DNA of 50,864 bases, taken from the NCBI GenBank assembly GCA_012840405.1, contig DULM01000125.1, positions 1 to 50,864 on the forward strand. The letters are read 5' to 3'. Every line of letters begins with the position of its first letter. Within the stretch, counting starts at the first letter, position 1. The notes under the pieces were generated by a model. That model saw only the letters and a program-made list of their open reading frames with translations, made no database searches and was not told the DNA's origin. This DNA comes from Syntrophomonadaceae bacterium. GTDB taxonomy: Bacteria > Bacillota > DSM-12270 > Thermacetogeniales > Thermacetogeniaceae. Below, one piece after another: positions 1 through 50,864 of the stretch. A program made the translations under genes and the position numbers.

Positions 1-291
1 CAGGTTTTCTATTTGTAGAAAGGCATATGGTGCCTGGAGAGGCCAATTGATCATCATCTGATCAACTTCTGCATCACAGTTGCCCTGAGCGATAACAAAG
101 GGTACTGTCAAACTGTTGACTGCTTCTGCCACTCCACGGGGTTGATAATTATCAGGGAGTGGATTGCGGGGGCCGTGGTAAAGAAGGTCCCCCGCATGAA
201 TAATCAGGTCAACATCCCGGAAAAGAGTAGACATTACCTTCTGCCAACTGGAAAGTGACCCATGGGTATCACTGATAATACCGATCCGCAT
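1..291 (-). CDS. YfcE/MJ0936-type metallophosphoesterase, 3' part cut by window edge
   Basis: Only the first 97 codons are in the window; the gene runs off the left edge. The start is an ATG at 289-291, directly after the ribH stop. The visible protein opens with MRIGIISDTHGS, followed by IIHAGDLL and then QGNCD. These are the metal-binding blocks (DxH, GD, GNCD) of small calcineurin-like phosphodiesterases of the YfcE family, which hydrolyse phosphodiesters with Mn or similar metals. It is the last visible gene of the riboflavin operon, but its family has no known role in flavin synthesis, so co-transcription may be incidental. Family assignment is firm; the substrate is unknown. Confidence 0.85.
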   Translation of the reverse strand, partial: MRIGIISDTHGSLSSWQKVMSTLFRDVDLIIHAGDLLYHGPRNPLPDNYQPRGVAEAVNSLTVPFVIAQGNCDAEVDQMMINWPLQAPYAFLQIENL

Positions 292-292
292 T

Positions 293-763
293 TTACTTCC
301 CCTTCAATTCCCTGAAGAGATTAACCATTTCCAGAGCAGTCACTGCAGCGTCAGCACCTTTATTTCCTGCTTTTGTCCCTGCCCGCTCAATAGCCTGTTC
401 CAAGGTGTCTGCGGTGATCAAACCATATACCACAGGTATTCCTGCCGCAAGGCTGACCTGGGCGATTCCTTTGGTAACCTCACTGGCTATATAATCGAAA
501 TGGGGTGTAGCCCCTCTGATCACTGCTCCCAGGCAGATGACAGCATCATAACCGCGCTCAACCATTTTTTGAGCAGTCAAAGGAATTTCAAAGGCACCTG
601 GAACCCAGGCCACATCCACTGCATCCTCACTGACACCATGCCTGAATAGCATATCTAGAGCCCCGCTCAACAGCTTATTGGTAATAAACTCATTAAACCT
701 TGATACAACAATGCCAAAACGCAGTCCCTCACCCAGTAGTTTTCCTTCGAATATTTGCGGCAA
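293..763 (-). CDS. ribH: 6,7-dimethyl-8-ribityllumazine synthase
   Basis: This enzyme condenses 5-amino-6-ribitylamino-uracil with 3,4-dihydroxy-2-butanone 4-phosphate to give the lumazine precursor of riboflavin. The protein has 156 residues, the usual length. It shows the family blocks: [12 protein letters not shown] near residue 21, [10 protein letters not shown] near 53, [13 protein letters not shown] near 79 with the catalytic His in the TPHFDY turn, and [14 protein letters not shown] near 110. It follows ribBA by 15 bases and is the fourth riboflavin gene of the operon, under the FMN riboswitch at 4067-4185. Confidence 0.97.
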
Positions 764-778
764 TTTAATAACTCCTTT

Positions 779-1990
779 CTATTTATTCAGGGCTAAAAAA
801 TGCCCCATTTTTTCCTTCTTTGTTTGCAGATACCTTTTGTTTTCAGCCCTCGCTGGCATTTCAATAGGAACCCTTTCCACAACCTCCAAACCGTAACCCT
901 GCAACCCCTTAATTTTACGAGGGTTGTTGGTCATCAACCTCAGTTTCTTAACACCGAGGTCCACCAGAATTTGGGCTCCTATACCATAATCCCGCAGGTC
1001 CGGGGGGAATCCCAGCAGTTCATTGGCTTCAACTGTATCTTTTCCCTCATCCTGCAGCTTGTAGGCCCGGATTTTGTTCAACAGACCAATTCCCCTCCCC
1101 TCCTGCCGCATGTAAAGCAGTATCCCTCTCCCTTCAGCAGAGATCATGCGCAGTGCTTGTGCCAACTGCTCACCACAGTCACAGCGGTGAGAACCAAAAA
1201 CATCTCCGGTTAAACACTCAGAGTGCACCCTAGTCAAAACAGGTTCACCGTTACTTACATCACCCTTCACCAGGGCAATATTGCAGGTATGGTCTAGCAA
1301 ATTCTCATAGGCTACAGCTGTAAAATCACCATACTTTGTTGGCAGATGGGCTTCTGATACTCTCCGTACCAGTTTTTCAGTATGGCGGCGGTATTCGATC
1401 AAGTCTGCTATAGTAATGATCTTCAAATTGTGTTTTTCAGCAAACTCAAGCAGCTGCGGAACACGGGCCATGGTCCCATCCTCGTTCATAATCTCACAGC
1501 ACACACCTGCTGGATAAAGGCCTGCTAAGCGAGCCAGGTCTACAGAAGCCTCAGTATGTCCTGCTCTCCGCAGAACACCGCCTTCTACTGCCCGCAGAGG
1601 AAAGACATGACCTGGACGCCTTAAATCAGATGGTGCTGTTTTGGGGTCCACTAAAGCTCTGATGGTTTCAGCCCGTTCAAAAGCTGAAATACCAGTTGTT
1701 GTAGTAACAGCATCAACAGATACAGTGAAGGCTGTTTCCATGCTGTCTGTGTTGTTTGCCACCATCTGATGCAGTTCCAATTCATCCAGGCGCTCTCCGG
1801 TCATAGGAGCACAAATCAGACCACGAGCATGGACTGCCATAAAGTTAATAGCCTCAGGTGTTACCTTTTCTGCTGCCAGAATCAAATCCCCTTCATTTTC
1901 CCGATCTTCATCATCAACAACAATAACCATACGTCCCGCAGCTATCTCTGCGATAGCTTCTTCAATTGTGTCAAAAGATTCCTTTGCCAT
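779..1990 (-). CDS. ribBA: bifunctional 3,4-dihydroxy-2-butanone-4-phosphate synthase / GTP cyclohydrolase II
   Basis: This fusion supplies both precursors of riboflavin. The N-terminal half (about residues 1-200) is RibB, with the [11 protein letters not shown] metal and substrate motif. The C-terminal half is RibA, with the zinc cysteines in [18 protein letters not shown] and the GTP-binding [11 protein letters not shown]. The reading frame is open further upstream to 2020. I chose the ATG at 1988-1990 because GGGGAGGG precedes it at normal spacing, and the protein then begins [13 protein letters not shown] and has 403 residues. It lies 16 bases after the ribE stop. Confidence 0.96.
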
Positions 1991-2006
1991 TGATTCGCTC
2001 CCTCCC

Positions 2007-2654
2007 CTAGATAAATCCATGTTCCGCTAGAAAATCCACAGTAAGTTCCCTTTCCTTATTTTCTGTTCCTTTCCCCAGAAGAAAGAAAACATATTTACCC
2101 AAAATATCTGCCTCAATATTTACCAGGTCCCCTGTTTTTTTCAACCCTAAAATAGTTTTTTCCAGAGTATGGGGTATTAAGCTCACTTTGAATGAAGAAG
2201 GAAGCAGTTCTGCAATAGTAAGACTGGTACCATCAACTGTTATAGAACCCTGCGGGGTTAGATATGGCTGCAGTTCTGCAGGGATTTGCACCCAAATCTC
2301 TGTTGAAATCCCCCGCTTGTATATACTCAAAATCTCCCCTACAGCATCCACATGTCCGGTAACAAAGTGTCCACCCAACCTGCCTCCTACCTGCAAAGCC
2401 CTCTCTAAGTTAACCTGGTCTCCTTCCTTTAACAAACCCAAATTTGTCTTAGCGAGGGTTTCAGCCATAACATCAGCATAAAAAGCTCTGCTGCTACAGG
2501 AAGTAGCCGTGAGGCATACCCCATTGACCGCGATACTATCCCCCACCTTCAAGTCTTCACATATTAAACTAGACTCAATATGCAGAGAAGCTGAGAGATG
2601 CCCCTTTTTAATCCCTCGAACGATACCGATGTCTTCTACCAGTCCTGTAAACAA
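2007..2654 (-). CDS. ribE: riboflavin synthase, alpha chain
   Basis: Riboflavin synthase dismutates two lumazine molecules into riboflavin plus the pyrimidine precursor. The product has two tandem lumazine-binding domains: [10 protein letters not shown] and then [17 protein letters not shown] around residue 97, followed by the second repeat. The family nearly always begins MFTG, and here that Met is a TTG at 2652-2654 with GGGGTGG just upstream, so the longer open frame to 2678 is not used. The protein has 215 residues, the normal length. The gene is separated from ribD by about 215 bases that carry the heptamer array at 2752-2890. Confidence 0.95.
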
Positions 2655-2869
2655 ACAACCACCCCTTTTTGGCACCATTTATGAACCCTGCACTGTGTCA
2701 CCTATTATACTTCCCTCTATCATCAGGCATCTGTAACTTCCTCCCGCACCCCAATCAGACATCCAGATCTAACATCTATTTCAACTTCCAACCTCCGGCC
2801 TCGGCGTACTATTCCGACTTCCGACCTCCGGCTTCAACTCCACTCCGGCATCTCTTCCGATCTCCGACT
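2655..2869. other. intergenic spacer between ribD and ribE
   Basis: No gene is seen here. Most of the spacer from 2752 upward is the degenerate heptamer array described separately. The remainder, 2655-2751, contains the ribE ribosome-binding site and no recognisable terminator or promoter. Confidence 0.6.
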
Positions 2870-2890
2870 TCAGGCCTCCGACCTCCACTC
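2752..2890 (-). repeat. degenerate GAAGTCN heptamer array overlapping the ribD 3' end
   Basis: Read on the minus strand, this stretch is a chain of 7-base units close to GAAGTCG, with GC-rich variants such as GAGGTCG, GAAGCCG and GAGGTTG, and occasional units of 10 or 12 bases. The array supplies the last few codons and the TGA stop of ribD (ending R-S-E-A). It is the same unit as in the array at 42465-42645, which carries GAAGTCN on the opposite strand. There are no spacers, so it is not CRISPR. Function unknown. Confidence 0.75.
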
Positions 2891-3985
2891 CGGGTAGGCA
2901 GTGATCATCATGTCCTCTCCTACCTTTTCTGTGAAAACAGGGGAAAGCCGCAAACAATCTTTAATTCTGGAAAAACCTTTTCCCCCGAAGACCCCTGGAG
3001 CATCGCTGCCTCCGATCAACAAGGGCGCCTGAAAAATAATATATTTATCCACCAGTCCCCCTTCCAGCAGAGCGGCATTGATAGCAGAACCCCCTTCCAC
3101 CAAAAGATTCATTATCTCCTTTTGTCCAAGCAAACTCAGCAAAGATTTCAGATCCACTCTCCCCTCAAAAGCCGGCAGTTCCCAAACCTCTACACCAACT
3201 GCTTCCAGCCTCGCCCTCTTTTCCCAGCTGTAATTTCCTTTGACCACTGCTACAGCAGTGGGTATCTGAGCAGCAGTCTGAACCAATTGTGACTCTTCAG
3301 GAATGCGCAAACTGCTGTCAACAACGATTCTGAGCGGTTGCCGGCCTTGATAGCCAGGAAGCCTCACATTTAAAAGAGGGTCATCAGCCAGCACAGTGCC
3401 GATTCCGGTAAGAATAGCATCACTCTCAGCTCGCAGTCTGTGAACGACAAGACGCGCCTCTTCACCAGTAATCCACTTGGAATCTCCAGAATGAGTGGCG
3501 ATCTTCCCATCAAGTGAAACAGCAGCCTTTAGTGTGACGAATGGCAGTTTAGTTCGGATATATTTGAAAAAAGCCTCATTCTGCCTGCGGGCTTCCTCTT
3601 CCAAAACACCTACCTGAACCTTAATCCCGGACTCCTGCAGTATCTTGATTCCCTTTCCTGCAACCTGGGGATTGGGATCAGTCACCGCCACTACCACTTC
3701 TCGGATTCCCGCTTCTATAATGGCCTTTGTACAAGGTGGGGTTCTTCCGTAATGACAGCAGGGCTCTAGAGTAACATAAAGCACAGCACCATGTGCCCTC
3801 TCTCCCGCTGCCCGCAGTGCGTGTATCTCTGCATGGGGTGAACCGGCCTTTTGGTGATAGCCTTCTCCTACAATTTTACCGTTTTTTACCACAATAGCGC
3901 CTACAAGTGGATTGGGACTGGTCTTACCCCGTCCTAATTCCGCCAGTTCAATGGCTCTTGCCATCAATTGTTCATGGTCCGACAA
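2870..3985 (-). CDS. ribD: bifunctional diaminohydroxyphosphoribosylaminopyrimidine deaminase / 5-amino-6-(5-phosphoribosylamino)uracil reductase
   Basis: RibD carries out the second (deaminase) and third (NADPH reductase) steps of riboflavin synthesis. The deaminase domain (about residues 1-145) has the zinc site HAEIHAL and PCCHYGRTPPC. The reductase domain follows, with VSLDGKIAT near 164 and LLVEGGSAIN near 295. Length is 371 residues, normal. The start is TTG at 3983-3985, with GGAGGG about six bases upstream. It is the first gene after the FMN riboswitch and terminator. Oddly, its final codons and stop are formed by the heptamer array at 2752-2890, so the C-terminal tail is probably not conserved. 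Confidence 0.96.
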   Translation of the reverse strand: MSDHEQLMARAIELAELGRGKTSPNPLVGAIVVKNGKIVGEGYHQKAGSPHAEIHALRAAGERAHGAVLYVTLEPCCHYGRTPPCTKAIIEAGIREVVVAVTDPNPQVAGKGIKILQESGIKVQVGVLEEEARRQNEAFFKYIRTKLPFVTLKAAVSLDGKIATHSGDSKWITGEEARLVVHRLRAESDAILTGIGTVLADDPLLNVRLPGYQGRQPLRIVVDSSLRIPEESQLVQTAAQIPTAVAVVKGNYSWEKRARLEAVGVEVWELPAFEGRVDLKSLLSLLGQKEIMNLLVEGGSAINAALLEGGLVDKYIIFQAPLLIGGSDAPGVFGGKGFSRIKDCLRLSPVFTEKVGEDMMITAYPEWRSEA

Positions 3986-4009
3986 AAAGTTCCCTCCACA
4001 TTATTAATA

Positions 4010-4042
4010 AAAATAGAAAAACCCGATTGGAAAGCCTCGGGT
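4010..4042 (-). terminator. intrinsic terminator of the FMN riboswitch
   Basis: On the minus strand the stem ACCCGA / TCGGGT (arms at 4042-4037 and 4026-4021) is followed by TTTTTCTATTTTT. It sits between the riboswitch aptamer and ribD. It is therefore the expected expression platform: termination when FMN is bound. Confidence 0.85.
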
Positions 4043-4066
4043 CAATTTACAAAAATATGAAAAGTC

Positions 4067-4185
4067 TCCTTCTCCCATCCAGACTTTAACTGTCGGCTCC
4101 AGAATTCCACTGGATCAATCCAGGTCAGTCACCCGGATTCGCGGGCTTTCACCGCCGGTGTGGAATTTCACCACCCCCCGAAGGA
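4067..4185 (-). promoter_or_regulatory. FMN riboswitch (RFN element)
   Basis: On the minus strand this contains the conserved RFN pieces in order: GGTGAAATTCC, ACCGGCGGTGAAAGCCCGCG and AGTCTGGATGGGAGA. The closing helix P1 pairs UCCUUC (4185-4180) with GAAGGA (4072-4067). It precedes ribD and is followed by an intrinsic terminator at 4010-4042. This is the standard arrangement for transcriptional repression of riboflavin synthesis by FMN. Confidence 0.97.
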
Positions 4186-4217
4186 CCTTCCAAATACATT
4201 ATTCACATGTCTGTTTC

Positions 4218-4247
4218 ATTGTACACCTAATCCAATTAATCCGTCAA
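4218..4247 (-). promoter_or_regulatory. predicted promoter of the riboflavin operon
   Basis: On the minus strand, TTGACG (4247-4242) and TACAAT (4223-4218) are separated by 18 bases; each box matches the vegetative consensus at five of six positions. It lies about 35 bases upstream of the riboswitch and its -35 box overlaps the last codons of rpe. This implies the rib operon has its own start. Confidence 0.65.
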
Positions 4248-4949
4248 TGATCCTCTCTTTTGAGAACTGTACCACCAACTGTCCTCAGCGGCTTCAAGGG
4301 CCAGTGTGCGGTATTGTTCTATAGCTTGGCCCCAGTTCCTCTCCCTTAATAAAGCAGAACCAATTACCAAAGAATTAGCCCCTGCCTCCACAACTGATTT
4401 TACTGTTTGCAGATTAATCCCCCCATCCACCTGCAGTTCAGCAGTGGCTCCGGACTCTTTCAGCATCATTTTTAATTTTCTGATCTTTTCACACATAGAA
4501 GTTATAAACGCCTGTCCACCCCAACCGGGGTTAACGGTCATGATGAGAACCAGGTCCAGATCAGGAAGGATATAATCAAGAAAACTTAAAGGTGTGGCTG
4601 GGTTAAGGGCTACCCCTGCTCTCATTCCCAGGTCCTTGATCATCTGCACAGTCCGGTGCAGATGGGTACAGGCTTCTGCGTGAACGGTTAGGCTTTTTGC
4701 CCCAGCTGCTGTGAAAGAAGAAAATAACGATTCTGGTTGCTCTACCATTAAATGCACATCAAAAGGTAATGATGTAATCTGAGAAAGAGATGCCACAACA
4801 GGAGGCCCAAAGGTGAGATTAGGCACAAAGCGGCCATCCATAATGTCAAGGTGCAGTTGGTCAGCCCCACTTTTTTCTAATTCTTTAACAACTTCACCCA
4901 GTTTACTGAAATCCGCAGTTAAGATCGATGGCGCGATTTTGATCTGCAT
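4236..4949 (-). CDS. rpe: ribulose-phosphate 3-epimerase
   Basis: This enzyme interconverts ribulose 5-phosphate and xylulose 5-phosphate in the pentose phosphate pathway. It is a TIM-barrel protein with the expected metal-site blocks: IAPSILTADFSKLGE at residue 5, HLDIMDGRFVPNLTFGP near 38, FDVHLMVEQPE near 63, MTVNPGWGGQAF near 137 and QVDGGIN near 173. Length is 237 residues, with a C-terminal tail about 15 residues longer than typical. Its ATG shares one base with the rsgA stop (TAATG), so the two are translationally linked. The rsgA-rpe order is common in Firmicutes. Confidence 0.96.
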   Translation of the reverse strand: MQIKIAPSILTADFSKLGEVVKELEKSGADQLHLDIMDGRFVPNLTFGPPVVASLSQITSLPFDVHLMVEQPESLFSSFTAAGAKSLTVHAEACTHLHRTVQMIKDLGMRAGVALNPATPLSFLDYILPDLDLVLIMTVNPGWGGQAFITSMCEKIRKLKMMLKESGATAELQVDGGINLQTVKSVVEAGANSLVIGSALLRERNWGQAIEQYRTLALEAAEDSWWYSSQKRGSLTD

Positions 4950-5818
4950 TAGTAAATCCGCTCCTTAACAATAACCTCTGCTAATAGCTGTTGATAACCC
5001 TGATAACGGATAGTGCTGATCATCCCTTTCTCCAGCGCATCTATTACACCACAATCAGGTTCATTGATATGAAGACAGTCAACAAAACGGCACTGGCTGG
5101 ATAGCTGGTGGATCTCCGGAAAATAACGGCCTAACTCTTCTCTTCTCATTGGTGGCAGCTCTAAATTGCTGAAGCCAGGTGTATCTGCCACAAATCCACC
5201 ACAAAGCTCAAGCAGTTCAACATATCTGGTGGTGTGTTTTCCTCTTTTCAGCTTTCTGCTTATCTCACCTGTTTTCAGCTTCAGTTTGGGGTCAAGGGCA
5301 TTGAGCAGTGTGGATTTGCCTGCACCTGATGGCCCAGACAAGACAGAAACTTTTCCCTCCAGGTTCTGACAAACAAAATCTAGACCGCTGCCGTAAAGAG
5401 CGGAGGTAAGTACTGTCTTATAACCTGCCTGCTGGTATATTTCCATCAATTCCCGAGCCTCTTTTTCCTCAACCAGGTCCGCTTTATTAAAACAGATCAC
5501 AACCTCCAGTTTCTTCAACTCACATAAAACCAGAGAGCGGTCAAGAAGCTTCAGATCCGGCACAGGCTTAGCCAGGGATACAATATGTATCACCTGGTCA
5601 ATATTAGCCACAGGGGGGCGAGGCAGTTCATTTTTGCGTGGTTTTATGCTCTCAATAATACCTTCTCCCTCTTTGAGGGGTGTAAAAAGAACCCAGTCAC
5701 CAGGGAGTATAGTCTGCTCTCTGCGCAAACGGCCACGGCCGCGACAGCACCAGCTTTCCAGTCCGGACTTGATGTAATAGAACCCCCCATAACCTTTCAG
5801 TACTAAGCCTTCCTTCAC
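4949..5818 (-). CDS. rsgA: ribosome small-subunit-dependent GTPase A
   Basis: RsgA is a circularly permuted GTPase that helps late 30S maturation. The N-terminal OB-fold is followed by the permuted G motifs: FNKADLVEE (G4) comes first, then the P-loop SGPSGAGKSTLLN and DTPGFSNLEL (G3). The C-terminal zinc site is CRFVDCLHINEPDC. Length is 289 residues, normal. The start is GTG at 5818, with GGAGG six bases upstream. It lies directly downstream of prkC, as in Bacillus subtilis. Confidence 0.96.
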   Translation of the reverse strand: MKEGLVLKGYGGFYYIKSGLESWCCRGRGRLRREQTILPGDWVLFTPLKEGEGIIESIKPRKNELPRPPVANIDQVIHIVSLAKPVPDLKLLDRSLVLCELKKLEVVICFNKADLVEEKEARELMEIYQQAGYKTVLTSALYGSGLDFVCQNLEGKVSVLSGPSGAGKSTLLNALDPKLKLKTGEISRKLKRGKHTTRYVELLELCGGFVADTPGFSNLELPPMRREELGRYFPEIHQLSSQCRFVDCLHINEPDCGVIDALEKGMISTIRYQGYQQLLAEVIVKERIY

Positions 5819-5849
5819 TAAAAACCTCCTTTAAAAATACTTGTTCACC

Positions 5850-7670
5850 TCAATTAAAGGGAATAGTCTGTCTCAATTTTCCTTGGAAATAGATCTGAAA
5901 TTCCCCGGGAGGATAAACGGTAAAGACCTTATCAACTTTATCCCCCTCCTTATGGAACTCTTTATAAACCTCTCTTGTACCCTGACTGTCCTTGATCACA
6001 ACAATCAGTTCCCCTTCTTCAGGAACATCGATTTTCAATTTGGTTTCCTTTTCCTGTAAACCACTGCTGACCACAACATCAATAGATGTTCCCTTTTTCA
6101 CCGAACTTCCAGGGGCTATGCTCTGTTCAATAATCACACCCTTCTCCTGATCACTGGGCTTCTCAGTGACCTGACCCAGATTCAACTCAACTGCCCCAAG
6201 AGCTGCTTCTGCCTGTTCTACCTTCAAACCCACCACAGCTGGTACAATTACCTCTTTTTCAACTGGGCCTTTGCTCACCACCAATGTGACATCACTGCCC
6301 TTTGGTTGATTGCTATCCCCTGCTGGAAACTGGCGGATTACGTAACCCGCTGGTACATCATCATGGTTTTCTCTGGTAACTTTAACAATAAACCCGCGGC
6401 CTTCCAGAGCAAGGGTTGCTTCCCTCTCCTCTGCTCCCGTGAAATCGGGCAGCCAGACACTAGCGGGCCCTTTGTTGACCCAAATACGTATCAAACGGCC
6501 TTTTTTGACCTCCATCCCGGCCACCGGGTTCTGCCGCACAACTACACCTGTCTCTGTTCCCTGCTCAGATGCCTCTTTTATTTCTACCTCAAGGCCCTCT
6601 TCTTTCAGCATTTCTTCCGCTTCTTCCTGTGTTAACCCCACAACATTTGGAACAACAACAGTCCCCCCAAAATACCACCTTGACAGAGCAAACAGACCTC
6701 CCGCTACAAGCAGCAACCCCAGGAGAGTCAAAGCCACAATAGCTCCAGGGTGTAGTTTTCTCTTTTTGCTGACCTTTTTCTTGCTTTCTATCTGTTCAGG
6801 CATTGGGATCAATCTGGTCTGCTCTTCCTCAGATGGGTAGATAACCCCAGAGGGCTGGCCCTCTGCCAAAGCCTGCTGCATCTGTGCTGCAGAAGAAAAG
6901 CGGTTTTTTGGGTCCTTAGCCATTGCTTTGAAAATAATCTGTTCTAATCGTTTAGGTATAGCGGGATTCTCCAGGCACAGGCTTTTCGGTTCTTCCTGAA
7001 GGTGTTTCAAGGCGATAGATATCGGGTTATCACCCTGAAAAGGCACATGACCAGAAAGAACTTCATAAAGAACAACACCCAGAGAATAAATATCTGACTG
7101 AGGAGTGACCTCCTCTCCCCGGGCCTGTTCTGGGGAAAAATAATGAACAGATCCCATCACAGAACCCGATTGGGTCATGGTAGCACTGGGAATTGACAGG
7201 ACACGGGCCAGACCAAAATCGGTAACCTTTACCCGTCCCCCTGGTGTCACCAGAATATTATGAGACTTGATATCTCGATGAATAATTCCTTTACTATGGG
7301 CGTGTTCAAGTGCAGCACAAACCTGTATACCGATGTTTACCGCTTCTGTTGCTGATAGTGGACCCTTTTCCCTGATTATTTCTTTGAGGTTGGAGCCCTC
7401 CACATACTCCATCACCAGATAAGGTACCCCATCCTCTTCACCCACATCATAGATACTGACTATGTTAGGATGGGAAAGGAGGGCTACAGCCTGGGCTTCC
7501 ATCTGAAAGCGCCGGACAAAATCCTTATCCTCAGCAAGTTCTTTGCGCAGAACCTTAACAGTAACGATGCGGTTTAAAACAGTGCAGCGCGCTCTGTAAA
7601 CATTGGCCATTCCTCCGGCCCCAAGCATAGCAATTATTTCATATCTGTTTCCCAACATTTTTCCGATCAT
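5850..7670 (-). CDS. prkC: PASTA-domain serine/threonine protein kinase
   Basis: A membrane kinase that senses peptidoglycan fragments. The cytosolic kinase domain (residues 10-270) has the glycine loop LGAGGMANVY, Lys39 in VTVKVL, the catalytic HRDIKSHN (Ser where Pro is usual), DFGLAR and a Thr/Ser-rich activation loop near 165-175. One membrane segment lies near 312-335. Three PASTA repeats follow (about 342-407, 408-474, 475-540), then a 65-residue C-terminal domain. The start is ATG with GGGAGG eight bases upstream. It follows the penicillin-binding protein by only a few bases, fitting a cell-wall signalling module with the FHA proteins. No PP2C phosphatase gene is adjacent. Confidence 0.96.
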   Translation of the reverse strand: MIGKMLGNRYEIIAMLGAGGMANVYRARCTVLNRIVTVKVLRKELAEDKDFVRRFQMEAQAVALLSHPNIVSIYDVGEEDGVPYLVMEYVEGSNLKEIIREKGPLSATEAVNIGIQVCAALEHAHSKGIIHRDIKSHNILVTPGGRVKVTDFGLARVLSIPSATMTQSGSVMGSVHYFSPEQARGEEVTPQSDIYSLGVVLYEVLSGHVPFQGDNPISIALKHLQEEPKSLCLENPAIPKRLEQIIFKAMAKDPKNRFSSAAQMQQALAEGQPSGVIYPSEEEQTRLIPMPEQIESKKKVSKKRKLHPGAIVALTLLGLLLVAGGLFALSRWYFGGTVVVPNVVGLTQEEAEEMLKEEGLEVEIKEASEQGTETGVVVRQNPVAGMEVKKGRLIRIWVNKGPASVWLPDFTGAEEREATLALEGRGFIVKVTRENHDDVPAGYVIRQFPAGDSNQPKGSDVTLVVSKGPVEKEVIVPAVVGLKVEQAEAALGAVELNLGQVTEKPSDQEKGVIIEQSIAPGSSVKKGTSIDVVVSSGLQEKETKLKIDVPEEGELIVVIKDSQGTREVYKEFHKEGDKVDKVFTVYPPGEFQIYFQGKLRQTIPFN

Positions 7671-7673
7671 TTC

Positions 7674-9074
7674 TTAATCCTCCCGTGTGAGGGCAAGTCT
7701 TAATAACTCCCTCGCTATTGGTGCAGCAGTTCTGCCACCCTGCCCACCATTTTCAACTACAACACACACAGCGGCCTCAGGATGCTCTGCAGGAGCAAAA
7801 GCCACAAACCAGGCATGGGGATTACCTGCTGGGTTTTCCGCAGACCCGGTCTTACCTGCCACAGTTATCCCGGATAATGAAGCAGCTGTACCTGTTCCCC
7901 CGGGTCGCACAACCTGCACCATAGCCTCCTGAACCTGCCAGGCAACTTCAGATGACGCCACTGTACGCAAAGGTTGCGGTTCCCTTTGCCAAACCAGATC
8001 ACCTTCAGCTGAACGGATCTCCTTAACCAGATAGGGAGTCATCATCACCCCCCCATTGCCCAAAGAACCGGCCACCATTGCCATAAAAAGCGGGCTGACC
8101 TGGATTTTCCCCTGCCCCATACTGGCCTCAGCAAGGCCATTTTTGTTCTGCAGACTCTCCCGATCAAGGGGGATATCTGCAGCAGGCAAATCAAAGGGAA
8201 GTTCTGCACCCCAGCCGAAAGCTTCAAGCCCCCGGGTAAAATCTTCACTGCCTATTCTCATACCCAAATCGGCAAAATAGGAATTACATGATACAGCCAG
8301 CGCACGTTTAAGATTCACCGATCCATGGGCCCGTAGATCGCGAAGCACCCTTCCCTCAATAGTCAACTGCCCCTGACAGTTGAAGGTAACATCCTGCAGC
8401 TGAGGGTATTTTTTTAACCCGACAGCAGCAGTAACGATTTTCATGGTAGACCCCGGAGGGTATAAACCCTGGATAGCCCTGTTCCACAGGGGACGGCTTG
8501 CATTATCACGCAGTTTATCCCATGACTTCTCTAAGCTGTCATTATTAGGGTCATAGCTGGGAGTGCTGACCATAGCCAGAATCTCACCTGTTCTGGGATC
8601 CAGTACAACTGCCGCCCCTCTGTAAGCAGACATCAATTCATAGGCTTTCATCTGCAGTTGATGATCTATAGTAAGATAAAGACTATCACCCTCAGTTTTT
8701 GCCAATCCCCAGCGGGCCTCTAAATATCTTAAAGTATGACCCTTTAGCCCCAGCAGTTCCTCATCATAAGCCCTTTCCAAACCTGATTTCCCTAATATCT
8801 GTGAGTGATAACCGGTCAGATGAGCATACTGCTGTGGATAATAGTATTTTCTCTTGTTTTTATCTCCTTCAATAATGGTGCCGGCTATTTTTTCTCCATC
8901 ACGGGTCAAAATTCCTCCCCGCACAATGCGATTTTCGATAATCCACTGCCTGGGGTTGGCAGCATGTTTGCTTAAAGCAGGCCCCCTCACCAGGACCAGA
9001 TAAATAAGGTAGCCTGCGTAAATAAGGAAACACACTGTTATAAATATAAAAAACTTTTTTACTGTGTTACGCAT
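7674..9074 (-). CDS. penicillin-binding transpeptidase, PbpA type
   Basis: A class B-like peptidoglycan transpeptidase. It has one N-terminal membrane anchor (about residues 9-30), a dimerisation-type region, and the transpeptidase domain. The active-site motifs are PPGSTMK (nucleophile Ser209, Lys212), SCN (262-264) and KTG (408-410). At 466 residues it resembles the shorter PbpA enzymes encoded beside RodA/FtsW and PknB-type kinases rather than the longer FtsI or SpoVD. I chose the ATG at 9074 over the TTG nine bases upstream, because AAGGGG would be too close to the TTG. It works presumably with the FtsW-like glycosyltransferase encoded just upstream. Confidence 0.93.
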   Translation of the reverse strand: MRNTVKKFFIFITVCFLIYAGYLIYLVLVRGPALSKHAANPRQWIIENRIVRGGILTRDGEKIAGTIIEGDKNKRKYYYPQQYAHLTGYHSQILGKSGLERAYDEELLGLKGHTLRYLEARWGLAKTEGDSLYLTIDHQLQMKAYELMSAYRGAAVVLDPRTGEILAMVSTPSYDPNNDSLEKSWDKLRDNASRPLWNRAIQGLYPPGSTMKIVTAAVGLKKYPQLQDVTFNCQGQLTIEGRVLRDLRAHGSVNLKRALAVSCNSYFADLGMRIGSEDFTRGLEAFGWGAELPFDLPAADIPLDRESLQNKNGLAEASMGQGKIQVSPLFMAMVAGSLGNGGVMMTPYLVKEIRSAEGDLVWQREPQPLRTVASSEVAWQVQEAMVQVVRPGGTGTAASLSGITVAGKTGSAENPAGNPHAWFVAFAPAEHPEAAVCVVVENGGQGGRTAAPIARELLRLALTRED

Positions 9075-9097
9075 AGTATTCAAACCCCTTAATAAAC

Positions 9098-10786
9098 TTA
9101 ATCAGCAACTGTATCAGCGACCGCCTTTAAATCCTCTGCACTCTCCTTTTCAGCACTTATCTTATAAAGCATACCGATCAAAAAACAGTTGGAAATAAAA
9201 GAACTGCCTCCGTAACTCAAAAAGGGCAGAGGTATTCCTGTGAGGGGAATAAGATTGGTTACACCACCGATAATGATCAATGTTTGTATAGCAAGAATAC
9301 TGCTGAAACCGCAGGCCATCAGAACACCGAAATCATCTGAAGCCTGAAGGGAGGTCTGAATCCCCTTCCAAACCAGAATAAAATAGATCCCTATTATTGC
9401 AAGAGCACCGAGAAGTCCTAACTCTTCTGCCATCAAGGAAAAAATGAAATCTGTATGGACAGCCGGTATCAATGTGGGAAAACCGCTGCCAAAACCCTGT
9501 CCAAAAATACCCCCTCCACCGATGGCAAATAATGATTGCACAACTTGGTAACCCCCGCCCTCTATCTGTTCTAAGGGATCGAGGTAAATTGACATTCTGT
9601 TTTGGACATGGGGAAAGATAAAATACATCAACACTGTACCCGCAGAAAAAAGCCCCAGTCCCAATAAGAGAAAATATGAACGATCTGTAGCAATATAGAC
9701 CATCACCAAAAAAATAGCAAAAAAGAGAAGAGCCATTCCCAGGTCCTTTTGGAAAACCAAGAGCAATAAAGAAAGACCACACACAGCTAACAGGGGTCCC
9801 AAATAGGGCCAGTCCGGAAAATAAAAACGACCGAACTTCAGTGTTCCGCCCCTGAGGATTTCTTTATTTTCATCAAGGTAACCAGCCAGAAAGATGACCA
9901 TAAAAATTTTCACAAACTCTGAAGGTTGAAAATGAAAAGAACCGAGGGAAAGCCAACTGCGTGCGCCCCCTGCCTCCACACCAAACAAAATGGTGATTGC
10001 AAGGAAAACAAGGCTCAACACCATGAAAGTGTATTTATAATTTAGCAGGCGCTTATATTCGTGAAGAAAAAGCTGAATCGCCCAATAGAGGCCAAAGCCT
10101 GCTATGACCCAGTAGGATTGGCGGATCCCGTAATAGGGATTGACTCGATAGATTAAAATAAGCCCCAGCGCAGACAGGACAGCGATCAATTGGATCAGCA
10201 ATGGGTCACCCCGGCCCTTGTATTCCACAACATAACAACTGATCACAAGCATTAGGGCTGCTGCCATCAAAACACCTAGGTCCTGATATTGGAGCATCTG
10301 CTGCCAGTAAAGCTCCAGACCGCCAGCAGCAAGGATCAAAGCCGGAAACAGCGGCAGCAATAAGGACCTGCCTGCTTTCTCTTTTTCTGGTATCAGGGCT
10401 TTGAGAACAAAGCCACCTATTTTTAAATAGGATCCATTGTGTAACTGCTGTGGTGCAGTTAGGGGTTGGTCATCTAACAGGGTGCCGTTTGTGCTGCCTA
10501 AGTCCGTTACGTAGTACTTTCCATCCTGGAGAATAATACGGGCATGTCTGCTAGAAACAAAGGGATCAGGAAGCTTGACCGTGCATTCGCTCCCCCGGCC
10601 TAAGAGCACACCTTTCCCTAAATCCCATTTTTCTCCGGGCTGAACTTTCGCAGTTCCTGAACTCACAGCCAGCAGAACAGCTTTTTTTGTTTTCCCACCT
10701 AGCCTGAAGTTGAGGATAACATTCAAGACAAATAGACAGATGAGCAGCAGCAGTAGATACTTCAGAACCAGGATCAGCAAAATCAT
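9098..10786 (-). CDS. FtsW/RodA/SpoVE-family glycosyltransferase with N-terminal FHA domain
   Basis: A SEDS-family peptidoglycan polymerase fused to a phosphothreonine-reading domain. Residues 1-27 form a membrane segment. An FHA domain follows (about 55-125) with GRGSECTV, SSRHARI and GSTNGT. About ten membrane helices make up the SEDS part (145-545), with QPSEFVKIFM, the conserved HTDFIFSLMAEELG block and LPFLSYGGSS. Length is 562 residues. It lies between a separate FHA protein and the transpeptidase, upstream of prkC, so the FHA domain plausibly binds a target phosphorylated by PrkC. That binding is inference. Confidence 0.93.
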   Translation of the reverse strand: MILLILVLKYLLLLLICLFVLNVILNFRLGGKTKKAVLLAVSSGTAKVQPGEKWDLGKGVLLGRGSECTVKLPDPFVSSRHARIILQDGKYYVTDLGSTNGTLLDDQPLTAPQQLHNGSYLKIGGFVLKALIPEKEKAGRSLLLPLFPALILAAGGLELYWQQMLQYQDLGVLMAAALMLVISCYVVEYKGRGDPLLIQLIAVLSALGLILIYRVNPYYGIRQSYWVIAGFGLYWAIQLFLHEYKRLLNYKYTFMVLSLVFLAITILFGVEAGGARSWLSLGSFHFQPSEFVKIFMVIFLAGYLDENKEILRGGTLKFGRFYFPDWPYLGPLLAVCGLSLLLLVFQKDLGMALLFFAIFLVMVYIATDRSYFLLLGLGLFSAGTVLMYFIFPHVQNRMSIYLDPLEQIEGGGYQVVQSLFAIGGGGIFGQGFGSGFPTLIPAVHTDFIFSLMAEELGLLGALAIIGIYFILVWKGIQTSLQASDDFGVLMACGFSSILAIQTLIIIGGVTNLIPLTGIPLPFLSYGGSSFISNCFLIGMLYKISAEKESAEDLKAVADTVAD

Positions 10787-10789
10787 GGA

Positions 10790-11539
10790 TTATCCCCTCT
10801 CGACTCTAAACAGGTTATCCCCGATCTGAAACTGATCACCATCTTCCAGTTCATACTGCTCTACTCGAATTCCATCAACATAGGTTCCATTCCTGCTCCC
10901 CTGATCAAATATATGCAAAACACCATTGCGCATTTCTAAGTAAGCATGATCCCGAGAAGCGTTGATATCAGTAAGCACCAGGTGGTTGGTACTCTTGCGA
11001 CCGATATAATAAGCAGCATTATTTTTAATAGTTAGACTTTTTCCCTGATCAGGTCCACTAATGATAGTTACAATATAATTCTTACCCACAGTTTCATTAA
11101 GTTTATCCTGTTTATCAAAAATCATAGTATGGTCTATTTCAACTGCCTCATCTGGCTGCAACTGTTCCTGCTGGAGATCTGATGAGTAAGCAGACTTAAC
11201 TGTAATCTCTCCCATCTCCAGGGTCTCATCCTCCATAAAGGCAACCTGCGGCCTCCCAATCAGAGTATATTCTTTCTCTATTGCCTTATTTCTAACATAA
11301 TCAGCCAATTCGCGGCAGAGTGCTTCCTGTAGTGAAGAGGTCTGTTGGAAATCCGCTTTGCTCAAAGAAATGGTAAATATATTAGGCGCATAGACCCGGG
11401 AAACACTTACCCTCCGCTGAGCCGTCATCTCTCTAACCAGCGCTCTGGCAATTTCCACAGGTTGGATCGGCCGTTTCCCTTTGCGGAATATACCTTCCCA
11501 AAACTTGGCGAGCATGCTCTCCAACTCTTCTAAATTCAT
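10790..11539 (-). CDS. FhaA-like protein: DUF3662 domain plus C-terminal FHA domain
   Basis: A cytosolic 249-residue protein. The N-terminal part (about 1-125) resembles the DUF3662 domain of FhaA, including the RKGKRPIQPVEIARALVREM opening. A linker of about 40 residues follows. The C-terminal FHA domain (165-249) has YYIGRKSTN, SRDHAYLEM and GSRNGTYVDG, the residues that bind phosphothreonine. It heads the block FHA, FHA-FtsW, PBP, PrkC, the same set of partners found around PknB in actinobacteria. The start is ATG with CAGGTGA upstream. It is probably a substrate or adaptor of PrkC. Confidence 0.92.
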   Translation of the reverse strand: MNLEELESMLAKFWEGIFRKGKRPIQPVEIARALVREMTAQRRVSVSRVYAPNIFTISLSKADFQQTSSLQEALCRELADYVRNKAIEKEYTLIGRPQVAFMEDETLEMGEITVKSAYSSDLQQEQLQPDEAVEIDHTMIFDKQDKLNETVGKNYIVTIISGPDQGKSLTIKNNAAYYIGRKSTNHLVLTDINASRDHAYLEMRNGVLHIFDQGSRNGTYVDGIRVEQYELEDGDQFQIGDNLFRVERG

Positions 11540-11543
11540 GGTT

Positions 11544-12947
11544 TCACCTGCTCTTTCTTACTTTTCTAAAACAGGACAGAAAAAAGCCATCAGTCCCGTG
11601 ACGATGAGGCAACAACTGTAAATAACCTCTTTTCGCATCAAGCTGGTCCCTCTCATCTGCCAACGGAAAAGGCAGCAATGCAGTTAAATCCTGGGGTATA
11701 AATTCAGTGTATTCCATTAAAAAGGAGTTGACAACCCCTGTATTTTCCTCCGGCTCTGTAGAACAGGTGCTGTAAACCAGCTTCCCACCGGGTTTCAGGC
11801 ATAGAGCAGCCTGTCCTAAAATCTCTAACTGCTGTTGTGCGTGAAGAGGCAGGTCACCTGCTTTTACCCGCCAGCGCAGTTCCGGTCGCCTGCGGATCAC
11901 ACCCAAACCGGAACAGGGCACATCAACCAGCAGGTAATCAGCCTTTTCTCCGATCTTTTCAGGCAGTTCTCTGGCATCTAACAGCATTGTTTCAACAATC
12001 TTTACCCCTAACCTCCTACAGGCCGACTCAATGAGATCAAGCCGGTGCTGGTGAACATCAAGAGCCAGGATCATCCCCTTATTATTCATCAGCTGTGCCA
12101 AATGGGTGGTTTTTCCACCAGGCCCACTACAGGCATCAATAACCATGGAACCTGCTGTGGGATTTAACACAAGAGAAGCGATCATTGAACTCTCATCCTG
12201 GACAGTGAACAAGCCTTCTTGAAATGATTTCAACTCAGGGAGATAAACCGCCTTTTCTACGATCACACCCTCTTCAACCAGTGCACTGGGATGTACCACC
12301 AATCCATCTTTAGTCAACTGTTTCAGCAATTGTTCTGGTGTGGTTTTTAATGTATTACAGCGCAGTACAACAGCTGGAGGCTCATTATTGGCCCTGCATA
12401 AGGCAACTGTTTCTTCCATTCCAAAGCGTTCTAACCAGCGCTCCACCAACCAGAGGGGGTGGGAATACTTCAAACTCAAATAAAGTGCCGGTTTTTCACT
12501 AGGGTCCGGATAAGCTATTTCCTCTTTTTTGCTGCTGATAGTGCGCAACAGGCCATTGACAAATCCCGCTAATCCGCGAATTCCTCTGCTTTTGGCCAGT
12601 TCCACAGCCTCATTACAAACAGCTCTAGGGGGAACCTTATCTAAATATAAAAGCTGATAGACACCCATGCGTACAATACTGCGGATGATGTAATTCATTT
12701 GGGAAACCGGTACTTTACTGAATTGATCTATGACCCAATCCAGGGTCCCCTGTCTGCGCAAAGTACCGTAAACCAATTCGGTGAGCAGTGAAGTATCCTG
12801 GGGACTCAGCTTCCCTGTACGGGCTAATTTTTGCAGTTCTAAATTGGCATAAGCGCCCTCCCTCTCCACAGACAAGAGCACTTGTAGAGCTGCATTTCTT
12901 GCTGGAGATGGTTTAGATCCCTTCAATCCTCTTACCTGCCTTTGCAA
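11544..12947 (-). CDS. rsmB: 16S rRNA (cytosine-967-C5)-methyltransferase
   Basis: RsmB methylates C967 of 16S rRNA. The N-terminal NusB-like RNA-binding domain (about 15-150) is followed by a Rossmann methyltransferase domain. That domain has VIDACSGPGGKTTHLA for SAM binding, the catalytic Cys in DVPCSGLGVIRRRPELRW, and the second Cys in YSTCSTEPEEN. Length is 467 residues. The start is a TTG at 12947 just after the fmt stop; the upstream GGGATGA is a weak ribosome-binding site, so coupling to fmt is likely. In many Firmicutes rlmN and prpC follow here; in this genome the FHA protein does. Confidence 0.95.
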   Translation of the reverse strand: MQRQVRGLKGSKPSPARNAALQVLLSVEREGAYANLELQKLARTGKLSPQDTSLLTELVYGTLRRQGTLDWVIDQFSKVPVSQMNYIIRSIVRMGVYQLLYLDKVPPRAVCNEAVELAKSRGIRGLAGFVNGLLRTISSKKEEIAYPDPSEKPALYLSLKYSHPLWLVERWLERFGMEETVALCRANNEPPAVVLRCNTLKTTPEQLLKQLTKDGLVVHPSALVEEGVIVEKAVYLPELKSFQEGLFTVQDESSMIASLVLNPTAGSMVIDACSGPGGKTTHLAQLMNNKGMILALDVHQHRLDLIESACRRLGVKIVETMLLDARELPEKIGEKADYLLVDVPCSGLGVIRRRPELRWRVKAGDLPLHAQQQLEILGQAALCLKPGGKLVYSTCSTEPEENTGVVNSFLMEYTEFIPQDLTALLPFPLADERDQLDAKRGYLQLLPHRHGTDGFFLSCFRKVRKSR

Positions 12948-12953
12948 TCATAA

Positions 12954-13889
12954 TCATCCCAACTGAGACCCAGCTGTGATCCTGTATCCGCGCAGGAATT
13001 CAGCAGCGCTCATCCGGGGTCGCCCAGCGGGCTGCACCTCTGTTAAAAGTAGTTGACCACTTCCAGTTTGTACTACAAAACCCCTTTTGGTATCGGTTTC
13101 AACAACCTCACCAGGCATAAACCCTGTTATTTCTTCGTCAACCAGCTGAGACCTCCATACCTTCAAAATCCTACCCTTGAACTCAGTATACGCTCCAGGT
13201 TGTGGGTTCATACCCCTAATCTGGTTATAAATACCTTCTGCATCCCGGTTCCAGTGGATCCTCTCATCTTCTTTGCTCAGCGGTGGTGCATAGCTGACCT
13301 GCTTGGGGTCTTGTGCCTGCCGCGGCGCTTTTCCCTGCTCTAGAGCAGAGATGGTTTTCAACAGCAGTTGAGCACCCTGCTCTGCCAGCACTTCAGCCAG
13401 CTCACCTGCAGTGCAATCCCTTGGTATTTCCCTTTTCTCCTGATAAATAATATCACCTGCATCCATCTCCTGGGACAAATACATGGTGGTCACACCAGTT
13501 ATTTGATCCCCATTCATAATCGCTCTCTGAATGGGTGCAGCTCCACGGTAAGCAGGAAGAAGTGATGGATGCAGATTGATGCACCCTAAAGGGGGCATAT
13601 CTAAAAGCCGGGCAGGAAGAATTAAGCCGTAAGCCACCACTACTATCAGATCAGCTTTAAGATTCTCTTCTTCAATAATCTGGATCAGTTCCCCAGCATT
13701 GTTAGGTTGATACACAGGAACAGATCTATCCAAGGCAAACTCCTTTACCGGTGGGGCAGCAATTTTCCTGCCCCGGCCACGGGGACGATCAGGTTGAGTG
13801 ATGATTCCCAGCACTTCCCATTTCTCAAGTATCTGTTTTAAAGCAGGTAGTGCAAAGTGAGAGGTACCACAAAACAGAATTTTCATCAC
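12954..13889 (-). CDS. fmt: methionyl-tRNA formyltransferase
   Basis: Formylates the initiator Met-tRNA. The protein has 311 residues, the usual length. The N-terminal formyltransferase domain shows FCGTSHFALPAL at the start, the folate/active-site segment HPSLLPAYRGAAPIQRA near 105 and TTMYLSQEMDAGDII near 134. The C-terminal OB-like domain ends with SAAEFLRGYR. It sits directly after def, in the order priA-def-fmt-rsmB that is standard for Firmicutes. Confidence 0.97.
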   Translation of the reverse strand: MMKILFCGTSHFALPALKQILEKWEVLGIITQPDRPRGRGRKIAAPPVKEFALDRSVPVYQPNNAGELIQIIEEENLKADLIVVVAYGLILPARLLDMPPLGCINLHPSLLPAYRGAAPIQRAIMNGDQITGVTTMYLSQEMDAGDIIYQEKREIPRDCTAGELAEVLAEQGAQLLLKTISALEQGKAPRQAQDPKQVSYAPPLSKEDERIHWNRDAEGIYNQIRGMNPQPGAYTEFKGRILKVWRSQLVDEEITGFMPGEVVETDTKRGFVVQTGSGQLLLTEVQPAGRPRMSAAEFLRGYRITAGSQLG

Positions 13890-13900
13890 CTGTTCCCCCT

Positions 13901-14356
13901 TTATTCCTGTTTGATGATCCTCAGTGCTTTATCGATAAATAAAATACCGTCCAGGTGATCGATTTCATGCTGAAAGGCCCTGGCTCCAAACCCTTCTGCA
14001 GTGATCACCTGCTGCTGTCCATTCCGGTTTAACCCTCTGACCCGAACCCGGGAGGCCCTCATAACCTCTCCAGTCACACCGGGGATACTCAAACAACCCT
14101 CTAGGTCTACTTCTTCACCCTCACGAAATATAATTTCCGGGTTGATCAACTCCCAGAGCCCTTCTCCCACATCTACTACAATTATTCTCTTAGAAACGCC
14201 TACTTGTGGGGCTGCCAACCCTACACCTCTGGCTTGATACATGGTTTCAGCCATATCATCCAACAGCCTCTTTATTTTCTTATTGATTACAGTAACCGGT
14301 TTAGCTTGCTGCCGCAGAACAGGATCCCCGACTTTCACAATTTTGCGGGATGACAT
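13901..14356 (-). CDS. def: peptide deformylase
   Basis: Removes the formyl group from nascent proteins. The three family motifs are intact: [18 protein letters not shown] (metal-binding Cys) and the metal-binding QHEIDHLDG. Length is 151 residues, the short type. The start is ambiguous between a TTG at 14359 and the ATG at 14356; AAAGGAGG lies upstream at acceptable spacing for both, and I prefer the ATG. The 12-base gap to fmt fits co-transcription. Confidence 0.97.
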
Positions 14357-14377
14357 CAAATACTGCCTCCTTTACTA

Positions 14378-16372
14378 TTAAAAACCAAAAGGATCCACTT
14401 CAATACTAATTATAACACTATTATTTTTTTGATAAACTCCCAGACATTCTCTGATTTTTCTACGGGCCTGTCTGCACTTTCCTTTCAGCATCACCTGATA
14501 TCTATAATACCCCTTGACCCGCACAACAGATGCGGGAGCAGGCCCCAGCACGGCGATCTGGTCTGAAGTTAATACATTCCTGAGTTCATCAGCCATCTGA
14601 GCAGAAAGGCTGATAACTTTTTCTTCATCTTCCCCAGTCAGCCGCACCCTGATCAATTCACCAAAAGGCGGATATCCTAAAGAACGCCTCCTTCGCATCT
14701 CTTCCCTGTAAAAATAATGGCTATCCCCACGACAGGCAGCGGTAATACTGTAGTGATCAGGGTAAAGGGTCTGTACCACCACCTCACCAGGTTGAGAGCC
14801 GCGGCCTGCGCGACCTGACACTTGGGTCAATAATTGGAAGGTGTGCTCAGCAGACCGAAAATCGGGCAAATTCAAAGAAAGATCTGCATTGAGGACACCC
14901 ACCAGAGTTACACCAGGAAAATCATGCCCTTTGGCCACCATTTGTGTTCCCAGCAGAATATCCGCTTCCCTCCGGTAAAAGCTTCCCAATATCCGTTGGA
15001 AGGACCCTTTTTTGCGGGTGGTATCATAATCCAGCCGGACCACCCGGCAATCAGGCAGGATTTCATTCAGTTCTTTTTCCACCTTTTGTATTCCTGTTCC
15101 TAAAAAACGCATCCCCTGCCTACTGCCGCAGGAAGGACAGACCTCAGGGACTGTTCTTCTGATGTTACAGTAATGGCAGCGCAAATCCCTTGTTTGCTTG
15201 TGGTAAATTAGGGATATTGAACAATTCCTGCATTTGAGAACCTCACCACAAGACTGGCAGAAAACTAATGGAGCATATCCTCTCCTGTTTAAGAACAGGA
15301 TGACCTGCTCCTCTTTTGCTAAACGCAAGCTGATCTGTTCCAGCAGGTATCTGCTCAGTGAGGAAAGGTTCCCCTCCTTAACCTCTTCTTTCATATCAAC
15401 AACACTGACCCTCGGCAGATAACGCCCTGGTGGCCTGTTCTTTATAGTCAACGCCTGTGTTTTTCCTGCAACTGCTGCGGTATAGCTCTCCAGAGATGGG
15501 GTTGCACTCCCTAGCACAATCACAGCCTTATTATAGCGGGCACGCCATAATGCAAGCTGGCGTGCATGGTAATAGGGTTTTTCCTGCTGCTTATAGGCCG
15601 GATCATGCTCTTCATCGATGATGATCAGGCCAAGGGCTTTAAAGGGAGCAAGAACAGCAGAACGGGGGCCGATCAATACCTTATAGAGACCTCTTTTGAT
15701 ACCCTCCCAGCTTCTATATTTCTCCCTCCCGCTCAGTCTGTGGTGCCATACAGCCACCTCTTCCCCAAACCAACTCCGGAAGATGGCAACCATCTGTGGT
15801 GTAAGAGCGATCTCTGGTACTAGATAGAGCACCTGACATCCCCGCTTTAAAGCTGCTTGCGCTGCGCGCAAATAAACCTCTGTCTTGCCGCAGCCGGTCA
15901 CTCCATATAACAAAAAACTGCTGCCCTCTTGCCTGTTTAATGCATCCATTATTTTTGTTAAGGCAGCCTGCTGCTCATCAGTCAGCACAATTCCTTCAGC
16001 TGAATGCTGGGGAGGGCTCTCTGTTATGGTCAATTCAAGGGGACGCTTCGGTTTCTTTGGGGGATACATCAGTTCAAGGATCTCACTGAGAGGATGCATA
16101 TAATAACCGGCCATCCAGTGTGCCAACTGAAGCATCTCCTCTGTAAAATCCGGTTCTGTGCCGGTGATCTCTGCAATTTCACGCAAAATTATCCCCTCTT
16201 CTGGTTCACTGTAACCTACCACCCATCCCTCCACTATACGGGGACCAAAGGGAACCTTAACCCTCATTCCCAACTGAGGTTTATCCATCTTTTGAGGGAT
16301 CCGGTAGTGAAATACACTGTCCAATCGGGGATGATTTATTCTCACAACAACCTCAGCAGCTTCTTCTCCCAT
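14378..16372 (-). CDS. priA: primosomal replication-restart helicase PriA, short form
   Basis: PriA reloads the replisome at stalled forks. The 3'-fork-binding domain (about 1-100) includes VPFGPRIVEGWVVG. The helicase core has GVTGCGKTEVYL (157-168) and IIDEEHD. The zinc-binding insert has four CxxC pairs, from CQSCGEVLKCRNC to CHYC and CPSC. At 664 residues it is clearly shorter than the usual 730-810. Only about 35 residues separate the fork-binding domain (HPLSEILEL) from the helicase start (LTDEQQAAL), where family members carry a winged-helix domain of about 70 residues. The start is ATG with GGAGAG upstream. Confidence 0.95.
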   Translation of the reverse strand: MGEEAAEVVVRINHPRLDSVFHYRIPQKMDKPQLGMRVKVPFGPRIVEGWVVGYSEPEEGIILREIAEITGTEPDFTEEMLQLAHWMAGYYMHPLSEILELMYPPKKPKRPLELTITESPPQHSAEGIVLTDEQQAALTKIMDALNRQEGSSFLLYGVTGCGKTEVYLRAAQAALKRGCQVLYLVPEIALTPQMVAIFRSWFGEEVAVWHHRLSGREKYRSWEGIKRGLYKVLIGPRSAVLAPFKALGLIIIDEEHDPAYKQQEKPYYHARQLALWRARYNKAVIVLGSATPSLESYTAAVAGKTQALTIKNRPPGRYLPRVSVVDMKEEVKEGNLSSLSRYLLEQISLRLAKEEQVILFLNRRGYAPLVFCQSCGEVLKCRNCSISLIYHKQTRDLRCHYCNIRRTVPEVCPSCGSRQGMRFLGTGIQKVEKELNEILPDCRVVRLDYDTTRKKGSFQRILGSFYRREADILLGTQMVAKGHDFPGVTLVGVLNADLSLNLPDFRSAEHTFQLLTQVSGRAGRGSQPGEVVVQTLYPDHYSITAACRGDSHYFYREEMRRRRSLGYPPFGELIRVRLTGEDEEKVISLSAQMADELRNVLTSDQIAVLGPAPASVVRVKGYYRYQVMLKGKCRQARRKIRECLGVYQKNNSVIISIEVDPFGF

Positions 16373-16401
16373 TGCTCAACTCTCCAGATAATTCTTCCTC
16401 C

Positions 16402-16407
16402 ATTATA
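16402..16407 (-). promoter_or_regulatory. possible -10 box for the priA operon
   Basis: TATAAT on the minus strand, about 30 bases upstream of the priA start and downstream of the metK terminator. No convincing -35 box is seen at 16-18 bases. The position, between a terminator and the first gene of a run, supports a promoter. Confidence 0.45.
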
Positions 16408-16439
16408 ACAGAACAATTAGTTTAGAATTGTACTACAAA

Positions 16440-16487
16440 AAAGCATTAAAAAACACCGCCAATTATAAGCTATAACTGAACGGTGTT
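16440..16487 (-). terminator. intrinsic terminator after metK
   Basis: On the minus strand, AACACCG (16487-16481) pairs with CGGTGTT (16458-16452), with a 22-base loop, followed by a T-rich tail. It lies about 35 bases after the metK stop and closes the dapF-metK gene run. Confidence 0.75.
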
Positions 16488-16523
16488 CTGTTTTCTGTTT
16501 ATTAATATTTCAATAAGAGGAGA

Positions 16524-17726
16524 TCAGACACCTGCTGTAGTCACCTTTTCCGCTGCCTTTCTTAACAGTTCTGCAGCATCGGTTTTTTCCCAAGACAAAT
16601 CAAGATCCTGGCGTCCGAAATGGCCATAGGCAGCAGTCTGCTTATAGATTGGCCTTCTCAAATCCAATTTTTCAATGATCGCCGCTGGTTTGAAATCAAA
16701 ATGCTCTTTGACCAGTTTACAGATCTCCTCATCAGGAAGCACACCTGTACCAAAAGTGTTCACTTGAATAGATACCGGGTTAGCCACACCAATGGCATAG
16801 GCCACCTGAAGTTCACACCTGCGGGCAAGTTTTGCCGCTACTATATTTTTGGCCACGTACCGGGCAAAATATGATGCAGAGCGGTCTACCTTGGTGGGAT
16901 CCTTTCCTGAAAAGGCCCCACCTCCATGCCTGGCTGCCCCTCCGTAAGTATCGACAATTATCTTTCTTCCGGTAAGCCCGGTATCACCCTGAGGGCCTCC
17001 GATGACAAATCTCCCGGTGGGATTCACAAAAAACCTTGTCTTGTCATCAATATACTCAGCCGGCACTGTGCTCTTGATTACGTTTTCAATAATATCTTCC
17101 CTGATCTGCTGAAGGCTGATATCTGGACGGTGTTGGGCTGAAATAACCACAGCATCCACCCGCACCGGGCGGTCACCATCATATTCCACAGTCACCTGAG
17201 TTTTGCCATCAGGGCGCAAGTAAGGTAGAATCTTCTTCTTTCTTACTTCAGCTAAACGGCGTGCCAGTTTATGGGCCAGACTTATGGGAAGGGGCATCAA
17301 CTCAGGTGTTTCATCTGTGGCATAACCGAACATCATCCCCTGGTCCCCTGCACCTAATTCACACCTGTCTATAATTTCGCCGGTCTTAACCTCCAAAGCC
17401 TGATCTACACCAAGTGCGATATCAGGAGACTGCTCTTCGATAGAGGTCAATACAGCACAGGTTGCACTGTCAAAACCATATTTGGCTCTGGTATAGCCGA
17501 TATCCTTTAATGTGGAGCGGACAATGTGAGGGATATCCACATAACATTCTGTAGTAATCTCACCGGCGACCATCACCAAACCGGTTGTCACCATTGTTTC
17601 ACAGGCCACACGGGCCATCTTATCCTTTTCCAGGATAGCATCCAAAATCGCATCAGATATCTGATCAGCCACCTTATCCGGATGGCCCTCAGTAACAGAC
17701 TCAGATGTAAATAAATATCTTGACAC
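16524..17726 (-). CDS. metK: S-adenosylmethionine synthetase
   Basis: Makes S-adenosylmethionine from methionine and ATP. The 400-residue protein has the three-domain family layout, with [19 protein letters not shown] at the N-terminus, [15 protein letters not shown] near 125, the phosphate-binding [16 protein letters not shown] near 262, and DLSWEKTD near the end. The start is GTG at 17726; the AAAGGAGG ribosome-binding site lies inside the last codons of coaBC. No SAM riboswitch is present upstream, since coaBC is adjacent. Confidence 0.97.
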
Positions 17727-17728
17727 AG

Positions 17729-18931
17729 TTATTTAGCCTCCTTTCGCTGCTTTAATATTTGAACAACCTCATCTAAAATCACATCTGCCAACTTATCTTT
17801 GGTCATCAGCGGCAGTTCTTTAACAACTCCATTCTTATTTATCATCACCGCTATATTAGTTTCTACTGCAAAACCTGCTCCCTCCATAGTGAGGTCATTG
17901 GCTACGATCAGGTCGAGATTCTTGTGCAGCAGTTTCTCGCGAGCATGGTCCAGAAGCTTTTCGGTTTCTGCAGCAAAACCCACCAATATCTGCTGTTCCT
18001 TATGCTCTCCCAAGTACCCAAGAATATCCGGGGTTCTTTCCAGTTCCAGCACTAGATCTGAGCAACTCTTCTTAATCTTTTGGCATTGCTTAACCTTCGG
18101 TCTATAGTCAGCCACTGCAGCTGCTTTAATAACAATATCCATCTCTGTGAAAAGCTCTTTTACAATTTCAAACATTTCCTGTGCAGTTTCTACTGGAATA
18201 AGCCGTACACCATCAGGTGGTTTGATAGCGGTTGGCCCGCTGACCAGGGTCACCTCAGCACCCCGGTTCTTTGCTCGCCGAGCTAAGGCAAAGCCCATTT
18301 TTCCTGAGCTGTGATTGGTGATAAACCTTACAGGATCTATATGCTCACGGGTGGGGCCTGCTGTGACAAGTACCTTCCTATCCTTCAAATCCTGTTTACC
18401 AGAGAGAATCTGCTCAACAAAGTCAACGATCTTTTCAGGATCAGGCAATCTTCCCTTACCACTTGCACCACAGGCTAAATGCCCCTCTTCCGGTTCGATA
18501 AAGAGGTAGCCCATACTTTTAAGAAAACTCATCCGGTGTTGAAATACCCGGTTTTCATACATCCCAGTATTCATAGCAGGGGCAAAAACCACCGGTGCCC
18601 TGGTAGCCATGATAGTTGTTGTGAGCAGATTACTGGCAAGCCCAGCGGCAACCATACCGATTATATCGGCCGATGCCGGGGCTACCAAAACCAGGTCTGC
18701 TCTCTGGGCAAGGCTGATATGCTCCACTTCCCACTTCTCCACTGTGCGGAACATCTCCAGATGCACCGGATTTCCTGATACAGTCTGCAAAGTCAAAGGT
18801 GTAATAAACTCTGCAGCAGCTGGTGTCATCACCACATGCACATTAAAACCCCTTTTTTTCAGCCGGCTGGCAATATCAGCAGCTTTATAGGCAGCAATAC
18901 TCCCTGTAACACCCAAAACTATATTCTTCAT
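17729..18931 (-). CDS. coaBC: phosphopantothenoylcysteine decarboxylase / phosphopantothenate-cysteine ligase
   Basis: Bifunctional enzyme of coenzyme A synthesis. The flavoprotein decarboxylase half (CoaC, about 1-185) starts with [16 protein letters not shown] and has the [10 protein letters not shown] motif and the flexible active-site flap [13 protein letters not shown]. The CoaB synthetase half begins near [18 protein letters not shown] and continues to the end. Length is 400 residues, normal. Its ATG overlaps the rpoZ stop (ATGA), so the two genes are translationally coupled. Confidence 0.97.
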
Positions 18932-19140
18932 TTTATCTTACTCTGATGCTGTGGGCGTTCAATAATCAGTTTGCCCTCGGCGATCTCTGTCAGGGCAACT
19001 GTTACCGGTTTTTGTGAATAGAGATCATCACCAACAGTACAGGATTCTGTTAGATGACGTGCCCTCTTAGCTGCTGCAACCACCAGCTCATATTTGCTTT
19101 CTACCTTCTGTAGTAAATAGTCAAAACTGGGCTCTCTCAT
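18928..19140 (-). CDS. rpoZ: RNA polymerase omega subunit
   Basis: A 70-residue protein matching omega: MREPSFDYLLQKVESKYEL followed by VVAAAKRARHL, the helix that clamps the beta-prime C-terminus. An ATG six bases upstream at 19146 is also in frame and overlaps the gmk stop. I prefer 19140 because AGGGGG is then about seven bases away. The gene sits between gmk and coaBC, the standard Firmicute order. Confidence 0.94.
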   Translation of the reverse strand: MREPSFDYLLQKVESKYELVVAAAKRARHLTESCTVGDDLYSQKPVTVALTEIAEGKLIIERPQHQSKIK

Positions 19141-19142
19141 GT

Positions 19143-19730
19143 TCATACCCCCTTGTCCTGCTCCCGAATGCTTTTTTCCCGCCTAATAATAGTAAGCAGT
19201 TCCTGGACAGCCCTCTCTATGACATCATTATAAACTACATAATCGTATTTTTTTGCTGCCAGTAATTCATCCGGTGCACAACTTAAACGCAGATTAATAG
19301 TCTTTTCATCATCAGTTCCTCTGCCGATGATCCGTTTGCTGAGTTCATCTAAAGATGGCGGCATAATAAAGATCAGCACTGCATCAGGAAAAACTCTCTT
19401 TACCTGTTGGCCCCCCTGAATATCCAACTCCAGTAAAACATCCTTTCCTGCCTGCAAGTTCTCTTCTACAGTTGAGCGCAGAGTACCATAATAGTTCCCA
19501 TACACCTCTGCCCACTCCAGAAAATCACCGGCATCTATATGTTTTTGGAACTCTTCACGGGAAACAAATATATAATCCACTCCGTTTTTTTCATTGGGAC
19601 GAGGATGCCTTGTAGTAAGCGATATAGAATAAACTAGATCAGGCAGTTCTCTTCTCAGCATTTGACAGATTGTGCCTTTACCGGAACCTGAAGGGCCCGA
19701 TACTACAATTAGTATTGGTTGTGCTGACAA
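19143..19730 (-). CDS. gmk: guanylate kinase
   Basis: Phosphorylates GMP to GDP. The P-loop is SGPSGSGKGT, and the GMP-binding part has TTRHPRPNEKNGVDYIFVS, with ELDIQGGQQVK and the lid segment RIIGRGTDDE following. The frame is open to 19790 but overlaps remA. I place the start at the TTG at 19728-19730, about seven bases after GGGGG, giving a 195-residue protein beginning MSAQPILIVVSG. The neighbouring TTG at 19733 is an alternative. Confidence 0.95.
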   Translation of the reverse strand: MSAQPILIVVSGPSGSGKGTICQMLRRELPDLVYSISLTTRHPRPNEKNGVDYIFVSREEFQKHIDAGDFLEWAEVYGNYYGTLRSTVEENLQAGKDVLLELDIQGGQQVKRVFPDAVLIFIMPPSLDELSKRIIGRGTDDEKTINLRLSCAPDELLAAKKYDYVVYNDVIERAVQELLTIIRREKSIREQDKGV

Positions 19731-19764
19731 CAAACATCCCCCTACATTTAAAAAAAGATGGAAA

Positions 19765-20037
19765 TTATTCCTTTTCTTCAACAACTGCAACAGTTTCTTT
19801 CGCAGTCAGACGATTGGCCACTGTTTCAGGTTGCACTGCAGAAAGGATCACATGATCACTGTCTGCAATGATTACCGCTCTGGTTCTTCTTCCATAAGTA
19901 GCATCGATCAGCATGCCCCTCTCCCTTGCTTCCTGAACAATACGCTTGATGGGGGCTGATTCAGGACTCACAATAGCTATAATCCGGTTAGCGGATACAA
20001 CATTCCCAAAACCGATATTCACCAATTTAATTTCCAT
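19765..20037 (-). CDS. remA: RemA family regulator (DUF370)
   Basis: RemA is a small DNA-binding activator of biofilm matrix and osmoprotection genes in Bacillus subtilis. This 90-residue protein begins [19 protein letters not shown] and contains SPESAPIKR and [11 protein letters not shown], the family signature. I chose the ATG at 20037 because GGGGAGG lies six bases upstream; the longer open frame to 20064 is not supported. It is in the conserved yicC-remA-gmk-rpoZ cluster. Its targets in this organism are unknown. Confidence 0.95.
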
Positions 20038-20056
20038 GTCAAACCTCCCCTTGGAA

Positions 20057-20935
20057 TCATTCAATATTTTGTGCTTGTTCCCTCATTTTTTCAATCTGAC
20101 TTTTTATCTCCACAACTAAAGGGGATATGACTAAATCTGCTGCTTTTGAACCAATTGTATTGACCTCTCTATTCATCTCCTGCAAGATAAACTCAATTTT
20201 TCTCCCCACTGGCTCACCAGTTCGCAGGCTTTCCTCCAGTTGTTCCAGATGACTGCTCAGGCGCACAAGCTCTTCAGTGATACTGCTTCTTTCAGCATAT
20301 AGCACCACTTCTGTAGCCAATCGTGACTCATCGATCTCATGGTCATCCAATAACTGGTGAAGTTTACTTTTCAGGCGTACTCTTAATTCTTCATTTAATT
20401 GAGGTCCACGTTCCTTGATCTTATCCAACAGCTCGGAGATGTATTTTTTGCGTTGGATAAAATCCTCGTATAATTTTGCCCCTTCCCGCTCACGCATCTC
20501 AAGGATCTCTTTTATTGCGTTCTGGAGGCTCTGCTGCACCACTGCCCAGACCTCCTCAATATCCTCTTCCTTTTCTTCTACCACCAGGACATCGGGAAAT
20601 CTGGACAGGTCATCCAGTTCAATTTCATACTCAATATTGAGAATTTCAGCCATTTCTCTCAGACATTTATCATAGGCAATCAATAATTCCTTGTCAAGCT
20701 TGACATTACGCTTCTTTTCACGGCGATCCTCAATATTAACATACACATCAAGATGACCTCTGACCACATGGTCATGGATCAGACTCTTGATCCTCTCCTC
20801 TAATTGGAAATAGGAACGGGATATCCTCACTGTTACTTCACGAAACCGATGATTAACACTGCGGATCTCTACCACAGCATGCAGTCCGTTTAAATCACAT
20901 TCACCCCGGCCAAAACCAGTCATACTTTTGATCAC
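20057..20935 (-). CDS. yicC: YicC family endoribonuclease
   Basis: The YicC family (YloC in Bacillus) consists of about 290-residue endoribonucleases that act on RNA such as small RNAs in Escherichia coli. This protein begins with the hallmark [11 protein letters not shown] and has EIRSVNHRF near 35 and the conserved C-terminal block [17 protein letters not shown]. Its middle is acidic and helical, probably coiled coil. The start is GTG at 20933-20935 with GGAGG seven bases upstream, giving 292 residues. Confidence 0.94.
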
Positions 20936-20980
20936 TTTTTTTCCTCCTAATAAGCTCCCGGAACTTCCTTCCGGCATAAA

Positions 20981-22156
20981 TCAGAATTTAAATGTTCCAA
21001 AAGCCTTTTTCATCCTGGCAATGGCCTCCTGTAACCGCTCCTCCTCCAAGGTCAAACAAACCCTGACATAACCCTCTCCATATTTGCCATAACCGGTACC
21101 AGGTGTGATCACAACTGCTGTCTTTTCCAATACCAGTTCCGCAAATTCAGCAGAAGTGAAACCTTCTGGCACAGGCAACCACAGATAGAAAGTCCCCTTC
21201 GGAACAGAGTTGATTTTCCATCCCAAATCTGCAAAACCTTTTAATGCCAGATCACGCCTTTTTTGATATATCTGCCGCATTTTTTCCACACAATCCTGGG
21301 ATCCCTCTAAAGCCGCAATTCCGGCATACTGCACTGCCTGAAAAGCACCGGAATCAAGGTTGGACTTTAAGGTGGTGAGAGTTTTGATAACTTCTGCATT
21401 ACCAGCTGCCCACCCTATACGCCATCCAGTCATATTATAGGTTTTAGAGAGGGAGTGGAATTCAATTCCTACATCTTTGGCACCAGCGGCCTCTAAGAAG
21501 CTGGGAGCAATATACCCATCAAAGGTAATTTCAGAATAAGCTGCATCATGACAGACGATCAGGTCATACTCACGGGCGAATGCTACCACATCCTGATAAA
21601 ACTCCTTGGTACAGGTAGCTCCAGTGGGATTATTGGGATAGTTGATAAACATCAGTTTAGCCTTTTTTGCTATATCAGTAGGGATACTGCCCAGGTCAGG
21701 GAGGAAATTATTCTCACTTTTAAGGGGTAATAAATAATTTTCAGCCCCAGCCAGAGAGGCACCGATGCCGTAGACAGGGTATCCCGGGTCAGGGATCAGG
21801 GCCACGTCACCCTCCTGCAGGTAGCAAAAAGAGATATGAGCAATCCCCTCCTTGGATCCGATCAGGGTCACAACTTCAGATGCCGGATCCAGGTTAACCT
21901 GAAAGCGACGCTGATACCAATCCGCAACAGCCTTCCGGAAAGCCAACATTCCAGCACTAGAAGGGTAACGGTGGTTTTCGGGATTGTTCGCTTGCTCTAT
22001 CAACTTCTGTACAATATGAGGGGGTGTGGGAAGATCAGGGTCCCCAATCCCCAAACTTATCACATCAACCTTCTTTGCTTTCAATTCCTCTATCTTCTGC
22101 TCAATACGGGCAAAAAGATAAGGTGGTAGGGTTGTCAGTCGGTCAGCAATTTTCAT
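20981..22156 (-). CDS. dapL: LL-diaminopimelate aminotransferase
   Basis: A fold-type I PLP aminotransferase. It has [14 protein letters not shown] at the N-terminus, YPNNPTGA for substrate binding, [11 protein letters not shown], and the PLP lysine in [14 protein letters not shown]. With 391 residues and these blocks it fits the DapL group, which converts tetrahydrodipicolinate directly to LL-diaminopimelate. Its position directly after dapF supports this over a generic aspartate aminotransferase. The start at ATG 22156 has AGGAG nine bases upstream. The DapL route bypasses the acylated intermediates of DapD/DapE-type pathways. Confidence 0.88.
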
Positions 22157-22186
22157 CTTCATCATCTCCTTAACTTTGTTTCTCAT

Positions 22187-23059
22187 CTATTCATCTATAC
22201 TCCCCCAAAAATCGGGTGTCAATTTCCCTTCAAAAACCTCTTCAGCTGGTCCGGTCATATAGACGTGGTTATTCTTCTCCCATTCCACTAAAAGCCTGCC
22301 ACCAGGCAGGTTTACCTCCACTCGCCTATCCAGATAACCGCTCAAAGAGCCTCCTACTGCCACAGCACAGGCACCTGTCCCACAAGCCTGGGTTTCTCCT
22401 ACTCCTCGTTCCCATACCCGCATGCGCACACTCCCCGGATTTAACACTTCCACAAACTCCACATTGGTTTTCGCCGGGAAGAAATGGCTGCACTCCAGGC
22501 GGGGGCCAAGGCTAGTTACTGGAGCTTGCTCAACATCTGAAACAAACAAGATACAGTGGGGGTTGCCCATGGAAACAGCAGTGATCTTCAGGGGCTGGCC
22601 GTCGATCTCAATTTCTTCATTGATGAGCCTAGACCCAGCAAAACCAACTGCAGGGATTAAATCCCTCTCCAAAATAGGCTCTCCCATATCCACCCTCACT
22701 GCTTTAACCTTTCCATGATCAAGGATCAGCTCTGGTATCTTCATTCCTGCTTTTGTTTGTATAGAAAATGATCTATCATTTACCAAGCCTCTGGTATAAA
22801 GATATTTGGCTACACAGCGAATAGCATTTCCACACATCTCCGCTTCTGAGCCATCTGCGTTGAAAATACGCATATTAAACTCTCCCTGGTCATCCCGAAA
22901 TACAAAAACCAGGCCGTCCCCACCGATCCCTTTATTTCGGTCACAAACCCGCTGGGCAAAAATAGATCTCCTTTCCTCAGGAAGAGAAAAAGGAGAGATA
23001 TTCATTATTATAAAATCATTACCTAAACCGTGCCATTTGGTGAACAACAAGGCCATCAT
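22187..23059 (-). CDS. dapF: diaminopimelate epimerase
   Basis: Interconverts LL- and meso-diaminopimelate for lysine and peptidoglycan. Both catalytic cysteines are present, in SEAEMCGNAIRC and ETQACGTGACAVA. The protein starts near LLFTKWHGLGNDFI, the family opening. The start is uncertain: two ATGs (23059, 23056) and two TTGs follow AAAGGA closely, and the TTG about nine bases downstream would be best spaced. I give the first ATG, for 290 residues. Together with dapL it supplies meso-diaminopimelate. Confidence 0.94.
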   Translation of the reverse strand: MMALLFTKWHGLGNDFIIMNISPFSLPEERRSIFAQRVCDRNKGIGGDGLVFVFRDDQGEFNMRIFNADGSEAEMCGNAIRCVAKYLYTRGLVNDRSFSIQTKAGMKIPELILDHGKVKAVRVDMGEPILERDLIPAVGFAGSRLINEEIEIDGQPLKITAVSMGNPHCILFVSDVEQAPVTSLGPRLECSHFFPAKTNVEFVEVLNPGSVRMRVWERGVGETQACGTGACAVAVGGSLSGYLDRRVEVNLPGGRLLVEWEKNNHVYMTGPAEEVFEGKLTPDFWGSIDE

Positions 23060-23277
23060 TCCTTTAATGAAAAATAAAGCACAAAAAGCATAAAACACTT
23101 GTAAATAGATTAACCCATCTCCATCAAATCAGCAAGTATTAATAGTGAAATGAGTAGCACAAGGTCTGTTTTTAACAAACAGCTCGGTAAGGCTTTTCGG
23201 AAGTAGATCTCGGTAGTAGATCACTGAAAAACATAATGCTACAATAACAATGCAAGTTTTTTAAAGGGGTATTAATC
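23060..23277. other. divergent intergenic region between dapF and rqcH
   Basis: The region must hold start signals for both genes, but neither promoter is clear. For rqcH there is a TACAAT at 23243-23248 without a good -35 box. A 6-bp hairpin (CTGTTT / AAACAG) lies near 23167-23183, and AGTAGATC is repeated about 14 bases apart at 23202-23224. No small ORF is convincing. Confidence 0.4.
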
Positions 23278-25032
23278 ATGTCACCAGATGGTATAACCTT
23301 AAATCTGATTATAAGAGAACTACAGGAAATGCTTATACCAAGCAGGGTTGAACGGATCTATCAGCCGGAAAAACAAGAAATTGTCTTGAACTTGCGCTCT
23401 TCAAGAAAGAGCCACCGGCTTTTGATTTCCGCCCAGGCTGAAAACGCCCGCCTACATCTGACAACACAAGAAAAGAAAAACCCCCTCACACCACCTCTTT
23501 TCTGCACTGTGCTGAGAAAGTACCTGGAGGGAAGCAGACTGACCGCTATTAAGCAGAAGGGTTTGGACAGGGTTGTGAACATAACCTTTTCCCGTATTGC
23601 GGAAAGTGGTGAATTTCAGGATCTTGTTTTGGTGGTGGAGATCATGGGGAAACACAGCAATATCATCCTACTGGATCCCTCCAACCGGATCATAGATGGG
23701 ATCAAACGCTACTCTCATACCTTGAGCAGACACAGGGAGGTTCTGCCGGGACGTGAATATGTGGCACCACCCTCGCAAAACAAGGTGCACCCACTGGATC
23801 TTTCTGAAGATAGATTTGTACAGCTGATGATCGGTCAGCCACTAGAGAAGAGCCTTCAAGCAATCCTTTTTCAGCAGATCGAAGGATTGAGCCCTGTACT
23901 GGCAAAGGAAATAGTCCTGCAGGCAGGAATTGAACCTGAACTGAGGCTGGAGTACTGTGGGGAACATGAACTGCGGTCCCTCTGGCGGTCATTACTAAAT
24001 TTTTTATTCCCTCTCCTCAACGGCAAAATGCTGGATCCGGTCGTGGTTTATGAGGGGAAACAGCCAGTTTTTTATACTCCCTGTCCCTTTACCCAATACC
24101 AGGGCCTGACACTAACACACTGCAGTTCGGTTAATGAGGCTTTAGATAAGTTTTACCAAGCTCGTCTGGAGATCAACACCTTCCAGCAGACTAAAGCCCA
24201 TCTAGCAGCATTGATCAAACATGAGCTTTCCCGTTTAAACAAAAAACTCCTGGCACAAGAGCAGGATGAAGCTGAAGCACAAAAAGCAATGAAATACCGC
24301 TTGCAGGGGGAAATGATCTATGCTCACCTGCATACCATTGAAAAAGGTGCCCGGGAAGCGACCCTACCCAACCTTTATGAACCCGAGAGCCCACCGATAA
24401 AAATTACGCTGGATCCATCATTATCGGCTGCTCAAAATGCCCAGAGGCTTTTTCACAAATATAACAAGGCCCGGGACACACTAAAAAGTTTACAGAAGCA
24501 TAAAAAAGAGACAATAGCAGAGATTCGCTACTTGAGCACTATTCAATTTGCCCTGGAAGAGGCAGATACCTTAAAGGAGCTCCATGAGATTCAAGCCGAA
24601 CTTGTGGAAGCAGGGTACCTGCATAGCAAAGAAAAAAATAAGGATAAGAAAAAGCTGCAAAAAAAAGAAGCTCCTCAGATCAAACAAATAACATCCCAGG
24701 ACGGATTTACCATCCTCATCGGTAAAAATAATAAACAAAACGACTATTTGACCATGCGCCTTGCTAAGGATGAGGACTACTGGCTCCATGCAAAAGAGAG
24801 CGCCGGAGCCCATGTGGTAGTCAAAAGCAAGCCCGGCCAGGAGGTACCCCCTACCACATTGGAGGAGGCTGCAGGGCTGGCTGCCTATTTCAGTGAAGCA
24901 AGGCATTCATCGAAAGTGCCTGTTGATTGTACTAAGAGAAAAAATGTCAGCAAGCCTGCAGGTGCGCGGCCTGGCTTTGTCATTTACAGAAATTATGAAA
25001 CCTTTTATGTCAATCCAAAAGCTCCTGAATAG
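23278..25032 (+). CDS. rqcH: RqcH (NFACT family) ribosome quality-control protein
   Basis: RqcH binds obstructed 50S subunits and recruits tRNA-Ala to add C-terminal alanine tails that mark stalled nascent chains for decay. The 584-residue protein has the NFACT-N domain (about 1-200) with the essential Asp97-Arg98 pair in GLDRVV. The middle has HhH and long coiled-coil segments (about 290-455). The C-terminal NFACT-R domain has LAKDEDYWLHAKESAGAHVV and PGFVIYRNYETF. The start is ATG with AAAGGGG upstream. It is the only plus-strand gene in the window. A 12-base inverted repeat brackets its last codons. Confidence 0.96.
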   Translation: MSPDGITLNLIIRELQEMLIPSRVERIYQPEKQEIVLNLRSSRKSHRLLISAQAENARLHLTTQEKKNPLTPPLFCTVLRKYLEGSRLTAIKQKGLDRVVNITFSRIAESGEFQDLVLVVEIMGKHSNIILLDPSNRIIDGIKRYSHTLSRHREVLPGREYVAPPSQNKVHPLDLSEDRFVQLMIGQPLEKSLQAILFQQIEGLSPVLAKEIVLQAGIEPELRLEYCGEHELRSLWRSLLNFLFPLLNGKMLDPVVVYEGKQPVFYTPCPFTQYQGLTLTHCSSVNEALDKFYQARLEINTFQQTKAHLAALIKHELSRLNKKLLAQEQDEAEAQKAMKYRLQGEMIYAHLHTIEKGAREATLPNLYEPESPPIKITLDPSLSAAQNAQRLFHKYNKARDTLKSLQKHKKETIAEIRYLSTIQFALEEADTLKELHEIQAELVEAGYLHSKEKNKDKKKLQKKEAPQIKQITSQDGFTILIGKNNKQNDYLTMRLAKDEDYWLHAKESAGAHVVVKSKPGQEVPPTTLEEAAGLAAYFSEARHSSKVPVDCTKRKNVSKPAGARPGFVIYRNYETFYVNPKAPE

Positions 25033-25105
25033 GCCGCGCACCGGTCTTACTCTATACCAGAACAATCCAATATCTTTTTCGCTTATGGAAAAACAGCTTA
25101 ACCTT

Positions 25106-25777
25106 TTATGAAGGTCTTCCCCTTTTACGGCGGTCCTTTTCTGTGAGGATCAGGAATAACAAAACCCCCACACCGATCAGAGTAAACACCATTAATGTGC
25201 CAACTGAAATAAACATTTCACCTGTTGAAAATCGGGTTATTGCCGCTGAAAACAGCCCAAAGAGCAATACCCCTACAGATAAACCATAGATAGCAGCCCG
25301 GATCATATTCATCCCATACCTTTGGCGTGTTTCTCTGATCAGGATACTGAAGGTAAGCAGTGCCCCTCCTGCAACTGTGAAGATCCCAGAGCCCACAACT
25401 GATTCTCCGGGCATTTTCATATAATACAGCATGACAACAGTAAAGAGCCCGAACAATGAGAGCAGAACACCGGCCACAATCCCTACTGTAGATATTCGCT
25501 CCCTCCATGTAGAAAATACAGGATGCTGTACACCACTGTCTCCATATTTGCGCATCTCCTCTACCAAGCCGCTTAAATCACCAATTGTAATCACCGCCTC
25601 TTTAAAAGCCTGTTCCTCATCCATACCCCGGGAAATATAGTCTTCAATTTTCTCTTTTAAATTAGTGGCAAGTTCTTCTTTTAAGTCAAAGAGCTGCTGA
25701 CTTGGCTTCACATCAGAGAACAGATGATCAATATATTTGTTCACTTTTAAATCTAGGGTTTGTTCATTATTTCCCAT
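25106..25777 (-). CDS. HAAS/DUF1700-like membrane protein
   Basis: A 223-residue protein with two parts. Residues 1-90 are a soluble helical domain with ELATNLKEKIEDYISRGM and AITIGD-like spacing (AVITIGDLSGLVEEM), typical of the permease-prefix/HAAS domain. The rest has about five membrane segments and ends in a basic tail, EKDRRKRGRPS. Its gene overlaps the 3' end of the padR gene, an arrangement seen often in Firmicutes, where PadR regulators control an adjacent HAAS protein. The true start may be any of TTG-ATG-ATG; the last ATG has the best spacing after AGGGGGG. Function unknown. Confidence 0.8.
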   Translation of the reverse strand: MGNNEQTLDLKVNKYIDHLFSDVKPSQQLFDLKEELATNLKEKIEDYISRGMDEEQAFKEAVITIGDLSGLVEEMRKYGDSGVQHPVFSTWRERISTVGIVAGVLLSLFGLFTVVMLYYMKMPGESVVGSGIFTVAGGALLTFSILIRETRQRYGMNMIRAAIYGLSVGVLLFGLFSAAITRFSTGEMFISVGTLMVFTLIGVGVLLFLILTEKDRRKRGRPS

Positions 25778-26117
25778 CATCAAGCCCCCCTTTAATCAAT
25801 CTTTCTAATACCTCTTTGGCAAAGTCCCAATCTTGTCTGTTTTTTTCGTAGCGCTCTCTGCCTTTATCTGTTATGCGATAGTATTTGCGCCTGCCCCCCT
25901 GGCTTTCATCACCCCAATAGGAAACTATTAATCCCTCCTGCTCCAATCTGCGATAAGCTGTATAGAGGGTCGCTTCCTTGAGTTCATATTGATTGCCGCT
26001 CAATTCAATGATCTTTTTATAGATCTCATAGCCATAGCTGTCACCCTGGCGAAGTATATTGAGAATAATTGTATCGGTATGGCCTCTGATCAGATCTGTG
26101 GAAATCATACCGCTCAT
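25767..26117 (-). CDS. PadR family transcriptional regulator
   Basis: A 116-residue winged-helix regulator with the PadR signature: LNILRQGDSYGYEIYKKI, LKEATLYTAYRRLEQEGLI, then SYWGDESQGGRRKYYRITDKG, and a short C-terminal helix for dimerisation. The first ATG at 26117 follows GGGGG at normal spacing. A perfect 16-base palindrome fills the spacer of its promoter (26138-26166), so it probably represses itself and the downstream membrane protein gene. PadR regulators often respond to small hydrophobic ligands; none is indicated here. Confidence 0.93.
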   Translation of the reverse strand: MSGMISTDLIRGHTDTIILNILRQGDSYGYEIYKKIIELSGNQYELKEATLYTAYRRLEQEGLIVSYWGDESQGGRRKYYRITDKGRERYEKNRQDWDFAKEVLERLIKGGLDDGK

Positions 26118-26137
26118 CCTATCGCCCCCTCACATAC

Positions 26138-26166
26138 ATAATAAGACATAGTACTATGTCTGTCAA
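26138..26166 (-). promoter_or_regulatory. padR promoter with operator palindrome in the spacer
   Basis: On the minus strand, TTGACA (26166-26161) and TATTAT (26143-26138) are separated by exactly 17 bases. Sixteen of those, 26145-26160, form the perfect palindrome GACATAGTACTATGTC. Known PadR operators are inverted repeats of the ATGT/ACAT type. A dimer bound here would block RNA polymerase. Confidence 0.85.
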
Positions 26167-26251
26167 GGTAGTATGGCACAAATATATATCACATATCCTT
26201 GGTTGACCTAAAATGATAGAAGACTGTGCTCTTTAGCTTGCTTCACCTGAT

Positions 26252-26280
26252 AAAAAAGAAAAGGGTGTCGGACCACCCTT
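26252..26280 (-). terminator. intrinsic terminator of the pyrimidine operon
   Basis: On the minus strand, AAGGGTG / CACCCTT (26280-26274 with 26267-26261), a 6-base loop, then TTCTTTTTT. It lies about 90 bases beyond the pyrE stop, after the heptamer array, and ends the pyr operon. Confidence 0.85.
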
Positions 26281-26305
26281 AATAATCATTTTGCTTATCA
26301 ATTAT

Positions 26306-26373
26306 TCTAACTTATAACCACTAATCACCTATAACCAATCATCTAACCACCGACGACTAACCACCAACCACTA
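26306..26373 (-). repeat. degenerate TGGTTAG heptamer array after pyrE
   Basis: On the minus strand, about nine units near TGGTTAG (TGGTTGG, TGGTTAG, TCGTCGG, TGGTTAG and so on) run from the pyrE stop codon toward the terminator. The TAG stop of pyrE fits the unit's own phase. The period of seven is shared with the GAAGTCN arrays at 2752-2890 and 42465-42645, but the unit differs. Confidence 0.65.
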
Positions 26374-26943
26374 TTCCTTCCTGCTCCCAGGCTTTACTAC
26401 CGGAATACCCTCCCGGCACAAGGGGCAGTCATCAGGAGCATAGGTTTCTATATCAAGTTTGAGCAGTGGATGAAATGGCACACCAAAATCCAGCTCTCCA
26501 CTGTGGCGATCTACCAGAGAGCCGACACCTACAACTACTCCACCATATCCCTCTACCATGTTAATCACCTCTTTAGTGGAGCCGCCGGTTGTTACCACAT
26601 CCTCCACCACTAAAACTCTTTCTCCCTTTTCGATCTCAAATCCACGGCGCAGGGTCATCTTTCCCTCTTCCCGCTCTGAGAAGATAGCCCTAACTCCCAG
26701 GGCTCGCCCTACCTCCTGAGCGATAACAATACCCCCGATGGCAGGGCCCACAACTAAGTCAGGATCTAGATCTCTGAACTTGTCAGCAATTCTCTGCCCT
26801 AATTTTTCCGCCAGATCAGGGTACATCAAGACCCTGGCACACTGGACATAGCGGTTGCTGTGCAGCCCTGAGGTCAAACGAAAATGCCCCTCTAAAAGAG
26901 CTCCTCGCTCTTTAAAAAGCTCAACAAGTTCCTGTTCTTTCAT
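26371..26943 (-). CDS. pyrE: orotate phosphoribosyltransferase
   Basis: Joins orotate to PRPP to form orotidine 5'-phosphate. The PRPP-binding motif is VLVVEDVVTTGGSTKEV near residue 110. The N-terminal segment FRLTSGLHSNRYVQCARVL and the C-terminal CPLCREGIPVVKPGSR are typical of the shorter type found in Firmicutes and archaea. Length is 190 residues. Its ATG overlaps the pyrF stop (ATGA). It is the last gene of the pyr operon. Confidence 0.96.
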   Translation of the reverse strand: MKEQELVELFKERGALLEGHFRLTSGLHSNRYVQCARVLMYPDLAEKLGQRIADKFRDLDPDLVVGPAIGGIVIAQEVGRALGVRAIFSEREEGKMTLRRGFEIEKGERVLVVEDVVTTGGSTKEVINMVEGYGGVVVGVGSLVDRHSGELDFGVPFHPLLKLDIETYAPDDCPLCREGIPVVKPGSRKE

Positions 26944-27659
26944 TTTAATGCCTCCTCCATTTCTTCTACGATCTCTAAAGCCGCCTGACGGGGATCCGGT
27001 GCCTGCACTATAGGACGCCCCACCACAATGTAATCCACCCCGGCCTTTACAGCGTCAGCAGGTGTGCTGATCCTTTTTTGATCACCTGCTCCTGCTCCCG
27101 CAGGCCTGATCCCTGGGGTAACGATTAGGAAATTACCGCCGCAGTGCTGGCGGATTGCTGTGATCTCCACAGGGGAGGCCACAACACCTGAGAGCCCGCA
27201 CTCCTCTGCCTGTTCGGCCCAGAAGATCACCTGCTCAAGGGGTGACCTGTTGATCCCCAGATCCCGGTGCAATTCCTCAGCACCGAGGCTGGTCAGGACT
27301 GTAACAGCCAGTATTTTAGGAGGGTTCTTACCTGCAGACTCTTCCCTTACAGCATCCACTACAGCCTTCATCATCTCCCTGCCGCCTGCTGCGTGCACAT
27401 TGAACATTTCAACACCCAACCTGGCAGCGGCACGCCCTGCTTGGGCAACTGTTCGGGGTATATCATGAAATTTCAGGTCCAAAAAGACCCTTCCCCCTTT
27501 TTGCTGGATCTCTTCTACAAAGGAGGGACCGAAATTACAGAAGGGCTCCAAACCTATTTTAAACATACCGCAGCAGTCATGAAGCAGGGCAACCAGTTCC
27601 AGTGCCTTTTCTCGTTCAGGAACATCCAGTGCCACAATCAATCTATCTTTTGCCTGCAT
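26940..27659 (-). CDS. pyrF: orotidine 5'-phosphate decarboxylase
   Basis: Makes UMP from OMP. The TIM-barrel protein of 239 residues starts with RLIVALDVPEREKAL and has the catalytic Lys-Asp network in VFLDLKFHDIPRTV near 60, followed by GVVASPVEI and the phosphate-binding VTPGIRPAGAG and YIVVGRPI. The start is ATG with GGAGTG upstream. It follows pyrD by 14 bases. Confidence 0.97.
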   Translation of the reverse strand: MQAKDRLIVALDVPEREKALELVALLHDCCGMFKIGLEPFCNFGPSFVEEIQQKGGRVFLDLKFHDIPRTVAQAGRAAARLGVEMFNVHAAGGREMMKAVVDAVREESAGKNPPKILAVTVLTSLGAEELHRDLGINRSPLEQVIFWAEQAEECGLSGVVASPVEITAIRQHCGGNFLIVTPGIRPAGAGAGDQKRISTPADAVKAGVDYIVVGRPIVQAPDPRQAALEIVEEMEEALK

Positions 27660-27673
27660 CTAAATCACTCCAA

Positions 27674-28588
27674 CTATTTTTCTTTCCAGGCTGCTCCTAC
27701 AAGATCTTGCAGCTTTTCCACACCGTGATCAGTACAGTACTGATCCAGTTCATCGATGATCTTCACAGCAGCCAGCGGATCATAGAAGAAGGCGGATCCT
27801 ACAGCTACAGCTGAGGCACCTGCCATGATATATTCCAGGGCATCCCTGCCAGTGGTGATCCCTCCCATGCCGATGACAGGTAAATCCACCAGCTGGGATA
27901 CCTCCCAAACAGCCCTCACACCCACAGGCCTGATAGCTGGCCCAGACAGTCCACCAATACAATTACCCAAAAAGGGTTTTCTTTTGTCTACATCGATCAC
28001 CATACCCACCAGTGTATTGATCAAGGAGATGGCATCTGCCCCTGCTGCTGCCACTGCTTGGGCCAGTTCTTTGATATCGGTCACATTAGGGGTTAATTTG
28101 ACAATAACCGGCAAATCAGTTGCCTGGACAACCGCCTTGACCACTTCAGCTGCCACTTCAGGCACAGTACCCAGTGCCATACCCCCGGTTTTTACATTAG
28201 GGCAGGAGATGTTGACTTCTAAGCCAGCAACCCCTGTCTGGGTTAAACGCTCAGCCAGATAAACAAATTCATCACCGGTACTGCCGGCGATATTGGCAAT
28301 CACAGGCACCCCAAACTCCAGCATTTCGGGAAGATAATCCCTGATAAAGACCTCAACACCGGGGTTCTGCAGCCCTACTGCATTTAGGAGCCCAGCAGGG
28401 GTTTCACAGATCCTGGGAGATTTGTTCCCTGCCTTGGGTTCTTTGGTCAGTCCTTTGGTCACCAGTGCTCCCATCTTGCTCACATCAAAAACAGATGCAT
28501 ATTCAACACCTGAGCCAAAGGTTCCTGAAGCAGACATCACCGGGTTTTTCATCTTGATTCCTGCCAAATTCACTGTAAGGTCACTCAC
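27674..28588 (-). CDS. pyrD: dihydroorotate dehydrogenase, class IB catalytic subunit
   Basis: Oxidises dihydroorotate to orotate and passes electrons through PyrK to NAD. The family blocks are NPVMSASGTFGSG near 19, the catalytic Cys in EVNISCPNVKTGG near 125, VIVKLTPNVTDI, and the FMN phosphate site GMGGITTGRDALEYIMAGASAV near 240. The frame extends to 28678, but I chose the GTG at 28586-28588 since GGAGGTGG lies upstream and the protein then starts VSDLTVNLAG, giving 304 residues. It overlaps the pyrK stop by eight bases, which fits a coupled heterotetramer. Confidence 0.95.
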   Translation of the reverse strand: MSDLTVNLAGIKMKNPVMSASGTFGSGVEYASVFDVSKMGALVTKGLTKEPKAGNKSPRICETPAGLLNAVGLQNPGVEVFIRDYLPEMLEFGVPVIANIAGSTGDEFVYLAERLTQTGVAGLEVNISCPNVKTGGMALGTVPEVAAEVVKAVVQATDLPVIVKLTPNVTDIKELAQAVAAAGADAISLINTLVGMVIDVDKRKPFLGNCIGGLSGPAIRPVGVRAVWEVSQLVDLPVIGMGGITTGRDALEYIMAGASAVAVGSAFFYDPLAAVKIIDELDQYCTDHGVEKLQDLVGAAWKEK

Positions 28589-29366
28589 CCAGGACCACCT
28601 CCTCAGCTGAAAAAACGGGGCCTTCTTTACAGACTCTGAGGTATGATCCATCATGCCCCTGGCAAACACACCCCACACAGGCCCCTACTCCACAGGCCAT
28701 CCGTTCATCCAATGACAGCTCTGCAGCTATCCCCTTTTCCCTGCTCATCGTCTGTACTCCTTTTAATACAGACAGGGGCCCACAAGCAAATAACTTATCA
28801 AAGGAGGATTTTGCCAACTCCCTAGACAGCAAGTCCAGTATAGTGCCCTGCTCCCCACAACTTCCATCTTCTGTAGCGATTATTAGATCACCACACTCCC
28901 TAAAGGCATCAGGGCGCAGGATACCTGACTTATTGCGGGCTCCCATGAGGATTACCAAATCCCATCCTTGTGCTCTCAACTCTGAGGCCAGGAAAAGGAG
29001 TGGGGCTACACCAACACCTGCGCCAACGATCATCGCTCTACCACCGGCAGCGCTAAAGCTAAAGCCCCGCCCCAGAGGTCCCAAAAGGGACAGCTTATCA
29101 TGCTGACACCTCATTGATAACCATTTTGTCCCCTTCCCTCTGACCTGGTAGAGAAATAACACCTGCCCTTTGTTTCTATCCACCTGATGGATCGCCAGAG
29201 GGCGGCGCAAAAAAGGGTCATAGCCCTCACTGCAGCGCAGCATAGCAAACTGGCCTGGGGAGGAATTCCGGGCCAGTTCCGGCGCCTCCAGTTTCAACAG
29301 GTAATAGTCAGGGGCTAGTGCATCCTGTTCTATCACCCTGCAGCTAAACTCTTCTGGTCCTTTCAT
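28581..29366 (-). CDS. pyrK: dihydroorotate dehydrogenase electron-transfer subunit
   Basis: The FAD and [2Fe-2S] subunit that couples PyrD to NAD. The ferredoxin-reductase fold shows the FAD site FLRRPLAIHQVD near 52 and the NAD-binding GAGVGVAPLLFLASEL near 115. The C-terminal cluster-binding cysteines are CGVGACVGCVC followed by a fourth Cys in RVCKEGPVF. Length is 261 residues. AGGAG lies upstream of the ATG. Confidence 0.96.
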   Translation of the reverse strand: MKGPEEFSCRVIEQDALAPDYYLLKLEAPELARNSSPGQFAMLRCSEGYDPFLRRPLAIHQVDRNKGQVLFLYQVRGKGTKWLSMRCQHDKLSLLGPLGRGFSFSAAGGRAMIVGAGVGVAPLLFLASELRAQGWDLVILMGARNKSGILRPDAFRECGDLIIATEDGSCGEQGTILDLLSRELAKSSFDKLFACGPLSVLKGVQTMSREKGIAAELSLDERMACGVGACVGCVCQGHDGSYLRVCKEGPVFSAEEVVLGE

Positions 29367-29481
29367 TTCTTCTACTCCTTTTTTGCTGTATAGATAGCAC
29401 TTAACAATTGATCATTAAGTCTTCATTCACATTCATTTTTCAAGTTGTACATTTGTAATCAATTCAAAATTAAGTCAACTA

Positions 29482-32400
29482 TTATTTGGTATACTCATCC
29501 AGCGGAATGATGGCAGCCTCCTCACCGCTTTTTACAAAGTCTATACAGTCGATCATTGCTCTGGCTGTATCCAGGGAAGTAAGGCAGGGTATACCCCGTT
29601 CTACTGCTGCCCGCCGGATCTGGAAGCCATCCCTCACAGCTCCCCTTCCCCCGCTATGGGTGTTGATCACAAAGCCCACCTTTCCAGAGTTGATCAGATC
29701 CACCACATGGGGGGAACCTGCTTCAATTTTATTGACCTCTTTTACTTCTATTCCGTGTTTCTGTAAAAAGCGAGCCGTTCCCGGTGTGGCCACAAAACTC
29801 AGCCCGATTTGCTGCAAGCTCTGAATGATCGGCAATGCCTCCTCCTTGTCCCGGTCCGCAATGGTTACCAAAATCTCACCGGAAAGGGGTATTGAACTGC
29901 CTGCTGCCAGGAGTCCTTTATAGAGGGCTCGCGGCACAGAGTAATCCACACCCATCACTTCTCCTGTTGACTTCATCTCAGGGCTCAAGTAAATGTCCAC
30001 CTGGCTCAGTTTGCCAAAAGAAAAGACCGGCACTTTAACAGCCACCAGAGAATTAGGCTCTACCAGTCCGCTTTTGTATCCCATCTCCTTTAAGGTCTTG
30101 CCAAGCATCACTTTAGTGCTCAAACTGACCATCGGGATACCTGTAATCTTGCTCAAATAGGGAACAGTCCTGCTGGCCCGAGGATTAACCTCCAGGACAA
30201 AAATCTGTCCCTGATAATAGACAAACTGGATATTGAGCAAGCCCTTTATCTGCAGGGCTCGCGCCAATCTGGTTGTATAATCGATCATCGTCTCCCGCAC
30301 ATCATCTGTGATCTGGGCGGGATAAACAGCAATACTATCCCCTGAATGGACACCTGCTCTCTCGATATGCTCCATAATACCAGGGATCAGCACATCCTCC
30401 CCATCACTGATGGCATCAACCTCCAATTCCTGACCCTGGTAATACTTATCTACCAGAATGGGGTGGTTCTGGGAAACCGATACCGCAGATTCCACATAAT
30501 CTGCTAAATCATCTTCATTATATACGATTTCCATGGCCCGGCCGCCTAAAACATAAGAAGGGCGTACCAAAACCGGAAAACCGATTTCCCGGGCAACTGC
30601 CAGTGCTTCTTGCAGAGATGTGGCTCCACGACCAGGAGGCACAGGTATATTTAATCTATCAACCAGTTTTTCAAAACGCTCCCGGTCCTCAGCCTCATCT
30701 ATCATATCCACAGAGGTACCTAAAACCTTTACACCTTCTGCGTGAAGGGGACCAGCCAAATTGATGGCTGTCTGCCCTCCGAACTGAACAATAACCCCAT
30801 CCGGCTTTTCCAATTCCACCACATGGAGCACATCCTCATATGTCAGGGGCTCAAAATAGAGCCGGTCAGCGGTATCAAAATCTGTACTGACCGTCTCTGG
30901 ATTATTATTGATGATCAGTGCCTCAATCCCTTCACTTTGCAAAGCTCTGACCGACTGCACAGAGCAGTAATCAAATTCAATCCCCTGGCCGATCCTGATG
31001 GGCCCTGATCCGATGACCAGCACTTTCCTCCGATCAGTGGGTATTGCCTCATTCTCCTCCTCATAGGTGGAATAATAATAAGGGGTAGCCGCCTCATACT
31101 GGGCCGCACAGGTATCAACCTTTTTGTAAACAGGTAAAACCCCAAATTGTTGGCGCAGATTCTTGAGTTGTTGCTGATTGATACCGGTCAGACTGCTGAT
31201 CAAGTTATCGCTGAAGCCTTTTCTCTTCGCCCTTTTCAGCAATTCAGGGCTTAGGTCTTGTACATTTTTGACAGCGGCCAGCTCCCTTTCCATACTGACT
31301 ATTTCCTCTATACTCCTCAAAAAGAAAGGGTCAATCTTGGTAAGCTCAGCCATTTTGTCTACTGAAAAACCGCGCCTAAAACCCTCAGCAATCAAAAAAA
31401 GGCGTTCATCAGACGCTACTTTTATCCTGTGCAGGAGCTTTTCTGTATCCCAGGATTCAAGCCCAGGGAAAGAGAGGCCATTAGCTGTTATCTCCAGTGA
31501 CCTGACAGCCTTCAGCAGAGCCCCGCTAAATGTGCGGTCAATGGCCATCACCTCTCCGGTGGCCTTCATCTGTGTACCCAGAGAGCGATCTGCATCCTTG
31601 AATTTATCAAAGGGCCAGCGAGGAAATTTAACTACACAATAATCCACAACCGGCTCGAAACAAGCACTGGTCTTGCCGGTCACAACATTTTCGATCTCAT
31701 CCAGCCGCAAACCCAGGGCTATTTTGGTGGCAACTCTGGCAATGGGGTATCCTGTAGCCTTGGAGGCCAGTGCACTGGACCTGCTGACCCTGGGGTTGAC
31801 CTCAATAACATAATAATTAAAGCTGTTCGGGTCCAGAGCATATTGGATATTACAGCCACCCTCAACCCCCAGTGCCCTGATGATCTTCAAAGAAGCTGTG
31901 TGCAGCATCCTGGTCTCCTCATCACTCAGGGTCTGGGTGGGAGCCACAACTATGCTGTCCCCTGTATGAACCCCCATAGGATCGATGTTTTCCATATTAC
32001 AGACCGTTATACAGTTATCAGCACCATCCCGGATAACCTCATATTCAATCTCCTTCCAACCACCCACACTGCGCTCCACCAGCACTTGGTTGATCATGCT
32101 GAAGGAAAGCCCCCGTCTAACCACACTTACCAATTCATCATCATCGGTAGCCAGACCGCCACCGGTCCCACCTAAAGTGTAAGCCGGCCGCACCACAACC
32201 GGGTAGCCCACTTCCTGAGCAAAGGCCAGGGCCTCCTCAACACTTTCCACTACTTCACTTTCAGGAACAGGTTCACCAATCTCCCGGAGCATTTCCTTAA
32301 AAAGCTCCCTATCTTCAGCCTTTTTTATGGCTTCTAATGGTGTACCCAGCAGGCGCACCCCATTTTGTTCAAGAATTCCCGCCTCTGAAAGCTGTACCGC

Positions 32401-32694
32401 CAGATTGAGCCCCACCTGTCCTCCCAGGGTAGGCAAGAGCCCATCAGGCTGTTCTTTTTCGATCACCCTCCTGACAAAGTCCAGGGTTAATGGCTCGATA
32501 TATATCTTATCCGCTATCTCCCGGTCAGTCATGATAGTTGCAGGATTGCTGTTCACCAGTACAACTTCAATACCCTCCTCTCGCAAGGAGCGGCAGGCCT
32601 GTGTTCCAGCATAGTCAAATTCTGCAGCCTGTCCAATTATAATTGGGCCAGACCCGATCACCATTACCTTTTTCAAATCCGGAATCCGCGGCAT
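29482..32694 (-). CDS. carB: carbamoyl-phosphate synthase large subunit
   Basis: Makes carbamoyl phosphate from bicarbonate, two ATP and ammonia. The 1070-residue protein has the duplicated ATP-grasp layout. The first half starts [20 protein letters not shown], the second [20 protein letters not shown] near 560, and the C-terminal allosteric MGS-like domain covers about 930-1070. Metal and ATP residues appear in [19 protein letters not shown] and [19 protein letters not shown]. Nothing looks damaged. GGAGGG precedes the ATG. It must use ammonia directly if its partner CarA is glutaminase-dead as seen here. Confidence 0.97.
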
Positions 32695-32713
32695 ATTCTC
32701 CCTCCTAGCTTCG

Positions 32714-32751
32714 TAAAAAAACAGACAATAACTACTGACTTATAATCTGTT
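32714..32751 (-). terminator. possible intrinsic terminator between carA and carB
   Basis: On the minus strand, AACAGA (32751-32746) can pair with TCTGTT (32725-32720), extended by a short AT-rich inner helix, and is followed by seven T residues. The stem is weak. If active it would reduce carB and downstream pyr gene expression relative to carA. Confidence 0.4.
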
Positions 32752-32785
32752 CATACATTCCTAAAGTTGCTGAGCAGTATATTTA

Positions 32786-33844
32786 TCACAGCATAACCAA
32801 AAATTCATCAAAATATCGATTGATATCAAAAACATCTGGATTGACTACAGGGTAATATTGGAAGGCAAAGGCCGGTAACTTACAGTGTTTCATTCCTTCT
32901 ACAGTGCCATCATGTAAATTAACCTGGGTTACTATCACATCTTCAGGTAAACTGTCTCTATCCACATAGTAATGATGATTTTGAGATGTAACAAAAATAC
33001 TGTTTGATTCCAGGTCACGTATCGGCTGATTACCACCGCAATGACCAGCTTTCAGCTTCAATACCTTTCCTCCCCAGGCCAACCCTAGAACTAAGTGTCC
33101 TAAAGCAATACCTAGCAAGGGAACTCTCCCTAACAATTGCTGTACATTGGTTACAACATAAGGAATAAGCTGGGGGTTACCTGGACCTCCAGCAAAAACC
33201 ACTCCTGCAGGACGATAGCTGAGGATCTCATCAACAGTTGATAGAGCTGATACTAGAACAACAGTTAAATTATGCTCAAGCAAATAGTTGATCAGGGTCT
33301 GCCGCACACCCAAGTCAACTACAACCACCTTTTTGCTTCCCTGGCCAAAAACCTTAGTTTCTTTTGTAGAAACCTCCCTCACTAAATCCCGCTCTGCAGC
33401 AGCAGTTTCCCGGGCCATCTGGACAAGTTTTTCTATATCATCTTCTTCAGTTGTGATCACTCCATACATACTCCCATTCCTGACCAAGTGCCTGACTAGC
33501 GCTCTGGTATCAATAGCTGACAGACCGATCAAATTTTTTTCCTTGCAAAAATCCTCAAGGCTCATCATGCTCCGCCAGTTGCTGGGATGGGCACATACCT
33601 CTCTAGCTACCAAGCCTTGTGCAATGGCAGAAACAGAATCATTGTCCTCTGGCATGATCCCATAATTCCCCAACAAAGGATATGTAAAAACCACGATCTG
33701 CCCATAAGAAGCGGGATCAGTGAGTATCTCCTGATAACCGGTCATACTGGTGTTGAAAACAAGCTCACCGGTCTTAGTTCCCCTGGCACCAAAGCCTTGC
33801 CCCTGATAAAAAGTACCATCCTCTAATACCAAGTAGGAATTCAA
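32786..33844 (-). CDS. carA: carbamoyl-phosphate synthase small subunit with lost glutaminase triad
   Basis: By family and position this is the subunit that normally hydrolyses glutamine and feeds ammonia to CarB. Both domains are present: the N-terminal domain (residues 1-150, with GELVFNTSMTGYQEILTDP and IDTRALVRHL) and the class I amidotransferase domain (172-352, with VVVVDLGVRQT, KAGHCGGNQPI and VTSQNHHYYVD). Length is 352 residues, normal. The catalytic Cys is Ala247 (GIALGHL instead of GICLGHQ), the catalytic His is Tyr331 and the Glu is Val333 (QYYPV instead of QYHPE). NGPGDP has become GGPGNP. It is predicted to be glutaminase-inactive. The start is TTG with AAGGGG upstream. Confidence 0.93.
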   Translation of the reverse strand: MNSYLVLEDGTFYQGQGFGARGTKTGELVFNTSMTGYQEILTDPASYGQIVVFTYPLLGNYGIMPEDNDSVSAIAQGLVAREVCAHPSNWRSMMSLEDFCKEKNLIGLSAIDTRALVRHLVRNGSMYGVITTEEDDIEKLVQMARETAAAERDLVREVSTKETKVFGQGSKKVVVVDLGVRQTLINYLLEHNLTVVLVSALSTVDEILSYRPAGVVFAGGPGNPQLIPYVVTNVQQLLGRVPLLGIALGHLVLGLAWGGKVLKLKAGHCGGNQPIRDLESNSIFVTSQNHHYYVDRDSLPEDVIVTQVNLHDGTVEGMKHCKLPAFAFQYYPVVNPDVFDINRYFDEFLVML

Positions 33845-33874
33845 CTCCGTACCCCTTTCCGCATCCGAGTTTCA

Positions 33875-35161
33875 CTATATATTTTGCAGTTGACGGGAAT
33901 ACTTGATCTCACCTGAAACAATAGTCATCACCGGCCATCCCCGCAGGACCCAACCATCGAAAGGAGAGTTCTTGCCTAAAGAAACAAATTCACCAACATT
34001 GACTGGCTGTTGTAAGCTGGGGTCGATCACTGTGATGTTTGCCTCAGCGCCAACTTCGATCAACCGCTCAGGAAGCCCTAAAATACGAGCAGGGTTCCAT
34101 GCCATTTTTTGTGCCAATTCCACAGGACTCAACAGTTTGCTTTCTACCAAATGCTCCCAAACAAGGGGAACAGCAGTCTCCAAACCAGAGATGCCGAAGG
34201 GGGCAACATTATATTCGGTCTCCTTTTCATCCCTGCGGTGCGGTGCATGGTCAGTTGCTATGGCATCGATAGTGCCATCCCTGAGCCCTTCATAGAGAGC
34301 TTCCTGATCCTCTTTAGAACGCAGTGGTGGCTTAACCTTGGTGTTGGTATCGAAACTTTTAACCGCTTCATCTGTCAGACAGAGGTGGTGTGGTGTTACT
34401 TCAGCTGTAACTCTGATCCCGCGTTTTTTCGCCTCCCTGATCAGTGCCACAGAACCGGCAGTGCTGACATGAGCGATATGAAGCCTAGCCCCGGTGAGGC
34501 CCGCAAGGATCAAATCCCTTGCTACATGAACTTCCTCAGCAGCATTAGGAATCCCCTGCAGACCCAGCAGTGTGGAATAAAAGCCTTCGTTCATTACGCC
34601 ATTTCCGCTTAAATTCGTATCTTCACAATGGCTGATGATGGGAATATCAAACATCTTTCCATATTCCATTACCCTGCGGAGTACCTCTCCATTCATAATT
34701 GAATTCCCGTCATCAGAGATAGCAACAGCCCCTGCCTCTACCAGATCCCCAATCTCGGCCGGCTCATTACCAGCCATCTCCTTGGTGGCACAGCCCACCG
34801 GGTAAACAGGGAAAGATGCCTGCCGGGCCTTTTCTTTGATCAGAGTGATCACTGAACTGCTGTCTGCTGGTGGTTTGGTATTTCCCATACAGGCAACAGC
34901 AGTAAAGCCTCCTTTAACAGCTGCCCTCGTGCCGGTAAGAATGGTTTCTTTTAATTCCTCACCAGGTTCCCGGAGGTGGCAGTGCATGTCCACAAAACCG
35001 GGGAAGATATAACAGCCTTTTAAATGCAGCACCTCAAGGCCTCTACAATCCAAATTCTCAGCAACTGCAGTGATTTTGGAACCTTCGATAAGAATATCCA
35101 GTTTTTTTGCACTATTTGATACAGGGTCAACAACAATCCCTTCTTTAAGCAGATAGTTCAT
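33875..35161 (-). CDS. pyrC: dihydroorotase
   Basis: Cyclises carbamoyl aspartate to dihydroorotate. It is the class I zinc amidohydrolase type, with [10 protein letters not shown] for the first metal site, [26 protein letters not shown] and the catalytic Asp in ATDHAPHR. The chosen ATG at 35161 has GGAGGTG six bases upstream, giving 428 residues; the open frame reaches 35170. It overlaps the pyrB 3' end by 17 bases. Confidence 0.96.
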
Positions 35162-36086
35162 CTTTTTCACCTCCGGCCATCAACAGATAGAGGAGTGCCA
35201 TGCGCACTGCTACACCATTGGTCACCTGCTCATTGATAACTGCATGGGGTCCATCTTGAACATCTGGGCTGATCTCGATACCCCTATTGACAGGTCCCGG
35301 GTGCAGCACCAGCACATCAGGCTTGGCCACCTGAAGTTTCTGCTGATCCAATCCATAAAGCTTAGTGTATTCGCGGATACTGGGAAAGAGGCCCTTCTTT
35401 TGGCGCTCCAACTGTATGCGCAGTACATTGATCACATCTACATCCTTAAGCCCTTCCTCCCAGTCATAATAAGCCTTTACCCCTAATCTTTCAATTTCAG
35501 GAGGTATCAATGTGGCAGGACCCACCACCCTTACTTCCGCTCCCATTTTAGTTAAACCCCAGATATTGGAACGGGCCACCCTGCTGTGGGTAATATCACC
35601 CAGGATTGCCACTTTGAGCCCCTTAAATCCACCTTTTTTCTCCCGAATTGTAAACATGTCCAATAGAGCCTGAGTGGGATGCTCATGTGCTCCATCACCT
35701 GCATTGATCACCCTGGCCTTTACCCAGCGGGCTAGGAGATGGGGGGCTCCAGCAGCACTGTGCCTGATAATGATTACATCTGCTGCCATTGCTTCCAATG
35801 TTCTTGCAGTATCCCGTAGGCTTTCACCCTTCTGCACACTGCTGGTTGCAATAGCAATACTGGAGGTATCAGCTCCTAGGTATTTTGCTGCCAACTCAAA
35901 AGAAGAGCGGGTACGAGTGCTGGGCTCATAAAATAGCGTAATAACTGAACGACCGCGTAAAGTAGGCACCTTTTTGATGTCCCGGCTCATAATCTCTTTC
36001 ATAGGCTCTGCTGTATCCAATATCAAGGTTATTTCTTCAGCTGTTAGCTCCTCTAATCCGAGGACATCCTTGCGCTTGAACTTCAT
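35145..36086 (-). CDS. pyrB: aspartate carbamoyltransferase catalytic subunit
   Basis: Condenses carbamoyl phosphate with aspartate. The 313-residue protein has the carbamoyl-phosphate motif [13 protein letters not shown] near 55, [13 protein letters not shown] near 130, and [13 protein letters not shown] near 262. No regulatory subunit gene (pyrI) is present, as is usual in Firmicutes. Its leader carries a PyrR site and a terminator (36114-36195). The ATG has AGGGGG about 13 bases upstream, the only visible ribosome-binding site. Confidence 0.97.
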
Positions 36087-36113
36087 AGTCTTATTATTAC
36101 CCCCTTGCTATTA

Positions 36114-36158
36114 TTAAAAAAACCTCTTTGCTGCCATTTACAGGCTAACAAAGAGGTT
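36114..36158 (-). terminator. attenuator terminator between pyrR and pyrB
   Basis: On the minus strand, AACCTCTTTG (36158-36149) pairs perfectly with CAAAGAGGTT (36130-36121), followed by a T tract into the pyrB leader. It sits just downstream of the PyrR-binding site at 36176-36195, forming a standard PyrR attenuator. Confidence 0.92.
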
Positions 36159-36175
36159 AACAACCTTCTCTCCCC

Positions 36176-36195
36176 CTTGCTAGCCTCTCTGGACT
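36176..36195 (-). promoter_or_regulatory. PyrR binding site in the pyrB leader
   Basis: The minus strand reads AGTCCAGAGAGGCTAGCAAG, a full match to the known PyrR anti-antiterminator loop (UCCAGAGAGGCUxGCAAG). Binding of PyrR with UMP would favour the terminator at 36114-36158. Confidence 0.93.
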
Positions 36196-36217
36196 AGATT
36201 TAAAGGGTTCTCTTTGG

Positions 36218-36772
<555 letters not shown>

Positions 36773-36791
36773 TCACTCCTTATCAACTCAT

Positions 36792-36825
36792 AAAAAAACC
36801 CGCTTCAAGGTACCTTGTCAGCAGG
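36792..36825 (-). terminator. attenuator terminator in the pyrR leader
   Basis: On the minus strand, CCTGCT (36825-36820) pairs with AGCGGG (36804-36799, one G-U pair), enclosing the self-complementary CAAGGTACCTTG, and is followed by seven T residues. It lies between the upstream PyrR site and pyrR. Confidence 0.85.
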
Positions 36826-36848
36826 TGTGGCAGTAAAGGTTATTCTTC

Positions 36849-36868
36849 CTTGCCAGCCTCACAGGACC
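36849..36868 (-). promoter_or_regulatory. PyrR binding site in the pyrR leader
   Basis: The minus strand reads GGTCCTGTGAGGCTGGCAAG, close to the PyrR loop consensus. It lies about 25 bases upstream of the terminator at 36792-36825 and just downstream of the operon promoter. Confidence 0.9.
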
Positions 36869-36889
36869 AGCTTAAAGGACCTTCAATTT

Positions 36890-36918
36890 AGAATAGATCA
36901 CTGAACAACTCATGTCAA
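36890..36918 (-). promoter_or_regulatory. promoter of the pyr operon
   Basis: On the minus strand, a perfect TTGACA (36918-36913) is 17 bases from TATTCT (36895-36890). A very AT-rich block with repeated ATTAAATATT lies directly upstream (about 36930-36955) and could act as an UP element. The predicted start, near 36882, precedes the first PyrR site by about 15 bases. Confidence 0.75.
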
Positions 36919-36995
36919 GAATTTTGGAATAAATATTTAATATAATATTTAATATGTTCAATGTAAAAGGGCCATAATCAATTGTTTATTATATT

Positions 36996-37928
36996 TTAAC
37001 TTTTGCGCAACTGCTCTAGGGTTTCAGCAAATACCTGAGGAAGTGGTGCTTCAAAGCTAAGCAACTCACCGGTCCTGGGATGCTGAAAAGTTATCTTATA
37101 AGCGTGGAGGGCCTGTGCCGGAAGACTGAGCGGATTGCGCCGGGGTCCATAAACTGGGTCACCTGCTACCGGGTATCCGGCATAGGCCAGATGAACCCGT
37201 ATCTGATGGGTACGCCCGGTCTCAAGAGCAACCTCCAGAAGTGTAAAACCGTCAAATCTTTCCCTTACCCAATAATGGGTCCGGGCTTCCCTTGCCCCTG
37301 CCGTCGCTGGACTCAACACAGCCATTCTCTTGCGTTCCCGTGGATCCCTTCCTATGGGAGCATCAATCATACCCCTCTCCTCTTTCACCTCACCTACAAC
37401 CAGTGCCAGGTAGATCCTTTTAATCTTCCGCTCCTTCAATTGGCGTGCCAGTTCCTGGTGGGCCAGATCAGTCTTACTCACCAATAGCAAACCTGTGGTA
37501 TCTTTATCCAAACGGTGCACAATACCAGGCCGCAGGCAGCCGTTGATACCTGAGAGCTGAGTACAGTGATTGATCAGGGCATTCACCAGAGTGCCCCTCC
37601 AATGTCCGGCAGCAGGGTGAACAACCATACCCTGTGGTTTATTGACTACCAACAGATCCTCATCTTCATAAATAATATCCAGTGGTATTTCTTCAGGTAC
37701 AAGTGTGGTCTCCTCAGGGGGTGGTATGTGCATTTCAATCACATCTCCAGTCCGCACCCTGTAACTGGAGCGTCTGGTTTTGTTATTAACAAGAACCTGG
37801 CCACTTTCAATCAAATGCTGAACCCTTGAGCGGCTCAAATAAAGAGATCGGTTGGTCAGAAATTGATCCAAACGCTGTCCCTCAGCTTCCTGAGGCACCT
37901 CTAAGTGGTATTCCTGTCCCTCAACCAA
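36996..37928 (-). CDS. rluD: RluD-type 23S rRNA pseudouridine synthase
   Basis: Isomerises uridines in 23S rRNA helix 69 or a related site. The N-terminal S4-like RNA-binding domain (about 15-75) has RLDQFLTNRSLYLSRSRVQHLI. The catalytic domain has the Asp motif GIVHRLDKDTTGLLLVSKT and LLEVALETGRTHQIRVHL. Length is 310 residues. The start appears to be a TTG at 37928 inside the 3' end of lspA, overlapping it by eight bases. The exact target within the RluA/RluD group cannot be told from sequence alone. Confidence 0.92.
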   Translation of the reverse strand: MVEGQEYHLEVPQEAEGQRLDQFLTNRSLYLSRSRVQHLIESGQVLVNNKTRRSSYRVRTGDVIEMHIPPPEETTLVPEEIPLDIIYEDEDLLVVNKPQGMVVHPAAGHWRGTLVNALINHCTQLSGINGCLRPGIVHRLDKDTTGLLLVSKTDLAHQELARQLKERKIKRIYLALVVGEVKEERGMIDAPIGRDPRERKRMAVLSPATAGAREARTHYWVRERFDGFTLLEVALETGRTHQIRVHLAYAGYPVAGDPVYGPRRNPLSLPAQALHAYKITFQHPRTGELLSFEAPLPQVFAETLEQLRKS

Positions 37929-38391
37929 TCTCCTTTACCCCCCCTTTGGTGAAAAGATAGATAAAGATAAACACAGCTCCAACAAAAATAAAAATATCTG
38001 CAAGATTAAGAACCGGCCAGATACGGAAATCTATAAAATCAACCACATACCTGGTACGCAGCCGGTCGATCATATTGCCCAGGACCCCTCCGGTCAGAAT
38101 AGACATAGGAATTGTCACTTTTGGGTTTGTGGGAAGATAAAAAAGCAATACCAGAACAACAAATAGAAAAAGAATTGCTGTAGTTATAAAGAATTCGGTA
38201 CGATAAGCAAAAATGCCAAAGGCTGCTCCCGGGTTTTGAACATAAGTGATATGAAAGACACCAGGTATAATAGCCACTGAATCACCAGGCTGCATATATC
38301 TAGCGATATATGCCTTTGACAACTGATCAACTGCCACAGCTATCAAAGTAACAAAAACAAATAATACCCCGTTTATTACTCCCTTTCTCAC
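37921..38391 (-). CDS. lspA: lipoprotein signal peptidase
   Basis: Cleaves the signal peptide of prolipoproteins in the membrane. The 156-residue protein has four membrane segments and the two aspartates of the aspartyl peptidase: Asp in the YVQNPGAAFGIF/GNMIDRL region and Asp in RYVVDFIDFRIWPVLNLAD. The start is GTG at 38391, seven bases after GGGGAG. The lspA-rluD order is common in Firmicutes. Confidence 0.96.
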   Translation of the reverse strand: MRKGVINGVLFVFVTLIAVAVDQLSKAYIARYMQPGDSVAIIPGVFHITYVQNPGAAFGIFAYRTEFFITTAILFLFVVLVLLFYLPTNPKVTIPMSILTGGVLGNMIDRLRTRYVVDFIDFRIWPVLNLADIFIFVGAVFIFIYLFTKGGVKEIG

Positions 38392-38407
38392 ACACTTTCT
38401 CCCCTAT

Positions 38408-39574
38408 TTATTGTCCTTTTCTATTGATCAATCCATAGTAAGCACTCTCTAACCGTAGTGCCATCTTATCAGCGGACAATTCCTCAGCTCTTTTTGCAGC
38501 AGCAAGAGACATAGATTTTCTTAAATCCGGATCCTTAAGCAATGCTAAGGTTTTTTCTGCGAATTCCTCTTCATCACCCCTGCAAAGATAACCTGTTATC
38601 CCATCCCGGACCATAGCCAGTGAACCGAAGGCCGCCTTAGCTACCACAGGCATACCGGCAGCCATCGCCTCCACCAGCACCAGGCCTTGGGTCTCAGTTA
38701 CAGAGGGAAAAACAAAAATATCCGCTGATCTATAAACACCTGAGATCAGTTCTGGTGGAATTCTTCCGGTTAAGATCACCCTCTCTTTTAACCCTAAATC
38801 CTCTGCCAGCAAACGCACTGTTTTTTCCTCTGGACCGCTGCCAACCATTACCAATACCGCATCCTTTTCCTGGCTTGCGATATAAGAAAAGGCCCGCAAG
38901 AGGAACACGATGTTTTTCTCCTTGCCGATACGGCCCACAAAAAGCAGCACCTTCTTTTCCTTGGGTATACCATACTTTTCTTCCAAAAAGGTGGGATCAC
39001 CATTTTGGAATCGCTCCGGATAAATACCTGTTGGGATCGCCAGGACTGGAGTTGTCACCCCATTCTCTTTGATCATATCTCTGATCACATCAGTGGGTGT
39101 AATTACCAGGTCACAAGAGTTGCAATAATTCCTCGTATATTTGATCAATCCCTTTTTCGTTAACTGCCCTATCAGTGGGACATAATGCACATATTGGTCA
39201 TAAAGAGTATGATAGGTAAAAACCAGAGGAATCCCCAGATAGCGCGCTATCCTTTTCCCTACCTGCCCCATGGTAAAAGGAGAATGAGTATGGATCAGAT
39301 CTAAACCGATATCGGACACAAATTTCCTGGCGGTTCGGGTCAAGGGCAAAGCTATATAAAACTCAGGATTGAAAGGGGTATGAAAAGAAGGAAAACGGAA
39401 AATACTATCCTCTTGTTGCCCTTTCACCTGAGGGTATTCAGGTGCGAAAATATAGATTTCATGTCCCAGCCTGGCCAGTTCCCGGGAGAAGGTTTCTATG
39501 GAAAGCACCACACCGCTGACATAGGGATAGTAGCTATCGGAAAAAAAACCTATTTTCAAAGGCCTCTTAATCAT
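38408..39574 (-). CDS. GT4-family glycosyltransferase
   Basis: A 388-residue retaining glycosyltransferase of the GT-B fold. It starts IGFFSDSYYPYVSGV, has THSPFTMGQVGKRIA near 95, LLFVGRIGKEKNIVFLLRAF near 210, and the GT4 EX7E motif in FPSVTETQGLVLVEAMAAG. Its opening resembles the diacylglycerol glucosyltransferases and GDP-mannose enzymes that make membrane glycolipids, so a role in glycolipid synthesis is possible but not proved. No other polysaccharide genes are nearby. The ribosome-binding site (GGATGA) is weak. Confidence 0.85.
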   Translation of the reverse strand: MIKRPLKIGFFSDSYYPYVSGVVLSIETFSRELARLGHEIYIFAPEYPQVKGQQEDSIFRFPSFHTPFNPEFYIALPLTRTARKFVSDIGLDLIHTHSPFTMGQVGKRIARYLGIPLVFTYHTLYDQYVHYVPLIGQLTKKGLIKYTRNYCNSCDLVITPTDVIRDMIKENGVTTPVLAIPTGIYPERFQNGDPTFLEEKYGIPKEKKVLLFVGRIGKEKNIVFLLRAFSYIASQEKDAVLVMVGSGPEEKTVRLLAEDLGLKERVILTGRIPPELISGVYRSADIFVFPSVTETQGLVLVEAMAAGMPVVAKAAFGSLAMVRDGITGYLCRGDEEEFAEKTLALLKDPDLRKSMSLAAAKRAEELSADKMALRLESAYYGLINRKGQ

Positions 39575-39594
39575 TGCTATTCATCCGGACGCAC

Positions 39595-40248
39595 TCAATC
39601 ATCCATCTCACGAAATTTTTGGTAGTACACTCCCTCTTCATCCTTATAAACCGAAATTCCCTCAACATCCTCTACAGTTCCCCCGTCCTCATTGCGATTT
39701 TCTAGATCAGAAGACGTTCCAAATTGTTCCTCACTCTGCCAGGAATCCTCTCCATCAAAAAAAACATGTTCAGATGAAGAGAGACGATCCTCTGCAAAAC
39801 CACCGAAGGGAGGCATGACAACCCCCTCCTCTATCGGACGCCGGGAGGGGGTCACCTGATCATCCTGCATCTTGCGGCAATCATAGCAGAGATCAGTAAA
39901 AGGCACAGCCTCCAATCTTTCCTCTGGGATTTCCTTGCCGCACTCTTTACATATACCATAATCACCCTGATTAATCCTGCTTAAAGCTTCATCAATTTCT
40001 TTTAAACGCCTTTCAGCCAGATCTTTAAGTCCAATATCTTTGCTCCGTTCAAAGCTTTCAGTGCCGATATCAGCAGGGTGGTTGTCATACATAGATAGTT
40101 CTTGAAGTGAGTCTCTGAGTCCACCGATCTTTTCCGCTTCCTCAAGTGAGGCGAGGCTGTTCAGCACATTCCTTTTTTCATTTTCTAACAACCAGCGGAA
40201 ATAAGATAACCTGTCTTGCTCCACCAATAATTCCTCCCTATTGGTCAT
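39595..40248 (-). CDS. TraR/DksA-type zinc-finger protein (YteA-like)
   Basis: A 217-residue protein. The N-terminal half is helical and acidic (about 1-110). A C4 zinc finger follows, CKECGKEIPEERLEA with CYDCRK, the DksA/TraR signature. The C-terminal acidic tail ends SVYKDEEGVYYQKFREMDD, as in YteA-like proteins of Bacillus. Such proteins may bind the RNA polymerase secondary channel, but Firmicute members are mostly uncharacterised. Its ATG shares a base with the stop of the preceding gene (TAATG). A second, stronger ribosome-binding site, AGGGAGG, occurs inside the gene upstream of codons 8-9 (TTG GTG), so a shorter start is possible. Confidence 0.88.
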   Translation of the reverse strand: MTNREELLVEQDRLSYFRWLLENEKRNVLNSLASLEEAEKIGGLRDSLQELSMYDNHPADIGTESFERSKDIGLKDLAERRLKEIDEALSRINQGDYGICKECGKEIPEERLEAVPFTDLCYDCRKMQDDQVTPSRRPIEEGVVMPPFGGFAEDRLSSSEHVFFDGEDSWQSEEQFGTSSDLENRNEDGGTVEDVEGISVYKDEEGVYYQKFREMDD

Positions 40249-40553
40249 TAAACCTTCCCCTGTAATTGCAACTGCACCAGGTGCACCAGAGTAGCGATAA
40301 AATCACTCACAACAGGCAAGTTGAGCACAACCAGACGCTGCAGGATAAAGAGCACCAGTGCACCCAGCAGTGTGAACCCCACAGCTATACCCAAACCCCT
40401 GGCCAGTCCAGAAACAAAGTTGATAAAGAGAAGCCTCTTGGGGTTGTTCAACAACTCCACATACTCGGCCAGTTTCATGCGTTCCAGGTTTAAAGAGAGT
40501 TCTTCTACTTTTTCCTTTAATGCTTCAATGAGATCCCCACTAGGCACTCGCAT
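40248..40553 (-). CDS. DUF5665-like small membrane protein
   Basis: A 101-residue protein with an N-terminal amphipathic helical segment (DLIEALKEKVEELSLNLERM), then ELLNNPKRLLFINFVSGLARGLG, and a hydrophobic C-terminal half with one or two membrane helices. This matches the DUF5665 pattern, which has no known function. The frame is open to 40583, but the ATG at 40553 has AGGGG six bases upstream. It is translationally linked to the TraR-like gene downstream. Confidence 0.75.
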   Translation of the reverse strand: MRVPSGDLIEALKEKVEELSLNLERMKLAEYVELLNNPKRLLFINFVSGLARGLGIAVGFTLLGALVLFILQRLVVLNLPVVSDFIATLVHLVQLQLQGKV

Positions 40554-40608
40554 CTTATTCCCCTGGTTTTCAGTTTTCCCCAAAACTCACTTAACCATGA
40601 ATCTAAAA

Positions 40609-41976
40609 TTAGTTGGTCAAGGCCTGTAGCGGCGCTGGGATTCTCCCCCCTCTGCGCACAAAAGCAGCAGGGCTGAATTGGTTAACAGCCATCACCGGTG
40701 CCCTCCCCAGAAGTCCGCCAAACTCCACATAATCCCCTGGAGTCTTACCAGGAGCAGGTATAATGCGCACACCTGTTGTCTTTTTGTTGATCATCCCAAT
40801 AGCTGCTTCATCAGCAATAATCGCTGCAATCGTTTCCGCACTGGTATCTCCCGGTATGGCTATCATATCCAAACCAACAGAACAGATACAGGTCATAGCC
40901 TCCAATTTTTCAATGGTTAATGCCCCTTCAGCTGCAGCCCGGGACATCCCCTCATCCTCACTAACCGGGATAAAAGCACCGCTTAAACCACCCACATAGG
41001 AGGAGGCCATAGCCCCTCCCTTTTTTACAGCATCATTAAGAACAGCCAGCGCTGCGGTAGTGCCTGGCGCACCACACCTTTCCAAACCCATAGCCTCCAG
41101 GATATCTGCTACACTGTCCCCAACAGCAGGGGTAGGTGCTAAAGAAAGGTCCACAACACCAAAAGGCACACCCAGTTTTTTTGAGGCGGCTCTCCCGAAC
41201 AGTTCACCCATACGGGTGATCTTGAAGGCTGTCTGTTTGATCAGTGAAGCCAGTGTGCCTAGGTCTGCCTCAGGGTTGTTTTTCACCACATGCAGAATAA
41301 CCCCTGGCCCGCTGACACCAACATTGATCACACAGTCCGGTTCCCCAACACCGTGAAAAGCACCAGCCATAAAAGGATTATCTTCAGGGGCATTGCAGAA
41401 AACCACCAGTTTAGCACAGCCTAAACCGTTCCTGTCTGCGGTCCTCTCTGCAGTCTCTTTGATCACCTTACCCATGGTATAAACAGCTTCCATATTGATC
41501 CCGGCTTTAGTTGTGCCTACATTGACCGCAGCGCAGACATGCTCAGTTTCCGCAAGAGCAGTCGGTATAGAATTGATCATTATTTGATCCCCTAGTGTAA
41601 ATCCCTTATGTACCAATGCAGCATAACCGCCGATAAAGTTGATCCCAATTTCAACGGCTGCTTTTTCTAATACCTGTGCCAGATAGCAGTAATCATCCTC
41701 TCCTGCAGCTTCAGCTATTAACGCAATAGGTGTAACCGCAACCCGCTTGTTGATAATTGGGATCCCAAACTTGCGCTCCAGCTCCTCTCCCACATCCACC
41801 AAATTCCCTGCTGTCCGCACAATTTTTTCATATATCTTTTTTCCCGCTGCCTTCAGGTCTGGGTCCGCACAATCCCGCAAACTGATCCCCATGGTGATGG
41901 TGCGGATATCCAGGTTCTCCAATTCCACCATACGAATTGTTTCTAATACTTCATCTGTTGTGTAAGAAAACGGCAT
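40609..41976 (-). CDS. UPF0210 (DUF711) family protein
   Basis: A 455-residue protein of the UPF0210 family, nearly always paired with a small ACT-domain protein, as here. Recognisable segments are [15 protein letters not shown] near 26, [18 protein letters not shown] near 80, [29 protein letters not shown] and [19 protein letters not shown]. The fold is related to pyruvate-formate-lyase, but no catalytic activity is established. The ATG at 41976 has GGGTGG upstream. It follows the ACT gene directly, suggesting a regulated pair. Confidence 0.93.
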
Positions 41977-41989
41977 AGGACCACCCTTT

Positions 41990-42445
41990 CTATACCCGGT
42001 GCATATACCGGAATACATCTTCATGCTGGAGGGTAATCTTCAAGCCCATTTCCTCACCAGAATCCTCCAACTTTTGCCGCAGTTCCGAAAAATTATTCCG
42101 GGAAGAGGAAAGATCAACGATCATAATCATAGCAAAAAAACCCTGGAGAACAGTTTGGCTGATATCCAGAATGTTCACATTTGATTCGGCCAGTATTCCC
42201 GCCACCCGGGCAATTATACCGACCCGATCACGGCCGACTACAGTTACAATTCCTCTCTCTGCGTCCTGGTCATTTTTTTGTTTTTCCTCTTTCTGTGACC
42301 CGTTTTCCTCTATTAACTGCAGTTCAATACTCTTTTTCTTGATCAATTCCCTGGCTGCCCGGGTAATAATGGTGTCCACCGCAACCTTTAATTGGGAACG
42401 GTCTGGCAGTTCAGCAATTTTATCTTTCGTTATTACTTCAGGCAT
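41990..42445 (-). CDS. ACT-domain protein (UPF0237) with an extra N-terminal segment
   Basis: The C-terminal part (about residues 65-151) is a UPF0237-type ACT domain, with [21 protein letters not shown] and [25 protein letters not shown] domains bind small ligands, often amino acids. The N-terminal 50 residues are additional. They include [19 protein letters not shown], which resembles the N-terminus of EutT-type cobalamin adenosyltransferases. A charged linker joins the two. Typical UPF0237 proteins are only about 90 residues long. The ATG at 42445 lies downstream of AAGGTAGGTG. It is paired with the UPF0210 gene. Confidence 0.85.
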
Positions 42446-42708
42446 AATCACACCTACCTTTTTAGAAGTTGGAAGTCAGATGTCAGAAGTCAGAATTCAG
42501 ATATTTGAAGTCTGAAATCCGAAGCCAGAGTAGAAATCAGATGTCAGAAGTCTGATATTTGAAATCGGAAGTCTGAAGTCTGACATTAGGAAGTCTGATA
42601 TTAGAAGTCTGAAGCCAGATATCAGATAGCTATCAGAAGTCAGACAACAAATACCAAAACAGTGATCTTGGTTTATTTTATTAAATTAATATGTACTTTT
42701 CTATGTTA
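42446..42708. other. spacer between ileS and the ACT-domain gene
   Basis: Apart from the heptamer array at 42465-42645, no gene, promoter or strong terminator is visible. A weak 5-bp stem (ACCAA / TTGGT) near 42650-42672 is followed by only a short T run and is not convincing. Confidence 0.5.
42465..42645 (+). repeat. degenerate GAAGTCN heptamer array between ileS and the ACT gene
   Basis: Read on the plus strand, about 25 consecutive 7-base units cluster around GAAGTCA and GAAGTCT, with variants GATGTCA, GATATTT, GAAATCG and GAAGCCA. Only three units break the phase (8, 11 and 12 bases). There are no unique spacers, so it is not CRISPR. It uses the same unit as the array at 2752-2890, which lies in the opposite orientation. 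It begins about 64 bases after the ileS stop. Confidence 0.85.
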
Positions 42709-45516
42709 TCATTGATTTTCTCCATCTGTTTCACACAGGCTGACCACATCATAGCAGCGCTCACAGAGTTCAGGGTGATCAGCAAAACTGCCCACAGATT
42801 CTTTATACAGCCAGCACCTGGTACATTTTTTCCCATGGGCAGGCTCTACCACTATACTTGCGGAAAGAGCGCCCTCTGTTTTAAAAGCTCCTTCAGGTGC
42901 AGCCGCCCATACTTCATTCACCTTTACCCCAGAGACGATAAATATACTAGCTAATTCCTTTTCAACCTTTTGCAAAAAGGCAAAGCTTTCTTCATCCTCT
43001 GGATAAAGAGAAACATCCGCCTCTGTACTTGGACCGATGATCTTTTGCTGGCGGGCAGCCTCCAGAGCTTTGGCAACCTCATCCCTCAACTGGAGAACCT
43101 TCTCCATCAATGCTTCAAGGTCGGGATCCAGATAGTCCCGGTTTACTGTAGGCATCGTTGCCAGATAGATGCTTTCATATTTTTCTTTAGCCCCAGGCAG
43201 ATAACCCCAAACCTCCTCTGTGGTAAAGGCCAAAACAGGGGCTAAGAGCCGTGCCAGAACACTGCATGCTTCATAAAGCACAGTCTGAATGCTGCGCCGC
43301 TCTGGAGCGTTTGCTGCAGAACAGTATAAGGTATCTTTAGTAACATCAAGATAAAAAGAGCTCAAATCAAGGACACAGAAAGTGTTGATCGCATGGTAGA
43401 CAATATGAAAATCACTCTCTTCATAGGCCCTGGTCACCCTCTGAATCAATTTGTGTAGCCTGAACAGAATCCAGCGGTCAACAAGAGACAGTTTGTCATA
43501 GGGCAGGGCGTCTTTTTCCGGATCAAAATCATAAAGGTTTCCTAGTAAAAAGCGAAAAGTATTGCGTATCTTCCTGTAGGCATCTGACATCTGTCCCAGA
43601 ATTTTTTCAGATACAGCCATATCATTCCGGTAATCTGCCGAAGTGACCCAGAGCCTTAAAATATCAGCACCATATTTTTTGATCACATCCTGGGGTAAGA
43701 CCACATTCCCCAAGGATTTGGACATCTTTCTTCCTTCTTCATCTACCACAAAGCCATGGGTCAGCACAGCTTTGTAAGGGGCTCTTCCCCGCACAGCAAC
43801 AGAGGTAGATAGTGAAGAATTAAACCATCCCCTGTGCTGGTCGCTTCCCTCAAGATAAAGGTCTGCAGGCCACCTCAACTCTGGCCGGTGTTCCAGCACA
43901 GCCATATGGCTGGAACCGGAATCAAACCAAACATCCATGGTATCGGTTTCCTTGCGGAAGTTCTGCTTGCCGCAGGAGGGACACTTGAAACCAGGGGGCA
44001 GCAGTTGGTCTGCTGGGCGCTCAAACCAAACATCACTACCCTTCTCTGCGATCAACTTCTGCAGCCAGGAAATGGTTTCATCATTAACAACAGTAGCATT
44101 ACAATCCTCACAATAGAAAATAGGGATCGGCACGCCCCAGACCCTCTGTCGGGAAATACACCAATCACTGCGGTCAGCGATCATATTATGAATCCGTTCC
44201 TTCCCCCAGGAGGGAATCCACTGAACTTCTTCGATGGCCTGCAGAGCCTCTTTCCGGAAACCATCAATAGAGGCAAACCACTGCTCTGTAGCTCTGAAAA
44301 TCAGCGGGTCCTTACACCGCCAGCAGTGGGGGTATTGGTGTGTTATCTTCCCTTTCTCATAAAGCAATCCTCGCTTCTCCAACTCATTGATCACCAGTTC
44401 ATTGCTCTCCCAGACCAGCATCCCGCTAAAGATCCCTGCCTCTGAGGTAAACCTGCCCTGACCATCAACCAAAGACAGCACTGGAATTCCGTACTTCTGA
44501 CAAACCTCAAAGTCTTCTGTACCATGTGCAGGTGCTGTATGGACAGCTCCTGTACCCTGTTCCAAAGTCACATGCTCTCCCAGGATAACCAATGAATCCC
44601 TCTCATAAAAGGGATGGAAGCAGCGGATACCCTCTAGTTCAGCACCCTTCCAGGAACCCAGGATCGGTGGCTGTTTTTCCCCTTTAAGAGCAGCGACTTG
44701 AGGGAGCAGTTCCTCAGCTACTATCACCTTCTTCCCATCCAATTGAGCAAGAACATACCGGTAATTGGGATGCAGAGAGATAGCCAGGTTTCCCGGAATG
44801 GTCCAGGGGGTAGTGGTCCAGATCAGAACATAGGTATCTTGATCAACAGGAAAAAGCCCTTTACTATCCTTTACCCGAAAGAGCACATAAATGGAATCGC
44901 TTTCATCCTCCTGATATTCTACCTCTGCTTCAGCTAATGCTGTCTCACAATCGATACACCAATAAACCGGCTTTAAGCCTTTGTAGATATAGCCTTTTTT
45001 GGCCATTTCGCCAAAGATGCCGATCTGCACAGCCTCATACTGGGGAGTAAGGGTAAGGTAAGGGTGCTCCCAATCTCCTATAACTCCCAGCCGCTTAAAC
45101 TCCTCTTTTTGAATCTCCACATACTTTAAGGCATATTCTTTGCAAAGACGGCGGAACTCTGAAATATCCATCTCATGACGATTAACCTTTTTGGTTTTGA
45201 TCACCTGCTGTTCGATTGGGAGCCCATGGGTATCCCAACCAGGAACATAGGGAGCATCATATCCGGCCATTATTCTGTATTTAACAATGATATCCTTAAG
45301 CACCTTGTTCAGTACATGCCCCAGGTGGATGTTTCCGTTGGCATAAGGGGGTCCATCATGCAGGATATACTTGGGTTTCCCTTTAGCCTGCTCAACAATT
45401 CGTTGATAAAGGTCCATCTCTTCCCAGGCGCGCAGCATCTCTGGTTCCCTTTGCGCCAAATTCGCCCGCATTGGAAACCCGGTATGTGGTAAGTTTAATG
45501 TTTTTTTATAATCCAA
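42709..45516 (-). CDS. ileS: isoleucyl-tRNA synthetase
   Basis: Charges tRNA-Ile. The 935-residue class Ia enzyme has the HIGH motif in [11 protein letters not shown], the editing domain with [10 protein letters not shown], and the KMSKS loop [12 protein letters not shown]. The C-terminal zinc site is [12 protein letters not shown] with CERC. The start is TTG at 45516, seven bases after GAGGTG. Expression is controlled by the T-box leader at 45545-45810. Confidence 0.97.
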
Positions 45517-45544
45517 ATCCGATCACCTCAAAAAACTATATTAT

Positions 45545-45810
45545 AAAAATAATAAAACCCCTCATCTGAGGGGCGAGAATTCCCGCGGTACCACCCTAAT
45601 TCCTTCTTTATAAAAAGAAGGCTCTTTATAAGGAGTAACGTTCCTTAGACGTCCTGATTTACTCACCTACTGAACTGGGTTTTCATCAGGCACTCCCGGG
45701 TGATTTTTTGCTGTTCTTGTCTGCTGGTCTTCCACCCTCACCAACTCGCTGTAAGAACAAAAACAACATACTCGTCCCGGTCATCGCTTTGCCCACGATC
45801 CTAAAATATT
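45545..45810 (-). promoter_or_regulatory. T-box leader of ileS (isoleucine specifier)
   Basis: On the minus strand the conserved T-box AGGGTGGTACCGCG is at 45597-45584. The specifier loop near 45704-45702 presents ATC (Ile) followed by A, on the 3' side of a long stem I whose arms include GTTCTT / AAGAAC. An intrinsic terminator, CCCCTC / GAGGGG with a T tract (45573-45545), precedes ileS. Uncharged tRNA-Ile binding would favour the antiterminator and allow ileS transcription. Confidence 0.95.
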
Positions 45811-45816
45811 GTAGTC

Positions 45817-45845
45817 ATTATAGGTATTTCCTCAGACAATGTCAA
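45817..45845 (-). promoter_or_regulatory. promoter of ileS
   Basis: On the minus strand, TTGACA (45845-45840) and TATAAT (45822-45817) are both perfect, with a 17-base spacer. The predicted start near 45810 places the T-box leader directly after it. Confidence 0.9.
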
Positions 45846-45933
45846 GATAATTTGGCAAAATGCAGTGAATCCTCAATTTGTTTTGAACAATCAGTCTTTA
45901 TCGCCTATTCTTTTGATAGCCTATTCATCATAA

Positions 45934-45960
45934 AGAAAAAAAGGCACCAAAAGGTACCTT
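45934..45960 (-). terminator. intrinsic terminator closing the pgeF-yggU gene run
   Basis: On the minus strand, AAAGGTACC (45960-45952) pairs with GGTGCCTTT (45947-45939) across a TTTT loop, with one G-U pair, followed by further T residues. It lies about 20 bases after the small ORF and upstream of the ileS promoter. Confidence 0.88.
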
Positions 45961-45979
45961 TGCAAAGAAACTCTGCAAT

Positions 45980-46126
45980 TTAGGGTAGTTTATTCCCCCT
46001 ATCAATCCCGGCTTGTTTCTTCAGATCATCGATCGTAGCATATTCCCCTGCTGTTTCGATATCTACCGGCCGGATTTTCAACCTGTACTTTGCCTTGCCT
46101 ACTTTTCTTTTCTTTCTTGCCAACAA
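45980..46126 (-). CDS. small basic protein of about 48 residues, unrecognised
   Basis: An ORF between yggU and the terminator. Starting at TTG (46126, or 46123), it has AAGGAAG about five bases upstream. The product is basic at its N-terminus (MARKKRKVGKAKYRLKIRP), then more acidic (DIETAGEYATIDDLKK), and ends GNKLP. The position, the ribosome-binding site and a terminator just after the stop support it as a real gene. I do not recognise the family. In related gene orders this slot often holds ylmH and divIVA; the ORF resembles neither. Confidence 0.55.
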   Translation of the reverse strand: MLARKKRKVGKAKYRLKIRPVDIETAGEYATIDDLKKQAGIDRGNKLP

Positions 46127-46186
46127 CCCCACTTCCTTTGCAGTTTTGGTACCTTTATTATGGGTGAGAAAGGGGTTGATTATACT

Positions 46187-46498
46187 CTATTCCGGCAGCT
46201 TTGGCTTAAGCTGCTGTCTAACCGCTTCTTCTGTAAGACCTGTGATCTCAACAAGTTTGCAGCGCCCTGTAGCACCCCTTAAAATTTTAATCCTTCCTCC
46301 AGCACAGCCAAACAGCTGACCCAGGTATTTTACCAGGGCTTTATTGGCTTCCCCTTCAACAGGTGGTGCAGTTAACTTAACTCGCAGAAAATCACCTGTA
46401 ACGCCGATAATCTCATTTTTTGAAGAGCGGGGCTGTACCTTCACTTGAATTCTCACCCCATTTTTAGAAGAGGTCACCCAGGGCATTTTGCTCACCAT
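46187..46498 (-). CDS. yggU: YggU/UPF0235 (DUF167) protein
   Basis: A 103-residue protein with the DUF167 pattern: GVRIQVKVQPRSSKNEI, VKLTAPPVEGEANKAL, and KILRGATGRCKLVEI near the end. The family is small and widespread, with no settled function. Its first ATG overlaps the yggT stop (TAATG). A second in-frame ATG at codon 5 is also possible, as GGTGAG would then be at normal spacing. Confidence 0.93.
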   Translation of the reverse strand: MVSKMPWVTSSKNGVRIQVKVQPRSSKNEIIGVTGDFLRVKLTAPPVEGEANKALVKYLGQLFGCAGGRIKILRGATGRCKLVEITGLTEEAVRQQLKPKLPE

Positions 46499-46770
46499 TA
46501 CATCAATGATCTGGCCAGTGCTATCAGCAGAGCTCTAACCACTTCCAGAAAGATTACAGCCAACAGAGGAGAAAAATCAATATTCATTACAGTACCGGGA
46601 AGCACTCTCCTGCAAAGGGACAGCAGTGGTTCAGTTATCTCATAGATGAACCTGATAATGGGATGATAGGTGCGGGGCCTGATAAAAGATATGATTACCC
46701 TGGCCACAATCAGCCAAAAATAAATATCAATAGCCAAGGAAATAATCGAAATAATAAATGTTAAATCCAT
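46498..46770 (-). CDS. yggT: YggT family membrane protein (YlmG)
   Basis: A 90-residue protein with two hydrophobic segments (about 3-27 and 66-88) and the YggT hallmark FIRPRTYHPIIRFIYEITEPLL between them. The family is linked by gene order to cell division (sepF, divIVA) and may affect chromosome or membrane organisation. GGGAGG lies seven bases upstream of the ATG. Confidence 0.94.
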   Translation of the reverse strand: MDLTFIISIISLAIDIYFWLIVARVIISFIRPRTYHPIIRFIYEITEPLLSLCRRVLPGTVMNIDFSPLLAVIFLEVVRALLIALARSLM

Positions 46771-46794
46771 CCCTTAACCTCCCGCCCCTCAAGT

Positions 46795-47619
46795 TCACTG
46801 CAGTTCTCCGGAGCGTTTGGCCGCGGCTTCCACAGCACTGAGCAAAACACCCCGCAAACCGCCCTTCTCCAATACATGGACACCGCTGATTGTGCTCCCT
46901 CCCGGTGAGCAGACCCTATCTTTAAGCACAGCAGGGTGCTCACCATTGAGAACCATACGCCCTGTACCGATCATGGTCTGGGCAGCCAGTTCCAAGGCAA
47001 GCTGCCGGGATAATCCCATTTTCACACCGCCATCTGCCAGGGCTTCCAGCACAATTGCCAGATAAGCCGGCCCACAACCACTGACCGCTGTTACAGCATC
47101 TATTTCTTTTTCTGATACAATAATCACTCGGCCTACAGCTGCAAAAAGTGCCTCTGCAGCCTTTTGATGACTCTCAACAGCACTGCTGCCCATAACCAGG
47201 GCGCTCATCCCCTCTCCCGCCAAAGCGGGCACATTGGGCATTGCTCTGATCACAGGGGTGCCCGCAGGCAGATGCTCCTCTAAAAAAGAAATCTTGATAC
47301 CCGCAGCCACCGATATTACTAAATGATCAGCTGTAATAGCTGGTGCAATTTCCTTTAAAACAGCCTTCACCTGCCCGGGCTTAACTGCAAGTATCACGAT
47401 CTCGCTGTTCCGGGCGGTTTCCAGGTTATTCTCTGCTGTATTAACAGAAAACTGCTCTTTTAACTTTTGTAGAGTATTAATATTTATATCACTTGTAGTC
47501 AGATCACAGGGCTCCACAAGGCCAACCTCCAGGAAACCCTTGATCAGTGCGCTTCCCATAGCACCAGTACCGATGACACCGATCTTTTTATTGTTAACGA
47601 TCTTTGATGCCCTCCTCAC
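46795..47619 (-). CDS. proC: pyrroline-5-carboxylate reductase
   Basis: Last step of proline synthesis. The Rossmann start is KKIGVIGTGAMGSALIKGF, followed by VILAVKPGQVKAVL, the conserved PNVPALAGEGMSAL, and VSGCGPAYLAIVLEALADGG. The C-terminal CSPGGSTISGVHVLE is typical. The start is uncertain. The frame has no ATG near the family start; a GTG at 47619 lacks a ribosome-binding site, while AGGAGG is followed nine bases later by ATC (47601) at the expected first residue. I give the GTG. The gene overlaps sepF. Confidence 0.93.
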   Translation of the reverse strand: MRRASKIVNNKKIGVIGTGAMGSALIKGFLEVGLVEPCDLTTSDININTLQKLKEQFSVNTAENNLETARNSEIVILAVKPGQVKAVLKEIAPAITADHLVISVAAGIKISFLEEHLPAGTPVIRAMPNVPALAGEGMSALVMGSSAVESHQKAAEALFAAVGRVIIVSEKEIDAVTAVSGCGPAYLAIVLEALADGGVKMGLSRQLALELAAQTMIGTGRMVLNGEHPAVLKDRVCSPGGSTISGVHVLEKGGLRGVLLSAVEAAAKRSGELQ

Positions 47620-48040
47620 GTATTTGTTGTAAAAACTTTTCTTGCGAAAGTCCCTCTGGGAGCTCCGCCTGGATAGATATATTACTGGGAGCAAACATAA
47701 AAGTGTCACTGCTCACCCTCTGCATGCTTCCATTGAGAGCAAAAACAGTGCCTCCCAAAAAGTCTAGAATTCGCTGAGAAAGCTCTTTTGTGGTTTTACT
47801 AAGGTTGACAACCACTGTTTTCCTGCTTTTCAATTGATTAGCAATCTTCTCTACTTCATCAAAGCTGACAGGGGTCAGCACAACTATTCTAACCTCAGGT
47901 GAAGTATGCAGACTGATCACTGGTGTGCGACTACGCCCCTTTGGTCCTGTATCATCTGCATATTCAAAGCTATCATCTTCATCAGCCTGATCCGAATATC
48001 CTAAAAAATTGAGAACCTTATCATACCAACCGCGAGCCAA
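47594..48040 (-). CDS. sepF: cell division protein SepF
   Basis: SepF ties FtsZ filaments to the membrane. The 148-residue protein has an N-terminal amphipathic membrane-binding helix ([15 protein letters not shown]), an acidic linker, and the SepF core with [27 protein letters not shown] and [18 protein letters not shown]. The start is TTG at 48040 with GGGGGTG upstream. The cluster yggS-sepF-(proC)-yggT is characteristic of Firmicutes. Confidence 0.95.
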
Positions 48041-48057
48041 GAAAAGAACACCCCCAT

Positions 48058-48750
48058 TTATTGTTCATCTTCACTGAAAAGAGCACTCCCCACTCTAACC
48101 ATGGTGGCTCCTTCTTCAATAGCTATCACAAAATCATTGGTCATTCCCATCGATAAGTGGCTTAAATCTAAATGCGGCCTTGTCCTAGCCATCTCATCCC
48201 GCAACTGGCGCAGTTTCCTGAAAACAGGGCGGGTCTTCTCCGGATCCTCCTCAAAGGGAGCAATGGTCATTAATCCGCATATCTTAATGCCATCTAGATC
48301 CTGAACAGCATCAAGAAACTCTGGAAGCTCATCGGGCGACAGGCCATATTTTGTTTCCTCTTGAGATATGTTAACCTGCACTAAAACATTCCAGGGATAA
48401 CCCTGACCCTTGCTCAATTTATCAAGGAGTTGTGCCAGAGGGAGCCTGTCTAAAGAATGAATCATCTCCACTTTACCCACCAACTGTTTTGCTTTATTTC
48501 GCTGCAGGTGGCCGATTATGTGCCACTCCACATCCTGACCGAACAGTTTATACTTTTTTAAGAAATCCTGAACCCTGTTTTCCCCGAAACTGCACAGCCC
48601 ATACTGCAGTGCTTCCTTCATTTTTTCCATTGTTGCCATTTTGGTCACAGCAATAAGTTTCACTTCAGATGAGGAACGGCCTGACCTGCGGCATGCCTGC
48701 TCAATTTGCTGGTATACTCTTTCAATTCTTTCTTCTAAGGTACCAGACAA
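48058..48750 (-). CDS. yggS: YggS/PLPBP pyridoxal-phosphate homeostasis protein
   Basis: A single-domain PLP-binding protein that buffers PLP in the cell. The PLP lysine is in VKLIAVTKM near residue 36, with [31 protein letters not shown] and the C-terminal [28 protein letters not shown]-like end (reading SALFSEDEQ). I chose the TTG at 48750, with GGAGG seven bases upstream, giving 230 residues; the open frame to 48816 is longer than the family. Confidence 0.95.
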
Positions 48751-48857
48751 TTGGATTCCTCCTTCGCCAACACCATCCCTCTGGGTTCCACAATAAATTC
48801 TCAGATATTTTCCCAAAGTTTATATATCTAACTAAAACAAAAAACTAATCCCTTTTC

Positions 48858-49838
48858 TTATTTATTGCAGATGATTTCCGCCAAACGAGGATTGGTAACA
48901 ACCTCTACCCCAGGGACTATTCCCTGTATTGCTGCCTCTTCATTGAGGGTAGCAGTCACTTCAACCTTTCTGTATTTCGGACCTGTAACAGACATAATGT
49001 AGACACCTGTTTGCCCTTCCTGTTCAACAAGTGCGGATTCAGGGATGATGATCCCCTCCCCTAAAATATGCATTAGCTGTAGGTCAAGCTTGCGCTGAGA
49101 AGGAAAAGGACGTGCTTGTTTCAGTTCAACAACAGCATAATAATGATCGCCCTTTTTATGATGAGCAATCACCAGAGCTTTTCCAGTCCCTTCCTTATCC
49201 CAGGTCAGTGTCAACTGGTCATTTTGTTCTATATGGGGTTTGAACCCTTGAGGAAACTGCACAATAAGGAAAGGGTTAGCCAGGTTATCGATCACCTTAA
49301 ACACAGGTTCACCCTGCTTGATATCCTCCCTCACACCGCTGACAATATTGTTTCCCTCTTCCAGTTTTTCAAAAATAACAGATGGGTCAACACGCTGCCA
49401 AGAGTATCGATCATACATGCTCTCCCATCCATCCAGTTGATATGAAATAATACCGGTGCTTGGGCTCTTGATCTGAATCTTGCCACTGCTCCCTGCAGGG
49501 TCAGCCATCAACTCCAACTGAGCAACCAGGGTTCCCACCGGAACCCGATCACCCTCTGCAACAACAGGCAGTAATTTACCTGTGCCTGGCGCTCTCACCA
49601 CTCTTTCATTCATTAATAAAACAGCTTTCGCAACTGTGGACTCCCTCAATTCTCCTAACTCTGCTGGTATTGTCCTGATCGCATGAAAAACACAGAAATA
49701 GAATAACTGTGTTCCTAACCAGATGACAACAGCCAGAGCTATAAAAAAAAGAACCAGCCTGCCGGCAATAATCTTGATCTTTTTATTCCAGGTTTTTTTC
49801 AGTTTATATCGCTTAAACTGCACCACCTGTTTATGCAC
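48858..49838 (-). CDS. HlyD-like membrane-anchored protein
   Basis: A 326-residue protein with a basic N-terminus, one membrane segment (about 26-48), and an outside region with beta-barrel/lipoyl-like features. These include the VVRAPGTGKLLPVVAEGDRVPVG block and later a barrel-like part ending VTATLNEEAAIQGIVPGVEVV. This is the general layout of HlyD adaptor proteins, but no ABC transporter or outer partner lies nearby, and the coiled-coil hairpin is absent. The start is GTG with GAGGTG upstream. It adjoins the metal-binding protein gene, directly after its stop. Function unknown. Confidence 0.7.
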   Translation of the reverse strand: MHKQVVQFKRYKLKKTWNKKIKIIAGRLVLFFIALAVVIWLGTQLFYFCVFHAIRTIPAELGELRESTVAKAVLLMNERVVRAPGTGKLLPVVAEGDRVPVGTLVAQLELMADPAGSSGKIQIKSPSTGIISYQLDGWESMYDRYSWQRVDPSVIFEKLEEGNNIVSGVREDIKQGEPVFKVIDNLANPFLIVQFPQGFKPHIEQNDQLTLTWDKEGTGKALVIAHHKKGDHYYAVVELKQARPFPSQRKLDLQLMHILGEGIIIPESALVEQEGQTGVYIMSVTGPKYRKVEVTATLNEEAAIQGIVPGVEVVTNPRLAEIICNK

Positions 49839-50078
49839 CTAGAGCACCTCATATCCGGCATCCTCAATAGCTTCTTTAAAGTCAGGCAAGCCGGCTTCGA
49901 TGGGGTTATATACTACCTTGACCAGGCCTTCTTTTAAATCCACCTGGACATCCTGGACCCCATCCAGACCCATAAGGGCTTTGATCACAGCCTGCTGGCA
50001 GTGCTGACAACTCATACCTGCAACTTTAAGAGTCAACTCCCTTGGCTGGTCTATGCCGCCGCTGCAGTGAGAACACAT
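49839..50078 (-). CDS. heavy-metal-associated (HMA) domain protein, CopZ-like
   Basis: A 79-residue protein with the ferredoxin-like HMA fold and the metal motif GMSCQHCQQAV near residue 22, then GVQDVQVDLKEGLVKVVYNP and FKEAIEDAGYEVL. This is the pattern of copper chaperones. Unusually, the N-terminus carries a second Cys pair, CSHC, at residues 2-5. No copper ATPase or copper regulator lies in the window, so the metal is unproved. It lies next to the HlyD-like gene, suggesting a joint role in the envelope. Confidence 0.88.
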   Translation of the reverse strand: MCSHCSGGIDQPRELTLKVAGMSCQHCQQAVIKALMGLDGVQDVQVDLKEGLVKVVYNPIEAGLPDFKEAIEDAGYEVL

Positions 50079-50090
50079 TTTATCACCTCA

Positions 50091-50864
50091 CTATTGGATC
50101 AGGATTGCCGCCATCCTTCCAGTCTCCCCCTGACTGCCCCGATAGGAAAAGAAAAGATCCTGGCGGCAGATAGTGCAAAAACTACTAATAGAGATATTCT
50201 CTCTCAGGACACCGGCATCCTGCAAAACCAAACAATTCGACTGAGAAATATTGAAAAACCACTTACCATTCCCCTTCTCCTCCAGCAGATTCCTAAAGGC
50301 CTCTGGGAAGGCCTCCTGAATAGCCTGGTAAACATCCTCACCTACCTCATAACAGCAGGGACCTGCTGCAGGGGAAAGGGCAGCATAACAGTCCACTGGT
50401 CTGCTCCCGTAAACCTTAGACATTTCCTGAAGACAGCTGGCAGCTATTTTTGCTACAGCACCCCGCCAGCCCGCATGGGCAACAGCAATCACACGGTTAC
50501 AGGGGTCATAAAGGTAAATTGCCTGGCAATCAGCGCAGAGAATAGAAATAGCCACATTGGATAAATGAGTGATCAAACCATCTCCACTGCTGCCTTTTTT
50601 CAGCAGCAAATCTTCTTCCCTTTCCAAAACCACTAGCCGGTCGCTATGAATCTGATTAAGTGTGATCAACCTATCCTCTTCAATATTGAGAGCATCAGTA
50701 ACAAGCCTTCTGTTAGCTGTCACAGCATCAGGATCATCCCCTGTATGATACCCCAGGTTTAAGGAAGAATAGGGGCCTTTGCTGACACCACCGCGGCGGG
50801 TTGTAAAAACAGCCCGCACCTTACCTTCTCCAAAACCGGGCAAATAGAGATAAGGTAACTGCCC
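50091..50864 (-). CDS. pgeF: PgeF (YfiH/YlmD) laccase-domain protein, 5' end outside window
   Basis: Members remove misincorporated amino acids from peptidoglycan precursors or act as purine-nucleoside phosphorylases. The visible part begins GQLPYLYLPGFGEGKVRAVFTTRRGG and continues past the right edge. The conserved metal ligands are in ITLNQIHSDR, ILCADCQAIYLYD and VAHAGWRGAVAKIA; PAAGPCCYEVG lies further on. The missing start probably lies only a few codons beyond the window. Confidence 0.92.
   Translation of the reverse strand, partial: GQLPYLYLPGFGEGKVRAVFTTRRGGVSKGPYSSLNLGYHTGDDPDAVTANRRLVTDALNIEEDRLITLNQIHSDRLVVLEREEDLLLKKGSSGDGLITHLSNVAISILCADCQAIYLYDPCNRVIAVAHAGWRGAVAKIAASCLQEMSKVYGSRPVDCYAALSPAAGPCCYEVGEDVYQAIQEAFPEAFRNLLEEKGNGKWFFNISQSNCLVLQDAGVLRENISISSFCTICRQDLFFSYRGSQGETGRMAAILIQ

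Follow-up and report, generated by a model that had tools for sequence, protein, structure and literature searches.

The carbamoyl phosphate synthetase encoded in the 50,864-nucleotide stretch of Syntrophomonadaceae DNA analysed here (the window) is very probably fed by ammonia, with its small subunit CarA kept as a non-catalytic partner of CarB, and this would be one element of a withdrawal from glutamine channelling across the lineage. What was observed comprises the losses in sequence and how they are distributed on the trees, purifying selection on carA, and partner genes that are intact; that the cell uses free ammonia, and what CarA does, are inferred, in the absence of activity data. 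The gene and its altered codons are as follows.

32786..33844, minus strand: carA (pyrAA), 352 aa from a TTG start, a class I amidotransferase whose triad is dead, A247/Y331/V333 (frame, alignment, and profile match)
33104..33106, minus strand: GCT codon of Ala247, replacing the nucleophile Cys269 (codon read directly, and alignment)
32852..32854, minus strand: TAC codon of Tyr331, replacing the catalytic His353 (codon read directly, and alignment)
32846..32848, minus strand: GTA codon of Val333, replacing the catalytic Glu355; Leu in the relative G002 (codon read directly, and alignment)

The alignment of window CarA with E. coli CarA (chains 1c30_B and 1cs0_B), whose numbering is used for the triad, takes in almost the entire protein. 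The three replacements, claimed in the first-pass annotation from the letters alone, were borne out by direct codon reading and by this alignment; so were the 84-residue spacing between the Cys and His positions, identical in the two proteins, the change of GHQ to GHL, and the altered form of the conserved (S)NGPGDP, which reads AGGPGNP. The frame is indeed intact, open over its 352 residues, and both domains are present above cut-off: PF00988 (the N-terminal CPSase_sm_chain domain, 166.7 bits) and PF00117 (class I GATase, 114.3 bits). TIGR01368 matches over the full length (391.9 bits against a cut-off of 307.35), as does NF009475 above its own threshold (370.7 against 221). Beyond the triad, the alignment places Ala45 at Ser47, Leu251 at Gln273, His291 at Gly313, and Asp-Val-Phe at Gly359-Pro360-His361 of the E. 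coli protein. Ser47, Gln273, and Gly313 presumably line the glutamine pocket, and Gly359 is taken to lie on the ammonia tunnel. (Structure prediction of CarA from five sequences gave a mean pLDDT of 33 and was not used.) Window CarA is a homologous small subunit, yet with Ala/Tyr/Val it fails the Cys-His-Glu criterion of a glutamine-hydrolysing CarA; judged by its sequence it is no glutaminase, and absence of the activity itself is inferred. A profile search of the window's genome (G000; the window is contig C127 of this 2.13 Mb assembly, which has 261 contigs and is 84.9% complete) found a single PF00988 match and no second carA.

The gene lies in a minus-strand pyrimidine operon, in the order pyrR, PyrR-binding RNA element, pyrB, pyrC, carA, carB, and then pyrK-, pyrD-, pyrF-, and pyrE-type genes.

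36218..36766, minus strand: pyrR (family match)
36113..36209, minus strand: PyrR-binding RNA element RF00515, the operon attenuation signal (Rfam, 56.1 bits against a gathering score of 54)
35145..36086, minus strand: pyrB, aspartate carbamoyltransferase, the user of carbamoyl phosphate (family match)
33875..35170, minus strand: pyrC, dihydroorotase (family match)
29482..32694, minus strand: carB (pyrAB), 1070 aa, full-length synthetase subunit directly downstream of carA (family match)
28581..29366, minus strand: pyrK-like electron transfer subunit (named from sequence and place, without a family test)
27674..28678, minus strand: pyrD-like dihydroorotate dehydrogenase (named from sequence and place, without a family test)
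26940..27659, minus strand: pyrF-like OMP decarboxylase (named from sequence and place, without a family test)
26371..26943, minus strand: pyrE, orotate phosphoribosyltransferase (family match)

The RF00515 match supports the PyrR control that had been assumed for this operon. CarB, earlier described as normal, is complete, with a full-length family match and ATP-grasp motifs that align with those of E. coli; only one carB was found in the genome. Elsewhere the window carries a T-box leader (RF00230, 128.6 bits; 45566-45793, minus strand) and an FMN riboswitch (RF00050, 109.6 bits; 4063-4189, minus strand).

Among relatives, G000, G001, G002, and G003 make up the window's genus, G010 belongs to a sister genus, and G007 is the nearest intact relative. 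A survey of 20 genomes of the class recovered CarA at E 1e-25 or better in 16, and in 12 of these the full triad is present (in G017 as read from a partial gene). The remaining four genomes, with one CarA copy each, read A/Y/V (G000 and G003), A/Y/L (G002), and S/Y/A (G010). The CarA proteins of G003 (LFTQ01000049.1, 'Clostridia bacterium DTU068') and G002 (DUSK01000099.1, 'Syntrophaceticus sp. AS04akNAM_129') are, respectively, 90% and 88% identical to that of the window. An error of sequencing or assembly might be suspected where the genomes of a genus are fragmented and incomplete, two of them MAGs; it is hardly credible here, because the loss is repeated in separate assemblies, with residues that partly differ in the sister genus, and three other genes show parallel losses.

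Incompleteness of the genus assemblies does limit claims of gene absence. Neither CarA nor CarB was found in the genus member G001 (82% complete), nor in G009, G018, and G019 (94-97% complete). On contig C36 of G014 (L152), pyrR, pyrB, and pyrC are followed after 111 bases by carB, and carA is missing; this CarB groups with that of G010 in the CarB tree. (G014 apparently holds two gene sets, an intact one on C3/C120 and a clade-type one on C34/C36, and is perhaps a mixed bin; it was scored as 'other' for PurQ and GuaA, with contigs C34 and C36 cited separately.) Given this carA-less operon and the three nearly complete genomes in which neither gene was found, a kept CarA partner does not hold for the whole clade.

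Where carA persists in the genus it is under purifying selection. Pairwise dN/dS among G000, G002, and G003 is 0.13-0.20 (NG86) or 0.22-0.26 (YN00) for carA, and 0.08-0.11 (NG86) or 0.10-0.14 (YN00) for carB; within carA the constraint is about equal for the GATase domain (0.13-0.25) and the N-terminal domain (0.13-0.20). The ratio of CarA to CarB distance, calculated with the first 540 aa of CarB, has a median of 2.23 for pairs of a dead and an intact CarA (range 1.87-2.46; 36 pairs), 2.33 for dead-dead pairs (1.10-2.60; five pairs), and 1.16 for intact-intact pairs (0.69-1.70; 35 pairs with a CarB distance above 0.05). These ratios, like the dN/dS values, are computed per pair and lack phylogenetic independence. 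Purifying selection together with a roughly doubled divergence relative to CarB indicates that CarA has been kept, but under a changed constraint. The same doubled rate, and the clade contig with no carA between pyrC and carB, could be taken to mean that CarA is a decaying remnant without a role, its loss recent, and that CarB works alone on ammonia. This is unlikely: the carA frame is intact, without stops, in all four clade genomes that possess the gene, and selection acts on both domains among three of those four. Nor is the active site likely to have been remade for another reaction or ligand (a sensor, for example), with nitrogen still drawn from ammonia. The Ala, the Tyr, and the residues NHHY(Y/F) do not vary within the genus, and selection constrains the GATase domain, as such a new function would have it; G010, however, has only the Tyr in common, with Ser and Ala at the other triad places and Gly-Cys for the His-Tyr of the genus. 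Release from constraint fits this better, and a remade site remains very improbable.

CarA is one of four glutaminases affected in the clade formed by DTU068 and its sister genera. The GMP synthetase GuaA was recognized through PF00958 in 19 of the 20 class genomes. Its open frame spans 328 aa in three genus members and in G019, and 381 aa in G002, as against 517-588 aa in ten other genomes of the class (the 185-aa frame of G015 lies close to a contig end). All five short proteins start at the ATP pyrophosphatase domain, the greater length in G002 consisting of unrelated residues added before it, and two GATase-bearing parts of GuaA, run as tblastn queries, detected no GATase similarity upstream of any of the five. 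Two further genomes retain a damaged domain: GuaA of G010 has GIGEGMQ in place of GICYGMQ, Tyr in place of His, and about 45 fewer residues; that of G018 has GIGGGMH at the elbow and retains HPE. In G009 (469 aa) the GATase region is partly N-masked and the upstream region unreadable. An intact elbow was read in G006, G007, and G014, and the remaining genomes were judged from PF00117 matches. The NCBIfam 'glutamine-hydrolyzing' models, from which NCBI takes protein names, match both window CarA and the 328-aa GuaA above cut-off, so that routine annotation would hide the loss.

In PurQ the nucleophile Cys has become Gly (GIGNGFQ) in all eight clade genomes read (G000-G003, G009, G010, G018, and G019); the 11 other class sequences all have GICNGFQ, and HPER stands in all 19. 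HisH was not found by PF00117 search in the four genus members, G009, G018, or G019. Its synthase partner HisF scores above cut-off in G000, G001, G003, G018, and G019, and in G009 it occurs in fragments, its frame being partly masked; G002 and G010 gave no HisF, and no claim about hisH is made for either. The his operon of G000 runs hisG-hisD-hisB-hisA-hisF-hisIE without hisH (frames read by eye; HisF and HisA family-tested). With HisH of G007 as query, tblastn of the his stretches of G000 and G003 gave no match better than E 4, and recovered the true HisH in the controls G006 and G007. Contig C34 of G014 likewise has hisB-hisA-hisF and no hisH. (The underlying loci are L105-L108 and L111 for GuaA; L123 and L125-L131 for PurQ, with L126, L127, L130, and L131 from sister genera; and L142-L147 and L165-L167 for the his operons.) A separate peculiarity of G018 is the fusion of hisA and hisF in one 498-aa frame that matches both families; G019 has the identical layout, and no hisH was found in either (L145 1498-3000 and L147 1498-2991, about 500 aa).

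In the trees of the surviving partners these genomes fall together, insofar as each possesses the gene. Support for the branch that sets the genus, G009, G010, G018, and G019 on one side of the GuaA tree is 100/99. HisF places the genus members, G009, G018, G019, and G014-C34 in one group (100/98), with G007 next (97/99); CarB joins the genus, G010, and G014-C36 (100/96), again with G007 next (94/92). G007, assembled as one contig of 2,939,057 bases, retains CarA, GuaA, PurQ, and HisH. The simplest account is that the losses started once the lineage had separated from G007 and that their later steps differed from branch to branch.

Loss of every amidotransferase in the clade was considered and ruled out. 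Where read, the Cys is kept by TrpG/PabA (GVCLGHQ in G000, G003, and G010), by PyrG (G001, G002, G009, G018, and G019, and a fragment in G010), and by PurF (EACGVFGIY in G001, G003, G009, and G010; family-tested in G001), so glutamine has not been wholly abandoned. In G001 the TrpG/PabA match (G001:C58:16732-17273) runs across two overlapping frames of 101 and 159 aa, which a frameshift might explain. The intact TrpG/PabA of G000, G003, and G010 leaves room for a supply in trans, in which this protein or an unrecognized glutaminase would feed CarB, GuaA, and HisF, and glutamine would still be the nitrogen donor. Such an arrangement is quite improbable. The partner sites are, by inference, still occupied by the retained dead CarA and PurQ, and the PF00117 search disclosed no extra glutaminase in the (incomplete) assemblies: two, three, three, and two matches in G000, G003, G001, and G002, respectively, with two of those in G001 being one TrpG in pieces.

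How far these losses extend was assessed in a phylum sample of 259 genomes, 186 of which have CarA at E 1e-30 or better. From 128 genomes, class members included, 148 CarA sequences were read, the weakest-scoring matches being under-sampled. The nucleophile Cys is present in 128 of the 148 and absent in 20 (15 Gly, 3 Ala, and 2 Ser), and mapping the nucleophile position on a tree of the 148 sequences (FastTree; support values not shown) requires at least nine changes for loss of the Cys. Recurrence of the loss in several families of the phylum disposes of any suggestion that it is unique to the window. Among the matches found, no Cys-bearing CarA occurs in 13 of the 128 genomes, from six families: G000, G002, G003, and G010 (f1); G025 (f7, two copies); G034, G145, and G171 (f16); G082 (f21); G058 (f40); and G137, G188, and G257 (f73). 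Another four, G053, G061, G079, and G241, have a Cys-less CarA together with an intact copy, and G031 has two damaged copies (C/Y/E and G/I/N) and a GuaA with its Cys. (The second CarA copy of G195 was left unread.) Cys-less CarA loci of other families, mostly with Gly, are L230, L237, L240, L268, L270, L271, L278, L286, L260, L264, L255, L263, L283, L239, L030, and L355; in the six of these from f16, Asp replaces the His in addition to the loss of the Cys. Four loci stand outside the 148: L037 (Lactobacillus sp.), L040 (G017, partial), L036, and L038, with L036-L038 drawn from other sources. One of them, L037 5001-6050 from a Lactobacillus sp. MAG, encodes a CarA relative with Gly for the nucleophile and Asn for the His.

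The other glutaminases were followed in 14 genomes with damaged CarA from outside the clade and in six controls. PurQ, or the glutaminase domain of PurL, was found in 11 of the 14: ten read GICNGFQ (G025, G053, G058, G061, G079, G082, G137, G171, G188, and G241), and that of G031 (L295) reads GISNGNQ, with Ser for the Cys. There was no PurQ match in G034, G145, or G257, and the Cys is present in the six controls. The GuaA GATase has decayed outside the clade in G137, G257, and G058, and its Cys is intact in the ten others read; G188 gave no GuaA-type PF00117 match (sequence unread). HisH is intact in all six genomes read outside the class (G025, G053, G061, G079, G171, and G241; HisF not included). 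Across the sample CarA is most often affected and GuaA and PurQ more rarely, with partial versions that take in CarA alone, CarA and GuaA, or CarA and PurQ; all four are affected jointly only in the window's clade. Two broader notions could be rejected: that the full syndrome attends every lineage with damaged CarA (most keep the Cys of PurQ, and that of GuaA where read), and that PurQ loss is confined to the window's clade (excluded by the Cys-to-Ser change in G031). The latter case narrows what is unique to the clade, yet it is a further instance of the same trend. Since f16 and other families have a dead CarA beside GuaA and PurQ that are intact where read, CarA can be lost without a general retreat.

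The window organism is a DTU068-type member of the Thermacetogeniaceae. DTU068 is described as an uncultured genus of this family that oxidises acetate syntrophically in thermophilic digesters (PMC10689502), and a species close to DTU068 sp001513545 has received the name Ca. Thermosyntrophaceticus schinkii (PMC11932165). For reactors with DTU068 the same papers give free ammonia at a mean of 445 mg NH3-N/l (PMC10689502) and free ammonia nitrogen at 0.7-1.0 g/L (PMC11932165), and a third gives 0.7-0.9 g NH3 per litre (PMC10579422). The first two values convert by calculation to about 32-71 mM free NH3. Thermotoga maritima HisF without HisH, supplied with ammonium salts, was taken as ammonia-saturated at 14.4 mM NH3 in PMC11350729; the published reactor concentrations, which are not intracellular values, exceed this at least twofold. 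For CPS, PMC6245113 states that CarB produces carbamoyl phosphate from ammonia, with CarA as the glutaminase, and that the E. coli enzyme requires very high, likely non-physiological, concentrations to run on ammonia; E. coli variants whose glutamine tunnel has been blocked or perforated are normally active with external ammonia (PMC4655335). The link to ammonia rests on the published DTU068 reactors alone, in the absence of habitat data for G007 and the remaining intact genomes.

These data suggest a mechanism. CarA, unable to hydrolyse glutamine, would stay as a structural and possibly regulatory partner of CarB; environmental NH3 would cross the membrane, enter CarB, and react with carboxyphosphate as usual. 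It would feed GuaA, PurL, and HisF directly as well, their synthase functions being kept where the glutaminases of GuaA, PurQ, and HisH appear dead or missing, and ambient free ammonia at tens of mM would suffice in place of local release from glutamine. With NH3 fed directly, it is inferred, the glutaminases would no longer have been of value and would have decayed, each at its own rate. As subunits of a complex, CarA and PurQ may have outlasted the GuaA domain and HisH. The clade has probably given up glutamine at four or more steps (at least carbamoyl phosphate, GMP, FGAM, and imidazole glycerol phosphate) and runs on ambient NH3; part of this reading is that the four enzymes represent different stages of decay: a dead subunit kept, a dead domain shrinking, a domain deleted, and a gene deleted. 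An ammonia-fed synthetase with CarA as partner had been put forward from the window alone. It now has strong comparative support, from conservation in the genus, selection, CarB, the parallel losses, and the ammonia-rich habitat, with activity still inferred; a partner role for CarA does not hold across the whole clade.

Known systems offer partial parallels. The ammonia-specific mitochondrial CPS1 of vertebrates, like the window CarAB, has a dead glutaminase-like domain beside a working synthetase, with Ser294 for the Cys in the human enzyme and free ammonia as donor (PMC4655335, PMC7657897), and human CPS1 is among the PDB sequence matches of window CarA. Unlike it, CPS1 is a single fused eukaryotic protein of the urea cycle, activated by N-acetylglutamate; in the window the counterpart is a bacterial subunit of its own, encoded in a pyrimidine operon that carries a PyrR site; all three of its triad residues are replaced, and other glutaminases of the clade are lost in parallel. 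Of the marks of a CPS1-type enzyme, a replaced nucleophile Cys with intact synthetase halves is met and a single fused polypeptide is not (there are two genes). The window CarAB may resemble CPS1 in its working, its use of NH3 being inferred, without being a member of that group.

E. coli CarAB and its glutaminase-dead variant 1c30 (Ser at 269) share the architecture, the alignment, and an ammonia-capable CarB with the window (PMC6245113). The E. coli enzyme differs as a glutamine user that takes ammonia only at very high concentrations (same source), whereas the loss in the window is natural and fixed in its clade. Single-domain NadE, an ammonia-dependent NAD synthetase of bacteria, likewise lacks a glutaminase and amidates with free ammonia in vivo (PMC3376133). 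In Table 1 of that paper, NADS is the only one of eight families with a 'no glutaminase' class (490-886 genomes per enzyme); GuaA is 100% fused in 730 genomes, and carAB without a glutaminase occurs in none of 600. The table records gene presence, not triad integrity, and the window's clade departs from it in GuaA and also, on a single contig, in CarB. Archaeal PurF' is another amidotransferase homologue without its nucleophile (the N-terminal Cys) and a suggested ammonia user (PMC3261824); it differs in being of PurF type with an intact PurF alongside, where the window's clade has class I losses, no intact copy found, and a PurF that keeps its Cys. The first-pass annotation knew of no such loss in a PyrR-controlled bacterial operon, and a search restricted to open-licence PMC papers also found none describing this loss in bacteria. 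The idea for a single enzyme is known from animals; what seems to be new is that a single bacterial clade has lost several glutaminases in stages.

A Cys-bearing CarA has gone from genomes of the window's clade and of five further families in the sample. This allows the reasons for channelling ammonia to be tested: at tens of mM outside NH3 the glutaminase is apparently dispensable, step by step, and close relatives allow the stages to be compared. In biogas practice the losses are a possible genomic marker of organisms tied to high ammonia. If the account is true, the organism would be an obligate ammonophile, without growth in ammonia-poor settings unless supplemented, and its clade would be a natural model for the loss of the channel in channelled enzymes.
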